Position numbers and translations under genes: made by a program. The notes below the pieces were generated by a model. It had not been told where the DNA came from, made no database searches, and worked only from the letters and a program-made list of their open reading frames with translations. From Staphylococcus lutrae (GTDB taxonomy: Bacteria > Bacillota > Bacilli > Staphylococcales > Staphylococcaceae), in contig NZ_CP020773.1 in assembly GCF_002101335.1 (NCBI RefSeq), positions 2,356,001 through 2,420,000 of the forward strand: a stretch of 64,000 nucleotides of DNA, written 5' to 3'. Positions 1-64,000 of this stretch are shown here, piece by piece (position 1 is the stretch's first letter; each line of letters opens with the position of its first letter).

Positions 1-29
1 TTCATAGCGTATTTTACTGTGTCTAAAGA

Positions 30-389
30 CTATTTACTGTTTTGACGTAACAAATCACGAATTTCAGTTAATAGGACAATATTTTCTTCTATTTTAACTT
101 CTTCCTCTTTAGGTTTCATTAATGTATTTGCAATTTTAATGAAGATAAATAATGCAAATGCAATGATGATAAAGTCGATAATCGATTGGATGAAAATACC
201 GTATTTAATGCCATACAATGACCAATTTTTCGCAAAATCAACTTCGCCAAATAATAAACCGATTAAAGGCATAATGATGTTTTCTACTAAGGATGTCACG
301 ATTTTATTAAAAGCAGCCCCCATGACAACTGCAACAGCTAAGTCAAGGACATTTCCTTTTAAGGCGAAGTCTTTAAATTCTTTCAACAT
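30..389 (-). CDS. mscL: Large-conductance mechanosensitive channel MscL
   Basis: 119-residue MscL, the homopentameric membrane channel that opens under extreme tension to release solutes on hypo-osmotic shock. The N-terminal amphipathic stretch ([13 protein letters not shown]) leads into TM1 (about residues 14-40, [15 protein letters not shown]), a periplasm-facing loop, TM2 (about 66-90) and an acidic C-terminal helix ending [14 protein letters not shown]. Length is typical (about 120). The frame is open to a GTG at 398, but that GTG lies inside the ribosome-binding site (GAGGTGA), so the ATG at 389 is chosen; it also matches the usual MLKEF start. It is divergent from the betaine transporter, another osmotic-stress gene. 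Identity is near certain. Confidence 0.97.
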
Positions 390-626
390 ATTTTTCACCT
401 CTAATTATATCAAATTGAATAACAAAATTAATTATACACCAATGGAAGATTATTGCAATAAGAGATTTAATCGAAAAATCCATACACTTCTATGTACATT
501 GATAAAATGAAAATGTTTTGTTATGGTATATATGTCTATTGCACTTTTAATTAAATTATTGAGTTTTTTTAATTATTAGTGTGTGATATTTAAAATTTAA
601 TAGTAAGAAAGGGAGGATGTTATTTT

Positions 627-2261
627 ATGAATGCTTCAACTCCAGAACCAAATGGTAAAAAGTTTTCTCCTGTATTCTTAATCGGTGCAATTGTGGTATT
701 TGCTATCGTATTAATTGGTGTATTGATTCCAACACAATTTGGTGAATTTACGAATACAATTAAACTTTGGATTACTGATAAACTGGGTTGGTATTATCTT
801 ATCTTAACTACGATCATCGTATTCTTTTGTATCTTTTTAATTTTTAGTCCGATCGGCAAATTGAAATTGGGGCGTCCAAACGATAAGCCAGAATTTAATA
901 CAATTTCTTGGTTTGCGATGCTATTTAGTGCAGGTATGGGGATTGGTTTAGTGTTCTATGGTGCAGCAGAGCCCATTGCACATTTTGCTTCGCCGCCTAA
1001 TGCAGATTCGCAAACGACGGAAGCGTTTACTGAATCGTTACGAGCAACATTCTTTCATTGGGGATTCCATGCATGGGCCGTATATGGTGTTGTTGCACTT
1101 GCGCTTGCTTATGCCCAGTTTAGAAAAGGCGAGCCGGGATTACTTTCGAAGACATTACGTCCAATTTTGGGAGATCATGTCGATGGATTAGTTGGGACAA
1201 TTATCGATGTGTTGGCTGTTTTTGCAACAGTAATCGGTGTCGCAGTTTCACTAGGTATGGGGGCGTTACAAATATCTGGTGGGTTGAATTATTTGTTTGG
1301 TACACCGAATAATATTGTGACTCAGTCCATTATTATTGTTGTTGTCACAATTTTGTTTATTATGAGTGCTTGGTCAGGTTTAAGTAAAGGCATTCAATAT
1401 TTAAGTAATTTAAATATTGGTTTAGGGACATTATTATTAATAGCAGGGTTGATTATCGGACCGACTGTATTAATTCTCAACATGTTTACAAGTTCAACAG
1501 GAAATTTATTAAACTCATTTTTGTTTAATAGCTTTGATACAGCAGCGACCAATCCTCAAAAAAGAGAGTGGATGTCAGACTGGACGCTTTATTATTGGGG
1601 TTGGTGGTTAAGTTGGAGTCCGTTTGTAGGCGTGTTTATTGCACGTGTTTCAAAAGGGCGCTCAATTCGAGAATTTATTTCAGGTGTACTTATAGTCCCT
1701 GTCATTGTCAGCTTCATATGGTTTAGCGTTTTTGGTGTTTTAGGTATTGAAACAGCTAAAAAGCATAAGGAAATTTTCGATATGTCAGCAGAAACGCAAT
1801 TGTTTGGTGTTTTTCACCATGTTCCATTTGGGATGGTATTATCGATTATTGCATTATTATTGATTGCGTCATTCTTTATTACATCTGCAGACTCCGCTAC
1901 GTTTGTATTAGGTATGCAAACCACATATGGTTCACTTTATCCAAGTGCTTTTGTTAAAGTGACTTGGGGAATTGCGCAATCATTAATTGCATTCGTTCTG
2001 TTACTTTCTGGTGGTGGAGACGGGGAAGCCGGTTTAAATGCGTTACAAAGTGCAGCGATTATCAGTGCCTTACCGTTCTCATTGATTGTGATTTTAATGA
2101 TGATTAGTTTTTATAAAGATGCTAATAAGGAAAGAAAGTTTTTAGGATTAACATTAACACCGAACAAGCATCGGTTAAAAGAATACGTAGCCAATTCACA
2201 ACAAGATTATGAAGAAGAATTGATTGCTAAGCGTAAAGGATTACGTGAACAAGAGAAGTAA
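627..2261 (+). CDS. opuD2: BCCT-family glycine betaine transporter (OpuD-like)
   Basis: 544-residue secondary transporter of the betaine/carnitine/choline family, which imports compatible solutes with sodium. About 12 hydrophobic segments are visible. The family signature tryptophan region is present (DWTLYYWGWWLSWSPFVGVFIARVSKGR written as DWTLYYWGWW then SWSPFVGVFIARVSKGR, about residues 312-340), as is the glycine-rich GMGIGLVFYGAAEP segment near residue 105 that forms the TM3 substrate/sodium site. A GGGAGG ribosome-binding site precedes the ATG. It is followed by its own hairpin terminator and is monocistronic. In S. aureus the gene between mscL and acnA is opuD2; substrate preference (betaine versus proline betaine) cannot be read from sequence. 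Confidence 0.92.
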   Translation: MNASTPEPNGKKFSPVFLIGAIVVFAIVLIGVLIPTQFGEFTNTIKLWITDKLGWYYLILTTIIVFFCIFLIFSPIGKLKLGRPNDKPEFNTISWFAMLFSAGMGIGLVFYGAAEPIAHFASPPNADSQTTEAFTESLRATFFHWGFHAWAVYGVVALALAYAQFRKGEPGLLSKTLRPILGDHVDGLVGTIIDVLAVFATVIGVAVSLGMGALQISGGLNYLFGTPNNIVTQSIIIVVVTILFIMSAWSGLSKGIQYLSNLNIGLGTLLLIAGLIIGPTVLILNMFTSSTGNLLNSFLFNSFDTAATNPQKREWMSDWTLYYWGWWLSWSPFVGVFIARVSKGRSIREFISGVLIVPVIVSFIWFSVFGVLGIETAKKHKEIFDMSAETQLFGVFHHVPFGMVLSIIALLLIASFFITSADSATFVLGMQTTYGSLYPSAFVKVTWGIAQSLIAFVLLLSGGGDGEAGLNALQSAAIISALPFSLIVILMMISFYKDANKERKFLGLTLTPNKHRLKEYVANSQQDYEEELIAKRKGLREQEK

Positions 2262-2397
2262 TACGGTTTTTCTTTGGGATTTCGCACAATTGTCACAAAT
2301 TGTGAAAAAGTGCAACAAGAAAAAACGTGAATAGTAAGTAAAATGTTCAACTTTTAACAACGAGATATGGACGAAAATGTTATGTTACTCCTCACAT

Positions 2398-2431
2398 AAA
2401 AAGCAGCCGAGTTTGTTTTCGGTTGCTTTTT
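2398..2431 (+). terminator. Rho-independent terminator after opuD2
   Basis: A 13-bp stem, AAAAAGCAGCCGA paired with TCGGTTGCTTTTT (one A-G or G-U position tolerated), has a short T-rich loop and ends in a run of T. It lies 137 bases after the transporter stop codon. Confidence 0.85.
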
Positions 2432-2780
2432 ATATTGGAATCAAAGTGATGGCGTACAGTATGTTCAAAAGAAGTATTGATTTCCATATCATGAAAGGAT
2501 TACGGTTCTATGTTAAGTGATGATGAATCTTTTAAGGCAAGTCGACAGCGATATTTTGATTGAGACCAAGCCATTTTTGAAGTGTTCGTTATTGAAAATG
2601 GTTCTCAATTAATAATGTATACTTATAACTATTAATATTTGTTATAACTTTTTGTTATAGTTACTGATTATAAAGTCAAAACTTCAAATATCGGGTTTTG
2701 CTCTTCATTTAGTTGTTTTCATAAAGCGTTAATTATACAATTAAAAAAACGGTATATAAAAATATCAGGGGGGATATTCA
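2432..2780 (+). promoter_or_regulatory. Long acnA upstream region with a G-rich SD
   Basis: About 350 bases without a plausible gene. It is AT-rich and contains the inverted repeat GTTATAAC...GTTATAG near 2640-2660, plus a weak cre-like sequence around 2725-2740 (CATAAAGCGTTAATTA) that matches the CcpA consensus only in its core. The ribosome-binding site is unusually G-rich (six G at 2768-2773, spacing 7 to the ATG). Positions 2767-2779 are complementary to the putative Fur-regulated RNA at 61.9 kb. I cannot place the promoter with confidence. Confidence 0.5.
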
Positions 2781-5486
2781 ATGGCTTCAAATTTAAAAGA
2801 ACAAGCAAAAAAGTCATTCCAACTTAACGGTAAGCATTTAACATACTATGATTTGAATACTTTAGAAGAACAAGGCTATACAACAATCAGTCGCTTACCC
2901 TACTCAATCCGTGTATTACTTGAATCGGTTTTACGTCAAGAAGATGGTTTTGTGATTACGGACGATCATATTAAAGCACTTTCTACTTTTGGTAAAGAAA
3001 ACGAAAAAGGTGAAGTGCCATTTAAACCATCTCGTGTTATTTTACAAGACTTTACAGGTGTGCCGGCAGTTGTTGACCTTGCATCTCTACGTAAAGCGAT
3101 GGATGATGTAGGTGGAGATTTATCAAAAATCAATCCTGAAGTACCGGTTGATTTAGTCATTGACCACTCTGTACAAGTCGATAGTTATGCGAATCCAGAA
3201 GCATTAGAGCGCAATATGAAATTGGAATTTGAACGTAACTATGAGCGTTATCAATTTTTAAACTGGGCGACGAAAGCGTTTGATAATTACAACGCAGTGC
3301 CACCAGCAACTGGAATTGTGCACCAAGTGAACTTAGAGTATTTAGCGAATGTTGTCCATGTTCGTGAAGAAAATGGTGAACAAGTTGCATTCCCAGACAC
3401 ATTAGTGGGGACGGACTCTCATACAACAATGATTAACGGTCTCGGTGTATTAGGCTGGGGTGTGGGTGGTATTGAAGCTGAAGCAGGTATGCTCGGTCAA
3501 CCTTCATATTTCCCAATTCCAGAAGTTATTGGTGTTCGTTTAACAAATGAGTTGCCTCAAGGTGCAAATGCCACTGACTTGGCTTTACGTGTGACAGAAT
3601 TGTTACGTAAAAAAGGTGTTGTTGGTAAATTTGTTGAATTTTTTGGTCCAGGCGTGGATAAATTACCGCTTGCAGACCGTGCAACAATTGCAAATATGGC
3701 GCCTGAATATGGGGCAACATGTGGTTTCTTCCCAGTCGATGATGAAACATTAAAATATTTACGTTTGACAGGTCGCTCACCAGAGCATATTGAAATCGTT
3801 GAAGCATATTTGAAACAAAATCACTTATTCTTTGATGTGAATGAAGAGCCAAATTATACAGATGTGGTTGACCTCGATCTATCAACTGTAGAAGCTTCAT
3901 TATCTGGTCCGAAACGACCACAAGATTTAATTTTCTTGAGCGATATGAAAAAAGCATTCCAAAAATCAGTGACTGCACCAGCGGGCAACCAAGGTCACGG
4001 TTTAGATAAATCGGAATTTGATAAAAAAGCAACGATAAACTTTAAAGATGGCACAACAACTGAAATGACAACGGGTGATATTGCGATTGCAGCGATTACG
4101 TCTTGTACGAATACATCCAATCCGTATGTGATGTTAGGTGCAGGCTTATTAGCGAAAAAAGCAGTGGAAAAAGGTTTGACAGTGCCATCATATGTTAAAA
4201 CATCACTTGCACCTGGTTCAAAAGTGGTAACAGGTTACTTACGTGATTCTGGTTTACAAACTTATTTAGACCAATTAGGTTTCAACTTAGTAGGATATGG
4301 TTGTACAACTTGTATCGGTAACTCAGGGCCGTTATTAGAAGAAATTGAAAAAGCAATTGCAGAAGAGGATTTATTGGTGACTTCTGTGTTATCCGGTAAC
4401 CGTAACTTTGAAGGCCGTATTCATCCACTAGTGAAAGCGAATTACTTGGCATCACCACCACTTGTTGTGGCTTATGCATTAGCAGGCACTGTAGATATCG
4501 ATTTGCATGCTGAAGCATTAGGTCAAGATAAACAAGGTCAAGATGTCTTCTTAAAAGATATTTGGCCATCAATTCAAGAAGTGGCTGATGCCGTAGACAG
4601 CGTGGTCACACCAGAGTTATTTAAAGAAGAATATAAGAGCGTGTACGATAACAATGAATTATGGAATCAAATCGATACGACTGATCAACCGTTGTATGAT
4701 TTTAATCCTGAATCGACATATATTCAAAATCCAACGTTCTTCCAAGGTTTATCAAAAGAACCAAGTGAAATCCAACCTTTATCAGGATTACGCATTATGG
4801 GTAAATTTGGTGATTCAGTGACAACGGATCATATTTCTCCAGCGGGGGCTATCGGTAAAGATACGCCAGCAGGTCGCTATTTAAGTGATAATGGTGTGTC
4901 TCCACGGGACTTTAACTCTTATGGATCACGTCGTGGTAACCATGAAGTGATGGTTCGTGGTACATTTGCTAATATTCGCATTAAAAACCAACTTGCACCG
5001 GGGACAGAAGGTGGATTTACAACGTATTGGCCAACAGGTGAAGTGATGCCGATTTTCGATGCAGCAATGAAATACAAAGCTGATGGAACAGGTTTAGTTG
5101 TGTTAGCGGGTAATGACTATGGTATGGGTTCATCTCGTGACTGGGCAGCAAAAGGGACAAACTTATTAGGTGTCAAAACAGTCATTGCTCAAAGTTATGA
5201 GCGTATCCATCGCTCCAACCTCGTGATGATGGGTGTGTTACCTTTACAATTTAAAGCAGGTGAATCTGCTGACACATTAGGTTTAGATGGGAAAGAAACG
5301 ATTGTTGTACAAATTGATGCCTCTGTGCAACCGGGCGATACGGTGAAAGTTTCAGCGACAAAAGAAGATGGCACAGTCATTGAATTTGACGCGATTGCAC
5401 GTTTTGATTCAAATGTGGAAATTGATTACTATCGTCATGGTGGTATTTTACAACTTGTATTGCGTAAAAAGTTAGCAACACAATAA
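2781..5486 (+). CDS. acnA: Aconitate hydratase (aconitase A)
   Basis: 901-residue aconitase/IRP1-type enzyme of the TCA cycle that isomerises citrate to isocitrate through a [4Fe-4S] cluster; cytosolic. The cluster ligands are visible as SCTNTSNP (about residues 443-450) and [12 protein letters not shown] (about 509-520). The swivel domain carries [13 protein letters not shown] (about 680-692), [13 protein letters not shown] and the substrate-binding [16 protein letters not shown] (about 777-792). Length matches S. aureus AcnA/CitB (901). Monocistronic, closed by a hairpin at 5513-5549. A G-rich ribosome-binding site overlaps the predicted pairing site of the Fur-controlled RNA at 61.9 kb, which suggests iron-responsive translational control of this iron-sulfur enzyme (inference). 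Confidence 0.98.
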
Positions 5487-5512
5487 GCAATCAACGCGTT
5501 GTCTTAACAGGC

Positions 5513-5549
5513 AAAAGGGATTGGAGGTAGAGGCTTCCAATCCTTTTTT
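5513..5549 (+). terminator. Rho-independent terminator after acnA
   Basis: AAAAGGGATTGGA pairs with TCCAATCCTTTTT across a 10-base loop and runs directly into T residues, 27 bases after the aconitase stop codon. Confidence 0.88.
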
Positions 5550-5863
5550 AGCTTGCTTTATCAAATGACGCACTCGATTTTTAAAGTTTGAAATTGTGCT
5601 ATTTTGAGCTATCATAATAAGTAAGCATCGTGTATATATGTCTGTATACATCGATCTTTTACCTTTGAAAATTGTAAAATGCATGCACGGTGAATCCAAT
5701 TATCAATCGAATTGGCTGTGAGTTTAAGAAGGTAAATGATAGCGTTAAAATGTGGTGACAGACCATGTAAAGAGTTGAGTGTGGGCATGAGTTTAAAAGT
5801 GATGACGAAGCAATACGAAGCTTTTGACTGCCTTATTTTATTGAAGAGAAAGAGGGTCAAATC
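5550..5863 (+). other. Intergenic stretch upstream of thioesterase gene
   Basis: About 310 bases between the acnA terminator and the next gene. Two overlapping minus-strand frames of 75 and 82 codons are open here, but they have no ribosome-binding site, are rich in Cys/His/Ile typical of random AT-rich DNA and resemble no family I know. I see no RNA gene or repeat. The promoter of the thioesterase gene presumably lies in this stretch. Confidence 0.4.
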
Positions 5864-6313
5864 ATGATTTATGCGTTAACGAAAATTGCTACAAGATATC
5901 AAGAAACAGATCAAATGGGGATCATCTATCATGGGAATTATGCGATATGGTTTGAAGTTGCACGTACAGACTATATTCATAAATTAGGGCTTGATTATGT
6001 AGAGATGGAACAAGCAGGTGTCGTATCACCTGTGACGGAATTGAATATTAATTACAAAAAAAGTGTGACTTATCCAGAAACGGTCACAGTTAAAACGTGG
6101 GTGTCACGTTTCTCACGCTTACGTTCGCGCTATCAATATGAAGTGTACAATGAGCAAGGAGAATTGGTCACAAGCGGTTACACGGACAATGTGCTGATTA
6201 CAAAAGATACGGGAAAACCTGTACGCTTAGACAAAGTGTTTCCAAAGTGGTATACGATATATCAAGATGTCGATCAACGGAATCAGGCAGGCGAAGAACA
6301 AGAAGTGAAGTAA
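5864..6313 (+). CDS. Acyl-CoA thioesterase, 4HBT/YbgC family
   Basis: 149-residue single-domain hotdog-fold protein. The N-terminal motif RYQETDQMGIIYHGNYAIWFEVARTDY (split: RYQETDQMGIIYHGNY, then WFEVARTDY) is the 4HBT/YbgC signature. The Asp of ETDQMG and the tyrosine/His of YHGNY lie where the catalytic Asp and oxyanion region sit. Known members hydrolyse acyl-CoA thioesters, mostly short or medium chain; the real substrate is unknown. A clear GAGAAAGAGGG ribosome-binding region precedes the ATG. It stands alone between acnA and a convergent HesB-like gene, the same position as in S. aureus as I remember it. Confidence 0.88.
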   Translation: MIYALTKIATRYQETDQMGIIYHGNYAIWFEVARTDYIHKLGLDYVEMEQAGVVSPVTELNINYKKSVTYPETVTVKTWVSRFSRLRSRYQYEVYNEQGELVTSGYTDNVLITKDTGKPVRLDKVFPKWYTIYQDVDQRNQAGEEQEVK

Positions 6314-6415
6314 TCATTCACTGACTCACAGAGAAATCGTGTTGAAGATAAGCTATGGGTAAAGTGTGTATTCACATCTAGCCTATAAAGAGAGACAGAT
6401 TTTTAGATATTCAAC

Positions 6416-6465
6416 TATAAAGAAAGCCAGTGAAAATTTTTAGTTTTCATTGGCTTTCTTTATAG
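6416..6465. terminator. Bidirectional terminator
   Basis: A long stem (TATAAAGAAAGCCAGTGAAAA with TTTTCATTGGCTTTCTTTATA, one mismatch) flanked by A and T tracts. It can terminate the thioesterase transcript from the left. It could also serve the minus-strand HesB-like gene, 160 bases away, from the right. Confidence 0.85.
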
Positions 6466-6622
6466 ATTCAGGGCATAAAACAAACTTGAATTTCGAACAT
6501 CTATCACATGATTAAAAAAGTTAAATCATACAGTTCGCTTTCTTGCACCAGTCCACTTTTTAAAAGTAAGGACATCATTTTTTTATAAAATCATACTTTT
6601 GTTTTCTCTTGAATTTTTTGAA

Positions 6623-6928
6623 TTACTGATTGATTGCATCAGCGTGATAAATAATTTCATCATCATTGACATCGATTTGAATGTTATGATCTTCATAGTA
6701 CCAAAGATCTTTTTCAGCAATAACGATACGAATAGCATCATATGTTTCTTCAAATCCTACTTCATCAATATCGCTCTCGGGCTCAACATTGAAAGCAGGA
6801 CTAAAACCTGGCTTTAATTGAATTTCTCCGCCATAGCGAACAAAAAATTGTAATACTTTGCCGTCTTCTGGAAGATCAAGCTCATCTTTAATCCATTGAA
6901 CAGCATTGTTTGTCAATTCGATTTTCAT
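6623..6928 (-). CDS. HesB/YneR-like (core iron-sulfur domain) protein
   Basis: 101-residue protein related to the Firmicute YneR branch of the HesB/IscA fold (starting [19 protein letters not shown], with FFVRYGGE and GFSPAF in the middle and [13 protein letters not shown]). The three cysteines that bind iron or clusters in true IscA are absent here (no Cys at all), so a scaffold role is unlikely and the function is unknown. The frame is open to a TTG at 6946, but a GGAAGGGG ribosome-binding site lies between that codon and the ATG at 6928, so the ATG is used. It is monocistronic and convergent with the thioesterase gene. Confidence 0.85.
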
Positions 6929-7009
6929 AATAAAAACCCCTTCCAATAATAGAACTTTATCTTTTGTCTATATTGTAAAGGGTTTTAAAAAAATTTTAAA
7001 ATTTTTTGA

Positions 7010-7591
7010 TTACATCCATTTAATTTTAGGTTCAGTTCCTTTGATAATACGTTTAATATTACCGATATGACGATAGATGAGTAATATGGCAACAACCAAG
7101 CTCGTGAATAACATGACGTAGTCACTAACGAAAAATGCACCGATCACACAGCAAATCGCGGCGATAATACTTGATAATGAAACGTATTTAGTCAATTTTA
7201 AAATCACAAAGAATATAGCGGCGAGGATTAACAATAAAATAGGGTTGACTGCAAGCATCACACCTGCACTTGTTGCGACCGCTTTACCACCACGGAATTT
7301 TAAATAAATAGGGTAAACATGGCCTATAATTGCAAAAATACCAACGAGTAACCCGTGAATGTCAACATTAAACACAACGGGTAAAAACACTACGATAAAG
7401 CCTTTAAATATATCAAAAAATGTCACAGCAAAACCAGAAGGCTTCCCTAGTACGCGAAAACTGTTTGTGGCTCCTGTGTTTCCACTTCCATATTCCCTAA
7501 TATCTTTTTTGAAGAAAATCTTACCAATTAAATAGCCGCTTGGGATAGAACCAATCAAGTAGCTAACAATGAATAGCAGGATTAACATCAT
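7010..7591 (-). CDS. plsY: Glycerol-3-phosphate acyltransferase PlsY
   Basis: 193-residue polytopic membrane enzyme that transfers acyl groups from acyl-phosphate to glycerol-3-phosphate, the first step of phospholipid synthesis. The three conserved PlsY motifs are present: [11 protein letters not shown] near residue 14, [16 protein letters not shown] near 36-51 and [13 protein letters not shown] near 100-112, on five or so membrane segments. Length is normal. The start is the first of two adjacent ATGs, downstream of AAAGGATG. It is transcribed away from the parE-parC operon, the usual staphylococcal arrangement. Confidence 0.96.
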
Positions 7592-7881
7592 GAATATTCA
7601 CATCCTTTTAGTACCTAGTCTTATTTTAACATAATTCAAGTTAGAATGATCGATATTTCTATATTCAAGGTGGTACTTTTGATTTTTGAAATGTAGGGAT
7701 AGGAAAAATTGTTATTTTGATTTTACATATAGAGCGATTCATAATCAATAGGTTCGTCAGATAAAAATTATATTTATTTTTGTTGCTATTTAGATTCAGG
7801 CTTGCATTTTACCTTGATTTATATAAGAATATCTATTGTATAGTTTGATGAACGAACATATGTTTGTAGGAGGGGAATTGA

Positions 7882-9878
<1,997 letters not shown>

Positions 9879-9879
<1 letters not shown>

Positions 9880-12290
9880 TGGTTGAGAGCATCCAAAATT
9901 TACCTTTAGTTGATGTGATTGGAGACCGTTTTGGCCGTTACAGTAAATATATTATTCAAGAGCGTGCATTGCCAGATGTACGAGATGGTCTGAAGCCGGT
10001 TCAGCGCCGAATTCTATATTCAATGTATTCGAATGGCAATACGTATGATAAGCATTTTCGTAAAAGTGCTAAGACGGTTGGGGATGTTATTGGTCAATTG
10101 CATCCGCATGGAGATAGTTCTGTTTATGATGCGATGGTTCGTCTCAGTCAAGATTGGAAATTACGTCATGTATTAGTTGAAATGCATGGTAATAACGGGA
10201 GTATTGATAATGACCCGCCAGCAGCGATGCGTTATACTGAAGCGAAATTAAGTCAATTATCAGAACAGTTATTGCGTGATATTAACAAAGGAACGGTGGA
10301 TTTTGTACCGAATTATGATGACACTGAAATGGAGCCTATGGTTTTACCAGCGCGCTTCCCTAACTTATTAGTTAATGGATCAACAGGGATTTCAGCCGGT
10401 TACGCAACGGATATTCCACCTCATAATCTAGCCGAAGTGATTACGGCAACTTTGAAATACATCGATAACCCGAATATGACGGTGAAGCAAATGATGAAGT
10501 ATATCACCGGACCGGATTTTCCTACAGGGGGTATTATTCAAGGAATCGAAGGGATTCAAAAAGCATACGAAACAGGAAAAGGGAAAATCGTTGTGCGGGC
10601 TAAAACAGACATTGAATCGTTGCGCAATGGTCGCAGTCAAATCATCGTTACAGAGATTCCTTATGAAGTCAATAAAAGCAATCTTGTTAAAAAAATTGAT
10701 GAGTTACGTGCGGATAAAAAAGTAGAAGGCATTGTCGAAGTCAGGGATGAGACTGATCGAAGTGGCTTGCGTGTAGCGATAGAATTGAAAAAGGACATCA
10801 ATGCCACGTCAATTTTGAATTTCTTATTTAAGAATACAGATTTACAAATCGCTTATAACTTTAACATGGTAGCGATTACTGAAGGGCGTCCTCAATTGAT
10901 GGGGATCAAACCGATGATTAGCAGTTACTTAAACCATCAAATCGAAGTAGTTACACGTCGTACGCGCTTTGAGCTTGAACACACTGAAGTGCGGATGCAC
11001 ATCGTAGAAGGTTTAATGAAAGCACTTTCCATTTTAGATGAAATCATCGAATTAATTAGAAATTCTAAAAACAAACGTGATGCAAAAGAAAATTTAGTGG
11101 CTACTTATCGTTTTACAGAGGAACAAGCCGAAGCGATAGTGATGTTGCAGTTATATCGATTGACGAATACGGACATTGTTGCATTGCAAGAAGAGCACGA
11201 TGAACTAAAACAAAAGATTTCAGCATTGAAACACATTTTAGATCATCATGATGCATTGCTGAATGTGATTAAAGAGGAATTAACGGCGATTAAAAAACAA
11301 TTCAAAGCACCTCGTTTATCAGTGATTGAAGAGAAAATTGCTGAAATTAAAATTGATAAAGAGGTCATTGTCCCTAGCGAAACAGTGATGCTCAGCTTGA
11401 CACGAGAAGGTTATATCAAACGTACTTCTTTAAGAAGCTTTAATGCAAGTGGTAGAGAAGAAATCGGTTTAAAAGAGCGAGATACAGTTTTGAAAATTGT
11501 TGAATCGAATACTCAAGATTATGTGATGGTTTTTACGAATAAAGGCCGATACTTGCTCATTCCTGTTCATAAATTGCCAGATATCAAATGGAAAGATTTA
11601 GGTCAACATGTATCACAGATTGTGCCCCTTGATGAAGGAGAATATGTTGTTGATTGTCACACTGTTACTCAATTTGATGATGATATGGCGATTGTGACAG
11701 CAACACGACAAGGTATGATTAAGAAAAGTTTATTGTCTGGATTTAAATCGACACGAACATCAAAACCGCTCGTTGCTATGAAAGTTAAAGATCATGATGC
11801 ATTAATTTCGGTCATGTTGTTACCGGCGCATGTGTCGACACAATTGCTCACATTATTAACTTGCCGAGGAATGTCTTTAACTTATGCGCTTGATGAACTC
11901 CCAGATACAGGTCTACGAGCGTCAGGTATTAAAGCGATTAATTTAAAAGACAAAGATCATGTGGTTATGGTGGATACGGTCCAACCTGAGGATACGATTT
12001 TAATTGCGACTCAGCGGGGGGCTTTAAAACGTATTCCTTATAAAGTGTTACAAGTTGCCAAAAGGGCACAACGTGGGATTACACTCTTGAAAGAATTAAA
12101 AAAACAACCCCATAGAGTCGTCGCTGCATGCGTCTGTCGTCCTGATCATACCCAGTATCATTTGATATCACAACAGGATGAAGTGATGGGTCAGATTAAA
12201 GATATTCACTTATCAGAGCAATATACGAATGGAAGCTTTGTTGTTGATATCGATACTTTTGGAGAGATTCAAGGACTCTATATTGAATAG
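9879..12290 (+). CDS. parC: DNA topoisomerase IV subunit A
   Basis: 803-residue DNA breakage-reunion subunit (GrlA). The winged-helix core contains the active-site tyrosine in [11 protein letters not shown] (about residue 119-123), and the C-terminal half has beta-pinwheel repeats. The quinolone-determining region reads [12 protein letters not shown], i.e. Ser80 and Asp84 in S. aureus numbering. Ser80 is the susceptible state; S. aureus has Glu at 84, and Asp there is the wild-type state in several other staphylococci. The ATG overlaps the parE stop. The stop is followed by about 100 bases before the symporter gene and no clear terminator. Confidence 0.97.
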
Positions 12291-12394
12291 TGTTAAAATT
12301 TTAGATAGTCACTTGAGTATATAAATGATAAAATGGGTCTAGTTGTATACAAAAATACATTGACATTTAAAATGAAGAGTAAAGAGGGGTTCGA

Positions 12395-13852
12395 GTGAGA
12401 GATTTTGATAGTTTAATTCCAGGTTGGTTTAAAGCTTTTATTGAAATAGGTAATGAATTGATTTGGTCACAATATTTGATCGGATTGCTATTAACAGTGG
12501 GGTTGTTTTTCTCGATTAGTTCCAAGTTTGTCCAAATTCGTTGGTTACCTGAAATGTTTAGAGCGTTAACTGACAAATCGGAAACTTTAGATAGTGGTAA
12601 AAAAGGGATATCGTCTTTCCAAGCTTTTGCAATTAGTGCAGGTTCTCGTGTGGGAACAGGAAACATTGCGGGTGTTGCAACGGCGATTGTGCTTGGTGGT
12701 CCAGGCGCTGTTTTTTGGATGTGGGTGATTGCAATTATTGGGGCAGCGAGTGCCTTTGTCGAAGCGACGTTGGCCCAAGTTTATAAAGTGCCAGATGAGG
12801 AAGGGGGCTTTCGTGGTGGTCCAGCATACTATATCACGAAAGGTCTTAATCAGCGCTGGTTAGGTATTTTGTTTGCAATTCTGATTACAATTACTTTTGC
12901 TTTCGTTTTTAATACAGTGCAATCTAATACGATTGCGGAATCATTAAATACACAATACAATGTAAACCCTGTAGTAACAGGCATCATTTTAGCCATTATC
13001 ACAGCAGTGGTTATTTTTGGTGGGGTACGTAGTATTGCGACATTATCATCTGTAATCGTACCATTTATGGCAATTATTTATATTTTAATGGTGCTCGTTA
13101 TATTAGTTTTAAATATCGATCAAATTGTGCCGATGATCTCAACGATTATCAAGAGTGCATTTGGCATTGATCAAGCGGCTAGTGGTGCTGTAGGTTTTGC
13201 GATATTGCAAGGTGTTAAACGAGGCTTGTTCTCCAATGAAGCGGGGATGGGTTCTGCGCCGAATGCGGCTGCTACTGCGGCTGTTTCTCACCCAGTGAAA
13301 CAAGGTTTGATTCAATCACTTGGTGTGTTCTTTGATACAATTTTAGTTTGTACAGCAACAGCAATTATGATTTTATTGTATTCTGGATTAAAATTCGGTG
13401 AAGGTGAATCGCAAGGTGTTGCGGTAACACAATCCGCTTTAAATGAGCATCTCGGTAGTGCTGGTGGGGTCTTCCTTACTATTGCAGTCGCGTTATTCGC
13501 ATTCTCATCTGTCATTGGTAATTACTACTATGGACAGTCTAATATTGAGTTTTTATCAAAAAATAAAGTCGTATTGTTCATTTTCCGTTGTTTAGTTGTA
13601 TTGCTTGTCTTTTTAGGTTCAGTTGTAAAGACACAAACGGTTTGGAATACGGCAGACGTCTTTATGGGCTTAATGGCGATTGTTAATATTATTGCGATTG
13701 TCGGCCTGTCGAATATTGCTTTTGCAGTGATGAAAGACTATCAACGACAACGTAAAGCTGGTAAACGACCTATTTTCAAACCAGAAGAGTTGGAAATCAA
13801 CTTGTTCGGTATTGAATCTTGGGGCAATGCGGCACATAAAAAGAAAGACTAA
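12395..13852 (+). CDS. alsT: Amino acid carrier, alanine/sodium symporter (AGCS family)
   Basis: 485-residue AGCS-family symporter with about 11 membrane segments. The family signature GSRVGTGNIAGVATAI (about residues 87-102), EGGFRGGPAYYI (about 138) and the FSNEAGMGSAPNAAATA loop (about 281-297) are intact. These proteins take up alanine or glycine with sodium; in some Bacillota relatives glutamine is the substrate, so specificity is open. GTG start after AGAGGGG. Same strand as parC, 104 bases downstream. Closed by a hairpin at 13867-13903. Confidence 0.93.
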   Translation: MRDFDSLIPGWFKAFIEIGNELIWSQYLIGLLLTVGLFFSISSKFVQIRWLPEMFRALTDKSETLDSGKKGISSFQAFAISAGSRVGTGNIAGVATAIVLGGPGAVFWMWVIAIIGAASAFVEATLAQVYKVPDEEGGFRGGPAYYITKGLNQRWLGILFAILITITFAFVFNTVQSNTIAESLNTQYNVNPVVTGIILAIITAVVIFGGVRSIATLSSVIVPFMAIIYILMVLVILVLNIDQIVPMISTIIKSAFGIDQAASGAVGFAILQGVKRGLFSNEAGMGSAPNAAATAAVSHPVKQGLIQSLGVFFDTILVCTATAIMILLYSGLKFGEGESQGVAVTQSALNEHLGSAGGVFLTIAVALFAFSSVIGNYYYGQSNIEFLSKNKVVLFIFRCLVVLLVFLGSVVKTQTVWNTADVFMGLMAIVNIIAIVGLSNIAFAVMKDYQRQRKAGKRPIFKPEELEINLFGIESWGNAAHKKKD

Positions 13853-13866
13853 AGTTTATTTGAAAT

Positions 13867-13903
13867 AGGGCTGAGGCATATGATGTCTACAGCTCTTTGT
13901 TTT
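13867..13903 (+). terminator. Probable terminator after the AGCS symporter gene
   Basis: AGGGCTG pairs with CAGCTCT (one G-U) and is followed by TTGTTTTC, 14 bases after the stop codon. The remaining 260 bases up to glcT show no gene, RNA or repeat that I recognise and presumably contain the glcT promoter. Confidence 0.65.
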
Positions 13904-14165
13904 CAATTTGATGAATCGTTGTCGTATCAGGAATGATTGTTTGATGCAGATAGAAGGTCGACGCGCTTTGCATTAAACGGACATTCGTTCTCATGGGTGT
14001 ATTTTCGGAAGCTTCCAATGTCATTTTTTAATAAAAGGAATCTTTTATATCAAAATTTAAGATGTTTGAGAGAAAAAAGTGAAGTGGAAAATTAAATTTA
14101 AATGCTTTTAATTCCATTCATTTCGTTATATGATTTGAAGTGAACTTTGAAGAGGTGACAGAATA

Positions 14166-15017
14166 GTGAAACCATATACGATAAAAAAAGTCCTCAACAA
14201 TAACGTGCTTATTTGTGAATATCAGCAATCAGAAGTCATCATTATCGGGAAAGGACTTGGTTTTAATCAAAAGCCCGGAATGAAAATTAATCCTTCTGCA
14301 ACGATTGAAAAGGTGTTTAAATTAGAAAGTGAATCTGAACAGGCTCATTATAAAATGTTAGTGGCGGATACAGATGATAAAATTTTACGTGTTGTCATTG
14401 ATTCCGTTCAGTTGATTATGACCTATTTTGAACTACAGCATGAAGAATCGTTTATTGTCTCTTTAACGGATCACTTGATTTTTGCACTGAAGCGTTTAGA
14501 AAAAGGACAATTCATCACTAATCCATTTTTAAGTGAAACGAAGTATAGTTACCCTGAAGCTTATAAAATTGCTAAAAAAGTGGTAACACGGATTAATCTC
14601 CAATTGAATACTGATTTTCCAGAAGACGAAGTCGGTTTTATTGCCTTGCATATTGCTTCTCAGACAAATGATATTGATTTAAGCGAAATGCAAAATGTAC
14701 CTAAATTGATTAACAATGCCATACGTATGATAGAATACGACCTAGGTATTCAAATTCCCGTGGCATCCATTCAGTATCAACGTTTCGTACGACATGTGCA
14801 TTTTTTATTACAACGATTAAAAAAAGGTGAACGTGCTACAATTGAATTAACTTTTGAAAACCTATTGAAATCACAATATCCATTGTGCTACAATATAGCT
14901 GTTAAAATAGTTAAGATGATACAATCACAAATAGATGTACAAGTTTATGAAGCAGAAATTGCATATTTAACAATGCATATTCAGCAGCTATCTTTTGCGT
15001 CTCAAAATCAAACATAA
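14166..15017 (+). CDS. glcT: PTS transcriptional antiterminator GlcT (BglG family)
   Basis: 283-residue antiterminator. An N-terminal RNA-binding CAT domain (about residues 1-60, MKPYTIKKVLNNNVLICE) is followed by PRD1 (about 65-170, containing HEESFIVSLTDHLIFAL and FIALHIAS) and PRD2 (about 175-283, containing RHVHFLLQRLKKGE and YLTMHIQQ). Histidines in both PRDs are the sites that PTS proteins phosphorylate in this family. Start is GTG, positioned by GAGGTGA. The target RNA sits immediately after its stop codon, in front of ptsG, so it should switch ptsG on when glucose relieves EIIGlc-dependent inactivation, as shown for S. carnosus and B. subtilis GlcT. Confidence 0.93.
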   Translation: MKPYTIKKVLNNNVLICEYQQSEVIIIGKGLGFNQKPGMKINPSATIEKVFKLESESEQAHYKMLVADTDDKILRVVIDSVQLIMTYFELQHEESFIVSLTDHLIFALKRLEKGQFITNPFLSETKYSYPEAYKIAKKVVTRINLQLNTDFPEDEVGFIALHIASQTNDIDLSEMQNVPKLINNAIRMIEYDLGIQIPVASIQYQRFVRHVHFLLQRLKKGERATIELTFENLLKSQYPLCYNIAVKIVKMIQSQIDVQVYEAEIAYLTMHIQQLSFASQNQT

Positions 15018-15046
15018 AACGTGTTACTAAGTGAGATTAGGCATGA
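15018..15046 (+). promoter_or_regulatory. Ribonucleic antiterminator (RAT) target of GlcT
   Basis: A stem-bulge-stem sequence abuts the glcT stop: CGTG (15020-15023) with CATG (15042-15045) and CTAA (15027-15030) with TTAG (15037-15040). It resembles the B. subtilis ptsG RAT as I recall it (ACGTGTTACT...AGGCATGAGT). Its 3' arm overlaps the 5' arm of the terminator, so the two folds are mutually exclusive. Confidence 0.8.
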
Positions 15047-15096
15047 GTTTAACTTTGTGGATGACCCATTCACAAGTTTATTACTCATGCTTTTTT
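15041..15096 (+). terminator. Conditional terminator between glcT and ptsG
   Basis: GCATGAG (15041-15047) pairs with CTCATGC (15084-15090), with an inner stem TTTGTG/CACAAG, and is followed by six T. It overlaps the RAT, which makes it the attenuator controlled by GlcT. It also explains why an upstream extension of the ptsG frame to 15021 is not translated. Confidence 0.85.
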
Positions 15097-15128
15097 GTGT
15101 TTGTATCAACAAAATAGGAGGGCTTAAT

Positions 15129-17168
15129 TTGAGAAAGAAACTATTTGGACAATTGCAACGGATAGGTAAGGCACTGATGTTACCTGTTGCAATTTTACCT
15201 GCTGCGGGGTTATTACTCGCTTTTGGTGCAGCATTACAAGGTGAGCAGTTACAATCTTATTTACCGTTCATCCAAGCGAGTGGTGTACAAAATGTCGCAC
15301 ATATGATGACGGCAGCCGGCAGTATCATCTTTGAAAACTTGCCGATTATCTTTGCGATGGGGGTTGCTATCGGTTTAGCTGGTGGTGATGGTGTTGCGGC
15401 AATTGCTGCATTTGTAGGTTTTATCATTTTAAACAAAACAATGGGTGAATTTTTAGGTGTGACACCTGAAAATGTGAAAGATGCTGCAAAAGGGTATGCT
15501 AGCGTTTTAGGGATTCCTACATTACAAACAGGTGTTTTCGGTGGTATTATTATCGGGGCTTTAGCAGCGTGGTGTTATAATAGATTTTATAACATTTCGT
15601 TACCATCTTATTTAGGTTTCTTTGCGGGTAAACGTTTCGTACCGATTGTGATGGCGACAACTTCATTTTTACTTGCATTTCCGATGGCTTTGATTTGGCC
15701 ATGGATTCAAAATGGTTTAAACGCATTCAGTGAAGGATTATTAGATTCCAATACAGGTTTAGCTGTCTTTTTATTTGGTTTTATTAAGCGTTTACTTATT
15801 CCGTTCGGTCTGCATCATATTTTCCATGCACCGTTCTGGTTTGAATTTGGTTCATATACGAACATGGCTGGAGAAGTGTTCCATGGTGACCAACGTATCT
15901 TTATAGAGCAAATTAAAGAAGGAACACATTTAACAGCAGGTAAGTTTATGCAAGGTGAGTTTCCTGTCATGATGTTTGGTTTACCTGCAGCGGCATTAGC
16001 GATTTATCATACAGCTAAGCCTGAAAATAAAAAAGTCGTTGCTGGTTTGATGGGATCAGCAGCGTTAACTTCATTCCTTACAGGGATTACTGAACCATTA
16101 GAGTTTTCATTCTTATTCGTTGCACCATTATTGTTCTTTATTCATGCGGTTTTAGATGGTTTAGCATTCTTGATTATGTATTTACTTGATTTACATCTCG
16201 GTTATACGTTCTCAGGTGGCTTTATCGACTTCTTCTTACTAGGTGTGTTACCGAACCAAACGAAATGGTGGCTCGTGGTTCCAGTTGGACTCGTGTACGC
16301 TGTGATTTATTATTTCGTTTTCCGCTTCCTGATTTTAAAAATGAATTTTAAAACGCCGGGGCGTGAGGATAAACAAGCTGAAACGGTAACGACATCAGCG
16401 AGTGACTTACCATATGCTGTGTTAGAAGCGATGGGTGAAAAAGAAAATATTAAACACTTAGATGCATGTATTACGAGATTACGTGTTGAAGTTAACGACA
16501 AATCTAAGGTAGACGTTGCACGTTTGAAACAACTAGGGGCGTCTGGTGTGTTAGAAGTTGGTAATAACATGCAAGCCATTTTCGGACCAAAATCTGATCA
16601 AATCAAACATGAAATGCAACAAATTATGGATGGGAAAGTGGTAAAACATCCAGTATCACTTGATGAAAATGAAGACGAAGCAGTTGTAATACCTGAGGCG
16701 GCGTCTCAAGCTTCAGATACAATCCAAAAATATGTTGTTGCACCAATGGATGGCGAAATTGTACCGTTGTCAGAAGTACCGGACCAAGTGTTTAGTGAAA
16801 AAATGATGGGTGAAGGGATTGCGATTCGGCCGGTGAGTGGAGAAGTTTATGCACCATTCAACGGTAAAATTCAAATGATTTTCCCAACTAAGCATGCGCT
16901 AGGACTTGTTTCTGATTCGGGCTTAGAATTGCTCATCCATGTTGGTTTAGATACTGTAAAATTGAATGGTGAGGGTTTCACGATGCATGTTGAAGAAGGC
17001 CAAACGATTCAAGAAGGCGATCATTTAATGACTGTCGATTTAGATATTATTCGAGCAACAGCTAAAAGTGATATTACACCGATTATCGTGACACAATCAG
17101 AAGTTACCTCATTACAAATGACGGATGCGACTGAAGTGACACACGGTCAAAAATTATTTGAAGTATAA
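15129..17168 (+). CDS. ptsG: Glucose-specific PTS enzyme EIICBA
   Basis: 679-residue three-domain permease that imports and phosphorylates glucose. The order is membrane EIIC (about 1-410, [20 protein letters not shown], the GITEPLEF motif near 325), EIIB (about 420-500, phosphorylated Cys in [13 protein letters not shown]), then EIIA (about 535-679, active His in [17 protein letters not shown]). The frame is open to 15021, but that stretch encodes the RAT/terminator. The TTG at 15129 follows TAGGAGGG and gives the conserved [10 protein letters not shown]-terminus. Length matches S. aureus PtsG (about 681). Regulated by GlcT antitermination. Confidence 0.94.
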
Positions 17169-17182
17169 TATGAATGATGAAT

Positions 17183-17217
17183 GCGGGAATCACTATTAAT
17201 GGTGATCCCGCTTTTTT
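17183..17217 (+). terminator. Rho-independent terminator after ptsG
   Basis: GCGGGA(A)TCAC pairs with GTGATCCCGC (one bulged A), 8-base loop, six T. It starts 14 bases after the ptsG stop. Confidence 0.9.
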
Positions 17218-17440
17218 GGCTCTTTCGTGCCATCTCGTGATATGTTCTAAAGCATCCTGTACATTCGATTCGTTTTTTTCGATTTCTTATATCATAAAAG
17301 ATGTGTATATCGTAGGTGTCTAGAAATTTTAGCAACCTTTATTATATAATTTAAAAACTTTGCTATAATAGGTTTTAAGTTTAAATCTGTTGGAAAAAAA
17401 GATAAACTATAAGTAATTTCTAAAAGGCGTGGTGAAATTG

Positions 17441-18631
17441 ATGTCCGAACAACCAATCAAATCAAAAGATAATCCAAAAAATCTTGATATTAAAGAAAGT
17501 CGTTTTATGAAATTTTTTGGTGGGAAAGATTTAATTTTTGCATTATTAGTCTTTATCTTAATAGGGATTGTTATTTTTGTATTCGATCGTGTATCCTACA
17601 TTTTTCAACCTATTATTATTGTTTTTAATACGATTGCAGCGCCCATTATTATCGCTTTGATTTTATATTATTTATTCAACCCGATTATTAATTTAATGGA
17701 ACGCTATAATATTAACCGCGTATGGGGAATTACAATTTTATTTTTAGGGATTGCGGGTATCATTGCCATTGCAGTCAATTTACTCATTCCGCTTGTGTCT
17801 GTTCAATTTGAACGTTTGATGGCAAACTTCCCAAATTATTTGAACAAGATTACTTCGTTTGCGAATAATATGATGCATGTCCCTATACTATCTGATTATT
17901 ATTCACAAATTGAAAAAGCTGTTGTAGGTTTGCAAGAGAAGATACCTACATTTGCGAATGGTTTAAGTACAAAGTTGCGCGTGCTTGCGGAAGCCGTGGT
18001 GAATGTAACGGTCGTTATTATTACAGTACCGTTTGTATTGTTCTTCATGTTAAAAGATGGGCACCGATTTAAAGAATTTATCAATAAAATTGTACCGCCA
18101 AAGTTTCGTAAAGATGTCCACGACTTGTTAGATAAAATGAGTGAACAAGTGGGTTCATATATTCAAGGACAAATTATCGTGTCATTTTGTATCGGCTTTT
18201 TATTATTTATCGGGTACTCCATTATCGGTTTAGATTATGCGCTGATTTTAGCGAGTATTGCTGCAGTGACAAGTGTTGTTCCATATTTAGGACCAACTAT
18301 TGCCATATCACCTGCAATTATTATTTCGATTATCACGTCACCATTTATGTTGATTAAATTAATTATTGTTTGGACCGCAGTTCAATTTATTGAAGGACAT
18401 TTTATTTCACCAAATATTATGGGGAAAACACTCAAAATTCATCCTTTGACGATTATCTTTGTTTTATTAAGTGCGGGGAATTTACTTGGTATCGTCGGTG
18501 TGATTTTAGGGATACCGACTTATGCGATTTTAAAAGTTCTAGTATCGCACATTTTCTTATTATTTAAGCGTCGTTACAATAAGTATTACGCAGATGATTC
18601 TGGACCATATGACATGTCGAAAGATGAATAA
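17441..18631 (+). CDS. AI-2E family transporter (UPF0118/PerM-like permease)
   Basis: 396-residue polytopic membrane protein of the AI-2E/YdbI/PerM family, with about eight TM segments and a soluble middle region (about 120-200). The conserved C-terminal block is present (SYIQGQIIVSFCIGFL, VPYLGPTIAISPA, EGHFISPNIMGKTLKIHP). Some members export autoinducer-2 or act as Na+/H+ antiporters; the role here is unknown. Two GTG codons at 17429 and 17432 are in frame upstream. The ATG at 17441 (MSEQPIKSKDN) is preferred because GGTG lies six bases before it, but the GTG starts, placed close after AAAGG, cannot be excluded. Ends 99 bases before mprF. Confidence 0.83.
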   Translation: MSEQPIKSKDNPKNLDIKESRFMKFFGGKDLIFALLVFILIGIVIFVFDRVSYIFQPIIIVFNTIAAPIIIALILYYLFNPIINLMERYNINRVWGITILFLGIAGIIAIAVNLLIPLVSVQFERLMANFPNYLNKITSFANNMMHVPILSDYYSQIEKAVVGLQEKIPTFANGLSTKLRVLAEAVVNVTVVIITVPFVLFFMLKDGHRFKEFINKIVPPKFRKDVHDLLDKMSEQVGSYIQGQIIVSFCIGFLLFIGYSIIGLDYALILASIAAVTSVVPYLGPTIAISPAIIISIITSPFMLIKLIIVWTAVQFIEGHFISPNIMGKTLKIHPLTIIFVLLSAGNLLGIVGVILGIPTYAILKVLVSHIFLLFKRRYNKYYADDSGPYDMSKDE

Positions 18632-18730
18632 CGTGATACAAGTTGGATTGCAGAGATAAATAAGGTGTATGTGAATATTCAGCATTATAGGAGAGATGAA
18701 GCGCAAACTAAGTGAGAAAGGAACAGCATT

Positions 18731-21247
18731 ATGGCAAAACATCAAGTGTTGAAGTATTTTAAGATTGCCTTTATTATATTTTTAATTTTGACAATTTCCA
18801 TTGTATTGGGGCGTGAATTAGCGCACATCAATTTTAAACGGGTCTTTTTATTGTTTAATCGGATTAGCCGAATGGAAATGATCAGCCTCTTCTTACTCGG
18901 AGGAAGTTCTGTCATTTTATTATCATTATATGATGTGATTTTGACGACCCGTTTTAAATTAAAGTTGTCTCAATTCAAAGCGTTACGCGTCGGCTACATT
19001 ATCAATGCTTTTAATAATATTATTGGTTTTGGTGGCTTTATCGGTGCAACGGTCAGAATATGCTTTTACAGTAGTTATACGTCAGAACGTAAAAAACTTG
19101 TGAAATTTATTTCATATATGCTGACATCGATGTTGACGGGTTTAAGCTTTTTATCATTGTTAATCGTGACGCATATTTTAGACGTTAGTTTTTTAAATAA
19201 GACTTCCGTTTGGTTTACGCTATTTCTATATGCAGTCGCGTTTATACTACCAGTATTTATTGTCATTTCATGGGTATGGCCGGTCGATCGTTCAGCACGT
19301 TGGTTAGGCTCCGTGTTTACAGTCGTTTCGAGTGTGGAATGGTTGTTTGCGAGTATTGTGCTCTATTGTGCATTCCAACTTGTCGGTGTGCATCACGTGT
19401 CATTCCCGGTTATCCTCAGCATATTTATCGTGGCAGCCATTTCAGGACTCCTCTCATTTATCCCTGGTGGTTTTGGCGCATTTGACTTAGTGGTTTTATT
19501 AGGGTTTCAACAGTTAGGTGTTGCAGAGGAGAAAGTGGTTTTAGCGTTATTGTTATATCGTTTTGCTTATTACTTCTTCCCGTTATTTATTGCGCTCGTT
19601 TTAACTGTATTTGAGTTTGGAACAGTGGCTAGAAAATATGTGACAGAGTCTAAGTATTTTTTACCTGCCAAAGAATTATCTGGTTTCTTGAAATCATTTC
19701 AAAAAGACTTGGTGGGCTTAGTTCCTTCACTTGCTTTAAGTATTTTAGTGTTAATGATGAGCATTATTTTATTACTTAATAACTTTTCGATTATTTTTGA
19801 TGCGTCTAAAGCAAAACATCATTTGATTTTCACTTTATTATATATTATTAATGTGAGTGCGAGTTTGATTCTATTGTTGAATTTACGCGGTATTATCGCA
19901 AGAAGTAAGCGTGCGATTTTATTTGCGATTGTCGCTCTGGTGATTTTATTACTTTCTAATCTTTACGTGTATGGATTGGTGTTATTAGCTTTAGTCATTA
20001 CACTCATACTGGCAGCGTTGATTTTTGCTTATCGTAAATCGCGTGTGCTGAAACGGCCTGTACGAATGAAGAATATTTTGAGTATGGTCGTTATCAGTTT
20101 CATCATTTTATATTTTAACCAATTAATCGTCAAAGAGTTTTTGCAACTATTGGATGTATTACCACCTAAAGTCGACTTTTTCTTATTACGTTCGACTTTT
20201 TGGTTGTCGATTATTGGGATGACGATTATTGTTGTTGTGTTGATTTATATATTCGAATGGAATTATCGCCGGCCAAGAAAGTTGCATGATAATCAAGTGG
20301 CAAGTGAGATACTGAAAGCGCACGGCGGACATTTGTTGAGTCATCTGCTCTATAGCGGTGATAAACAAGTCTTTGTAAATGAACAAAAAACAGCTTTTGT
20401 GATGTATCGACAAGATCGTAGTTCTTTTATTGTACTGGGAGATCCTATCGGTGTAACATCTGATTTTCATACATTACTCACGGAATTTTACGAGTATGCG
20501 ACTTACTTGGGTGGGGACGTCATATTCTACCAAGTTTCAGAAGATTATTTAACGTTATATCATGATTTCGGAAATCAATTCTTTAAACTGGGTGAAGAAG
20601 CGTTAATCCCTGTGACTGATTTTACGGTAGCTGGTAAAAAGCGTCGTGGTTTCCGTGCCACTTTAAATAAACTGGAATCTTTAGGATATCAGTTTGAAAT
20701 TTTAGAAACACCACTCAAGCCAGCAGTATATGAGCGATTGGAAGAAATCAGTCATGAATGGTTAGGTAAACAACAGGAATTTTACTTTTCTGTTGGCCGC
20801 TTCACACCGTCTTATGTCAATGCAGCGCCTGTTGCAGTTTTAAAAAATGAGCGTGGCAGAATTGATGCTTTTTGTACATTGATGCCTATAGAAGGCTCAA
20901 CAACCGTCTCAGTTGATTTAATACGTTGGGATAAGTCGTTAGGATTACCATTTATGGATGCACTGTACTTGAATATGATTTTATGGGCTCAAGAAAATGG
21001 CTATGACAGATTTAATATGGGAATGGCGACTTTGTCTAATGTCGGACAAGTGCCATATGGTCATTTGAGAGAGAAGTTTGCAGGACGCTTTTATGAACAT
21101 TTCAATGGATTATATAGTTTCCAAGGTTTGCGTCAATATAAAAGTAAATTTAATCCAGATTGGGAGTCCCGCTATTTAATTTATCATCGAGGTCAAAGTG
21201 CATGGGAAAGTTTGATAAAAGTGACGCGTGTCATTCGTAAAAAATAA
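18731..21247 (+). CDS. mprF: Phosphatidylglycerol lysyltransferase/flippase MprF
   Basis: 838-residue bifunctional membrane protein (840 in S. aureus). The N-terminal flippase half (about residues 1-510) has around 14 membrane segments, including the family's GFGGFIGATVRICFYSSY region and IPGGFGAFDLVVLLGFQQLG. The cytosolic C-terminal half (about 520-838) is the GNAT-like DUF2156 synthase that lysinylates phosphatidylglycerol from Lys-tRNA, with GDPIGV and FNMGMATLSNVG visible. It lowers surface negative charge and gives resistance to defensins and daptomycin. ATG start after GAGAAAGGA. Point changes that cause gain of function in S. aureus were not checked residue by residue. Confidence 0.97.
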   Translation: MAKHQVLKYFKIAFIIFLILTISIVLGRELAHINFKRVFLLFNRISRMEMISLFLLGGSSVILLSLYDVILTTRFKLKLSQFKALRVGYIINAFNNIIGFGGFIGATVRICFYSSYTSERKKLVKFISYMLTSMLTGLSFLSLLIVTHILDVSFLNKTSVWFTLFLYAVAFILPVFIVISWVWPVDRSARWLGSVFTVVSSVEWLFASIVLYCAFQLVGVHHVSFPVILSIFIVAAISGLLSFIPGGFGAFDLVVLLGFQQLGVAEEKVVLALLLYRFAYYFFPLFIALVLTVFEFGTVARKYVTESKYFLPAKELSGFLKSFQKDLVGLVPSLALSILVLMMSIILLLNNFSIIFDASKAKHHLIFTLLYIINVSASLILLLNLRGIIARSKRAILFAIVALVILLLSNLYVYGLVLLALVITLILAALIFAYRKSRVLKRPVRMKNILSMVVISFIILYFNQLIVKEFLQLLDVLPPKVDFFLLRSTFWLSIIGMTIIVVVLIYIFEWNYRRPRKLHDNQVASEILKAHGGHLLSHLLYSGDKQVFVNEQKTAFVMYRQDRSSFIVLGDPIGVTSDFHTLLTEFYEYATYLGGDVIFYQVSEDYLTLYHDFGNQFFKLGEEALIPVTDFTVAGKKRRGFRATLNKLESLGYQFEILETPLKPAVYERLEEISHEWLGKQQEFYFSVGRFTPSYVNAAPVAVLKNERGRIDAFCTLMPIEGSTTVSVDLIRWDKSLGLPFMDALYLNMILWAQENGYDRFNMGMATLSNVGQVPYGHLREKFAGRFYEHFNGLYSFQGLRQYKSKFNPDWESRYLIYHRGQSAWESLIKVTRVIRKK

Positions 21248-21277
21248 TAAAGTGTATCTTAAGTGTAGTGGTCTATC

Positions 21278-21315
21278 GCCCGTTCAGTCTAAGTTATAAC
21301 TGGACGGGCTTTTTT
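21278..21315 (+). terminator. Rho-independent terminator after mprF
   Basis: GCCCGTTCAG (21278-21287) pairs with CTGGACGGGC (21300-21309, one G-U), followed by TTTTTT, 30 bases after the stop codon. Confidence 0.9.
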
Positions 21316-21420
21316 ACATGATTGAGGAGGGAGGGAGTTGTTTTTCATGGGCGGCTCCTGTATCATTATGACTAATGAAAACAATAACAATAGAGGATCA
21401 TAGGTGCGGACATATAAAAT

Positions 21421-21449
21421 AGAGGCCAAGGTTTGTATACCTTGCCTCT
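21421..21449 (-). terminator. Probable terminator after msrA
   Basis: AGAGGCCAAGG pairs with CCTTGCCTCT (one bulge). Read on the minus strand it is followed by ATTTTATAT, 64 bases past the msrA stop. Confidence 0.65.
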
Positions 21450-21512
21450 AAAGTGTGAAAAGTGAATGGTTCCCATGTTTTGGGGATTGTTTGTTTTAAG
21501 CGTCGTCTCATA

Positions 21513-22031
21513 TTATTGGATTTGATGTGCTTGAGCGTAAGCGAGACGTTCTGCTTCTTGTTGGGCAAATCGTTCGGGTTGCTTTTTATAAAAGTCTTGA
21601 TGGTAGGCTTCTGCTTCATAGAATTGTGTCGCAGGTAAGATTTTTGTCGCAATCGCTTTCTCATGATTGAATGTCCCTTCAAGCGAGGCAACATACGCTT
21701 CTGCTACTTTACGTTGATCTTCATTAGTATAGAAAATTGCCGTGCGGTATTGTGGACCACGATCTTGGAATTGTCCTCCGTCATCTGTGGGATCAATGAC
21801 AGAGAAGAAAATTTCTAACAATTTTTGGTAAGAAAAAAGGGCGACATCATATTCGATTTTTACTGTTTCATAGTGCCCTGTTTCTCCCGATTTCACTTGT
21901 TCATATGTGGGATGATCGACATGTCCCCCCATATAACCTGACACTACTCTTTCGATGCCTTCATTTTGATCGAATGGCTGAGTCATACACCAAAAACAAC
22001 CGCCCGCAAAATATGCTGTATTGATATTCAT
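21513..22031 (-). CDS. msrA: Peptide methionine-S-sulfoxide reductase MsrA
   Basis: 172-residue stand-alone MsrA that reduces the S-epimer of methionine sulfoxide in proteins. The catalytic motif [11 protein letters not shown] carries the nucleophilic Cys12. The conserved [15 protein letters not shown] (about 39-53) and the Glu/Tyr substrate region follow, with [18 protein letters not shown] near 137-154 as in the family. There is no resolving-Cys cluster at the C-terminus, so recycling must use Cys15 or an external thiol (inference). It is divergent from msrR with a 138-base shared promoter region, the arrangement seen in S. aureus for msrA and msrR. Confidence 0.95.
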
Positions 22032-22169
22032 ATAAACATCCTTCCCTTTTTAAGACCTTCGTACCATTTTTATTGTTTTTGCTTGATTTTTAAAATAATT
22101 TTATATAACGTTAGTGTGTATTTATTATAATACATAAATACATAATTTTGAAGATACAAGGTTGATAAG

Positions 22170-23141
22170 ATGAGAGAAAACAAATTAAAACGTAGCGCCG
22201 CAAATGCTTCTGAGAAAACTTTGAAACGTGGAAAAAAAAGGAAAATCCGAAAATGGCCTTTTATCATTTTGGCGTTGATCCTTGTCCTTCTTGTTATTGT
22301 CATGTATTGTATTTCGAGTTACAAATCCGGACTTGAAGTGGCAACAAGTAAACATCAAGCGCCTAAATTGCATCAATTTAATGGTGTATCTAAAAATGAT
22401 GGGAAGGCGACAATTCTTATTTTAGGCGCGGACCGTGAAGATGGCGGCGTATCCCGTACGGATTCCATTATGATTGCGCAATATGATTATATTAAGAAAG
22501 ATATGAAAATCATTTCTATCATGCGTGATATTTATGCGGATATTCCGGGATACAACAGTTATAAAATCAATGCCGCTTATTCTTTAGGTGGACCAGAGCT
22601 TCTGAGAAAAACATTGAAGTCTAATTTAGGTGTCGATGTAGAATATTACGCAACATTAGACTTTAAAGGATTTGAAGCAATGATTGATGAGCTTGCGCCA
22701 AGTGGGATACCGATTAATGTAGAAAAAGATATGTCTGAAAAAATTGGTGTTTCATTAAAAAAAGGTTATCATCGCTTAAATGGTAAAGAACTTCTCGGTT
22801 ATGCGCGCTTCCGTAATGATCCAGAAGGTGATTTTGGTCGTGTGCGAAGACAGCAGCAAGTGATGACTGCATTAAAACAAGAACTCGTTCAACCTTCATC
22901 TATTTTCAAAGCGCCAAAACTTGCGGGTATTATGAGAGGCTACGTCAGCACCGATATGCCTGATTCAGCAATTTATCAAACAGGGTTTAGTTTTATTGTT
23001 CGTGGTGATAAAGATATCAAAACCCTCAGCGTCCCTGTTAAAGGAAGCTATGAAAATATTACGACAAATGATGGGGGTTCAGCTTTAGGGATTGATAAAG
23101 CTGAAAACAAAAAAAGAATACAAGCCTTTTTAAATGAGTAA
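22170..23141 (+). CDS. msrR: LytR-CpsA-Psr family protein MsrR
   Basis: 323-residue LCP-family enzyme. A basic cytoplasmic N-terminus (about 1-29) is followed by a single TM anchor (about 30-50) and an extracellular LCP domain (about 80-290). That domain shows [25 protein letters not shown] (split: [21 protein letters not shown]), [38 protein letters not shown]; the Asp and Arg residues bind the polyprenyl-pyrophosphate and Mg. LCP enzymes attach teichoic acids or capsule to peptidoglycan; MsrR in S. aureus affects wall teichoic acid and methicillin resistance. Divergent from msrA; a TATAAT box lies at 22126-22131. Terminated at 23164-23205. Confidence 0.92.
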
Positions 23142-23163
23142 TGCGTTGAATAGGTGAAAAAGT

Positions 23164-23205
23164 GCTATGAAAGAAAGCGATATGTATCGTTCTTTCATAG
23201 CTTTT
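23164..23205 (+). terminator. Rho-independent terminator after msrR
   Basis: GCTATGAAAGAA...GATA pairs with TATC...TTCTTTCATAGC around a TG loop and runs into TTTTT; 22 bases after the msrR stop. Confidence 0.85.
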
Positions 23206-23260
23206 TCGCGTGTTGTTTTAGAGGAAATGTGATGTTTTATCGTTTGGTCCAGACAATCAT

Positions 23261-23312
23261 CGTCCCCCATATAAAAACCAAGGTTCATCATTGGCTGTTT
23301 ATATAGGGGACG
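23261..23312. repeat. Intergenic inverted repeat (15-bp arms)
   Basis: CGTCCCCCATATAAA (23261-23275) and TTTATATAGGGGACG (23298-23312) are near-perfect inverted arms (one mismatch) around a 22-base loop that itself contains CCAA/TTGG. It lies between msrR and the convergent tautomerase gene and has no T tract on either side. A similar CTCCCATATAAAG...CTTTTACATGGGAG structure lies at 25585-25630. Neither looks like a normal terminator; they may be copies of a genome-wide intergenic repeat. Confidence 0.55.
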
Positions 23313-23394
23313 GAATACTGTGGATGTTTCAAACGGGTTAAGAGGCCGCCTGATCATGAAAACCTTTCTAACGTTTTAGTATTTGGCGTATCAT

Positions 23395-23580
23395 TTATTG
23401 GTCAACTTTGCGCACACCTGCAACACCATAATGTTCTTTTTTCATTTCTTGAATGATAACAGAAATGGCGTCGCGTTGGGCATGCGTTGTTTTTTCTACA
23501 GCGTCTGTGACTTCTTTGACTAGGTCTTTTAATTGTTCGTCTGTACGTCCTTCTAATAATTGAATTGTTACGATTGGCAT
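23395..23580 (-). CDS. 4-oxalocrotonate tautomerase family protein
   Basis: 61-residue tautomerase-superfamily subunit (MPIVTIQLLEGRTDEQLKDL...). The catalytic N-terminal proline (Pro2, exposed after Met removal) is present, and the region around HAQRDAISVIIQEM (about 38-51) supplies the conserved Arg. Length is the classical 4-OT size, so it should form hexamers. There is no catechol-degradation pathway nearby, so the real substrate is unknown. ATG follows AAAGGAGG. Single gene, convergent with msrR. Confidence 0.9.
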   Translation of the reverse strand: MPIVTIQLLEGRTDEQLKDLVKEVTDAVEKTTHAQRDAISVIIQEMKKEHYGVAGVRKVDQ

Positions 23581-23692
23581 AATAATAACCTCCTTTTATT
23601 TCATGTTCATTATATCACTTTTGTTAATAGTTGCACGAAAGAATCATTACCCTTTATGATAAAAGAAATACAAACAAACATGGAGGGATATT

Positions 23693-24100
23693 ATGGGTTT
23701 CGACAACATATTAACATCATTAGGGATTAATGGCATGAAAGTATTCATTCGCCTAAACCAACAACAATTTGATGTCTCTGATGCCATTTCAGGGTGTATT
23801 GTCTTTAAAGCAGGTCAAAGTGATCAAAAAGTAAGGCATATTGCATTAACAATGCTTGAAAAATATCCTAATGATGATGAGACAAGCGACTTTTCCTATT
23901 TATCGCATGAATTAAAACGTTTTGAAATAGATGAAATGTTTACAATTGATGTCGGTGAAGAAAAAGAGATTCCATTTCATTTTCATCCTGAGACATTAGA
24001 CTTCAAATCTGAGAAAAGTCATGTTTACTTACATACACATGTTTACATTGATTATGGTATGGATGAGGAGACTGAAGCGGTCATTCCATATCGTCGTTAG
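23693..24100 (+). CDS. Short Spo0M-like (arrestin-fold) protein
   Basis: 135-residue protein resembling the N-terminal half of Bacillus Spo0M/SpoOM (GFDNILTSLGINGMKVFIRLNQQQFDVSDAISGCIVF split as GFDNILTSLGINGMKVF and VSDAISGCIVF; later EIPFHFHPETLDF). Bacillus Spo0M is about twice as long. The reading frame here ends cleanly at IPYRR and is followed by a strong terminator, so this looks like a stable short form rather than a recent break. Staphylococci do not sporulate and the role is unknown. TGGAGGG ribosome-binding site. Confidence 0.7.
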   Translation: MGFDNILTSLGINGMKVFIRLNQQQFDVSDAISGCIVFKAGQSDQKVRHIALTMLEKYPNDDETSDFSYLSHELKRFEIDEMFTIDVGEEKEIPFHFHPETLDFKSEKSHVYLHTHVYIDYGMDEETEAVIPYRR

Positions 24101-24110
24101 TCGTTAGAAA

Positions 24111-24155
24111 AGAAGGGGGGATACTGTCACACAGCTGACAGGTCTCCCCTTAATC
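24111..24155 (+). terminator. Terminator after the Spo0M-like gene
   Basis: AAGGGG(GG)A...CTGTCA pairs with TGACAG..TCTCCCCTT over a six-base loop (CACAGC), followed by AATCTT. The T tract is weak but the stem is long. Confidence 0.7.
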
Positions 24156-24168
24156 TTAGTCAGAAATA

Positions 24169-24219
24169 GAACATACATTCCTTTATATCTTGATTGCAGA
24201 ACATACGTTCTTGTATAAT
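24169..24219 (+). promoter_or_regulatory. SOS promoter with two LexA-box-like sites
   Basis: GAACATACGTTC (24199-24210) matches the Gram-positive LexA consensus GAAC-N4-GTTC exactly, and GAACATACATTC (24169-24180) differs by one base. Their starts are 30 bases apart, about three helical turns. The promoter is TTGATT (24190-24195), an 18-base spacer and TATAAT (24214-24219), so the exact box lies inside the spacer where LexA would block polymerase. It drives the Y-family polymerase gene. Confidence 0.85.
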
Positions 24220-24252
24220 GACAATATATCGTTAGAAATGAGGGTGAAAGGG

Positions 24253-25515
24253 ATGTATGATTATCATTTATTAGAGGATAGAGATATTTTATGCATTGAT
24301 CAGAAAAGTTTTTTTGCGAGTGTTTCTTGCATTGAAAAAGGGCTCAACCCGTTAACGACTAAGCTTGCTGTTGTTGCTGATACGAAACGTCAGGGTTCAG
24401 TTGTATTGGCTGCAACACCACTGCTTAAAGCAATGGGGATACACACGGGTTCACGTTTGTTCGAGATTCCACAGCACAATGATATTTATATTATTAATCC
24501 GAGTATGCGCCGTTATTTAGAGGTCTCACTTCAAATTTCTCAAATTGCACTGCGTTATGTTCCACCTGAAGATTTACATCAATACAGTATTGACGAATTT
24601 TTTATGGATGTTACAAAAAGCTATTATCGTTTTAATACGACGTTACAAAGCTTTTGTGAACGCTTAATTAAAGAAATTTATGATGAAACGCATGTCCATT
24701 GTGCAATCGGAATAGGCTCTAATATGTTGCTCAGTAAGCTAGCGTTAGATCATGAAGCCAAAAAGAGTGCGCGTTATATAGCGGAATGGCGATATCAAAA
24801 TGTGCCTGAAAAAGTGTGGGAAATCACGCCACTAAGTACATTTTGGGGGATTGGTAAAAAAACAGAAAGAAAATTAAATGCACGAGGAATATTTAAAATT
24901 GGTCAATTGGCACAATATCCATGTGAATATTTAAAAAGAGATTTTGGTATGCTGGGGGTTGACTGGCATTTACATGCGCATGGTATTGATCAAAGTCGTA
25001 TGAATGAAAAGTATACCATTGTGAATCCTTCAATTTGTAAAAGTCAAATTTTGTTAAGGGATTATACGTTTGGTGAAGCATTAGTTGTGATGTATGAACT
25101 CGTTGAAGATGTGGCGCAACGTTTGAGAGCCAAAAAGCAAATCGCACGCACTATTCATTTTTCGTTTGGTTATAAAGAAGAGGGACAGGTGATGAAACAG
25201 TACACGTTACAAGAAGGCACGAATTTGGAACAAGATATTTTTAGAGAGATTAAACGATGGGCAACGATGCTATGTGATCAAAGTGCGTTATACCGTACGT
25301 TAAGCGTATCATTGACGCAATTACGTCCTGAAGGTGAACGTAATCTGAATTTGTTCGAGGATGAGTTTCAACGGTTACGTCAAGAAAGGCTAGCCAAAAC
25401 GATTGATATGTTACAAGAAAAATATGGGAAAGGGATTGTGTCTAGAGCTATTTCTTTGACAGAAGCAGGCACAAAATATGGACGCTTAGGTTTAATGGCA
25501 GGTCACAAAATGTAA
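24253..25515 (+). CDS. Y-family DNA polymerase (UmuC/DinB-like)
   Basis: 420-residue translesion polymerase. The palm motif IDQKSFFASVSC (about residues 14-25) supplies one catalytic Asp, and YSIDEFFMDV (about 111-120) supplies the Asp-Glu pair. A helix-hairpin-helix-like thumb (FWGIGKKTERKLNARGI, about 198-214) and a C-terminal little-finger domain follow, ending LNLFEDEFQRLR. An upstream extension to 24190 is rejected because it would start inside the -35 element. The ATG at 24253 gives MYDYHLL, the form known in S. aureus. SOS control is visible in the promoter; it is an accessory mutagenic polymerase. Confidence 0.92.
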   Translation: MYDYHLLEDRDILCIDQKSFFASVSCIEKGLNPLTTKLAVVADTKRQGSVVLAATPLLKAMGIHTGSRLFEIPQHNDIYIINPSMRRYLEVSLQISQIALRYVPPEDLHQYSIDEFFMDVTKSYYRFNTTLQSFCERLIKEIYDETHVHCAIGIGSNMLLSKLALDHEAKKSARYIAEWRYQNVPEKVWEITPLSTFWGIGKKTERKLNARGIFKIGQLAQYPCEYLKRDFGMLGVDWHLHAHGIDQSRMNEKYTIVNPSICKSQILLRDYTFGEALVVMYELVEDVAQRLRAKKQIARTIHFSFGYKEEGQVMKQYTLQEGTNLEQDIFREIKRWATMLCDQSALYRTLSVSLTQLRPEGERNLNLFEDEFQRLRQERLAKTIDMLQEKYGKGIVSRAISLTEAGTKYGRLGLMAGHKM

Positions 25516-25662
25516 TGAGGCGTCGACTTAACCATTGTGGAAAGGGAAAAGGCATTGAGGTGAAGGCGTGTAACATGATGGCAGCTCCCATATAAAGATG
25601 TGAAATGAATTTTCGACTTTTACATGGGAGACAGATGCATGTGAATCAAGGACAACATCAAC

Positions 25663-26753
25663 TTAACTTAAATAAGTATCAAAATCAGAGAGTGCAAGAA
25701 TTGCCGCATCGCGATCTTCAGGTCTTTTAAAACTAATGCGTAAAGCACCGTAAATATCTTCGCGCACTTCAAGAATACGAAGGTTTCGAATGGAAATATC
25801 GTGCGTACTTAGACGTGCTGTAATGGTTGAAATCATACCCGGTTTGTCCGGAATATCCACATACAAATCATACGTGCTTTGCATCGCGCCTTTACCTCTT
25901 ATAGGAAGGGCGTCTCGATAATTTTTAGCTTGTTCAAAAAAGTGATACAGTGCGTCGTGTTCACCTGCTTCAATCATGGATACGGTTTGTGTGAGTTGCT
26001 TTTGTAATTGTTTCAATGATGCGAGGATATGTGTTTTGTTTTCTAGTGAAATGTCGCGCCACATTTCAGGATTGCTGCTGGCAACACGGGTAATATCGCG
26101 AAAACCACCGGCAGCCAAATCTTGAATGAGTGGTGATTCTGTTGCATAGAAAGCATTCAGATGTACAAGGCTCGAAGCGATAAGATGGGGAACGTGACTG
26201 ACAACCCCTGTGATGTGATCGTGTTCCTCAGCTGTTAAATGAAGAAAACGTGCGCGTGTCGGTTCGAGAAGTCGTTGAATACGTTCGGCTGCCATTTTAT
26301 TTTCTTCCAAATCGTGGACGAGTATATAATACGCATTTTCGAAAAGATGCTTTTTGGCATTTAACACGCCAGATTTATGACTCCCTGCCATAGGATGCCC
26401 CCAATTAAATGAATATGAGAAGCAAGTAAATCGCGTTCGAAAGCTTGAATGGTAGATTTTGTACTCCCCGTGTCGGTCACGATTAAGCCAGGACGTGTCG
26501 TACAATTAGGAAGTGCAGCAAGATATTGCACCGTCGTTTGAACAGGTGTCGCAAAAATGACAATATCAGCTTCTTTCAATGTTGCTTCATAATCTGAAGT
26601 GGCTTGATCAATAATGCCGATGGATTGTGCGCGTTCGAGTTGCGTTGCATTGGCATCATAAGCGGTAATCGTTACATCTTGATGGAAATATTTAATATTA
26701 CTGGCTAAGCTACCACCGATTAATCCTAAGCCAACAAAAAATACATGAGTCAT
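25663..26753 (-). pseudogene. tyrA: Prephenate dehydrogenase gene with a 1-base frameshift
   Basis: Two overlapping frames together encode a full TyrA: residues 1-119 (Rossmann fold, [25 protein letters not shown]) in the frame starting at 26753, then [16 protein letters not shown] onward (dehydrogenase helical domain, C-terminal ACT domain [21 protein letters not shown]) in the next frame to 25663. The break is at a run of five C on the plus strand (26398-26402; GGGGG on the coding strand). Restoring a sixth G gives [13 protein letters not shown] and a 363-residue protein, the S. aureus length. Everything else is intact. It is either a recent null mutation (tyrosine auxotrophy unless bypassed), a slippage-prone switch or a homopolymer sequencing error. 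Confidence 0.9.
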
Positions 26754-26887
26754 ATGAACACCGCCTAATTTTTAGTAAATATGGCATAGTTTAACATTTT
26801 AACGCGTTTCATGGCAATAGGACTTGCAAGAATACGTGAGATTTTTGACAATCACAGGTACAATAGAAGAAAAGGGAGGTTGTCATA

Positions 26888-27922
26888 ATGAGTGAAGCTA
26901 TCATAAAAACTTTAACTGCATTGACCGCTATCGACAGTCCTTCAGGTAATGCAGATCGTGCCATTGATTTTGTCAAACAAACAGTGGAAGCGGAAGGATA
27001 TCCAACACAGCAAACTAGAAAAGGAGGCCTGCTCATAGAAGTTAAAGGGGAGGATGATACACAGAAAAAGTGTATTACAGCGCACGTCGATACATTAGGT
27101 GCAATGGTTAAAGAAATTTTGGAGAATGGTCGTTTGCGTTTAGCGCTGATCGGCGGTTTTCGCTATAATGCGATAGAAGGAGAGTACTGCACAATTGAAA
27201 CAGCGTCAGGTCAAACTTACAGGGGAACGATTTTGATGCATGAGACATCTCCACATGTATATGCGCAAAATGATACGATTAAGCGGGATCAAGCGCATAT
27301 GGAGGTACGCATTGATGAAAAAGTGACCACTGAAGCAGAAACACGTGCTTTAGGTATAGAAGTGGGTGATTTTGTTAGTTTTGATCCACGTACAGAGGTA
27401 ACGTCATCGGGTTTTATCAAATCTCGACATTTAGATGATAAAGTCAGTGTCGCAATCATTATAGCGTTCCTAAAAAAATATCGTAAGCAAAAGCAATTGC
27501 TTCCCCACACAGTGCAATTTTATATTTCAAACAATGAAGAAATTGGTTATGGTGCAAATTCAAGTATTGATCCACAAGTTGTCGAATTTATCGCATTTGA
27601 TATGGGAGCGATAGGTGACGGTCAAGCATCAGATGAGTATACGGTTTCAATTTGTGCTCAAGACGCCTCTGGTCCATATCATAAAGCATTGCGACATCAT
27701 CTTGTGCGCTTATGTCAGGACCATGCGATACCGTATAAAGTGGACATTTATCCTTTTTATGCTTCAGATGCTTCAGCGGCTTTGAAAGCTGGGGCAGATG
27801 TGAAACACGGGCTGTTTGGTGCGGGGATAGAATCTTCTCATGCGTTAGAACGGACACATATGGATTCAATTAAGGCGGCACAAGCGCTACTAGAAGCGTA
27901 TTGTTTTTCAAAATTAGTCTGA
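26888..27922 (+). CDS. M42-family metallopeptidase (glutamyl aminopeptidase/YsdC-like)
   Basis: 344-residue M42 aminopeptidase, a cytosolic dodecameric zinc enzyme. Metal and catalytic motifs in order: TAHVDTLGAMV (about 65), SRHLDDKVSVA (about 178-188, bridging Asp), SNNEEIGYGANSS (about 218-230, catalytic Glu pair), AFDMGAIGDGQ (about 240) and GIESSHALERTHMDS (about 318-332, last His). Start ATG after GGGAGGTTG. The gene is divergent from tyrA. In S. aureus the trp operon follows at this position before femA; here femA follows directly after 175 bases. Substrate not deducible. Confidence 0.92.
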   Translation: MSEAIIKTLTALTAIDSPSGNADRAIDFVKQTVEAEGYPTQQTRKGGLLIEVKGEDDTQKKCITAHVDTLGAMVKEILENGRLRLALIGGFRYNAIEGEYCTIETASGQTYRGTILMHETSPHVYAQNDTIKRDQAHMEVRIDEKVTTEAETRALGIEVGDFVSFDPRTEVTSSGFIKSRHLDDKVSVAIIIAFLKKYRKQKQLLPHTVQFYISNNEEIGYGANSSIDPQVVEFIAFDMGAIGDGQASDEYTVSICAQDASGPYHKALRHHLVRLCQDHAIPYKVDIYPFYASDASAALKAGADVKHGLFGAGIESSHALERTHMDSIKAAQALLEAYCFSKLV

Positions 27923-28097
27923 TGCGATGCCGTCATATTGGCGAATTCGGGTGCAATAAGTTAAAATGTAGAAAGACTATAAGGGTGCATATGAGGGAAA
28001 GGGATAATATTCACTTGTAATTTGCATTATTTAATTTCAAGGTAAAAAAGAAATCGAGATATCGCTAAAAGATATAAAGAGAAATAGGAGTATTGAA

Positions 28098-29363
28098 ATG
28101 AAGTTTACAAATTTAACAACGGCAGAATTCGGTGATTTCACTGATAATATGCCATATAGTCATTTTACACAAATGGTAGGGAACTACGAGTTAAAGGTGG
28201 CAGAAGGTATAGAAACGCACCTTGTGGGTGTGAAAGATGACAATAATCAAGTATTGGCTGCATGTTTACTAACTGCGGTACCGGTAATGAAATTTTTTAA
28301 ATATTTCTATTCTAATCGTGGCCCTGTTATCGACTATGAGAATAAAGAACTCGTACATTTCTTTTTTAACGAGTTAACAAAGTATGTAAAAAAATATCAT
28401 GCATTGTATTTAAGAGTAGATCCTTATCTTCCTATGTTAAAACGTAATCATGAAGGAGAAGTCATTGCGCGTTTTCAAAATGATTGGTTTTTTGATAAAA
28501 TGGCAAATCTTGATTTTGTACATGAAGGCTTTACGACTGGATTTGATACTGTGAGGCAGATTCGATTTCATTCAGTACTAGACGTAGAAGGTAAAACAGC
28601 CAACGATATACTGAATCAAATGGATAACTTAAGAAAGCGGAATACAAAAAAGGTACAGAAAAATGGCGTCAAGATTCGTTTCTTGGATGAAAATGATTTA
28701 CATATTTTCCGATCATTTATGGAGGATACATCCGAGACAAAAGACTTTGTTGATCGTGAAGATGACTTTTATTATCATCGTTTAAAGCATTATAAAGATC
28801 GTGTTCTCGTACCGTTAGCTTATATTGATTTTGAAGCCTATATACCTGAACTACAATCTGAAAAGCAAGCATTGAATAAGCAAATTGCTAAAACAGAAAA
28901 AGAGTTGACCAAGCATCCCGATCATTCAAAAGCGCTTAATAAAAAGAAAAATTTAACCCAACAGTTAGAAGCCAACCAAGCAAAAATAGAAGAAGCAGAA
29001 ACATTACAAGCCAAGCACGGCAATACTTTGCCAATCTCGGCAGGATTCTTTATAGTGAATCCATTCGAAGTCGTTTATTATGCGGGTGGGACTGCGAATG
29101 AATTTCGTCATTTTGCTGGAAGCTACGCTGTTCAATGGGAAATGATTAATTATGCGATTAATCATAACATTCCACGTTATAATTTTTATGGGATTAGTGG
29201 AGATTTTACTGATCAAGCCGAAGATGCAGGTGTGATTAAATTCAAAAAAGGTTATAATGCGGACGTGATTGAATACGTAGGTGACTTTATTAAACCAATT
29301 CAAAAACCGGTCTATATGATTTATACAAAATTAAAACAACTGAAAGAGAAGATTAAAAGATAA
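28098..29363 (+). CDS. femA: Aminoacyltransferase FemA (pentaglycine positions 2-3)
   Basis: 421-residue FemABX transferase that adds glycines 2 and 3 of the interpeptide bridge of staphylococcal peptidoglycan, using glycyl-tRNA. Two GNAT-like subdomains are present (MKFTNLTTAEFGDFTDN; YSNRGPVIDY; LRKRNTKKVQKNGVKIRFL), interrupted by the coiled-coil arm (about residues 245-308, repeated Lys/Glu/Gln heptads). The C-terminal RYNFYGISGDFT is conserved with S. aureus FemA. AATAGGAG ribosome-binding site. Paired with femB 30 bases downstream; the two share a transcript ending at 30664-30696. Presence of both implies pentaglycine-type bridges. Confidence 0.97.
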   Translation: MKFTNLTTAEFGDFTDNMPYSHFTQMVGNYELKVAEGIETHLVGVKDDNNQVLAACLLTAVPVMKFFKYFYSNRGPVIDYENKELVHFFFNELTKYVKKYHALYLRVDPYLPMLKRNHEGEVIARFQNDWFFDKMANLDFVHEGFTTGFDTVRQIRFHSVLDVEGKTANDILNQMDNLRKRNTKKVQKNGVKIRFLDENDLHIFRSFMEDTSETKDFVDREDDFYYHRLKHYKDRVLVPLAYIDFEAYIPELQSEKQALNKQIAKTEKELTKHPDHSKALNKKKNLTQQLEANQAKIEEAETLQAKHGNTLPISAGFFIVNPFEVVYYAGGTANEFRHFAGSYAVQWEMINYAINHNIPRYNFYGISGDFTDQAEDAGVIKFKKGYNADVIEYVGDFIKPIQKPVYMIYTKLKQLKEKIKR

Positions 29364-29393
29364 GATATAGTGAAGAGAAGGGGATTTGTTGGT

Positions 29394-30653
29394 ATGAAAT
29401 TTACAGAGTTGACAGTTGAAGAATACGACCAATTTGTTCAAAATCCTGCTTTAGAAAGCCATTATTTTCAAGTGAAAGAAAATATAGCCACACGAGAAGC
29501 GGATGGATTTCAAGTTGTACTGTTAGGTGTGAAAGATGACAATAACCAAGTGTTGGCAGCAAGCTTGTTTTCCAAAATTCCAACAGCAGGCAGCTACGTC
29601 TATTATGGGAATCGTGGTCCTGTGATGGATTACAGTGACTTGGGATTGGCTGATTTTTATTTAAAAGGTTTAGATATGTATTTAAACAAAAACAAATGTT
29701 TATATGTCAAAATGGATCCTTATTGGATTTATCAAGTATATGATAAAGATATTCACCCGTTAGGCGAACAGCCACCGAATGATAAGCTCGTTCAATTATT
29801 TAAATCACATGGTTATCGTCACCATGGATTTACAACGTCTTATGACACATTAAGTCAGGTGAGATGGATGGGGGTATTAAACCTAAAGGATCATACACCA
29901 CAGACATTGAAGAAACAATTTGATAGTCAACGCAAACGAAACATCAATAAAGCAATCAATTTTGGTGTTAAAGTAAGATTTCTTGAAGCTGATGAATTTG
30001 ATTTGTTTTTAGAGTTATACCGCGAAACAGAAGAACGTGCAGGGTTTGTATCTAAAACGGATGCGTATTTCAAAAACTTTATTGAACACTATGGTCACAA
30101 AGCTTTAGTCCCTCTTGCGTATATTGATTTAGACGAGTATATGGTGTCCTTACAGGAAAGTTTGAACGATAAAGAAAATCGTCGCGATCAAATGATGTCT
30201 AACGAAAACAAATCAGACAAACACATAAAAAAAATTGGAGAATTAGACACACAAATTGAACATGATCAAAAAGAATTGTTAAAAGCAAGTGAATTACGTA
30301 AAACAGATGGTGCGATATTAAACTTAGCTGCGGGCGTTTATTTTGCAAACGCTTATGAAATCAATTACTTTTCAGGTGGTTCAAGTGAAAAATATAACCA
30401 CTTTATGGGGCCTTATGCAATGCATTGGTTTATGATAAATTACTGTTTTGAACACGGATACGAACGCTATAATTTTTATGGTTTATCCGGTGATTTTACA
30501 GAAAACAGTGAGGATTACGGTGTGTATCGCTTTAAACGTGGCTTTAACGTACAAATTGAAGAACTTGTCGGCGATTTTTACAAACCGATTCATAAAGTGA
30601 AGTATTTTATATTCGATATTTTAAATCGACTGCGCACGAAAATAAAACGGTAA
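29394..30653 (+). CDS. femB: Aminoacyltransferase FemB (pentaglycine positions 4-5)
   Basis: 419-residue paralogue of FemA that adds glycines 4 and 5. Landmarks are [45 protein letters not shown], the coiled-coil arm (about 240-305, [16 protein letters not shown]) and [21 protein letters not shown]. The frame is open to a GTG at 29370, but the ribosome-binding site AAGGGG lies after that codon and the ATG at 29394 gives [12 protein letters not shown] as in S. aureus (419 residues). The two fem genes share '[12 protein letters not shown]' near their N-termini, a trace of their duplication. Confidence 0.97.
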
Positions 30654-30663
30654 TGAAGTCAGA

Positions 30664-30696
30664 AGAGATCAGGCTACGTCCTGACTCTCTTTTTTA
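30664..30696 (+). terminator. Rho-independent terminator after femAB
   Basis: AGAGATCAGG pairs with CCTGACTCTCT over the loop CTACGT and continues into TTTTTT, 10 bases after the femB stop. Confidence 0.9.
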
Positions 30697-31058
<362 letters not shown>

Positions 31059-31108
31059 AACGACCCCAATCATTCTAGCATTGTAACATACAGATGATTG
31101 AGGTCGTT
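31059..31108. terminator. Inverted repeat, probable terminator of the small membrane protein gene
   Basis: AACGACCCCAATCAT (31059-31073) pairs with ATGATTGAGGTCGTT (31094-31108) with one mismatch. It lies 25 bases past the minus-strand stop codon. T tracts are poor on both sides. Confidence 0.6.
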
Positions 31109-31132
31109 TGATTCATTCATATCGCGTGTGGT

Positions 31133-31453
31133 TTATTGGTGATACTTTTCGTAGCGTCTGCGTTCTTTTTCTAGTCTTTTCAGTTGTCTCTTTTTACGCC
31201 AATTGCGTGTCGTAAACCATAAGATCAAGCTGAGCATCAAACTCAAAATTGCGACGAACGCAGCGTAACCTAATAATGGTTCGTAACGGATGGGATAAAA
31301 ATTGGGCAAAATAAATGCGGATACACCAAGCATGACAAACATGATCAGTGCTGTCAAAAACCATTTATTAAGGACGAGTGTACAAAATAATGTTAAAACA
31401 ACCATTATCAGAAGTGTTGTCCATAAATATGTTGGCATCTCCAAAATAGCCAT
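31133..31453 (-). CDS. Small membrane protein of unknown function
   Basis: 106 residues with three to four hydrophobic segments (about 8-27, 30-49, 57-79) and a very basic tail of the pattern RNWRKKRQLKRLEKERRRYEKYHQ (split: RNWRKKRQLKRL, EKERRRYEKYHQ), so the C-terminus is probably cytoplasmic. It has a strong AAGGAGGG ribosome-binding site. I do not recognise the family. It lies between femB and pepF; a conserved hypothetical gene holds a similar place next to femB in S. aureus. A link to cell-wall assembly is only suggested by position. Confidence 0.75.
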   Translation of the reverse strand: MAILEMPTYLWTTLLIMVVLTLFCTLVLNKWFLTALIMFVMLGVSAFILPNFYPIRYEPLLGYAAFVAILSLMLSLILWFTTRNWRKKRQLKRLEKERRRYEKYHQ

Positions 31454-31581
31454 AAATGAACCCTCCTTCTTGTTATTAGACTATATTATACTAAATTTTA
31501 GTTCATTCATGTAATACTTTAAATGCGAAAATGTGATGAAAAACGCTATAATAGATTTAATATGATTAAGGAGGTTTTATT

Positions 31582-33381
31582 ATGTCACAGAAATTACCAA
31601 AGCGTTCAGAAGTTGTAATTGCAGAAACATGGGATTTAACAGATTTATATCCGAATTCACAGCGTTATGAACAAGCGATAGCCTGGTTATATCAAGACGC
31701 ACAGGTATTTAAAAAAGAATTTGAAGGTCAACTGAATACAGTAGAAACGATTGAAAAAGGTTTGAAACGATTTGAGCAGTTATTAATCGAATTAGATCGT
31801 GCAGGCAACTATGCAGAATTAATATCAAGTGTCGATACTTCAGATACTGAATGCCAACGTTTAAGCGCCCTATTTTATACAAATTACGGTAAAATTTTGA
31901 GTCAATTATCATTTGTTGAATCAGAATTACTTACACTTGATGATACTGTTATGCAACAAGCCATTTCAGAATTGGATTATGCACACTATTTGACACGTTT
32001 ACGTCAAAGACAACCTCATCAATTGCATCCTCAAGCTGAAGAAGCCTTAGCAAGTATGGCGCCAGCGTTACATAGTGCACGTGAAATCTATGGTACGACA
32101 AAAATGCTAGATATTGACTTTGGTACCTTTGAAGTAGAGGGTCAAACATATGATATGGACTATACAACATTTGAAGGTTACTATGAAGATCATGAAGATA
32201 CAGCGATACGTCGTGCAAGTTTTCGACATTTCAGTGATACGATAAAAAAATATGAACATACGACTGCAGCAGTTTATAATGCGCAAGTTCAACGTGAAAA
32301 GTTAGAGGCAGATTTACGTGGTTACAAGTCTGTTATCGATTATTTACTAGAAAGTCAAGATGTCACGTTAGAAATGTATCATCGTCAAATCGATTTAATT
32401 ATGTCTGATTTGGCACCGATTATGCGTAAGTATGCACAGTTAGTCAAACAAGCGCATCAATTAGATGAATTGAGATTTGAAGATTTAAAAGTTTCTTTAG
32501 ATCCTACGTTTGAACCAAGTATAACAATTGAGGCATCTAAAAAGTATATATTTGGTGCATTAGATGTGCTGGGACCAGAGTACGTGGAGATGTTAAATCA
32601 GGCTTATGATGATAGATGGATAGATTTTCCACAAAACAAAGGAAAAGATACGGGGGCTTATTGTGCAAGTCCGTATGCGTCACATAGCTACATTTTTATT
32701 TCTTGGACGGGCAAAATGACAGAAGCCTTTGTATTAGCGCATGAATTAGGACACGCAGGACATTTTACCTTTGCGCAAAAACATCAAAACTATTTACAAT
32801 CAGAAGCCTCGATGTACTTTATCGAAGCACCGTCAACGATGAATGAGATGCTCATGCTCAATTATTTATTTAAAAATAGTGAAAATCCGCGTTTTAAACG
32901 TTGGGCGATTACTTCTATTATTTCTCGTACGTATTACCACAACATGGTCACACATTTGTTAGAGGCAGCTTATCAACGCGAGGTGTATCAACGTGTGGAT
33001 CAAGGAGAATCGTTAAATGCCCCTATTTTAAATGACATTAAACGTAGCGTGCTTCAAGCGTTTTGGGGAGATACAGTCAAATTAACGGAGGGGGCGGAAT
33101 TGACATGGATGCGCCAACCACATTACTATATGGGATTGTATTCCTATACTTATTCAGCAGGTTTAACAATCGGTACGATGATGGCACAACGTATTAAAAA
33201 TGAAGGTACCCCTGCCGTTGAAGATTGGTTGAAAACATTAAGTGCTGGCGGTAGCGTTTCACCAATTGAACTTGCAAAAATTTCGGGTATTGATATTACG
33301 ACAGACCAACCGTTAAAAGATACTATTGCATATATTGGTGCACTCGTTGACGAATTAGAAAAACTTTCGACTGATATTTAA
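31582..33381 (+). CDS. pepF: Oligoendopeptidase F (M3B metallopeptidase)
   Basis: 599-residue cytosolic zinc peptidase that cleaves oligopeptides of about 7-17 residues. The zinc motif HELGH is at residues 387-391 (LAHELGHAGHFTFA), with the third ligand Glu in FIEAPSTMNEMLM about 25 residues later. The N-terminal M3 oligopeptidase domain (AETWDLTDLYPNSQRYEQA) is intact. AAGGAGG ribosome-binding site. In S. aureus this gene ends an opp-linked group and is followed by phoU/pst; here it stands alone and is followed convergently by a surface-adhesin gene. Confidence 0.96.
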   Translation: MSQKLPKRSEVVIAETWDLTDLYPNSQRYEQAIAWLYQDAQVFKKEFEGQLNTVETIEKGLKRFEQLLIELDRAGNYAELISSVDTSDTECQRLSALFYTNYGKILSQLSFVESELLTLDDTVMQQAISELDYAHYLTRLRQRQPHQLHPQAEEALASMAPALHSAREIYGTTKMLDIDFGTFEVEGQTYDMDYTTFEGYYEDHEDTAIRRASFRHFSDTIKKYEHTTAAVYNAQVQREKLEADLRGYKSVIDYLLESQDVTLEMYHRQIDLIMSDLAPIMRKYAQLVKQAHQLDELRFEDLKVSLDPTFEPSITIEASKKYIFGALDVLGPEYVEMLNQAYDDRWIDFPQNKGKDTGAYCASPYASHSYIFISWTGKMTEAFVLAHELGHAGHFTFAQKHQNYLQSEASMYFIEAPSTMNEMLMLNYLFKNSENPRFKRWAITSIISRTYYHNMVTHLLEAAYQREVYQRVDQGESLNAPILNDIKRSVLQAFWGDTVKLTEGAELTWMRQPHYYMGLYSYTYSAGLTIGTMMAQRIKNEGTPAVEDWLKTLSAGGSVSPIELAKISGIDITTDQPLKDTIAYIGALVDELEKLSTDI

Positions 33382-33400
33382 ATCAGTTTATAAATCATAA

Positions 33401-33434
33401 AAAGCAACGCGATTCTACGTAGTCGCGTTGCTTT
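33401..33434. terminator. Bidirectional terminator between pepF and the adhesin gene
   Basis: AAAGCAACGCGA pairs perfectly with TCGCGTTGCTTT, loop of 10 bases. It is 19 bases after pepF and 22 bases beyond the adhesin stop, so it can serve both convergent genes. Confidence 0.88.
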
Positions 33435-33455
33435 CCTTATACGATTTAATTTGCC

Positions 33456-36218
33456 TTATTTGCGTGCTTTTTTACGTCGAACGAATAATCCAACACCTAA
33501 TAAGAGACTTAAAAGTGCAACGTATGGTGTTGAAATATGTTCTCCCGTACCTGGTAAAACATCATGTTTGTTTTCATCATCAGCCTTTTTATTTTCAGGT
33601 ATCTGAGGTTGCTCTGGTGTTTCAGGCTTTTCAGGCATCTGAGGTTGCTCTGGTGTTTCAGGCTTTTCAGGTATCTGAGGCTGTTCTGGAACTTCAGGCT
33701 TTTCAGGTGTCTGAGGCTGTTCTGGCGTTTCAGGTTTTTCAGGCATCTGAGGCTGTTCTGGCATTTCAGGTTTTTCAGGCATCTGAGGTTGTTCTGGAAC
33801 TTCAGGTTTTTCAGGCATCTGAGGTTGTTCTGGAACTTCAGGTTTTTCAGGTATCTGAGGTTGCTCTGGCATTCCAGGTTTTTCAGGCATCTGAGGTTGC
33901 TCTGGCATTTCAGGTTCTTCGCCACCCCAATTTTTAAGTGGGAAGAATCCAGCATCGATGGTCATATCATCTTGAGTGACTGTAATATTAGCAATGCGAC
34001 CATCAGAATCTTTATCCGTACGTGCCGTCGTATGTTTACTTGTCGGTTCGTAACCTTCTGGTGTTGTAAAAATCACCTGGTATTTGCCGGGCGCAACATG
34101 ATGAAATGCATAATGTCCATTTGAATCGCTAGTTGTTGTAGCAATCACTGTACCTTTCTCGTCAACAAGTGAGATATGCACATCAGTCAAACCGACTTCT
34201 CCATCATTTTGAACGCCGTTATGATCGCCGTCAATCCATACAAAATCCCCGATTGTGTAGCGAGGTGAATCTTCTTCTGTGCTTTGTATGCCCATATGGC
34301 TACCGTGAGGATTTTTTTGAGATGTGTTCAAATCAATAACCAATGGAGAACGACTATGATGCGTTGGTGGCGTGATGTCTAGCGTGTCTTCTTCGATAGT
34401 GGTCTGCGTGCCTTCAAGTGAACCACGTTCTGTTCCTAATTGACTGATTGTATCAACGGTATGTGTATCGGTAATTTCTTCTAACACGCCTATTTGCTCT
34501 CCACGCACATCAAGTTCCAATGTTTCATCAAATTCTAATAAATTGTTTTCTGTTGTGTACGCCATTGTATCTTCAATTGTTTCAATCTCATCATAGTGAC
34601 CGTGTCCATAATCATTGCCTGAAGCACTATTTAAAATGATTAAGTGACTATCATATTGTTCTTCTATTGTCCCTGTCGCTTGATAAGTGACTGCCGGAGC
34701 AACAGTATCTTGGACAGTATCAATCACTGGACTGAATTCAATGATAGGTGTCGCTGGCAAGTCTTTTCCTTCACCATTTGCCTTGTTTGAGTAAAAAACA
34801 ACACCATTATCCCAAGTGAGATTAAAAGATTGTGGAGAAGTTGCTGAATAATAATATTGTGAATCGTTGTTGTATTTATAGTATCCAGTAGCATTTGTTG
34901 TAAATGTCAGTTGATCGGTATCGCCATTGTAAAATCCTTTATAACGAATAACATATTCTTTACCATTGAAGGAATCGATATTCATCGTATATCCATTAGA
35001 GTTCACGGATACGGATTTTCCATTATTAGTCGTAGTTTGTGTCACAGGCGTTACTTTTTTGAATAAAGAAGTATTGTTAACATCGGCATATACACTTTCA
35101 GCTAGTGGTTCTGTACCTAGATATTCATACAACTCGACCTCTCCTATTTTACTTGTGTCATTATTCTGACCGTTTTTCATCATTCCTGTTAGTGTCACGG
35201 ATGTTAACGGTGTAGAAGAAGGTTTAAAATAAGCAAAGTGTGTGAAAGTTTGCTCAGCTTTAGATAATGAATCGATTCTACCAATAAGTGTTGTGTTTTT
35301 GACATTTTTTACACCGTTTAAGTAGATAACATTAACGTGATCGTTTTGTGTGACATGAGAACCTAAAGTGGATTGGACAGTGATATTGCCTTGTTTTTGC
35401 ACGTGGATCGGATTGATAAATAGGTTTAATGAAAGGTTTGCAGTCACATCTTTTTTAGTAGCCATATAATCCGTAAAATAGTAGCGTATACGATTTTGAT
35501 CAAGTACTTCACCATAGGCAATCACTTGATTACTGCTATCTAAAATTTGTGGCACTTTTTTAATTGTTGAAACACCGTAAGTATCTACGTTCTGACTTAA
35601 AGTGAATTCAAAATAATCATGTGGTTTGATCTCGTCTTCAAATTTCCATTCATACTTTAACGTTATCCGTTGTGCCTGGTGTGGGTTTACTGTTTGCTTT
35701 TCATTTGGGTTTTCGATTGAACTGTTCGTAACTTTCACTTTGCTTGTTACATTTTGTCCTTTTTCAATGTTAGTAGCAACAGTATGATAATTGTTTGTTC
35801 GATTGACTATGTTCTTATTAATAGGCGCTTGTAAGCGGGATTCCGTATTTTGTGTTGTAACAGTGTGATCGATGACATTGTTTTGTGGTGTTAAATCAAT
35901 AGCTTTTTGACTTGTGTCTTCTGCCCGTACTTCTATAGGTTGTTGTGTCAATGATGTTTCATTGTCAATGTGTGTTTGTGATAGTTTATTAAATGGTACG
36001 ATAGCTTGCCCATCCGTCGTTGTTTGTTCTGTTGCATTTATATTTGTAAGTGAATGACCCGTTGTTTCAGTGTCATTTTGGCTTTGATTTTCAGTGTTTG
36101 ATGCATCGGATGCATGTGCTTCTTTTGCTTCTCCCAAAATAAAAGTAGCACCTAAAAGTAGAGATGCTACACCTAACTTATGCTTTCTAATACTGTAGAT
36201 TTGTCTATTTTTTTTCAT
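33456..36218 (-). CDS. YSIRK/LPXTG adhesin with FnBP-like, SdrB-like and Pro-rich regions
   Basis: 920-residue cell-wall-anchored protein. It has a YSIRK signal (IYSIRKHKLGVASLLLG; cleavage after AHA, residue 36), a Ser/Thr/Asn-rich linker and a fibrinogen-binding-type A region (about 180-520). About 520-650 holds repeats like fibronectin-binding protein (NYD-like GHYDEIETIEDT; GTERGSLEGTQTTIEEDT; GSHMGIQSTEED). One SdrD/CNA-B-type domain follows (YTIGDFVWIDGDHNGVQNDGE, about 651-762), then nine 12-residue PExPEQPQxPEK repeats (769-876) and LPGTG (888-892) with a hydrophobic stretch and RRKKARK. This combination recalls S. pseudintermedius Sps proteins; the ligand (fibrinogen, fibronectin) is inference. 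An AAGGGAAG ribosome-binding site precedes it. It occupies the place of pst genes in S. aureus. Confidence 0.9.
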   Translation of the reverse strand: MKKNRQIYSIRKHKLGVASLLLGATFILGEAKEAHASDASNTENQSQNDTETTGHSLTNINATEQTTTDGQAIVPFNKLSQTHIDNETSLTQQPIEVRAEDTSQKAIDLTPQNNVIDHTVTTQNTESRLQAPINKNIVNRTNNYHTVATNIEKGQNVTSKVKVTNSSIENPNEKQTVNPHQAQRITLKYEWKFEDEIKPHDYFEFTLSQNVDTYGVSTIKKVPQILDSSNQVIAYGEVLDQNRIRYYFTDYMATKKDVTANLSLNLFINPIHVQKQGNITVQSTLGSHVTQNDHVNVIYLNGVKNVKNTTLIGRIDSLSKAEQTFTHFAYFKPSSTPLTSVTLTGMMKNGQNNDTSKIGEVELYEYLGTEPLAESVYADVNNTSLFKKVTPVTQTTTNNGKSVSVNSNGYTMNIDSFNGKEYVIRYKGFYNGDTDQLTFTTNATGYYKYNNDSQYYYSATSPQSFNLTWDNGVVFYSNKANGEGKDLPATPIIEFSPVIDTVQDTVAPAVTYQATGTIEEQYDSHLIILNSASGNDYGHGHYDEIETIEDTMAYTTENNLLEFDETLELDVRGEQIGVLEEITDTHTVDTISQLGTERGSLEGTQTTIEEDTLDITPPTHHSRSPLVIDLNTSQKNPHGSHMGIQSTEEDSPRYTIGDFVWIDGDHNGVQNDGEVGLTDVHISLVDEKGTVIATTTSDSNGHYAFHHVAPGKYQVIFTTPEGYEPTSKHTTARTDKDSDGRIANITVTQDDMTIDAGFFPLKNWGGEEPEMPEQPQMPEKPGMPEQPQIPEKPEVPEQPQMPEKPEVPEQPQMPEKPEMPEQPQMPEKPETPEQPQTPEKPEVPEQPQIPEKPETPEQPQMPEKPETPEQPQIPENKKADDENKHDVLPGTGEHISTPYVALLSLLLGVGLFVRRKKARK
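33591..33914 (-). repeat. Nine 36-bp tandem repeats (Pro-rich wall-spanning region)
   Basis: Nine consecutive 36-bp units encode PExPEQPQxPEK with x mostly Met, Val, Thr or Ile. All units keep length and frame. Third positions vary little, so units are recent copies and copy number probably varies between strains. Long plus-strand frames through this block are shadows of its periodicity. Confidence 0.92.
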
Positions 36219-36422
36219 AATTCTTCCCTTATTATTTATTTGTTAATCAATAATTTTATTAACTAGACGAAATTATATCCTTATGAAAAACAAAGTGCAA
36301 CAGTAAAAGCTCGAGTTAATAGAATGTTAATAAATATCAAGTTATAGTTAATATTTAAATAAGCATCACTTAAATAAAAGTTAGAGACTTCTGAAAATTT
36401 ACACTTTAATAGAAATAACACA

Positions 36423-36457
36423 AAAAAGCAGACATCACTGATTGATATCTGCTTTTT
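36423..36457 (-). terminator. Terminator after cvfB
   Basis: AAAAAGCAGACATC pairs with GATATCTGCTTTTT (one mismatch). On the minus strand it follows cvfB by 37 bases and ends in T residues. Confidence 0.82.
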
Positions 36458-36493
36458 ATCGTATAAGGGTGTCAAAACGTCATTTAAGCTGTA

Positions 36494-37396
36494 TTATTCA
36501 CTATCGTGACGCGCCCATCCTTTTTTAGTAAGTGTTATTTTCCCTGTCTCAATATTAATAAGACGCTGTTTATATAAATGACCAATCGCACGTTTAAATG
36601 AACCTTTACTCATATTAAACACTTCTTTAATGGCTTCGGGGCTTGATTTGTCCCAGAAAGGTAACGTACCATCGTACTCGACTAATAAATCGAATATTTT
36701 TTCGCCATCATCGTCAAGTCGTTCGTGTGCAAGTGGCAAAAATGAACCGTTCAATTCTCCTTTTTCATTGACGCCGATAATACGAACTGTCAATTCTTGA
36801 CCGAGACGCGGTTCTTCTTTACGTTCAGATTCATGGACAAATATTTTATACCCCTCTTCTGACAATAAAAATGTACCGACACGTAATAAACGATATGGGC
36901 GTGCTTTAATCAGCTGATTGCGTAATGTATCGTCTTTTACGGGCGTGAACATTTGTTGGACAGTCGTTTCAGAAGCCAATCGTGCAAACATTTGTCTCTC
37001 ACGATCTATTCGCAGTGTACATAATACGTAATCCCCTTTTTCTGGCCATAATGTTTTTATTTTTGGTAGGTCTTCCCATGGGATGAGCACTTCACGTGGC
37101 AAACCAACATCTAATCGAGCGCCATCTCGATCTGTGCTTAGGACACGTACAAAGTCGTAACGCCCCACCGTAATATCAGGCATATTTTGAGTTGCAAATA
37201 AATCGCCTGAACGGTTTGGATATATAAAAAAGCTATAAGACTCCCCTATTTCTAATGTTTCATCTGCTTTAACTTCAGATGCATTTAATTTTATTTTTTC
37301 TTGATTCGGGCCTTCTAAGTGATAAGTAGAACCTTCAAGTGACTTCACTTTTAAAAATTCTATTGTCCCAATAATTTCATTTTCTTTAAATGACAT
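36494..37396 (-). CDS. cvfB: S1-domain RNA-binding virulence regulator CvfB
   Basis: 300-residue protein with tandem S1-like OB domains and a C-terminal winged helix (DKSSPEAIKEVFNMSKGSFKRAIGHLYKQ). It corresponds to CvfB/YitL, which binds RNA and supports agr and exoprotein expression in S. aureus. The frame is open to 37468, but GAGGAG at 37404-37409 (coding strand) places translation at the ATG at 37396, giving MSFKENEIIGTIEFL and exactly the S. aureus length. Landmarks are FFIYPNRSGDLFATQNMPDI and DRDGARLDVGLPREVLIPWEDLP. Single gene, divergent from the ABC-F gene. Confidence 0.94.
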   Translation of the reverse strand: MSFKENEIIGTIEFLKVKSLEGSTYHLEGPNQEKIKLNASEVKADETLEIGESYSFFIYPNRSGDLFATQNMPDITVGRYDFVRVLSTDRDGARLDVGLPREVLIPWEDLPKIKTLWPEKGDYVLCTLRIDRERQMFARLASETTVQQMFTPVKDDTLRNQLIKARPYRLLRVGTFLLSEEGYKIFVHESERKEEPRLGQELTVRIIGVNEKGELNGSFLPLAHERLDDDGEKIFDLLVEYDGTLPFWDKSSPEAIKEVFNMSKGSFKRAIGHLYKQRLINIETGKITLTKKGWARHDSE

Positions 37397-37649
37397 AACG
37401 TACTCCTCTTTAATAAAGTTATTTCTATTATAGCATGCTAAAGAAGTATAAGCAGTGAAATTTTTCAATTAAAAGTGACTGACAATGATTTGTATGCATG
37501 TTAAACGATTTAAATGGCATATTATATGGAGAAACACGACAATAAATTAAAATAGGAATAAGTATTGAATTTAAGATAGAAATTAGATTTATAAGGGGTC
37601 TCATGATATAATGCATCCATTAGAATAATTGAATTAAAGGAGAAAATGC

Positions 37650-39260
37650 ATGTTACAAGTAACAGATGTAAGTTTACGTTTTGGTGACCGTAAATTGTTT
37701 GAAGATGTAAATATTAAATTTACACCGGGCAATTGTTATGGTTTGATTGGTGCAAATGGTGCTGGAAAATCAACTTTTTTAAAAATTTTATCTGGTGAGA
37801 TTGATTCGCAAACGGGTCATGTTTCGTTAGGAAAAGATGAACGTTTAGCTGTATTAAAGCAAGATCATTTTGCCCATGAGGATGAACGTGTCTTAGATGT
37901 GGTCATGAAAGGACATGAACGCCTTTTTGAAGTAATGAAAGAAAAAGATGCGATTTATATGAAGCCCGATTTTAGTGATGAAGACGGTATTCGTGCTGCA
38001 GAACTTGAAGGTGAATTTGCAGAAATGAATGGGTGGAATGCTGAGTCTGATGCAGCGACATTGTTATCAGGTCTCGGAATCGGTACGGCACTCCATGATA
38101 AAACAATGGCAGAATTAGAAAATAACCAAAAAGTAAAAGTCCTGCTTGCTCAAAGCTTATTTGGTGAACCTGATGTGCTTTTACTGGATGAACCGACAAA
38201 CGGCTTGGATATTCAAGCAATCAGTTGGTTAGAGGATTTTTTAATTAACTTTGAGAATACTGTTATTGTCGTTTCACATGATCGACACTTTTTAAATAAC
38301 GTTTGTACGCACATTGCAGACTTAGATTTTGGAAAAATTAAAATCTATGTTGGAAACTACGACTTTTGGTATCAATCAAGCCAATTAGCGCAAAAAATGG
38401 CTCAAGATCAAAATAAGAAAAAAGAAGAAAAAATTAAAGAATTACAAGATTTTATCGCACGTTTCTCTGCCAATGCTTCAAAATCTAAGCAAGCGACAAG
38501 TCGTAAAAAGCAACTTGAGAAGATTGAATTAGATGACATTCAACCTTCTTCACGTCGTTATCCATTTGTGAAGTTTACGCCAGAAAGAGAAATTGGAAAT
38601 GATTTGCTTTTTGTTGAAAACTTGTCTAAAACGATTGATGGTGAAAAAGTGTTGGACGGATTGACGTTCACGATGAATCCAAATGATAAAGCCATTCTAA
38701 TGAGTGAGAGTGAAATCGCAAAAACGACGTTACTCAAAATCTTAGCTGGTGAGATGGAGCCAGATGAAGGGGCTTATAAATGGGGAGTAACGACGTCTCA
38801 AAGTTATTTCCCTAAAGATAATTCGGCGTTTTTTGAAGGTGTAGAGTTGAATTTAGTCGATTGGTTGCGCCAATATGCACCGGAAGATGAGCAAACGGAA
38901 ACCTTTTTACGTGGCTTCTTAGGTCGTATGTTATTCAGTGGTGAAGAAGTAAAGAAAAAAGCGAGCGTGTTATCTGGGGGAGAAAAAGTGCGTTGCATGT
39001 TAAGTAAGATGATGTTATCAAGTGCAAACGTATTATTATTGGATGAACCTACGAATCACCTAGACTTAGAAAGTATTACTTCTGTCAATGATGGATTAAA
39101 ATCGTTTAAAGGTTCAATGATTTTTACATCTCACGATTTTGAGTTTATCAATACGATCGCAAATCGTGTTATCGATATTGATGTGCCTAGTGGTTTATCT
39201 AAAGAAATCACTTATGAGGCATACCTTGAAGAAAAAGGCATCTTAAAATCAAAAGCGTAA
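37650..39260 (+). CDS. ABC-F family ATPase (YkpA/YbiT-like) with one degenerate ATP site
   Basis: 536-residue cytosolic protein with two ATP-binding cassettes and no membrane segments, joined by the charged linker of ABC-F proteins (QDQNKKKEEKIKELQDF...SKQATSRKKQLEKIE). NBD1 has Walker A GANGAGKST (34-42) and Walker B LLLDEPTNGLD, but its signature reads LENNQKVKV instead of LSGGQ (about 154-162). NBD2 has LSGGEKVR (441-448) and LLLDEPTNHLD, but its P-loop is MSESEIAKTTL (351-361). ABC-F proteins act on the ribosome; antibiotic resistance is not implied. An AAAGGAG ribosome-binding site. Same position as in S. aureus, upstream of the lysine operon. Confidence 0.9.
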   Translation: MLQVTDVSLRFGDRKLFEDVNIKFTPGNCYGLIGANGAGKSTFLKILSGEIDSQTGHVSLGKDERLAVLKQDHFAHEDERVLDVVMKGHERLFEVMKEKDAIYMKPDFSDEDGIRAAELEGEFAEMNGWNAESDAATLLSGLGIGTALHDKTMAELENNQKVKVLLAQSLFGEPDVLLLDEPTNGLDIQAISWLEDFLINFENTVIVVSHDRHFLNNVCTHIADLDFGKIKIYVGNYDFWYQSSQLAQKMAQDQNKKKEEKIKELQDFIARFSANASKSKQATSRKKQLEKIELDDIQPSSRRYPFVKFTPEREIGNDLLFVENLSKTIDGEKVLDGLTFTMNPNDKAILMSESEIAKTTLLKILAGEMEPDEGAYKWGVTTSQSYFPKDNSAFFEGVELNLVDWLRQYAPEDEQTETFLRGFLGRMLFSGEEVKKKASVLSGGEKVRCMLSKMMLSSANVLLLDEPTNHLDLESITSVNDGLKSFKGSMIFTSHDFEFINTIANRVIDIDVPSGLSKEITYEAYLEEKGILKSKA

Positions 39261-39497
39261 CATGTCATTCAATATGACTGATGATAATCCTGATAAGTGT
39301 CAATGAAAAAGCTTGTGCGAATACATCCATGTCAAAACCAAATTTCTGACATGGATGATTTTCATATTGTGGGGTTGGCCGTGGCTTTCTTTAAAATGTC
39401 AAACTTTATATGGTTGTTGATGTGCGTAAATTAATCACTGTTTCCCCTTCTTTATTCATCTGTGCATTTTTAATTTTTAAACTTTTTGACTTTTCTG
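39261..39497 (+). other. Intergenic stretch downstream of the ABC-F gene
   Basis: Contains a weak inverted repeat ATCCATGTCA (39325-39334) / TGACATGGAT (39347-39356) followed by GATTTTC, a possible terminator. Nothing else is recognised. In S. aureus lysC lies between this ABC-F gene and asd; no trace of an aspartokinase frame is seen here. Confidence 0.5.
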
Positions 39498-39526
39498 TTT
39501 ACAGAATGAGGGTTTCTATGTATAAT
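39498..39526 (+). promoter_or_regulatory. Promoter of the lysine operon
   Basis: TTTACA (39498-39503), 17-base spacer, TATAAT (39521-39526). Transcription would start near 39533, about 20 bases before the lysine riboswitch. Confidence 0.75.
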
Positions 39527-39551
39527 GAAATGCATAATAATTGAATAGTTA

Positions 39552-39726
39552 CTGATGAGGCGCATCAATCATAAGTAGATATATAGAAGTCATGTCTGCA
39601 AGCATGATATATCGAAAGGGTGAGATGCCGAAATGAACAGTATTGCAGTTACGCGTTCGTTGGATTCTATGGTTAAGAGCTGAGAATCTGTCATTATTGT
39701 TAAAATAATGGAGTGCATCACTTGTA
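39552..39726 (+). ncRNA. Lysine riboswitch (L-box)
   Basis: Conserved L-box blocks occur in order: GATGAGGCGCATC...AAGTA at the 5' end, CGAAAGGGTGAGATGCCGAAATG in the middle (as GAAAGGG and GCCGAAA), and TGGAGTGCATCA at the 3' end, closing P1 (TGATG/CATCA). The layout matches the B. subtilis lysC leader. ACTTGT (39720-39725) can pair with ACAAGT (39737-39742), an antiterminator that excludes the terminator below. Lysine binding should stabilise P1 and cause termination. Here it precedes asd directly, not lysC. Confidence 0.93.
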
Positions 39727-39736
39727 TATAACAGAA

Positions 39737-39766
39737 ACAAGTTCGCACGCCGAGCTTGTTTTTTTT
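39737..39766 (+). terminator. L-box-controlled terminator
   Basis: ACAAGTTCG pairs with CGAGCTTGT over CACGC, followed by eight T. The 5' arm overlaps the antiterminator partner ACAAGT. Confidence 0.9.
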
Positions 39767-39922
39767 CAACTATTTCAATGTGAAGTGCTTTGTTATCATT
39801 GCACGTATGCTGTTGATTCAACACGTATTCATTGTACGAAGTTGAAACATAAACAGGTGCAACAATTATTATTAGAATAATATGAATATTAAATTTTTGT
39901 ATTTAAAATGGAGTGAATGGGA

Positions 39923-42511
<2,589 letters not shown>

Positions 42512-42528
42512 AGGAGTGTCGGAATAAA

Positions 42529-43248
42529 ATGGTTAAAAATTTTTCAGCTGAAGAAATCATTCAATATATCAGTGATGCGAAGAAATCAACCCCATTAAAA
42601 GTCTATGTGAACGGTGTGTTTGATCAAATTCAATTTCCAGATCAATTTAAAGTTTTTGGTTCAGAAGACTCAAAAGTTATTTTTTGTGAAGCGAGTGATT
42701 GGAAAACGTTTTATGAAGCAAATCAATCCTCTTTCACAGAGGTAGAAATTGAAATGGATCGACGTAACTCGGCGATTCCGTTAAAAGATTTAACAAATGT
42801 CAATGCGAGAATTGAGCCCGGTGCTTTTATTCGAGAGCACGCAGTCATTGGTGATGGCGCAATTGTCATGATGGGTGCAACCATTAATATTGGTGCTGTT
42901 GTAGGTGAAGGAACAATGATTGATATGAATGCAACACTGGGTGGTCGTGCAATGACGGGTAAAAATGTTCACGTTGGTGCCGGTGCGGTTTTAGCCGGAG
43001 TAATTGAGCCTCCAAGTGCATCCCCTGTTGTGATTGAAGACGATGTGTTAATTGGTGCGAATGCAGTGATTCTTGAAGGTGTTCGGGTTGGTGCCGGTGC
43101 TATCGTTGCTGCGGGTGCAATTGTCACACAAGATGTGCCAGCGGGTGCTGTTGTTGCGGGTACACCAGCCAGAGTCATCAAACAAGCACATGAAGTTGAA
43201 GATTCTAAACATGAAATTGTAGCTGCATTGCGTCAATTAAATCAGTAA
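42529..43248 (+). CDS. dapD: Tetrahydrodipicolinate N-acetyltransferase
   Basis: 239-residue left-handed beta-helix acyltransferase. A short alpha/beta N-domain (about 1-90) precedes hexapeptide repeats (about 90-215; [58 protein letters not shown]). Firmicute members (also called DapH) use acetyl-CoA, which fits the N-acetyl-diaminopimelate deacetylase encoded next. AAAGGAG ribosome-binding site. A hairpin with T tract at 43261-43287 follows the stop and may reduce read-through. Confidence 0.96.
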
Positions 43249-43260
43249 GTCATGTGAATA

Positions 43261-43287
43261 GGGCTAGGCAGATTCCTGGCCCTTTTT
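43261..43287 (+). terminator. Terminator-like hairpin inside the lysine operon
   Basis: GGGCTAGG pairs with CCTGGCCC (one G-U), 6-base loop, five T. It lies between dapD and the deacetylase gene, so the operon may be partly terminated here. Confidence 0.82.
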
Positions 43288-43312
43288 GTATACATCGATA
43301 GAGGAGTGAAGT

Positions 43313-44470
43313 ATGATGAATGAATTAGAATTTGTGACGCAGCATCGGCGTTATCTTCATCAACACCCCGAGTTGAGTCTAGAAGAATATCAAACAACGG
43401 CTTATATAGAAGCCTTTTTGAAAGAATTAGGTGTCCCCTATGAACGGCCCTTAAAAACAGGAATTATAGGCTATTTAAAAGGGAAAAGTAATGAAGCGCT
43501 TGCCTTTAGAGCAGATATTGATGCTTTACCCATTCACGAAGAAAACGATATCCCCTACCGCAGTCAAGTAGATGGTCGTATGCATGCTTGTGGTCACGAT
43601 GGGCATACGACGGCATTGATGTTATTCGTAAAACGTTGTAAAGCGCTTTTTGATAAAGGGCAATTGCCACATGATGTTGTATTTATCTTCCAACCGGCTG
43701 AGGAATCAGGTGGTGGCGCCAATTTGTTGATTAAGGCCAACGCATTTGCAAAGTATCATATTAAGGCAATCTACGGTGTGCACCTTATGCCTTTTGTGGA
43801 TGAAGATGCAGTCGTTATCCGTGACCATGAAATTACAGCAAGTGCTACAGAATTCCGTTATTTTGTTGAAGGTCAGTCTAGTCATGTCGCCAATAAAGAG
43901 CAAGGGAAATCAGCGGGTGAAGCACTACAGCATATCATGATACAACTTTCTCAAATTCAGCAATATCATTTAAATGGATTGCAGCGTAACATTATTCATA
44001 TCGGTCATTTCCGTGCTGGAGAAGCCATTAATACCGTACCGACGCATGGTTATTTGGAAGGGACTATACGGACATACGATATGAATGATTTAGACCAAAT
44101 CCAGTCACAAATGCGTAAAATTGCAGAAAGTGCAACGTTATTATTTGGTGTACAATGCGATGTTCAGTTTGCAGAAGGTTATCCTCCAACGATGAACGAC
44201 CCATCTTTAAAAAAATATGTAGTGGAAAGCTTAACGCATCACCAGTTTGAAGTTATCGAAAACGAACTCCCTTATTTGTTTGGTGAAGATTTTAGTTTTT
44301 ATGCACAAATCGCACCATCTTATTTCGTTTTTGTAGGCACACGGAATGAAGCGCAACAATTGATTAGCGGTCTTCATACCCCGCGACTTAATTTTAATGA
44401 GCGAATGTTAATCCGGGTGGCTGACTATTATGAACGTTTGTTAATGAACTACAATGAGGTGGAAGCATGA
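43313..44470 (+). CDS. dapL: N-acetyldiaminopimelate deacetylase (M20 family)
   Basis: 385-residue M20D amidohydrolase. Metal and catalytic motifs are [15 protein letters not shown] (about 66-80), [12 protein letters not shown] (about 90-101), [11 protein letters not shown] (about 124-134) and the last His in [15 protein letters not shown] [11 protein letters not shown] context. In this operon it should remove the acetyl group from N-acetyl-LL-diaminopimelate rather than act on hippurate, the name often given to homologues. Two ATG codons start the frame; the first is spaced best from GGAGTGAAG. It overlaps the racemase gene by four bases. Confidence 0.9.
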
Positions 44471-45543
44471 CAGCATTATGGCAAGTTGATCGTACACAAT
44501 TTCTGAATAATGTAAAGCAAGTCGTACAGGAACAACCGATAATGGCGGTTGTTAAAAATAATGCTTACAATTATGGTTTGGAGTTTGCTGTACAAATGTT
44601 CCACCAAGCAGGTATTGACACTTTTAGTACGACTTCACTTGAGGAAGCCATCCAAATTCGTCAATGGCTACCAGAAGCGACGATATTTTTAATGAATCCA
44701 ACAGTACATTTTGACTTATTGCGAGACAATGATATTCACATGACTTTACCATCGTTGGCCTTTTATTACACACATCAAGAGGCATTAGCAGGTGTTAAAG
44801 TTCATTTGGAATTTGAAAACCTATTACATCGTTCGGGTTTTAAAAATTTGTCAGAGTTAAAAGAAGTATTACGTGTACATCAACAATATACGGGCCGTAA
44901 AATGATAATTACAGGGTTATGGACACACTTTGGTTACGCAGATGAATTTGATGTCACGATGTATGAGACGGAAAGAAGCGCATGGTTAGACATTGTCGAG
45001 GCCCTTGTAAATCAAGAAGGTTATCATTTTGATTTGGTACACGCTCAAAATAGTGCGAGCTACTACAGAGAAGGACAGCGTGTATTGGCACAACATTCAC
45101 ATGCACGTATTGGCATTGCATTGTATGGTTCACGCCCTTATTCGTCTTTGTCACCCGATTGTATTACACAAGCGCTAACTGTAAAAGCGCATGTCATTCA
45201 AGTACGTGAGGTTCAACAAGGAGATCATTGTGGCTATAGCTTTGCATATACGGCAGAACAGCCACATACGCGATTGGCTGTCGTAGATATCGGTTATGGA
45301 GATGGTATTCTTCGGACGAGAGCGGCACATGACGTTTTAATTGGTGAGAAGCATTATCCGATACGTGCGTTAATGATGAGTCATATGTTTGTAGAAGTTG
45401 ATGAAGATGTGCATGCAGGAGATATTGTTTTGATTTATCATTCAAACATGCGTGTTGATGATTATACATTTAAGGGTGTCGGCGCAAACTCTGAACAGCT
45501 GAGTGCATTAAATTTGAATTCATTAATAAAGGAGTATATTTAA
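44467..45543 (+). CDS. alr2: Alanine-racemase-like PLP enzyme of the lysine operon
   Basis: 358-residue fold-type III PLP enzyme. The PLP lysine is Lys30 in [14 protein letters not shown], and the C-terminal beta-domain has [12 protein letters not shown]. It corresponds to the second alanine racemase (alr2) in the S. aureus lys operon. The operon context would also allow a role with diaminopimelate or lysine-type substrates; this is not resolved. Overlaps the deacetylase by four bases and is immediately followed by lysA (start codon directly after TAA). Confidence 0.88.
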
Positions 45544-46809
45544 ATGACTGTGAGTTATAATCAAAATGGAGAATTATCAATGGCGGGAACGAGTTTGAAA
45601 ATGTTAGCTCAAAGCTTTGGTACGCCTACAATTGTTTACGATGAAGCACAAATTCGTCAACAGATGAGACGTTATCATCAGGCGTTCCAACAAAACGATA
45701 TTGGCTATGTCCTTTCATATGCATCTAAAGCGTTCACTTGTATACAGATGGTTAAGCTGGCAGCTGAAGAAGATTTTGAGCTCGATGTTGTTTCGGAAGG
45801 AGAGCTTTATACAGCACTTGAAGCGGGTTTTGATCCAAAGCGAATTCATTTTCATGGGAATAATAAAACGAAACAAGAAATTCGTTATGCATTAGAGCAC
45901 GGAATTGGTTATATTGTAGTCGATGCCTTGGACGAAATTGATTTAATTGACGCCTATGCGACAGCGTCCGTCGATGTATTACTGCGTGTCAATCCTGGTG
46001 TAGAGGCACATACACACGAATTTATTAAAACCGGCCAAGAGAAAAGTAAATTTGGTCTATCTTTAAAGCATGGCCTCGCGCTTGAAGCAATCGAGAAAAT
46101 TCGGCAGTCAAACCATTTGTCTCTGAAAGGCATTCATTTTCATATTGGTTCACAAATTGAGGATACGACGGGTATGATTGAAACTGCAAAGAGTGTCTTA
46201 CAATGGTTAGATACACAAGCGATTTCCATTGATTTACTGAATTTAGGTGGCGGATTTAGTGTGAAATACGTGGAAGGTGATCAATCGTTTGATATTGAAA
46301 CGGGGATTACGCGTATCGTGCAAGCGATTAAAACGGAATGTCAACGTTTAAACTACCCTATTCCAACGCTAAGTATTGAGCCAGGGCGATCCATTGTTGG
46401 AGAAGCCGGTGTGACGCTCTATGAAGTGGGCTCGATTAAAGATATTCCAGGCGTAAATAAATATGTTTCCGTCGATGGTGGTATGAGCGATCATATTCGA
46501 ACAGCGTTATATGATGCACGTTATGAGGTACGACTTGTTAATCGTCAAGATACGCCTGATGAAATGGTTACGATTGCTGGTAAATTATGCGAATCGGGTG
46601 ATATTCTCATCCATGAGGCACTTCTCCCATCCAATGTGCGACGCGGTGATTATCTCGCCGTATTAACAACGGGTGCCTATCATTATAGTATGACTTCGAA
46701 TTATAATCAGATACAAAAACCTGCTGTCTTTTTTGTGAATGAGGGTAAAGCGAGAGAAGTGATAAAACGTCAATCATTGCGTCAATTAATTATTAACGAT
46801 GTGAGATGA
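45544..46809 (+). CDS. lysA: Diaminopimelate decarboxylase
   Basis: 421-residue PLP-dependent LysA, last step of lysine synthesis. The Schiff-base Lys is in LSYASKAFTC (about 57-66), with HFHGNNKT and GIHFHIGSQIED (His/Ser of the active site), LNLGGGFSVKY and SIEPGRSIVGEAG for phosphate binding. The specific Cys-Glu-x-Gly of the second subunit appears as KLCESGDIL (about 341-349). Seventh and last gene of the L-box operon. Followed by a complex hairpin at 46950-47012. Confidence 0.97.
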   Translation: MTVSYNQNGELSMAGTSLKMLAQSFGTPTIVYDEAQIRQQMRRYHQAFQQNDIGYVLSYASKAFTCIQMVKLAAEEDFELDVVSEGELYTALEAGFDPKRIHFHGNNKTKQEIRYALEHGIGYIVVDALDEIDLIDAYATASVDVLLRVNPGVEAHTHEFIKTGQEKSKFGLSLKHGLALEAIEKIRQSNHLSLKGIHFHIGSQIEDTTGMIETAKSVLQWLDTQAISIDLLNLGGGFSVKYVEGDQSFDIETGITRIVQAIKTECQRLNYPIPTLSIEPGRSIVGEAGVTLYEVGSIKDIPGVNKYVSVDGGMSDHIRTALYDARYEVRLVNRQDTPDEMVTIAGKLCESGDILIHEALLPSNVRRGDYLAVLTTGAYHYSMTSNYNQIQKPAVFFVNEGKAREVIKRQSLRQLIINDVR

Positions 46810-46949
46810 TAAAGGGTGTTTAAAGCGCGAAAAGATAGCAGTTAGCATGAGGATTTTGTGAATTGGAGATGGATGATAAAATCCAAATACATGGTTGAAT
46901 AGATGGATCAATGGGTTGAAACATAAGGAGATAGAAAATCAATCAAAAT

Positions 46950-47012
46950 ACACGCCATATTGCGCGTGGGCGGAGTGGACAACGTTGTCTCCCCCACTAC
47001 AGTATGGCGTGT
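46950..47012 (+). terminator. Large compound stem-loop downstream of lysA
   Basis: Outer arms ACACGCCATA (46950-46959) and TATGGCGTGT (47003-47012) are perfect. Inside, GTGGG/CCCAC, GGAG/CTCC and the palindrome GACAACGTTGTC extend the hairpin. It is followed by TTGAG only. It may be a terminator or a copy of a staphylococcal intergenic repeat. The stretch between lysA and this hairpin (46810-46949) holds nothing else that I recognise. Confidence 0.65.
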
Positions 47013-47047
47013 TTGAGTGATTTCATGGGGATGCATATGAAAATCAA

Positions 47048-47078
47048 AAAAAACAGTGAAGTTGCTCCACTGTTTTTT
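47048..47078. terminator. Terminator of cspA (bidirectional)
   Basis: AAAAAACAGTG pairs with CACTGTTTTTT. On the minus strand it lies 25 bases after the cspA stop. Confidence 0.88.
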
Positions 47079-47102
47079 CTAAGTCAATATTGCATCTATT
47101 TA

Positions 47103-47303
47103 TTATAGTTTAACAACGTTCGCAGCTTGAGGACCGCGGTCGCCTTCAACTACTTCAAATTCAACTGATTGACCTTCATCTAATGATTTGTAACCTTCTT
47201 GGTTGATAGCTGAGAAGTGAACGAATACGTCGTTTTCTCCTTCAACTTCGATAAAACCAAATCCTTTTTCAGCGTTAAACCATTTTACTGTACCTTGTTT
47301 CAT
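47103..47303 (-). CDS. cspA: Cold-shock protein CspA
   Basis: 66-residue single-stranded nucleic-acid-binding OB-fold protein. RNP1 is KGFGFIEV and RNP2 is VFVHFSAI. Codons are strongly biased, in line with high expression. The frame extends six codons further up, but GGAGG at about 47315-47319 on the coding strand points to the ATG at 47303, giving the standard [18 protein letters not shown] long leader with a hairpin precedes it. Near identical to S. aureus CspA. Confidence 0.97.
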
Positions 47304-47332
47304 AATCTGTGAAACCTCCAAGACTAAAATTC

Positions 47333-47353
47333 AATATGCGTTATTCGCATATT
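47333..47353 (-). promoter_or_regulatory. Hairpin in the cspA 5' leader
   Basis: AATATGCG and CGCATATT are perfect inverted arms (5-base loop), about 12 bases before the GGAGG ribosome-binding site. In S. aureus a leader hairpin of cspA is cut by RNase III to aid translation; equivalence here is inference. Confidence 0.6.
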
Positions 47354-47492
47354 ACAAAAAATACTGATTCATTCTTTATAAAAAATAAATAAAAATTGAA
47401 AATATTCTTTGCAATATGGAATAATGCTATTGCTTAAACTCATTATAAGGTAAATAGGCAATATTTGCAATATAGAATTTAAAATTTATTGA

Positions 47493-47801
47493 TTAGTCTA
47501 TAATTGGTGAATTCAAATAAATACTACCATTTTTTAAAGTGATATAGCTATAAAAAATTTGTAAGTCTTCATCACAATGCTCACAAAAATTCAAATCGCA
47601 ATTATTGTAAAATGCATAAATATTATGTTTGCCCACTACAAAGTTATCATATTCAGTTTTAGCTTGCCGTATTAATTGTTGATATCCTTTTTCAAATGTA
47701 GCAAATGAATCGAACTGGTATGAATCAATGATGTGTTCTGGCCAATCATCGAATAACCACCAACCCTCATAGTCTGCACGAATCTTAGCAACTTCCCACA
47801 T
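47493..47801 (-). CDS. DUF1033 family protein
   Basis: 102 residues beginning MWEVAKIRADYEGWWLFDDWPEHI, the N-terminal pattern of the DUF1033 family of Firmicutes as I recall it, with CDLNFCEHCDEDLQIF near residues 74-89 (three Cys, possible metal or disulfide site). The frame is open from a TTG at 47807, but AGGGGGA ends only two bases before it; the ATG at 47801 has normal spacing. Function unknown. It lies between cspA and acyP, alone on the minus strand. Confidence 0.78.
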   Translation of the reverse strand: MWEVAKIRADYEGWWLFDDWPEHIIDSYQFDSFATFEKGYQQLIRQAKTEYDNFVVGKHNIYAFYNNCDLNFCEHCDEDLQIFYSYITLKNGSIYLNSPIID

Positions 47802-47958
47802 GATCAATGTCCCCCTAAGTGTAGAAAAGTCTTAATAAACAAGATAGTATCTTTATTTTTAAAAAGCAAGTTAAAAGACTTAAAAATAAGTGATAGGAAA
47901 TTTAAATATTAGTCTTTTGCACTGAAAATACTTATAATTAAGTGGAGGGGGAAAAGAC

Positions 47959-48231
47959 ATGAAACATTATTTAATCCAAGTTCATGGACGTGTTCAAGGG
48001 GTAGGATTTCGTTATTTTACGAAACGATTAGCGCTGAAATATCAGATTGTAGGAACGGTTCAAAATAGAGATGATTATGTTGTTGTATATGCACAAGGCG
48101 AGACATTAGCACTCGAATCATTTACTCAAGCAGTGATTCAAGGTGCTTCTCCTGCGTCACATGTGACAAATTATACGATTAATGAATTAGAACTTAATCA
48201 AGAATATAAAAGTTTTCGAGCTTTAACATAA
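47959..48231 (+). CDS. acyP: Acylphosphatase
   Basis: 90-residue acylphosphatase, which hydrolyses carboxyl-phosphate bonds. The signature [12 protein letters not shown] (about 9-20) contains the substrate-binding Arg, and [10 protein letters not shown] (about 33-42) contains the catalytic Asn. Length is standard. GTGGAGGGGG ribosome-binding site. Thirteen bases separate it from the XpaC-like gene, suggesting a three-gene unit acyP-xpaC-telA. Confidence 0.95.
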
Positions 48232-48243
48232 AGGAAGATGTTT

Positions 48244-48885
48244 ATGAGATATTTACTTTCACGTATTTGGGGGGTCATGGTTGGGATTCCTGTTTCCATC
48301 ATCGCCTTCATTACTAGTATTTTCACTTTAGATTTCTCTTTTGTATTAGACTTTTTAATTGGAATAGGTGGTTTTATATTAGGCTATCTACCAACACAAC
48401 GTTTAACCTCACGTGCCTATTTAAAAGAAATGAACTTGACTCGAAAAGATTTTCATTATATTCAACATCAAATTGCGCAAGTTCAAAATAAAAACAAACG
48501 ACTTTTAAGAGCAATGATAAAAGTGCGTTCTGTACAAGATTTTAAGTTAGTGAACGAGATTCATCGCCTCACACGTACGATTAATGCTGTAGTAAAACAA
48601 CGCCCTTTCCAGTTTTATAATGTTGAAAGTTTTTACTATTCTCATATTGATAATGCGCTCAATCTCGTGGAGTGTTATACAAGGCTTGCTAAGATGCCTT
48701 CAAAGTCCACTGAAGAGCATCAATTACTACAACGTACGCGAATTACTTTAGAAGAGGTAAAGCGAACATTGATTGCGGATTTGAAGCAACTCAATGCACC
48801 AGATTATCAACAGTTAGATACAGAAATGCGTTTGAATGCGCTGTATCAGAAAAGAAAAGTTAAAGAAATGGAGAATGATTCATGA
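48244..48885 (+). CDS. XpaC-like membrane protein
   Basis: 213-residue protein of the XpaC (5-bromo-4-chloroindolyl phosphate hydrolysis) family. Two N-terminal hydrophobic segments (about 8-29 and 31-51) are followed by a helical, charged cytoplasmic domain (LTRKDFHYIQHQIAQVQNKNKRLLRAM). Such genes are regularly paired with TelA-like genes in Firmicutes; the biochemical role is not established. The frame starts at 48238, but that ATG touches the GGAAG ribosome-binding site, so the ATG at 48244 is preferred. Overlaps the next gene by four bases. Confidence 0.82.
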   Translation: MRYLLSRIWGVMVGIPVSIIAFITSIFTLDFSFVLDFLIGIGGFILGYLPTQRLTSRAYLKEMNLTRKDFHYIQHQIAQVQNKNKRLLRAMIKVRSVQDFKLVNEIHRLTRTINAVVKQRPFQFYNVESFYYSHIDNALNLVECYTRLAKMPSKSTEEHQLLQRTRITLEEVKRTLIADLKQLNAPDYQQLDTEMRLNALYQKRKVKEMENDS

Positions 48886-50030
48886 AATCAAATGACATGC
48901 AGACCCATCCATTAGATGATTATTTTAAAGACTTTGAGCAAAATACCCCAGCTCAAGAAGCAAGTACGGATGTACAATCAAACTTTAATGAACAAGACCG
49001 CCAAAAAATTCATAGCTTAGCGGCACAAATTGAGCCGTTAGATCATGATAGTTTATTAAAATTCGGGTCAAATGCACAAACGCAATTGTCTCATTTCTCA
49101 CATCAGATGTTAAGTGAAATTCAATCAAAGGATGTCGGTCCGATTGGTGAAACGTTAAATCAATTAATGAAAAAGTTGAAAGAAGTGGATCCTGAAGCGT
49201 TGTTGCAACAAAACGACTCTCTGCTGAAGAAACTATTCAAGCGATCAAAAAATTCGATGCAACAGCTTTTTTCACGTATGCAGTCAGTGAGTTCACAAGT
49301 CGATCGTATTTCAATTGAATTGGATAAAAATAAGTCGCTGATCGTCAAAGATATTCAACTGTTAGATGGACTTTATCAACAAAATAAAGATTATTTTGAT
49401 GTGTTGAACCTTTATATTGCAGCAGCACAACAAAAGAAAGCGGAAATTGAGCAACACATTTTACCTGAAATGCGTCAAAAGGTTAAATCAACGAATGATC
49501 AGATGGCTGTTCAAGATGTGGCCGATATGGAGCAATTTGTTGATCGTTTAGATAAACGAATTTATGATTTGAAGTTATCACGTCAAATTTCATTACAATC
49601 TGCCCCGCAAATTCGTATGATTCAAAATGTCAATCAGGCGCTTGCTGAGAAAATACAGAGCTCGATTTTAACAAGTATTCCATTATGGAAAAATCAAATG
49701 GCGATTATGCTGACATTACAACGTCAACAAAAAGCAGCATTGGCTCAAAAACAAGTGACAGATACGACAAATGAAATTTTATTACGCAATTCCGAGATGC
49801 TCCGTCAAAATGCACGTCTTACAGCAGAAGAAAACGAAAGAGGCATTGTCGATATCGAAACTTTAAAAGCGACGCAAGACAATATTATTCAAACGATTGA
49901 AGAAACGTTACAGATTCAACAAGAAGGTCGTCAAAAGCGTCAGCAGGCTGAGAAAGAATTGTTGGCATTAGAATCTGATTTGAAGTCAAAATTAACGACT
50001 GCGAAAATTCAACGCGGTGAAGAATATTAA
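48882..50030 (+). CDS. TelA/KlaA-like toxic anion resistance protein
   Basis: 382-residue helical, soluble protein of the TelA family (FDKN-like core: QVDRISIELDKNKSLIVKDIQLLDGLYQQNKDYF split as QVDRISIELDKNKSLI and LLDGLYQQNKDYF; IRMIQNVNQALAEKIQSSILTSIPLWKNQM split likewise). Plasmid TelA was linked to tellurite resistance; chromosomal members are linked to cell-envelope stress tolerance in Listeria and relatives. ATGA overlap with the XpaC-like gene shows coupling. Terminated by a strong bidirectional hairpin. Confidence 0.88.
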   Translation: MKSNDMQTHPLDDYFKDFEQNTPAQEASTDVQSNFNEQDRQKIHSLAAQIEPLDHDSLLKFGSNAQTQLSHFSHQMLSEIQSKDVGPIGETLNQLMKKLKEVDPEALLQQNDSLLKKLFKRSKNSMQQLFSRMQSVSSQVDRISIELDKNKSLIVKDIQLLDGLYQQNKDYFDVLNLYIAAAQQKKAEIEQHILPEMRQKVKSTNDQMAVQDVADMEQFVDRLDKRIYDLKLSRQISLQSAPQIRMIQNVNQALAEKIQSSILTSIPLWKNQMAIMLTLQRQQKAALAQKQVTDTTNEILLRNSEMLRQNARLTAEENERGIVDIETLKATQDNIIQTIEETLQIQQEGRQKRQQAEKELLALESDLKSKLTTAKIQRGEEY

Positions 50031-50052
50031 AATCATCGAATGAATCAAACTT

Positions 50053-50098
50053 AAAAAAGCGAGTTGGAACTTTAATTAAAATTCCAAACTCGCTTTTT
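50053..50098. terminator. Bidirectional terminator between telA-like gene and brnQ
   Basis: AAAAAGCGAGTTGGAA pairs with TTCCAAACTCGCTTTTT (one bulge), flanked by A and T tracts, between two convergent genes. Confidence 0.9.
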
Positions 50099-50124
50099 AA
50101 ATGTGTCACTTACAATCGCTGTTA

Positions 50125-51471
50125 TTATTCTTTTTCGTATACAATAATCTTTGAGTTTTTCATGAAGGCACCAATGATATAACCGATAATCATTGTAACG
50201 ATTGCAATTGGGAACCACTCCAATGAATGTTGGTGTAATGGTAATTGATCAATAAAGCCAATATGCGCCCAACCATTGGCATGAATGACACTAAGGATAG
50301 ACTCAATTGTTATCACGGCAACTGTTAAACGTTGTGTTATTGGTTTTGTTGGAATCAAACGTGCGATTAATATTAACAATACAGTTGTAATCGCAACAGG
50401 ATAAATAATCAATAATACAGGAATTGAAAGTTTGATGACTGAGTTTAATCCTAAGTTTGATAAAATAAAACTAATTGTAGTAAAGAAAAATACATAAACT
50501 TTGTAAGAAATCTTTGGCAAAATGCTGTGGAAGTATTCACTTACTGAAACTGTTAAACCACAAGCTGTCGTTAAACAAGCGAGTGCAACAATAATGCCGA
50601 GTAAATATTTACCGAAAGCGCCAAAACCAGTGTCTGCCATTGTGATGAGTAAGTAGACGCCGATATTTTGATCATTTGCCACTAAACGTTTCATAGTCTC
50701 CTCAGAAATAATCATATGGTTACCAATGAAACCTAATGAGATATAGATCACTGCTAAAGCAATTGCGGCAATGACACCCGCCATCGCAGTTTGTTTGAAG
50801 ATATTGTTGGCATGTTTAATGCCTGTTGCTTTAATTGCGTTTACGACAATCATAGAAAAAGCAATTGCAGCGATTGCGTCCATCGTCAGATAGCCTTCAG
50901 TAAACCCTTTTGAAAAACCACCTAATGATGAGCTGTAAACAGCTGGGTCAGCAACATTTTGTTTACTGCCGCCAAAATCAAAAAACCCTTTAACAATCAT
51001 CGCAATAATTGTTAATAACAAGATAGGTGTCAAAATGGCACCGATACGATCAACAATTTTACCTGGATTTAAGCACAAATATAAAACGATGATAAAATAA
51101 ACAACTGAGAATACAAATAACCAGATAGGACTACTTGAATGAATAATAGGTGTTAAAGTCATCTCGAACGATGTTGAAGCTGTTCGAGGGATGGCAAACA
51201 AAGGTCCGATTGTTAAGTAAATCGCTACTAAAAATACAACTGAGAATGCAGGATGTATTTTATTGATTGAACCGATGTAGCCTTCTTTATCTAAAGCCCC
51301 TACCATAATTCCTATTAGAGGTAAGCCAATTCCAGTAATGACAAAGGCTAAAATTGACGGCCAAAAATATTGACCACTTGCTAGCCCCAAATTCGGTGGG
51401 AAAATAAGATTCCCCGCGCCAAAAAAGATGGCGAATAACATAAAACCAATAAACAAAGTGTTTTTATTCAT
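50125..51471 (-). CDS. brnQ: Branched-chain amino acid transporter BrnQ (LIVCS family)
   Basis: 448-residue sodium-coupled carrier for Leu/Ile/Val with 12 hydrophobic segments. The N-terminal [23 protein letters not shown] (split: [22 protein letters not shown]) and the [25 protein letters not shown] region ([17 protein letters not shown]) are the family signatures. S. aureus has several BrnQ paralogues; the one here sits where brnQ3 does. AAGGAGC ribosome-binding site. A 14/15 CodY-box lies about 70 bases upstream of the start. Confidence 0.93.
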
Positions 51472-51539
51472 AATGTTGCTCCTTCAAATTCCAAAATAAA
51501 TATGATTCATTCTATCATAAGAAATAACACACGTCTATA

Positions 51540-51554
51540 AAATTTCTGAAAATT
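51540..51554. promoter_or_regulatory. CodY box upstream of brnQ
   Basis: AAATTTCTGAAAATT matches the CodY consensus AATTTTCWGAAAATT at 14 of 15 positions. It is 69 bases upstream of the brnQ start and just beyond the neighbouring VWA gene's stop. CodY represses branched-chain amino acid uptake and synthesis when Ile/Leu/Val are abundant. Confidence 0.75.
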
Positions 51555-51588
51555 TGAAAATTGTTATCACAAATTAAATAAAATGTGT

Positions 51589-53481
51589 CTAAAACGACTT
51601 CAATAACAGTTTTTTTAATAACGGCGAAAGTAAACTTGGCAAGTGTGAAACGCCTTCTACAAAAATCGCATATTGCCCATAAATATTATGAATCGTTTGT
51701 TCGATAGATTCTGTAATCGGTTCTTGACTTAAGAAGACGTTGAAAACCTCAATGCCGAGTTTTCGTGACTGCTCGACAGCTTCATACGTATCAAGAATAC
51801 CGTCTTGACTATAATTGAATGCAGATGGTTCTCCATCAGAAAAAACGATGAGGAATCGTTGTTGTTCCGGACGGGTTAATAAACGATCACTCGCGATGCG
51901 TATGGCAACCCCATCACGATTATCGTCTTGAGGCGTTAATGACATAATTCTAGGTGCATCGTGATTAAAAATAGATTGATGATAGTTCATAATTTCGTCG
52001 ATGATATTGGGCTGGTAATGTGTGTCGGCTTCAAAGGTGTCTTCATTAAAGGCGAGAATTTCATGTTTGACGTTAAGGGCTTTTAACGTTTCATGAAACA
52101 AGACGACACCTTTAATGGTTTCATCCATTTTGTCATACATACTTGCCGATGCATCAATTAAAAGTGTAAATGTAGCATTGAATGTTCGGCTTTGATCTGC
52201 TTTTTTATAGAATAATTTATATTGATCATCTATAAACCAATTGATTAAGTTTCGTTGCAAACGCCCTTTTGTGAGTGGACGACGGATATCTTGAAATTGG
52301 TGGTCTATCGTTTTTTTTATAATTTGTATTAAATCTTTTGTTTCGTACTGAACGGCATTTTGAACGTGACGATAGGCCTCTACATATTCAGGTAAAATAT
52401 CTGGGACATGCCATTGAATATCGACATATTGATTAATCCCATTGAGTGCGAACAACGCATGAGATGGGCCTAGTTCGCCCCCTTCCTCATTTTGTATGGC
52501 AGCTGATGTTCCCTTTCCTTTTTTGCTAATCATATCAGTGATATCATCCGTTGAATCGCCTTCACGTGCGTGGGATTCATCACCTAACACATCACTGTTT
52601 ACGCCTTCGTGCAATTCCATCTCTAAATAAGCCCCGCCAGCGGATTCACTATCTCTGTTTTTTGACTCCATTTGTTCTGACACCACATCGTCATTTTTTT
52701 CATCGTGATGTCCATCGGTATTCGCCGCATCGGTTCTTTTTAGTGCATCAAATGTATGCGGTTGAGTTGCTGAATAAACATGGCGAGGGATGTGATAATA
52801 CTCATTCAACATATCTTCATCGAGCCAATCGTCGACTTGAAACATGATCCTTTGTGTAAGGTACATCGTGTCCTCACTCGATTGGAGTTGGAATGCATCT
52901 GGTAAATATTGATATATAACCGCCAACAAAGGGTCTAATTCTGGATGAATATCGGGAACGTGATAAAAATCATCCCGTAAGAATGAATATTCTATATTTA
53001 AAAATAATAAATCTGTGAATAATGTTTTAGTCCGATATACGTTGATTTGTGATTGGCTGTACTGTTGACGAATTTCTTTTCTTACCTGAATCATCGTGTG
53101 TGTACTGGGGCGTTGATGTTCGATGAGATTTAAGATACGCATTTCTTCCATCATTTTAAACAGTTGGCGGTATAATTTAGGATGTTTAAAAGATTCATCG
53201 TTTGCCAAAATGAGGCGTACGATTTCTGGATCCATATGGCGATCACTGTACGTCGCTAGTAATACATCTGTTTTTAAGCCGATATATTCCGTCTTTTCCG
53301 GTCGATGTCTCCAAAAAGAGCTACATATGAGCGTATTATTAACTGCATCATAATAAGGGAACTTGTGAACTTTTACTTGTGTCTCTGGATTTTTAAGTAA
53401 CAATCGTGCAAGATCTTGTAACATCATTATTTTCATGGCATCAAGTTGTTCGTCATTAAACATGATAAAGCGATCGCTCAT
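51589..53481 (-). CDS. VWA-domain protein (CobT/NorD-like) paired with a MoxR ATPase
   Basis: 630-residue cytosolic protein. The C-terminal von Willebrand A domain has a full MIDAS (DASAS, Asp443-Ser445-Ser447, in LLIDASASMYDKMDET) and IVFSDGEPSAFNY later. The middle (about 240-350) is acidic, low-complexity and Asp/Glu/Ser-rich. With the MoxR gene 11 bases upstream it forms a MoxR-VWA pair of the kind that, in other bacteria, inserts metals or remodels enzyme complexes (NorQ-NorD, CobS-CobT, RavA-ViaA). No target enzyme is encoded nearby and the client in staphylococci is unknown. Start MSDRFIMFNDEQ after GAAGGTGA. Confidence 0.85.
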   Translation of the reverse strand: MSDRFIMFNDEQLDAMKIMMLQDLARLLLKNPETQVKVHKFPYYDAVNNTLICSSFWRHRPEKTEYIGLKTDVLLATYSDRHMDPEIVRLILANDESFKHPKLYRQLFKMMEEMRILNLIEHQRPSTHTMIQVRKEIRQQYSQSQINVYRTKTLFTDLLFLNIEYSFLRDDFYHVPDIHPELDPLLAVIYQYLPDAFQLQSSEDTMYLTQRIMFQVDDWLDEDMLNEYYHIPRHVYSATQPHTFDALKRTDAANTDGHHDEKNDDVVSEQMESKNRDSESAGGAYLEMELHEGVNSDVLGDESHAREGDSTDDITDMISKKGKGTSAAIQNEEGGELGPSHALFALNGINQYVDIQWHVPDILPEYVEAYRHVQNAVQYETKDLIQIIKKTIDHQFQDIRRPLTKGRLQRNLINWFIDDQYKLFYKKADQSRTFNATFTLLIDASASMYDKMDETIKGVVLFHETLKALNVKHEILAFNEDTFEADTHYQPNIIDEIMNYHQSIFNHDAPRIMSLTPQDDNRDGVAIRIASDRLLTRPEQQRFLIVFSDGEPSAFNYSQDGILDTYEAVEQSRKLGIEVFNVFLSQEPITESIEQTIHNIYGQYAIFVEGVSHLPSLLSPLLKKLLLKSF

Positions 53482-53492
53482 AATATCACCTT

Positions 53493-54290
53493 CTAAAAGT
53501 TAAGTTCTACAGCATTCATTATCGCTTGTTGTTCGCGTTCATCCTCTAGTTTATCGATGATACTTCGCTGAATGGCTCTTTCAACAGGCATCACCGTAGC
53601 GAGATCACTCATGTCAATTAATGCACGAATACTGGCTGCTTCCTCAGAAAGTTGACCCTGTTGAGTCATTGTGCGTAGATCTGCGTTAAATCGAATAATT
53701 TGTTGTATCAATGTGTCGTCTTGTAAAAGGCTTTGGGCTTTAATGACATCATGTAATGTGGCGCCATCAATATAATCAACATTAATGACGACGAATCGGT
53801 TTTTTAGCGCTTCATTCATCGGTAATGTTCCAACGTAGCCTTCATTAATTGCAGCAATGACTTTAAAACCAGGGGCAGCTTTAATGACTTCTCCTGTAAA
53901 TGGATTTGTTAATTGACGGCGATAATCGAGCACACCATTTAAAATGGGTAACGTTTCCGGTTTTGCCATATTGATTTCGTCGATGTATAAAATATGCCCT
54001 TCCCGCATCGCTCTGATTACGGGGCCATCGATAAATACGATTTCTTGCTGTCCCTTTTCAGACGTTTTGATCGTTTTAAATCCGAGTAAACTCTCCGCAT
54101 CTAAATCGACGGAGCAGTTGATTTGGTGCATCGGTAATTGTGTCAATTCGCTCAACGTTTCAGCGAGCTTGGTTTTCCCAGAACCCGTAGGCCCTTTCAA
54201 TAAAATGTTTTTATTGAGTTCAAATAATTTGATGGCATCTCCCAATACATTTTCATCAGCGTTAATATAATGTGTTAATTGCTGTCCCAT
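53493..54290 (-). CDS. MoxR-family AAA+ ATPase
   Basis: 265-residue AAA+ protein. Walker A is GPTGSGKTK (33-41), Walker B is [10 protein letters not shown] (near 104-113), and sensor 1 is [25 protein letters not shown] (split: [18 protein letters not shown], with an Arg finger). It is short, lacking extra domains. An ATG six bases further up touches the AAAGGAA ribosome-binding site, so the ATG at 54290 is used. It is co-transcribed with the downstream VWA gene; the pair probably works as a chaperone-like remodelling complex (inference from NorQD/CobST). Confidence 0.88.
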
Positions 54291-54317
54291 AATCATGTTC
54301 CTTTCATTTTAAAAACA

Positions 54318-54356
54318 TGAAAAAAGACGTGAGTACGAAAATACCCCCGCTTTTTT
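54318..54356 (-). terminator. Possible terminator after the VOC/DUF6501 pair
   Basis: On the minus strand AAAAAAGCGGGGGTA can pair imperfectly with TACTCACGTCTTTTTT around TTTTCG and ends in six T. The stem is weak, so some read-through into the MoxR gene is likely. Confidence 0.5.
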
Positions 54357-54382
54357 CTTTTTCTGTGTGAGCTGTTCGCGTC

Positions 54383-54586
54383 CTAAACTTCTTCAAAATA
54401 AGTTTTGTAATAGCCGCCAACGTGTCCAGAGTTATCAATGATTTGATAGTATTCTTCAGTCTCATTCACTACTGCATAGGTTTCACCTATTGTTAACATA
54501 TCACTAACTGTAAATTTTTTGGCGTCAGTATGAATAACTTTGACTTGTTTTATCAGTTGCTGTGTTTTCCATGTATTTTGTAACAT
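54383..54586 (-). CDS. Small DUF6501-like protein
   Basis: 67 residues, compact beta-rich pattern (VKVIHTDAKKFTVSDMLTIGE; NETEEYYQIIDNSGHVGGYY), similar to the conserved Bacillus/Staphylococcus small proteins called DUF6501 as I remember them, with an SH3-like look. Function unknown. It starts three bases after the stop of the VOC gene, so the two are translationally linked. Confidence 0.75.
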   Translation of the reverse strand: MLQNTWKTQQLIKQVKVIHTDAKKFTVSDMLTIGETYAVVNETEEYYQIIDNSGHVGGYYKTYFEEV

Positions 54587-54589
54587 TGC

Positions 54590-55417
54590 TTAACTTCCTT
54601 TCATCGTATCTGTCCATGTAAGTATAAATGATATACCGCTTATATCATTTACACGTAACGATTGTGTTTGTGCGGATTCATTTTTCAGTCGTTGATATGG
54701 AATACCGTGTTGGTTCAATTGTTGTAATGCGTATCGGTACTCACTATCATTTTGAGCTGTCAATTCAAGCTGTTCAACAATGCCATAAGAAGGGAGTTGA
54801 ACGGGTGACGCAGGTTCTGAAATATGGATTTCCGATCCGAGTCCGCCGTTTTCGCATTCAAGCACGATGACGCGTTTGGATGATTCTGGTGAAACGTACT
54901 CGGCTTTAATGCGAAGGCCAAATATATTCGTTAATAAGCTTGTTGTAATCATCGGTTCATTCGTTTTCAAAATAATAGGTCCGAGCCCTTGGACTTGATG
55001 GATAGGATTGACAGTACTCATTTCATTGGGTATTCCTAATCCGACACCCGTGTTATGTTCATTGGATACGATACTAAAATGTTGGGAGTGATCGTCTGAA
55101 AACAAAATATAGGGGTGCCCATTCAGAGTGAAAGGCCCATGAAATGATTGTGAATGATGTTGTAAAAGTGACATATATTCTTTAATACCTTCATCTGATG
55201 GTGTCCGTAATCCAATCATTTCAAAATGCTGAAACGTCGGTGAAATCGGTTCGTGGGTTTCGACAAATTGAATGCGTGTGCCTGGGCTGATTTGACCATC
55301 GCCAAATTGAACCTTATTTTCATGTCGCTCATAGGTCATACCTAACATATTATGAAATAAATCAATGGTTTTGTCTATACTTTCAGTTGCTAATGTGACG
55401 CTACGGATATAGGCCAT
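54590..55417 (-). CDS. VOC-superfamily (glyoxalase/extradiol dioxygenase-like) protein
   Basis: 275 residues with two VOC modules (about 1-125 and 145-270), each of the beta-alpha-beta-beta-beta pattern: MAYIRSVTLATESIDKTIDLFHNMLGM, and GLGPIILKTNEPMITTSLLTNIFGL (split for length). The usual metal ligands (His/Glu) are only partly evident, so enzymatic activity is uncertain. Similar proteins are annotated as ring-cleaving dioxygenases in staphylococci without proof. It is downstream of odhAB but separated by a strong hairpin. Confidence 0.75.
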   Translation of the reverse strand: MAYIRSVTLATESIDKTIDLFHNMLGMTYERHENKVQFGDGQISPGTRIQFVETHEPISPTFQHFEMIGLRTPSDEGIKEYMSLLQHHSQSFHGPFTLNGHPYILFSDDHSQHFSIVSNEHNTGVGLGIPNEMSTVNPIHQVQGLGPIILKTNEPMITTSLLTNIFGLRIKAEYVSPESSKRVIVLECENGGLGSEIHISEPASPVQLPSYGIVEQLELTAQNDSEYRYALQQLNQHGIPYQRLKNESAQTQSLRVNDISGISFILTWTDTMKGS

Positions 55418-55482
55418 AATATTTCACTCCCTTTCGAATACATTATAACGTAAATAAAATCGTGTTTTCGATAAAAATGATG

Positions 55483-55522
55483 AACCCATCTCCTATACGA
55501 ATCAGCACATAGGAGATGGGTT
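55483..55522 (-). terminator. Terminator after odhAB
   Basis: AACCCATCTCCTAT pairs perfectly with ATAGGAGATGGGTT (12-base loop); on the minus strand it is followed by CATCATTTTTATC. It lies 75 bases past the odhB stop. Confidence 0.82.
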
Positions 55523-55596
55523 TGATCATCTTTACGATGACAGCTTCTAACAATCCAAAAAGAGGTTAGAAAAACGCATCGAGCATGAATCATTAC

Positions 55597-56850
55597 TTAA
55601 GATTCTAGCAATAAATCTTCAGGGTTTTCAATTAAGTCTTTGATTGTTTTCAAGAAACCAACAGCTTCTTTTCCATCAATAATACGATGGTCATAACTTA
55701 AAGCGATATACATCATTGGTCGATTTTCAATTGTATCTTGATCAATTGCAATAGGTCGCGTGATAATGGAATGCATACCTAGAATCGCCGCTTGATTTCC
55801 GTTAATGATTGGTGTGGACATCATTGACCCGAAAATACCTCCATTGGTAATAGTGAATGAACCATTCATCATATCATCAAGGGATAATTTATTGTCACGG
55901 GCTTTTATCGCTAAGTTTGCAATTTCTTCTTCTATTTCAGCAAAATTTTTCTTATCGCAGTCTCTTACATTCGGTACTAATAAGCCACCTGGTGTAGATA
56001 CAGCGATACCGATGTCATAGTATTGTTTAGTGATCATTTCGTCACCATCAATTTCAGCGTTGACTTCAGGATATTTTTTTAGTGCAGCAACGGCAGCTTT
56101 AGTGAAGAATGACATAAATCCAAGTTTCGTGCCGTTGTGATCTTCCATAAACTTTTCTTTCTTACGTTTACGCAGTGACATGACATTTGTCATGTCAACT
56201 TCATTAAACGTTGTTAACATCGCTGTATTGTTGCTCACTTCTAACAATTTTTTCGCTGCTGTTTGTTTTCTACGACTCATTTTTTCACGAATGACAGGTT
56301 TAGAAGGAACTTTAGGTGCTTTCGGTGTGTCTTTGTCATTTGACTGTTTTGCTGATGTTTCTTTTTGTTGTGGGCGACGTTCAATATCTTCTTTGCGTAG
56401 CACATCGTTTGATTTAGCGCTCACATCGCTCAAGCTAATTCCTTTTTCACGAGCAGCACGACGCGCTGAAGGTGTCGCATTAATACGCTCATTAGATGAA
56501 GGACGCTCACTCGCTTTTTCGCTTTGATCCGCCTCTTTTTCTTCTTGAACATTTGACGCATCAGATTTTTTTGAATCACTTGAGTTTTTGTTATCATTTG
56601 AAGGTGTCGTTGCACTTCCTTCACCTATGACTGCAATGGCTTGACCGACTTCAACAGTGTCCCCTTCTTCGGCAAGTAATTCTTGAATTGTTCCTTCTTC
56701 TTCTGAAACAACTTCTACGTTTACCTTGTCAGTTTCTAATTCAAGGATTGCTTCACCTTTTTCAACAGTGTCACCCACTTGTTTTAACCATTCTGCAATG
56801 GTACCTTCTGTAATAGATTCTGCTAATTCTGGAACTTTGACCTCTGCCAT
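55597..56850 (-). CDS. odhB: Dihydrolipoyllysine succinyltransferase, E2 of 2-oxoglutarate dehydrogenase
   Basis: 417-residue E2. An N-terminal lipoyl domain carries the lipoylated Lys in [10 protein letters not shown] (about 38-47). A flexible Ser/Lys/Glu-rich linker (about 80-125), the E3-binding domain ([21 protein letters not shown], about 124-143) and a catalytic acyltransferase domain (about 190-417) follow, with [15 protein letters not shown] holding the active His and Asp. It starts 14 bases after odhA. Its ribosome-binding region (GGGGGCATATAA) contains an 11-base complement to the Fur-controlled RNA at 61.97 kb. Confidence 0.97.
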
Positions 56851-56864
56851 TATTTATATGCCCC

Positions 56865-59651
56865 CTAAATATTTAAACTATTTTCAATAATCATTTTTTG
56901 GACTAATTTGTGTATTTCAGCGTCACCTTCAGCAGGTGCAGCTCTGTGTTTTCTGCCATGATACGTAAGTGTGTATTGTTCACCTACAATGTCTTTAAGC
57001 ATTGGGTAGGCATAATGCCATGCCCCTTGATTTTGAGGCTCTTCTTGGACCCAAGCCACTGTTTCAAGGTTCGGAAGAGATTTGAGAATCGATTGAATCT
57101 CTTCTTCTGGGAATGGATAAAGTCGTTCGACTGCAATGAGTAAAATAGCTTCATTTGGTGACTCTGAAAGCTGTTCTTTCAAGTCAATGAACATTTTACC
57201 AGATGCAAGAATAACTTTTTTAATTTTTTCACTGTCATGTGCTTCTGGCAAAATAGGCTCAAAGCCACCAGAAGTAAATGCTTTGATAGGTTGCGCTACC
57301 GTTTTATTACGCAATAATCCTTTAGGAGACATGACGACTAAAGGTCGCATCGCCTCTGTGCCTATACTGGCTGCTTGTGCACGTAATAAGTGGAAATAAT
57401 TGGCTGAGCTCGACAAGTTACAAACAGTCATATTATTTTCTGCGGCCAATTGTAAGAAACGTTCTAAGCGCGCCGATGAATGTTCGGGTCCTTGTCCTTC
57501 AAAGGCATGCGGGAGCAAGAATGTTAAACCTGAAGATTCCCCCCATTTTGCTCTGCTTGAGAAAATAAAGTTATCAAAATACATTTGTGCCATATTTGAG
57601 AAGTCGCCAAATTGTGCTTCCCAGATATTAAAGGATGACGGATGTTCAACATTATATCCATATTCAAACCCCACGACGGCTGCTTCAGAAAGGGGTGAGT
57701 TATGAATGTCAAACGTTGCTTTTTGTTCAGGTACGTGTTGTAAAGGTGTAAAAGTATCTCCATTTTCTTGATCATGCAAGACTGCGTGACGATGACTAAA
57801 CGTACCGCGTTCTGAATCTTGACCTGTTAAACGAATCGGTGTGCCTTCCTGCATGACAGTTGCGAAAGCGAGCTGTTCTGCATGTGCCCAATCCACAAGG
57901 CCTTCGTCACTTTCAAATGGTTGCTTACGTTGTTCCAAAATACGATTCAATTTTTTATAGACATTGAACCCTTCAGGATAATTAAACATCGCATCGTTAA
58001 TTTTCTTTAAGCGATCAAAAGAAAGTTCAGAATCATTGCTCGCCAGTGGTTGTGCAATGCTTTCAGGAATATCCATGTCCGTGTTGTTATTTTTATCTGA
58101 TTTGTCGATTTTGTCATGCGCTGCACGCATTTCTTTTTGTACGCCATCAATGACTGCATCCATTTCTTCTTGAGTGATGATGCCTTCTTTAACGAGTTGA
58201 TTGCCGTAAATGACTTCAGACGTTTCGTGCTTTTTAATGGCTTTATATGGAAGTGGATTGGTCATTGTTGGCTCATCCATCTCGTTATGTCCAAACCGAC
58301 GATAGCCGACTAAATCAATCACGACATCTTTGTGGAAATGCTTTCTGAACTCCATTGCGATATCAATGGCTTCAATGGTTGCTTCAACATGATCCGCATT
58401 TACATGCATGATTGGGACATCATAACCTTTGGCTACATCTGTTGCATAGGTCGTAGAACGTGCATCTTGTGGGTCAGTCGTAAAGCCGATACGATTATTT
58501 GTGATGATGTGTAACGTACCACCAGTAGAAAAACCATCAAGGTTACCTAAATTCATTGTTTCAAAGTTAACGCCTTGACCTGGATATGCTGCATCTCCAT
58601 GAACAATAATCGGCATTGCATTTGTGAAATCTGTCTGAACTTTACCTGAGTAGTTTGTTTGGTCTTGTGCGGCTCTCGTACGTCCTGTGACAACAGGCGC
58701 AACCACTTCAAGATGACTAGGGTTGTTTGCTAATGTAATTTTTTGTTCGAAACCATAATCATTAATCGTTTTTACACCACCGAGATGGTATTTAACGTCA
58801 CCTGTCCAACCGGAAGTGATTTTTAAGCTATCATCTTCTGGTAAAAATTTTAATGGATTGGTGTGCATAAATTCAGAAAGCATCATTTCATATGGTTTTT
58901 TAAGAACATGTGTTAAGACATTGAGACGACCACGATGTGCCATTCCAATTTGAATGTTTTTTATATGCTCTTCGGCAGCACGTTTGACTGTTTGAGTAAT
59001 CATAGGTACGAGGGTATTAACACCTTGGATTGAGAATCGCTTTGCACCTACAAAGTTCTTGTGAAGGTATTTCTCAAAGCCTTCAACATGTGCCAGAAGT
59101 TTAAATAATTTTATCTTTTCTTCCTTGTTTAAACTGGCTTTATATGGTGTTTCAATACGACGCTTAAGCCAGACACGCTCTTTATTATTGTTGATGTGCG
59201 TGTATTCAAAAGCGATAGGTCCTTTATATCGCTGTTCCATTCTGATAATGGCTTCATATGCATTGTCGTATATATCTTTAAAATGATCAGAGACAATTTC
59301 AGATGAAATGTTTTCTAATATTGCTTGATCTAAATTAAAGTCTTCTAAATTTAATTTAGGAATATTTGTTCTTTGTGGCGCATTGACAGGATAAATATCA
59401 GCTTCTAAATGGCCGTATTGTCTAATATTATCTATCAAACGCATCACACGTTTAATCGTACTGTCTCCTGTGCGCGTTTCAGTCGTTGATGATGTCGTCG
59501 CTTTATCATTTTTAATTGTACTAAAGAGTACTTGTAAATCTTTGGTCACTGAACTCGGATCTTCTAAATATTGATCATATAGTTCTAAGATTAATCCTAA
59601 GTTTGTGCCGAAATTTACAGGTGCCTCTGTCACCTGTTTATCGTTCTTCAT
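56865..59651 (-). CDS. odhA: 2-oxoglutarate dehydrogenase E1 component
   Basis: 928-residue thiamine-diphosphate-dependent E1. Landmarks are the N-terminal E2-contact helix ([20 protein letters not shown]), [15 protein letters not shown] (about 237), the ThDP motif [13 protein letters not shown] to NNRIGFTT (about 355-400) and the transketolase-like C-terminal half ([19 protein letters not shown], about 715-733). Length is close to S. aureus OdhA (about 932). GGAGGGTGG ribosome-binding site. A cre-like box 24 bases upstream suggests CcpA repression on glucose. Confidence 0.97.
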
Positions 59652-59674
59652 AATCCACCCTCCACAGAAAAAAA

Positions 59675-59688
59675 TAAAAACGCTTACA
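59675..59688. promoter_or_regulatory. cre (CcpA) box upstream of odhA
   Basis: TAAAAACGCTTACA matches the cre consensus TGWAARCGYTWNCA at all but the second position. It is 24 to 37 bases upstream of the odhA start codon. CcpA repression of the 2-oxoglutarate dehydrogenase step is expected from Bacillus and S. aureus work. Confidence 0.7.
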
Positions 59689-59745
59689 GGTCAATAATAG
59701 CATTAAAATGTGAACATTTAAAGGCAAAAAGCGAGATATTTCTAG

Positions 59746-61113
59746 TCACAAAGTGGAATCAAAGCTGATTGTGAAAGTTGTAAAATGTCCGACTTCACTT
59801 TCAACTGAAATCCGACCATGATAGAGTTTTACGATTTTATGTGCGATGGACAGACCGAGTCCATTTCCGCCTTGTTGTCGTGAACGAGATTTATCGACTC
59901 GATAGAAGCGGTCAAAAATATGTTCTTGGTCAGCTTGTGGAATGCCCATACCTTGATCCGTAATGGTAATGATGACTTGATTATTAATCAACTTGGTCGT
60001 AATCGTGATGTGTTTGTTTTGCGTATCGTATTTAATTGCATTGTCTAGAAAGATTAATAATATTTGTTCCAAATGAAATGAATTAATAACTAAGTTGATA
60101 CAATTTTGATTTGTGGAAAAATCAAAATGATAGTCCGGATGAATCTGTTGTAACGCATGAATACGATTTTTAATTTCCTCATTTACATTCACTTTTTCAG
60201 TTTGATTTTCAGTTGTTCTAGAATCATCTTTTGTTAGAAGTAACAACTCTTCAACAAGTTTTGTGATTCGGTTCATCTCTTCAATTGAAATGTTAAGAGA
60301 TTCTTCTAAAATATCAGGATCTTTCTTCCCCCATCGATGAATGAGGTTTAAATGACCTTGAATAATTTGTAAAGGTGTCCGTAATTCATGGGATGCATCT
60401 TCAACAAATTGACGTTGTTGGTTGAATGAATTTTCAAGTTTAACCATCATGTTATTAAACGTATCAATGAGGGCATCCGTTTCTTCATAATTTGTTGGCA
60501 CTTCGAGTTTTTCTTGGAAGCCATTACGTCGAATCTGGGTCATTTTTTCAGTAATGATATTAATGGGCTGTGTAATTTGAGAAGAAAAGAAATAGCTGAG
60601 TGACGCAGTAACAAATAAGGCAATCAATCCAAATGTCAGTGCAAGATACGTAATAAAGTTAAGCAAATCGTCGTAAACATCTAATGAATGGACTACGGTA
60701 GCATATCCCTTAAAATAAGGGGTGTTGACAGGACTAGAGACGATAATAAATGATCCGGAATCTGTGCGAAGTATTTTGATATTACGTGTCTCGTATGCAT
60801 GAAAGGGTGGTGTATACTTTAAATTAGTGGTGTTAACGTTTTCAAAGATTTTAGAGCCTTTTTCGTCGTATAAAATCACTTTTTGATAATTGTCAATGAC
60901 TGAACTGAATTCAAGCGCTGTAATATGTTTGACTGGCTTGGTTTCAAGCAAATTATACAAATCGTCAGCGCTGCGTTCTGCTTTTTCAAATTCATTTTGC
61001 TTTAACAAGCTACTAATTGCATAAATAATGAGTAAACAAAAGATGAAAATGATTAAAAAAGTAATTAAAGTGGTTACAAAAGTCCACTTTGTTTTTAATG
61101 TTGATTGTTTCAT
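59746..61113 (-). CDS. arlS: Sensor histidine kinase ArlS
   Basis: 455-residue membrane kinase. TM1 (about 12-36), an extracellular sensor region (about 37-150), TM2 (about 153-175), a HAMP linker (about 178-230), the H box [13 protein letters not shown] with His242, and the ATPase domain (LDNAIKYD as the N box; [35 protein letters not shown]) are all present. It overlaps arlR by four bases. ArlRS controls adhesion, autolysis and many surface proteins in S. aureus. It could therefore influence the adhesin in this window (inference). Confidence 0.96.
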
Positions 61114-61787
61114 TGGCGAATCACATAACCTACGCCACGGACAGTTTCAATCAGTTTTTGTTTGTCGATGCGCTTCAATTTATTGCGTAAATATCGAATG
61201 TAAACATCAACGACATTTGTTTCCACTTCTGACTCGTATCCCCATACGTGGTCGAGTATTTGCTCTCTGTGTAAAACACGGTTTTTATTTTCAGCAAGTA
61301 ATAATAATAAATCAAATTCGGTTTTAGTTAACTCCAAAGTATCATTTTGATATGTGACATTGAATGCATTTTTATCAATTTTTATGCCATCTATTTCAAC
61401 AACATTAGCGAGAGCGGCATGTTCATCTGTATAGCGGCGAATTAATGCGCGACTTCTTGCTAAAAGTTCTTCAATTTCAAAAGGTTTAACAATATAATCA
61501 TCTGCGCCATTATCTAAACCCGTGACCTTGTCATAGATTTCTCCTTTCGCTGTAATCATAATAATGGGTGTATCTTTTTGCGTTCGCAATCGTTTACATA
61601 CTTCTAAACCATCCATTTCAGGCAACATTAAATCAAGTAAAATGAGATCGAAATCATGTTGTAATGCACGATTTAAACCTGTGATGCCATCATATCTGAC
61701 TTCAACATCATAATTTTCATGTTTAAATTCAAGTTCGATAAAACGTGCTAAGTTTTGTTCATCTTCTATTATGAGTACTTTTTTCAT
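61110..61787 (-). CDS. arlR: Response regulator ArlR (OmpR family)
   Basis: 225-residue regulator. The receiver domain has the acidic pair IEDE (7-10), phospho-acceptor Asp52 in [13 protein letters not shown] and Lys in IVKPFEIEE. The C-terminal winged helix (about 125-225) has [32 protein letters not shown] (split: [31 protein letters not shown]). The frame extends eight codons upstream, but GAGGTGG overlaps that stretch and the ATG at 61787 gives [16 protein letters not shown]. Operon arlR-arlS reads leftward, away from the small RNA gene. Confidence 0.96.
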
Positions 61788-61862
61788 ATTTGCCACCTCA
61801 GTCATAATCATATGATAAAAATTAAAAACACGAAAGTTTTTTAAAAAATTTCCTGTTTTTAA

Positions 61863-61890
61863 TTGACAATAATTCTCAATACGTTATAAT
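61863..61890 (+). promoter_or_regulatory. Strong promoter of the small RNA gene
   Basis: TTGACA (61863-61868), 16-base spacer and TATAAT (61885-61890): both hexamers are perfect matches to the vegetative consensus. It points away from arlR, towards a region with no coding frame. Confidence 0.88.
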
Positions 61891-61910
61891 GTAATTGAAA
61901 ATGATTATCA
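61864..61910. promoter_or_regulatory. Two Fur-box-like operators around the small RNA promoter
   Basis: TGAAAATGATTATCA (61896-61910) matches the 15-base Fur core TGATAATGATTATCA at 14 positions and covers the likely start site. TGACAATAATTCTCA (61864-61878) matches at 12 and covers the -35 hexamer. Fur with iron bound at both would block transcription, so the RNA should appear under iron limitation. Confidence 0.88.
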
Positions 61911-62048
61911 ATCCCAACGACCCCCCACTACAATTCGTTAACATGATTGAGTCATTTTCAAGAATATCCCCTTTTATATGCCCGTATAAAAATTCGTTGA
62001 TATTAAACGTTAAATAAAAGCCGTCGCATCATTGCGGCGGCTTTTCGC
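61897..62048 (+). ncRNA. isrR: Fur-controlled small RNA, putative IsrR homologue
   Basis: About 150 nt from a start seven bases after TATAAT to the hairpin at 62016-62045. No frame with a ribosome-binding site is present. Three C-rich stretches are visible: CCCAACGACCCCCC (61913-61926), ATCCCC (61966-61971) and GCCC (61980-61983), as expected of an RNA that blocks Shine-Dalgarno sequences. Place (between arlR and the PAP2 gene), Fur boxes and C-rich regions fit S. aureus IsrR as I recall it (about 174 nt, iron-sparing). Segment 61962-61974 is complementary to the acnA ribosome-binding site, and 61973-61983 to that of odhB. Expression and ends are predicted, not shown. Confidence 0.87.
62016..62045. 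terminator. Terminator of the small RNA (bidirectional)
   Basis: AAAAGCCGTCGCA pairs with TGCGGCGGCTTTT (one G-U) over the tetraloop TCAT. On the minus strand the T run is longer (TTTTATTT), so it may also end the PAP2 transcript, 110 bases after that gene. Confidence 0.9.
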
Positions 62049-62154
62049 TATTCGTATTGCGGATTCAAAATCGATGTAACAGGAATGTATCAGTAGACAT
62101 GGCCTCAAAATCCTACATTTCAAGATAAAACACTTGAATAAAGGTGTTCCGCTT

Positions 62155-62772
62155 TTATTCTAATCCGAGTGGACGACGCAAGATAAGTTGCGTAAGTACA
62201 ATACAAAACAGTCCGCCTATTATTCCAGCGATTATGTCAGTCGGATAATGGACACCAAGATATACACGCGAGCTAGAAATTAAAATAATGAATACCACGC
62301 ATAAAGTCATTACAACTGTTTTGGATTTGCCTTTTAAAATTCGGTGTGCAATGTAAATCAAACTACCGAAAAAGGCAGTAGAGCCCATTGCGTGACCACT
62401 CGGAAAACTAAACCCTGAAATATCGATTAAACGTAATAATGTTGGTCTTTCACGATCAAAGATATTTTTTAAAATGGGATTAGAGACACCGGAGAGTATC
62501 ATTGTTAAAGCCAGAAACAGTGCTTCGACTTTATATCGATAGAGCAACAAAAGTGCAACCATGATTAAAGATAAGGTAATCATTGCCCACACTTCACCAA
62601 TTTGAGTCGCACCAAAAAAGATTGAAGTGCTAATGAAACTTTCCGATGAATAAATAAAATTGTATACTTCGTTATCAATCCATTTGCCGATCCGAGATTC
62701 ATGAAACATCGCTATTATCGAAAAAATGAGTGTAAAAACTAATAATAGTGATATTCTTTTCCAATGTGACAT
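62155..62772 (-). CDS. PAP2-family membrane phosphatase (PgpB-like)
   Basis: 205-residue membrane phosphatase with six hydrophobic segments. The three PAP2 motifs are intact: KNIFDRERP (about 104-112), FPSGHA (about 123-128) and SRVYLGVHYPTD (about 167-178), which hold the catalytic His pair. Likely substrates are phosphatidylglycerol phosphate or undecaprenyl pyrophosphate; sequence alone cannot decide. It lies 11 bases after murG, so lipid-carrier recycling would suit the context (inference). Confidence 0.9.
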   Translation of the reverse strand: MSHWKRISLLLVFTLIFSIIAMFHESRIGKWIDNEVYNFIYSSESFISTSIFFGATQIGEVWAMITLSLIMVALLLLYRYKVEALFLALTMILSGVSNPILKNIFDRERPTLLRLIDISGFSFPSGHAMGSTAFFGSLIYIAHRILKGKSKTVVMTLCVVFIILISSSRVYLGVHYPTDIIAGIIGGLFCIVLTQLILRRPLGLE

Positions 62773-62783
62773 ACATCATCCCC

Positions 62784-63854
62784 CTAATGCAGTGCATCCT
62801 TTATCACTTTTTCAAGTAAATCTTGACGTGTGAAACTTTCGGTAAAACATGCCATATTTTTAACATATTGGCGTCTGTTTTGTTCGATTTCTTGCAATGC
62901 AAGCATCAACGATTCTTGAGTTAATTCTGATTCGTTGAGCATTTTAGCATAACCTTGTTTTTCGAAATATCGAGCGTTATCAATCTGATCACCACGAGAT
63001 TGATCAAGACCAAGCGGAATTAATAACATTGGAATGTGTAAAGTTAGAAACTCGTATATCGCATTGGCCCCCGCTCTAGAAACAACCGTATCAGTTATCG
63101 CTAATAAATGTGTAAGTTCCTCTTTTACAAATTCAAATTGGACATATCCCTCATGTTGAATCGTCTGATCTTGTAAGTGTTTTCCAGTGAGATGGATGAT
63201 TTGGTATGTCTCTAGTAATTCAGTTAAATGGCGACGAATGGCTTCATTTATTTTTAAACTCCCCATGCTTCCGCCCATGACGAGCAGCACCTTTTTCTTT
63301 GGAGAGAAACCAGTGAGTTCAAATCCTTTTTGTCGATCACCATGTTTTAAATCTTCACGTATCGTTGCACCTATAAAATCTGATTTTTCTTTTGGCACAT
63401 ATTTTAATGTGTCTTCGAATGTCGTATATAACCGTTGAGCAAATTTAATGGCAATCTTATTAGCTAAACCGGGTGTTAAATCCGATTCATGAACAATCGT
63501 TGGAATTTTTAATGTTTTGGCTGCAAGAATAACTGGAACAGAAACGAATCCGCCTTTTGAAAAAACAATATCTGGACGTTCACGTTTTAACACTTTTCGT
63601 GCATCTGCAATGCCTTTAAGCACTTTAAAAATATCTTTAACGTTTTCAAAAGAAAGATAGCGACGTAATTTACCACTTGAAATCGGATAATAAGAAATCT
63701 CTGGAAGTTGAGACGTCACCATTTCTCGTTCTATTCCTTGTTTGGAACCGATATAAAAAGCTTCATGTCCTTGCTCTATTGCTGTAGGAATTAAACTTAA
63801 ATTCACCGATACATGTCCAACAGTACCGCCACCTGTAAACGCAATTTTTACCAT
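62784..63854 (-). CDS. murG: UDP-GlcNAc:lipid I N-acetylglucosaminyltransferase MurG
   Basis: 356-residue GT-B glycosyltransferase that turns lipid I into lipid II at the inner face of the membrane. The N-terminal glycine motif FTGGGTVGHVSVNLSL is the staphylococcal form of the usual GGTGGHxxPAL region. SKGGFVSVPVILAA and HESDLTPGLANKIA follow, then the donor-binding LLVMGGSMGSLKINEAI (about 190-206) and VVSRAGANAIYEFL (about 256-269). GAGGG ribosome-binding site. Upstream neighbour is a GNAT gene nine bases away, so a GNAT-murG-PAP2 operon is likely. Confidence 0.96.
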   Translation of the reverse strand: MVKIAFTGGGTVGHVSVNLSLIPTAIEQGHEAFYIGSKQGIEREMVTSQLPEISYYPISSGKLRRYLSFENVKDIFKVLKGIADARKVLKRERPDIVFSKGGFVSVPVILAAKTLKIPTIVHESDLTPGLANKIAIKFAQRLYTTFEDTLKYVPKEKSDFIGATIREDLKHGDRQKGFELTGFSPKKKVLLVMGGSMGSLKINEAIRRHLTELLETYQIIHLTGKHLQDQTIQHEGYVQFEFVKEELTHLLAITDTVVSRAGANAIYEFLTLHIPMLLIPLGLDQSRGDQIDNARYFEKQGYAKMLNESELTQESLMLALQEIEQNRRQYVKNMACFTESFTRQDLLEKVIKDALH

Positions 63855-63863
63855 AAGAACCCT

Positions 63864-64000
63864 CTATTCTGTTATTTTTTTATAATATGCATAAAAAGGT
63901 TTACCCTTATCAAAAGGAAATTCTGTACTCGTCATTTCACCCGCTTTGATAAAGTGATATTTACGAAACAACCCTTGAGCACGTTGGTTTTGTGAGAATG
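63864..64000 (-). CDS. GNAT-family acetyltransferase, C-terminal fragment (cut by window edge)
   Basis: Only the last 44 residues lie in the window: FSQNQRAQGLFRKYHF, then IKAGEMTSTEFPF and DKGKPFYAYYKKITE, ending at TAG nine bases before murG. The N-x-x-A-x-x-L-F-x-K-x-G/H-F pattern is the final part of the GNAT fold that contacts acetyl-CoA. A GNAT gene precedes murG in S. aureus as well. The missing part lies beyond position 64000; substrate unknown. Confidence 0.8.
   Translation of the reverse strand, partial: FSQNQRAQGLFRKYHFIKAGEMTSTEFPFDKGKPFYAYYKKITE

Follow-up and report, generated by a model that had tools for sequence, protein, structure and literature searches.

We identified the gene of the small RNA IsrR in Staphylococcus lutrae (isrR, positions 61863-62045, + strand, of the 64,000-nucleotide stretch analysed here, hereafter the window), and found isrR-like units at the same place in three further genera. 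Taken together, these suggest that IsrR is probably a family of the Staphylococcales seated between the PAP2 phosphatase gene and arlR, which has switched strand, was duplicated in Mammaliicoccus, has aconitase as its oldest job, and changed its seed together with the Shine-Dalgarno (SD) flank of acnA. The S. lutrae copy alone carries little weight, as it belongs to a published family and looks as expected. The specialist interest lies in the likely order-wide family, the strand change, the tandem copies and the matched seed differences: if the reading is true, the family is deep, and an iron-sparing RNA can shift strand, copy number and seed and yet retain one target. The matched differences between seed and acnA ribosome site would also allow target conservation to be tested directly in other genera than that of the pathogen S. 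aureus.

The isrR promoter (61863-61890, +) matches the consensus at 12 of 12 positions, with TTGACA at 61863-61868, a 16-nt spacer and TATAAT at 61885-61890, just as originally predicted. It is the sole perfect promoter in the window (spacers of 15-18). When the 64 kb were dinucleotide-shuffled 60 times, four perfect promoters arose in total, and no Fur box of at least 12/14 overlapped any of them. Its combination with an overlapping Fur box is therefore not attributable to chance. Fur boxes were scored against the 7-1-7 sequence TGATAATnATTATCA, which we take to be the consensus. Predicted Fur box 1 (61864-61878, +; 12/14 consensus positions) overlaps the -35 hexamer, and predicted Fur box 2 (61896-61910, +; 13/14) lies at the expected transcription start and is also the 5' arm of helix H1 of the RNA. 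Two Fur-like boxes had been predicted with 12/15 and 14/15 matches; the boxes stand, but the count depends on the middle base. Paired boxes at a spacing of 32-33 bp were present in 73 of 74 homologous loci linked to arlR or PAP2, some of these loci being one genome fetched twice.

The IsrR (Tsr25/S596) RNA is predicted from the Rfam match and the fold to extend from 61895 to 62047 (+), about 150 nt. The predicted fold has an energy of -43.2 kcal/mol (z -7.88), and none of 200 shuffles folded as well. Helix H1 (61895-61961, +) is a predicted helix whose arms alignments A2 and A4 show to be conserved, and its loop holds the first C-rich region (CRR1, CCCCCC, 61921-61926, +). Compensatory changes in H1 are almost absent (1/7 pairs in A2 and 1/13 in A3), which we attribute to the 5' arm doubling as a Fur operator, and covariation was abandoned as proof of this helix. 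CRR2 (CCCC, 61968-61971, +), where GAAUAUCCCC is complementary to the acnA ribosome site, abuts predicted helix H2 (61972-61991, +; eight pairs), and CRR3 (CCC in GCCCG, 61981-61983, +) lies in the H2 loop, so that the C-rich stretches number three, as had been noted from the sequence. Downstream are a small, weak predicted helix H3 (61995-62009, +), with only two pairs in the centroid, and a predicted intrinsic terminator (62016-62045, +) with a loop of four and the anticipated stem of 13 pairs. The terminator U-run is mostly within the stem, and a consensus terminator scan gave only a weaker, shifted stem. The divergent neighbour, assigned by protein identity, is the response regulator gene arlR (61110-61811, -; likely start near 61787), whose product is 92-93% identical to the S. 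pseudintermedius, S. coagulans and S. intermedius proteins. On the other side lies the PAP2-family phosphatase gene pgpB (62155-62772, -; PF01569), with a product at most 88% identical to other organism-named proteins among the best 120 listed.

Covariance searching placed this RNA in a known family. Rfam RF02578 (tsr25) matched 61887-62045 (+) over the full model (1-181 of 181) with 66.3 bits, only about 3 above the cut-off of 63. The same model matched all 84 Staphylococcus genomes, S. lutrae included; 74 of these scored above the cut-off, and none of 14 control genomes gave a match. One Staphylococcus genome had a weak second tsr25 match (L198), which was rejected as a further isrR copy, as neither arlR nor PAP2 adjoins it. 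In the excerpts of PMC9410917 on which we draw, S596, Tsr25 and IsrR are one RNA encoded between arlR and pgpB, confirming the adjacency to arlR given in the original prediction; S. aureus isrR is Fur-repressed through two boxes, in the promoter and just past the start; and CRR1 and CRR3 form the H1 and H2 loops, with CRR2 beside H2. The S. lutrae gene likewise has arlR and pgpB/PAP2 on its two sides and is read divergently from arlR, with one predicted Fur box in its promoter and one at the predicted transcription start, the order H1-H2-H3-terminator, CRR1 in the H1 loop, CRR2 abutting H2 and CRR3 in the H2 loop. Since RF02578 matches 84/84 Staphylococcus genomes and the predicted fold has the published layout, we consider the S. 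lutrae copy an ordinary orthologue. The Rfam match, locus, layout and C-rich regions thus support the assignment of 61863-62045 as IsrR, a known kind of gene, and with it the original prediction of a Fur-controlled small RNA between arlR and PAP2 that is the IsrR counterpart. According to the same excerpts, isrR was found in all Staphylococcus genomes screened, with S. pseudintermedius and S. lutrae among the sources, and the gene described here may already have been published.

Other readings of the locus were considered. The Fur boxes might mainly serve the divergent arlR, with the region between being an arlR leader and a PAP2 terminator. The short intergenic space and the distance of about 80 bp between Fur box 1 and the likely arlR start are compatible with this, but the perfect promoter is directed away from arlR and the scan gave a single promoter-like site on the minus strand, a 9/12 match inside the arlR start region. 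Helix H1 and the C-rich tracts are kept in homologues, and in Macrococcus the unit is inverted whole and still has promoter, boxes and C-rich tracts, which makes a service to arlR highly improbable. That the RNA belongs instead to another C-rich family such as RsaE/RoxS (RF01820), which shares C-rich seed motifs (PMC5826253, excerpts), merits practically no credence: apart from tsr25, RsaE alone among Rfam families matched (E up to 1) at 61863-62045, but its 21.2 bits (E 0.61) are far under the cut-off of 79 and 45 bits fewer than the tsr25 score.

The locus had also been said to contain no coding frame. Strictly, a TTG frame of 40 codons (61895-62017) does exist, beginning at the very 5' end of the RNA, and it is open in S. 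lutrae and four near relatives (L028, L031-L033). However, no ribosome site is visible for it, and translation over the core of 14 sequences, the window included, gave only these five open frames, seven with internal stops and two that stop near the end. With stops in 9/14 sequences, coding at the isrR locus is not supported, and a short peptide as its product is a very remote prospect.

We therefore return to the RNA itself, and consider it very likely that isrR of S. lutrae specifies a Fur-repressed RNA of about 150 nt whose C-rich regions block the mRNAs of iron enzymes and so spare iron. With iron present, Fur on both operators would shut the isrR promoter; on iron exhaustion Fur would depart and the RNA of about 150 nt would be made. 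Its C-rich regions would then pair with the G-rich SD sequences of iron-enzyme mRNAs, foremost those of aconitase, MiaB and formate dehydrogenase, and this pairing would stop translation and spare iron. Fur binding, iron induction and translational block are expected in S. lutrae by analogy with S. aureus, for which excerpts of the published work describe Fur repression and translational control by IsrR (PMC9410917, PMC13343841, PMC11448259, PMC11257911, PMC12607789).

The first predicted target lies in the same window. The acnA gene (2781-5486, +; TIGR01341, 1455.4 bits) has at its ribosome site and start codon (2756-2785, +) the sequence GGGGATATTC, which is perfectly complementary to GAAUAUCCCC and would form 10 perfect pairs with CRR2; only 4/2000 shuffled sites equal this. 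The search for targets went through individual genes and through sequence patterns. Pairing was scored as local duplex plus opening costs in the region from -60 to +35 and ranked over 136 gene starts, taken from the window and from fetched loci of the same genome; nasD, gltB2, sdh, hemA and other published targets are outside this set. The 136 starts were enriched in G-rich ribosome sites by the pattern searches, which makes the ranking a harder test. The genes acnA, miaB and fdhA, published targets of IsrR, are predicted partners of the S. lutrae RNA, ranking 1st, 3rd and 10th, and narG ranked 38th. Together these four gave a rank sum of 52, against 56, 70, 113, 131, 136 and 256 for six shuffled RNAs, the closest shuffle thus differing little. 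Two starts in the window, of genes that we take to be sucA-like and sucB-like, ranked 20th and 22nd. SucA and SucB show IsrR-dependent patterns in S. aureus in excerpts of PMC11257911. Two catalase genes ranked only 93rd and 128th; the katA IsrR site lies upstream of the ribosome site (PMC11257911, excerpts), and the scored region may partly miss a site of this type.

The S. lutrae RNA had been predicted to be shorter than S. aureus IsrR, and it is, at a predicted length of about 150 nt rather than 174. The H1 loop and terminator region are shorter than in S. aureus, and H2 differs too, its eight pairs closing a 4-nt loop that holds CRR3. Relative to L001, which gave the best tsr25 match found, the S. 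lutrae RNA is missing bases in the loop of H1 and near H3 and the terminator, whereas CRR1-CRR3 are kept. The further suggestion that a shorter RNA might have a different target set was not borne out: since acnA, miaB and fdhA all rank in the top 10 for predicted pairing, shortness is no sign of other targets. A partial difference in targets may exist in S. lutrae, because narG and the catalases rank low and nasD, gltB2, sdh and hemA lie outside the ranked set.

A genome-wide search for the CRR2 complement before ATG found 22 places, compared with 9 for a reversed control. Seven of the 22 are plausible gene starts, acnA and fdhA included; we know of no published IsrR targets among the other five. 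The pattern AAAGGGGA-N3-11-ATG occurred at 23 places versus 5 for its reversed control, mostly before genes that, judged by their start peptides, are unrelated to iron, so it was not taken as evidence; only one citrate-synthase-like start stood out. Separately, a gene for a NifS-like cysteine desulfurase, named from its start peptide (L167, genome positions 1252328-1252343, -), has GGGGATAT at its ribosome site. Its start ranked 8th of 136 for IsrR pairing, and from this complementarity the gene is a possible further iron-sulfur target.

Outside Staphylococcus, genera were named by identity of the PAP2 protein to named records. Eight genomes were assigned to Mammaliicoccus, with one at 100% and seven at 88-91% identity to M. 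stepanovicii. RF02578 gave weaker matches in all eight, none over the cut-off. All eight loci (L180-L187) contain two tandem isrR-like units between arlR and PAP2, the upstream unit with H1 and CRR1 only and the downstream unit with CRR1, CRR2 and CRR3. Both units have paired Fur boxes in 7/8 loci, the second-unit boxes of L187 having decayed, and the first unit of L183 has lost its C-tract. One downstream copy had a fold z of -8.40.

Macrococcus was represented by 16 genomes, with PAP2 identities of 100% in nine and 90-93% in the others. RF02578 matched none of these 16, which form three genus-level groups of the family, at E <= 0.001; a laxer scan of five of the 16 Macrococcus loci gave one match (24.7 bits, E 0.22). 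The Macrococcus loci (L200-L215) were picked by position, without any RNA model. In 16/16 there was a shorter isrR-like unit between PAP2 and arlR, on the strand opposite to that of the Staphylococcus gene. These units have a promoter, H1, GAGUUCCCCCUCU and paired Fur boxes (10-12 of 14 positions, spaced by 32-33 bp), and measure 99-111 nt from Fur box 2 to the U-run. The C-tract before GCCC is present in 15/16; the exception, L201, assigned to M. lamae from its PAP2, is degenerate at this point. Two Macrococcus RNAs had fold z values of -8.09 and -6.84. A second match in one Macrococcus genome (L279) was discarded, being a Fur box only.

We built a covariance model (R1) from 18 of these sequences, six from Mammaliicoccus and 12 from Macrococcus, with no Staphylococcus row. 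Over 157 genomes of Staphylococcales, R1 matched 127 at E <= 0.01 and recovered isrR in 84/84 Staphylococcus, each match overlapping the RF02578 match. This recovery is an independent check of homology. R1 also matched 12 of at least 12 Salinicoccus genomes (E 1.5e-6 to 9.4e-4), the genus being named from PAP2 identities of 87-100%. At all 12 loci (L260-L270 and L275) the unit shares the strand of arlR and sits between that gene and PAP2, arlR being about 780 bp more distant in L264 and L265. The Salinicoccus units have one Fur box over the threshold, H1, a CRR1-like C-tract in the loop and a terminator; across the 12 loci no CRR2 was found, CRR3 was eroded and only the CRR1-like tract was clear. 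Having neither three clear C-rich regions nor two Fur boxes over the threshold, they represent a reduced form, and L260 had a fold z of -4.88. Macrococcus and Salinicoccus thus have the unit on the same strand as arlR, Staphylococcus and Mammaliicoccus on the opposite one, and these same-place look-alikes suggest a much older family.

A second model (R2), with rows from all four genera, was run over 398 genomes of Bacilli and matched 41, of which 39 were inside the order. The two matches outside it (L296 and L297) were rejected, since on visual inspection both are Fur boxes that lack a C-tract and stand close to unrelated genes. In Jeotgalicoccus (7 of at least 9 genomes; L271-L274 and L276-L278) we observed a Fur-box unit that also has a C-tract hairpin and a strong terminator. 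Neither arlR nor a PAP2 gene was found in the Jeotgalicoccus stretches fetched, and at the four loci read for neighbours the unit stands beside a gene that is presumably glyoxalase/dioxygenase-like. Lying away from the arlR locus, this unit was not counted as IsrR; it could be a relocated relative or convergent.

We compared acnA starts with the genomes' own RNAs in 30/36 genomes, the degenerate M. lamae being among those left out. GGGGGAAC, which is complementary to the GUUCCCCC tract in the RNAs of these two genera, was present at the acnA start in 14/15 Macrococcus and 6/6 Mammaliicoccus, so that the acnA flank in both genera matches the CRR1 tract of their own RNAs and not the Staphylococcus one. 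The mean longest perfect helix at acnA of S. lutrae was 10.0 with its own RNA versus 6.0-7.0 with those of other genera. For Mammaliicoccus it was 9.5 with own RNAs, 9.4 with the like-seeded Macrococcus RNAs and 7.0-7.5 with others; for Macrococcus it was 9.0 with own RNAs, 9.0 with Mammaliicoccus RNAs and 6.3-6.6 with others. Salinicoccus showed no real difference (7.0 own versus 6.5-6.8 foreign), and its match to acnA is weak: 311/2000 shuffled sites reach the longest helix (7).

The motifs were then counted across start contexts from the fetched loci, with identical contexts collapsed and weak ribosome sites and unrecognised acnA copies dropped. GGGGGAAC occurred in 13/14 distinct acnA contexts and 0/111 others in Macrococcus, and in 5/5 and 0/26 in Mammaliicoccus; in Salinicoccus, GGGGGCT occurred in 7/7 acnA contexts and 0/42 others. 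Helices of at least 9 to variable parts of the RNA arise by chance in several Macrococcus gene starts, and only the C-tract motif is specific to acnA in these sequences. The predicted seed pairs are GAAUAUCCCC/GGGGATATTC (CRR2) in S. lutrae and GUUCCCCC/GGGGGAAC (CRR1) in Macrococcus and Mammaliicoccus, with AGCCCCC and GGGGGCT as a possible pair in Salinicoccus. These differences represent few independent events, because genomes within a genus share ancestry and the seed comparison holds a single Staphylococcus acnA, that of S. lutrae.

As far as our searches extended, the inverted Macrococcus homologue, the Mammaliicoccus tandem copies and the reduced Salinicoccus form are new. Among open-licence papers we found none on IsrR in the sciuri group/Mammaliicoccus or on tandem or Bacillales homologues, none on a Fur-regulated small RNA in Salinicoccus and, among the matches listed, none on tsr25/IsrR in Macrococcus. 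Mammaliicoccus isrR is not wholly new, since the excerpts of PMC9410917 list 'S. stepanovicii', now Mammaliicoccus, as a source. A 2026 review describes IsrR as conserved across Staphylococcus without homology to iron RNAs of other species (PMC13343841), and Figure 3 of PMC5826253 compares S. aureus small RNAs across Firmicutes. Two functional parallels are cited in excerpts of PMC9410917. PrrF1 and PrrF2 of Pseudomonas aeruginosa are likewise Fur-repressed iron-sparing RNAs, and their tandem copies resemble the Mammaliicoccus arrangement, but according to these excerpts IsrR shares with them neither synteny nor chaperone dependency. FsrA of Bacillus subtilis is Fur-repressed with aconitase among its targets (also cited in excerpts of PMC11257911), but in the PMC9410917 excerpts it has no synteny or sequence in common with IsrR.

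Two other RNA elements were detected in the window. Rfam S414 matched 63155-63326 (+) with 68.2 bits, antisense within a murG-like gene; it also matched in L187 and L200, and coding conservation may explain these matches. An ordinary lysine riboswitch (39547-39726, +; 104.9 bits) precedes a gene that we take to be aspartate-semialdehyde-dehydrogenase-like.
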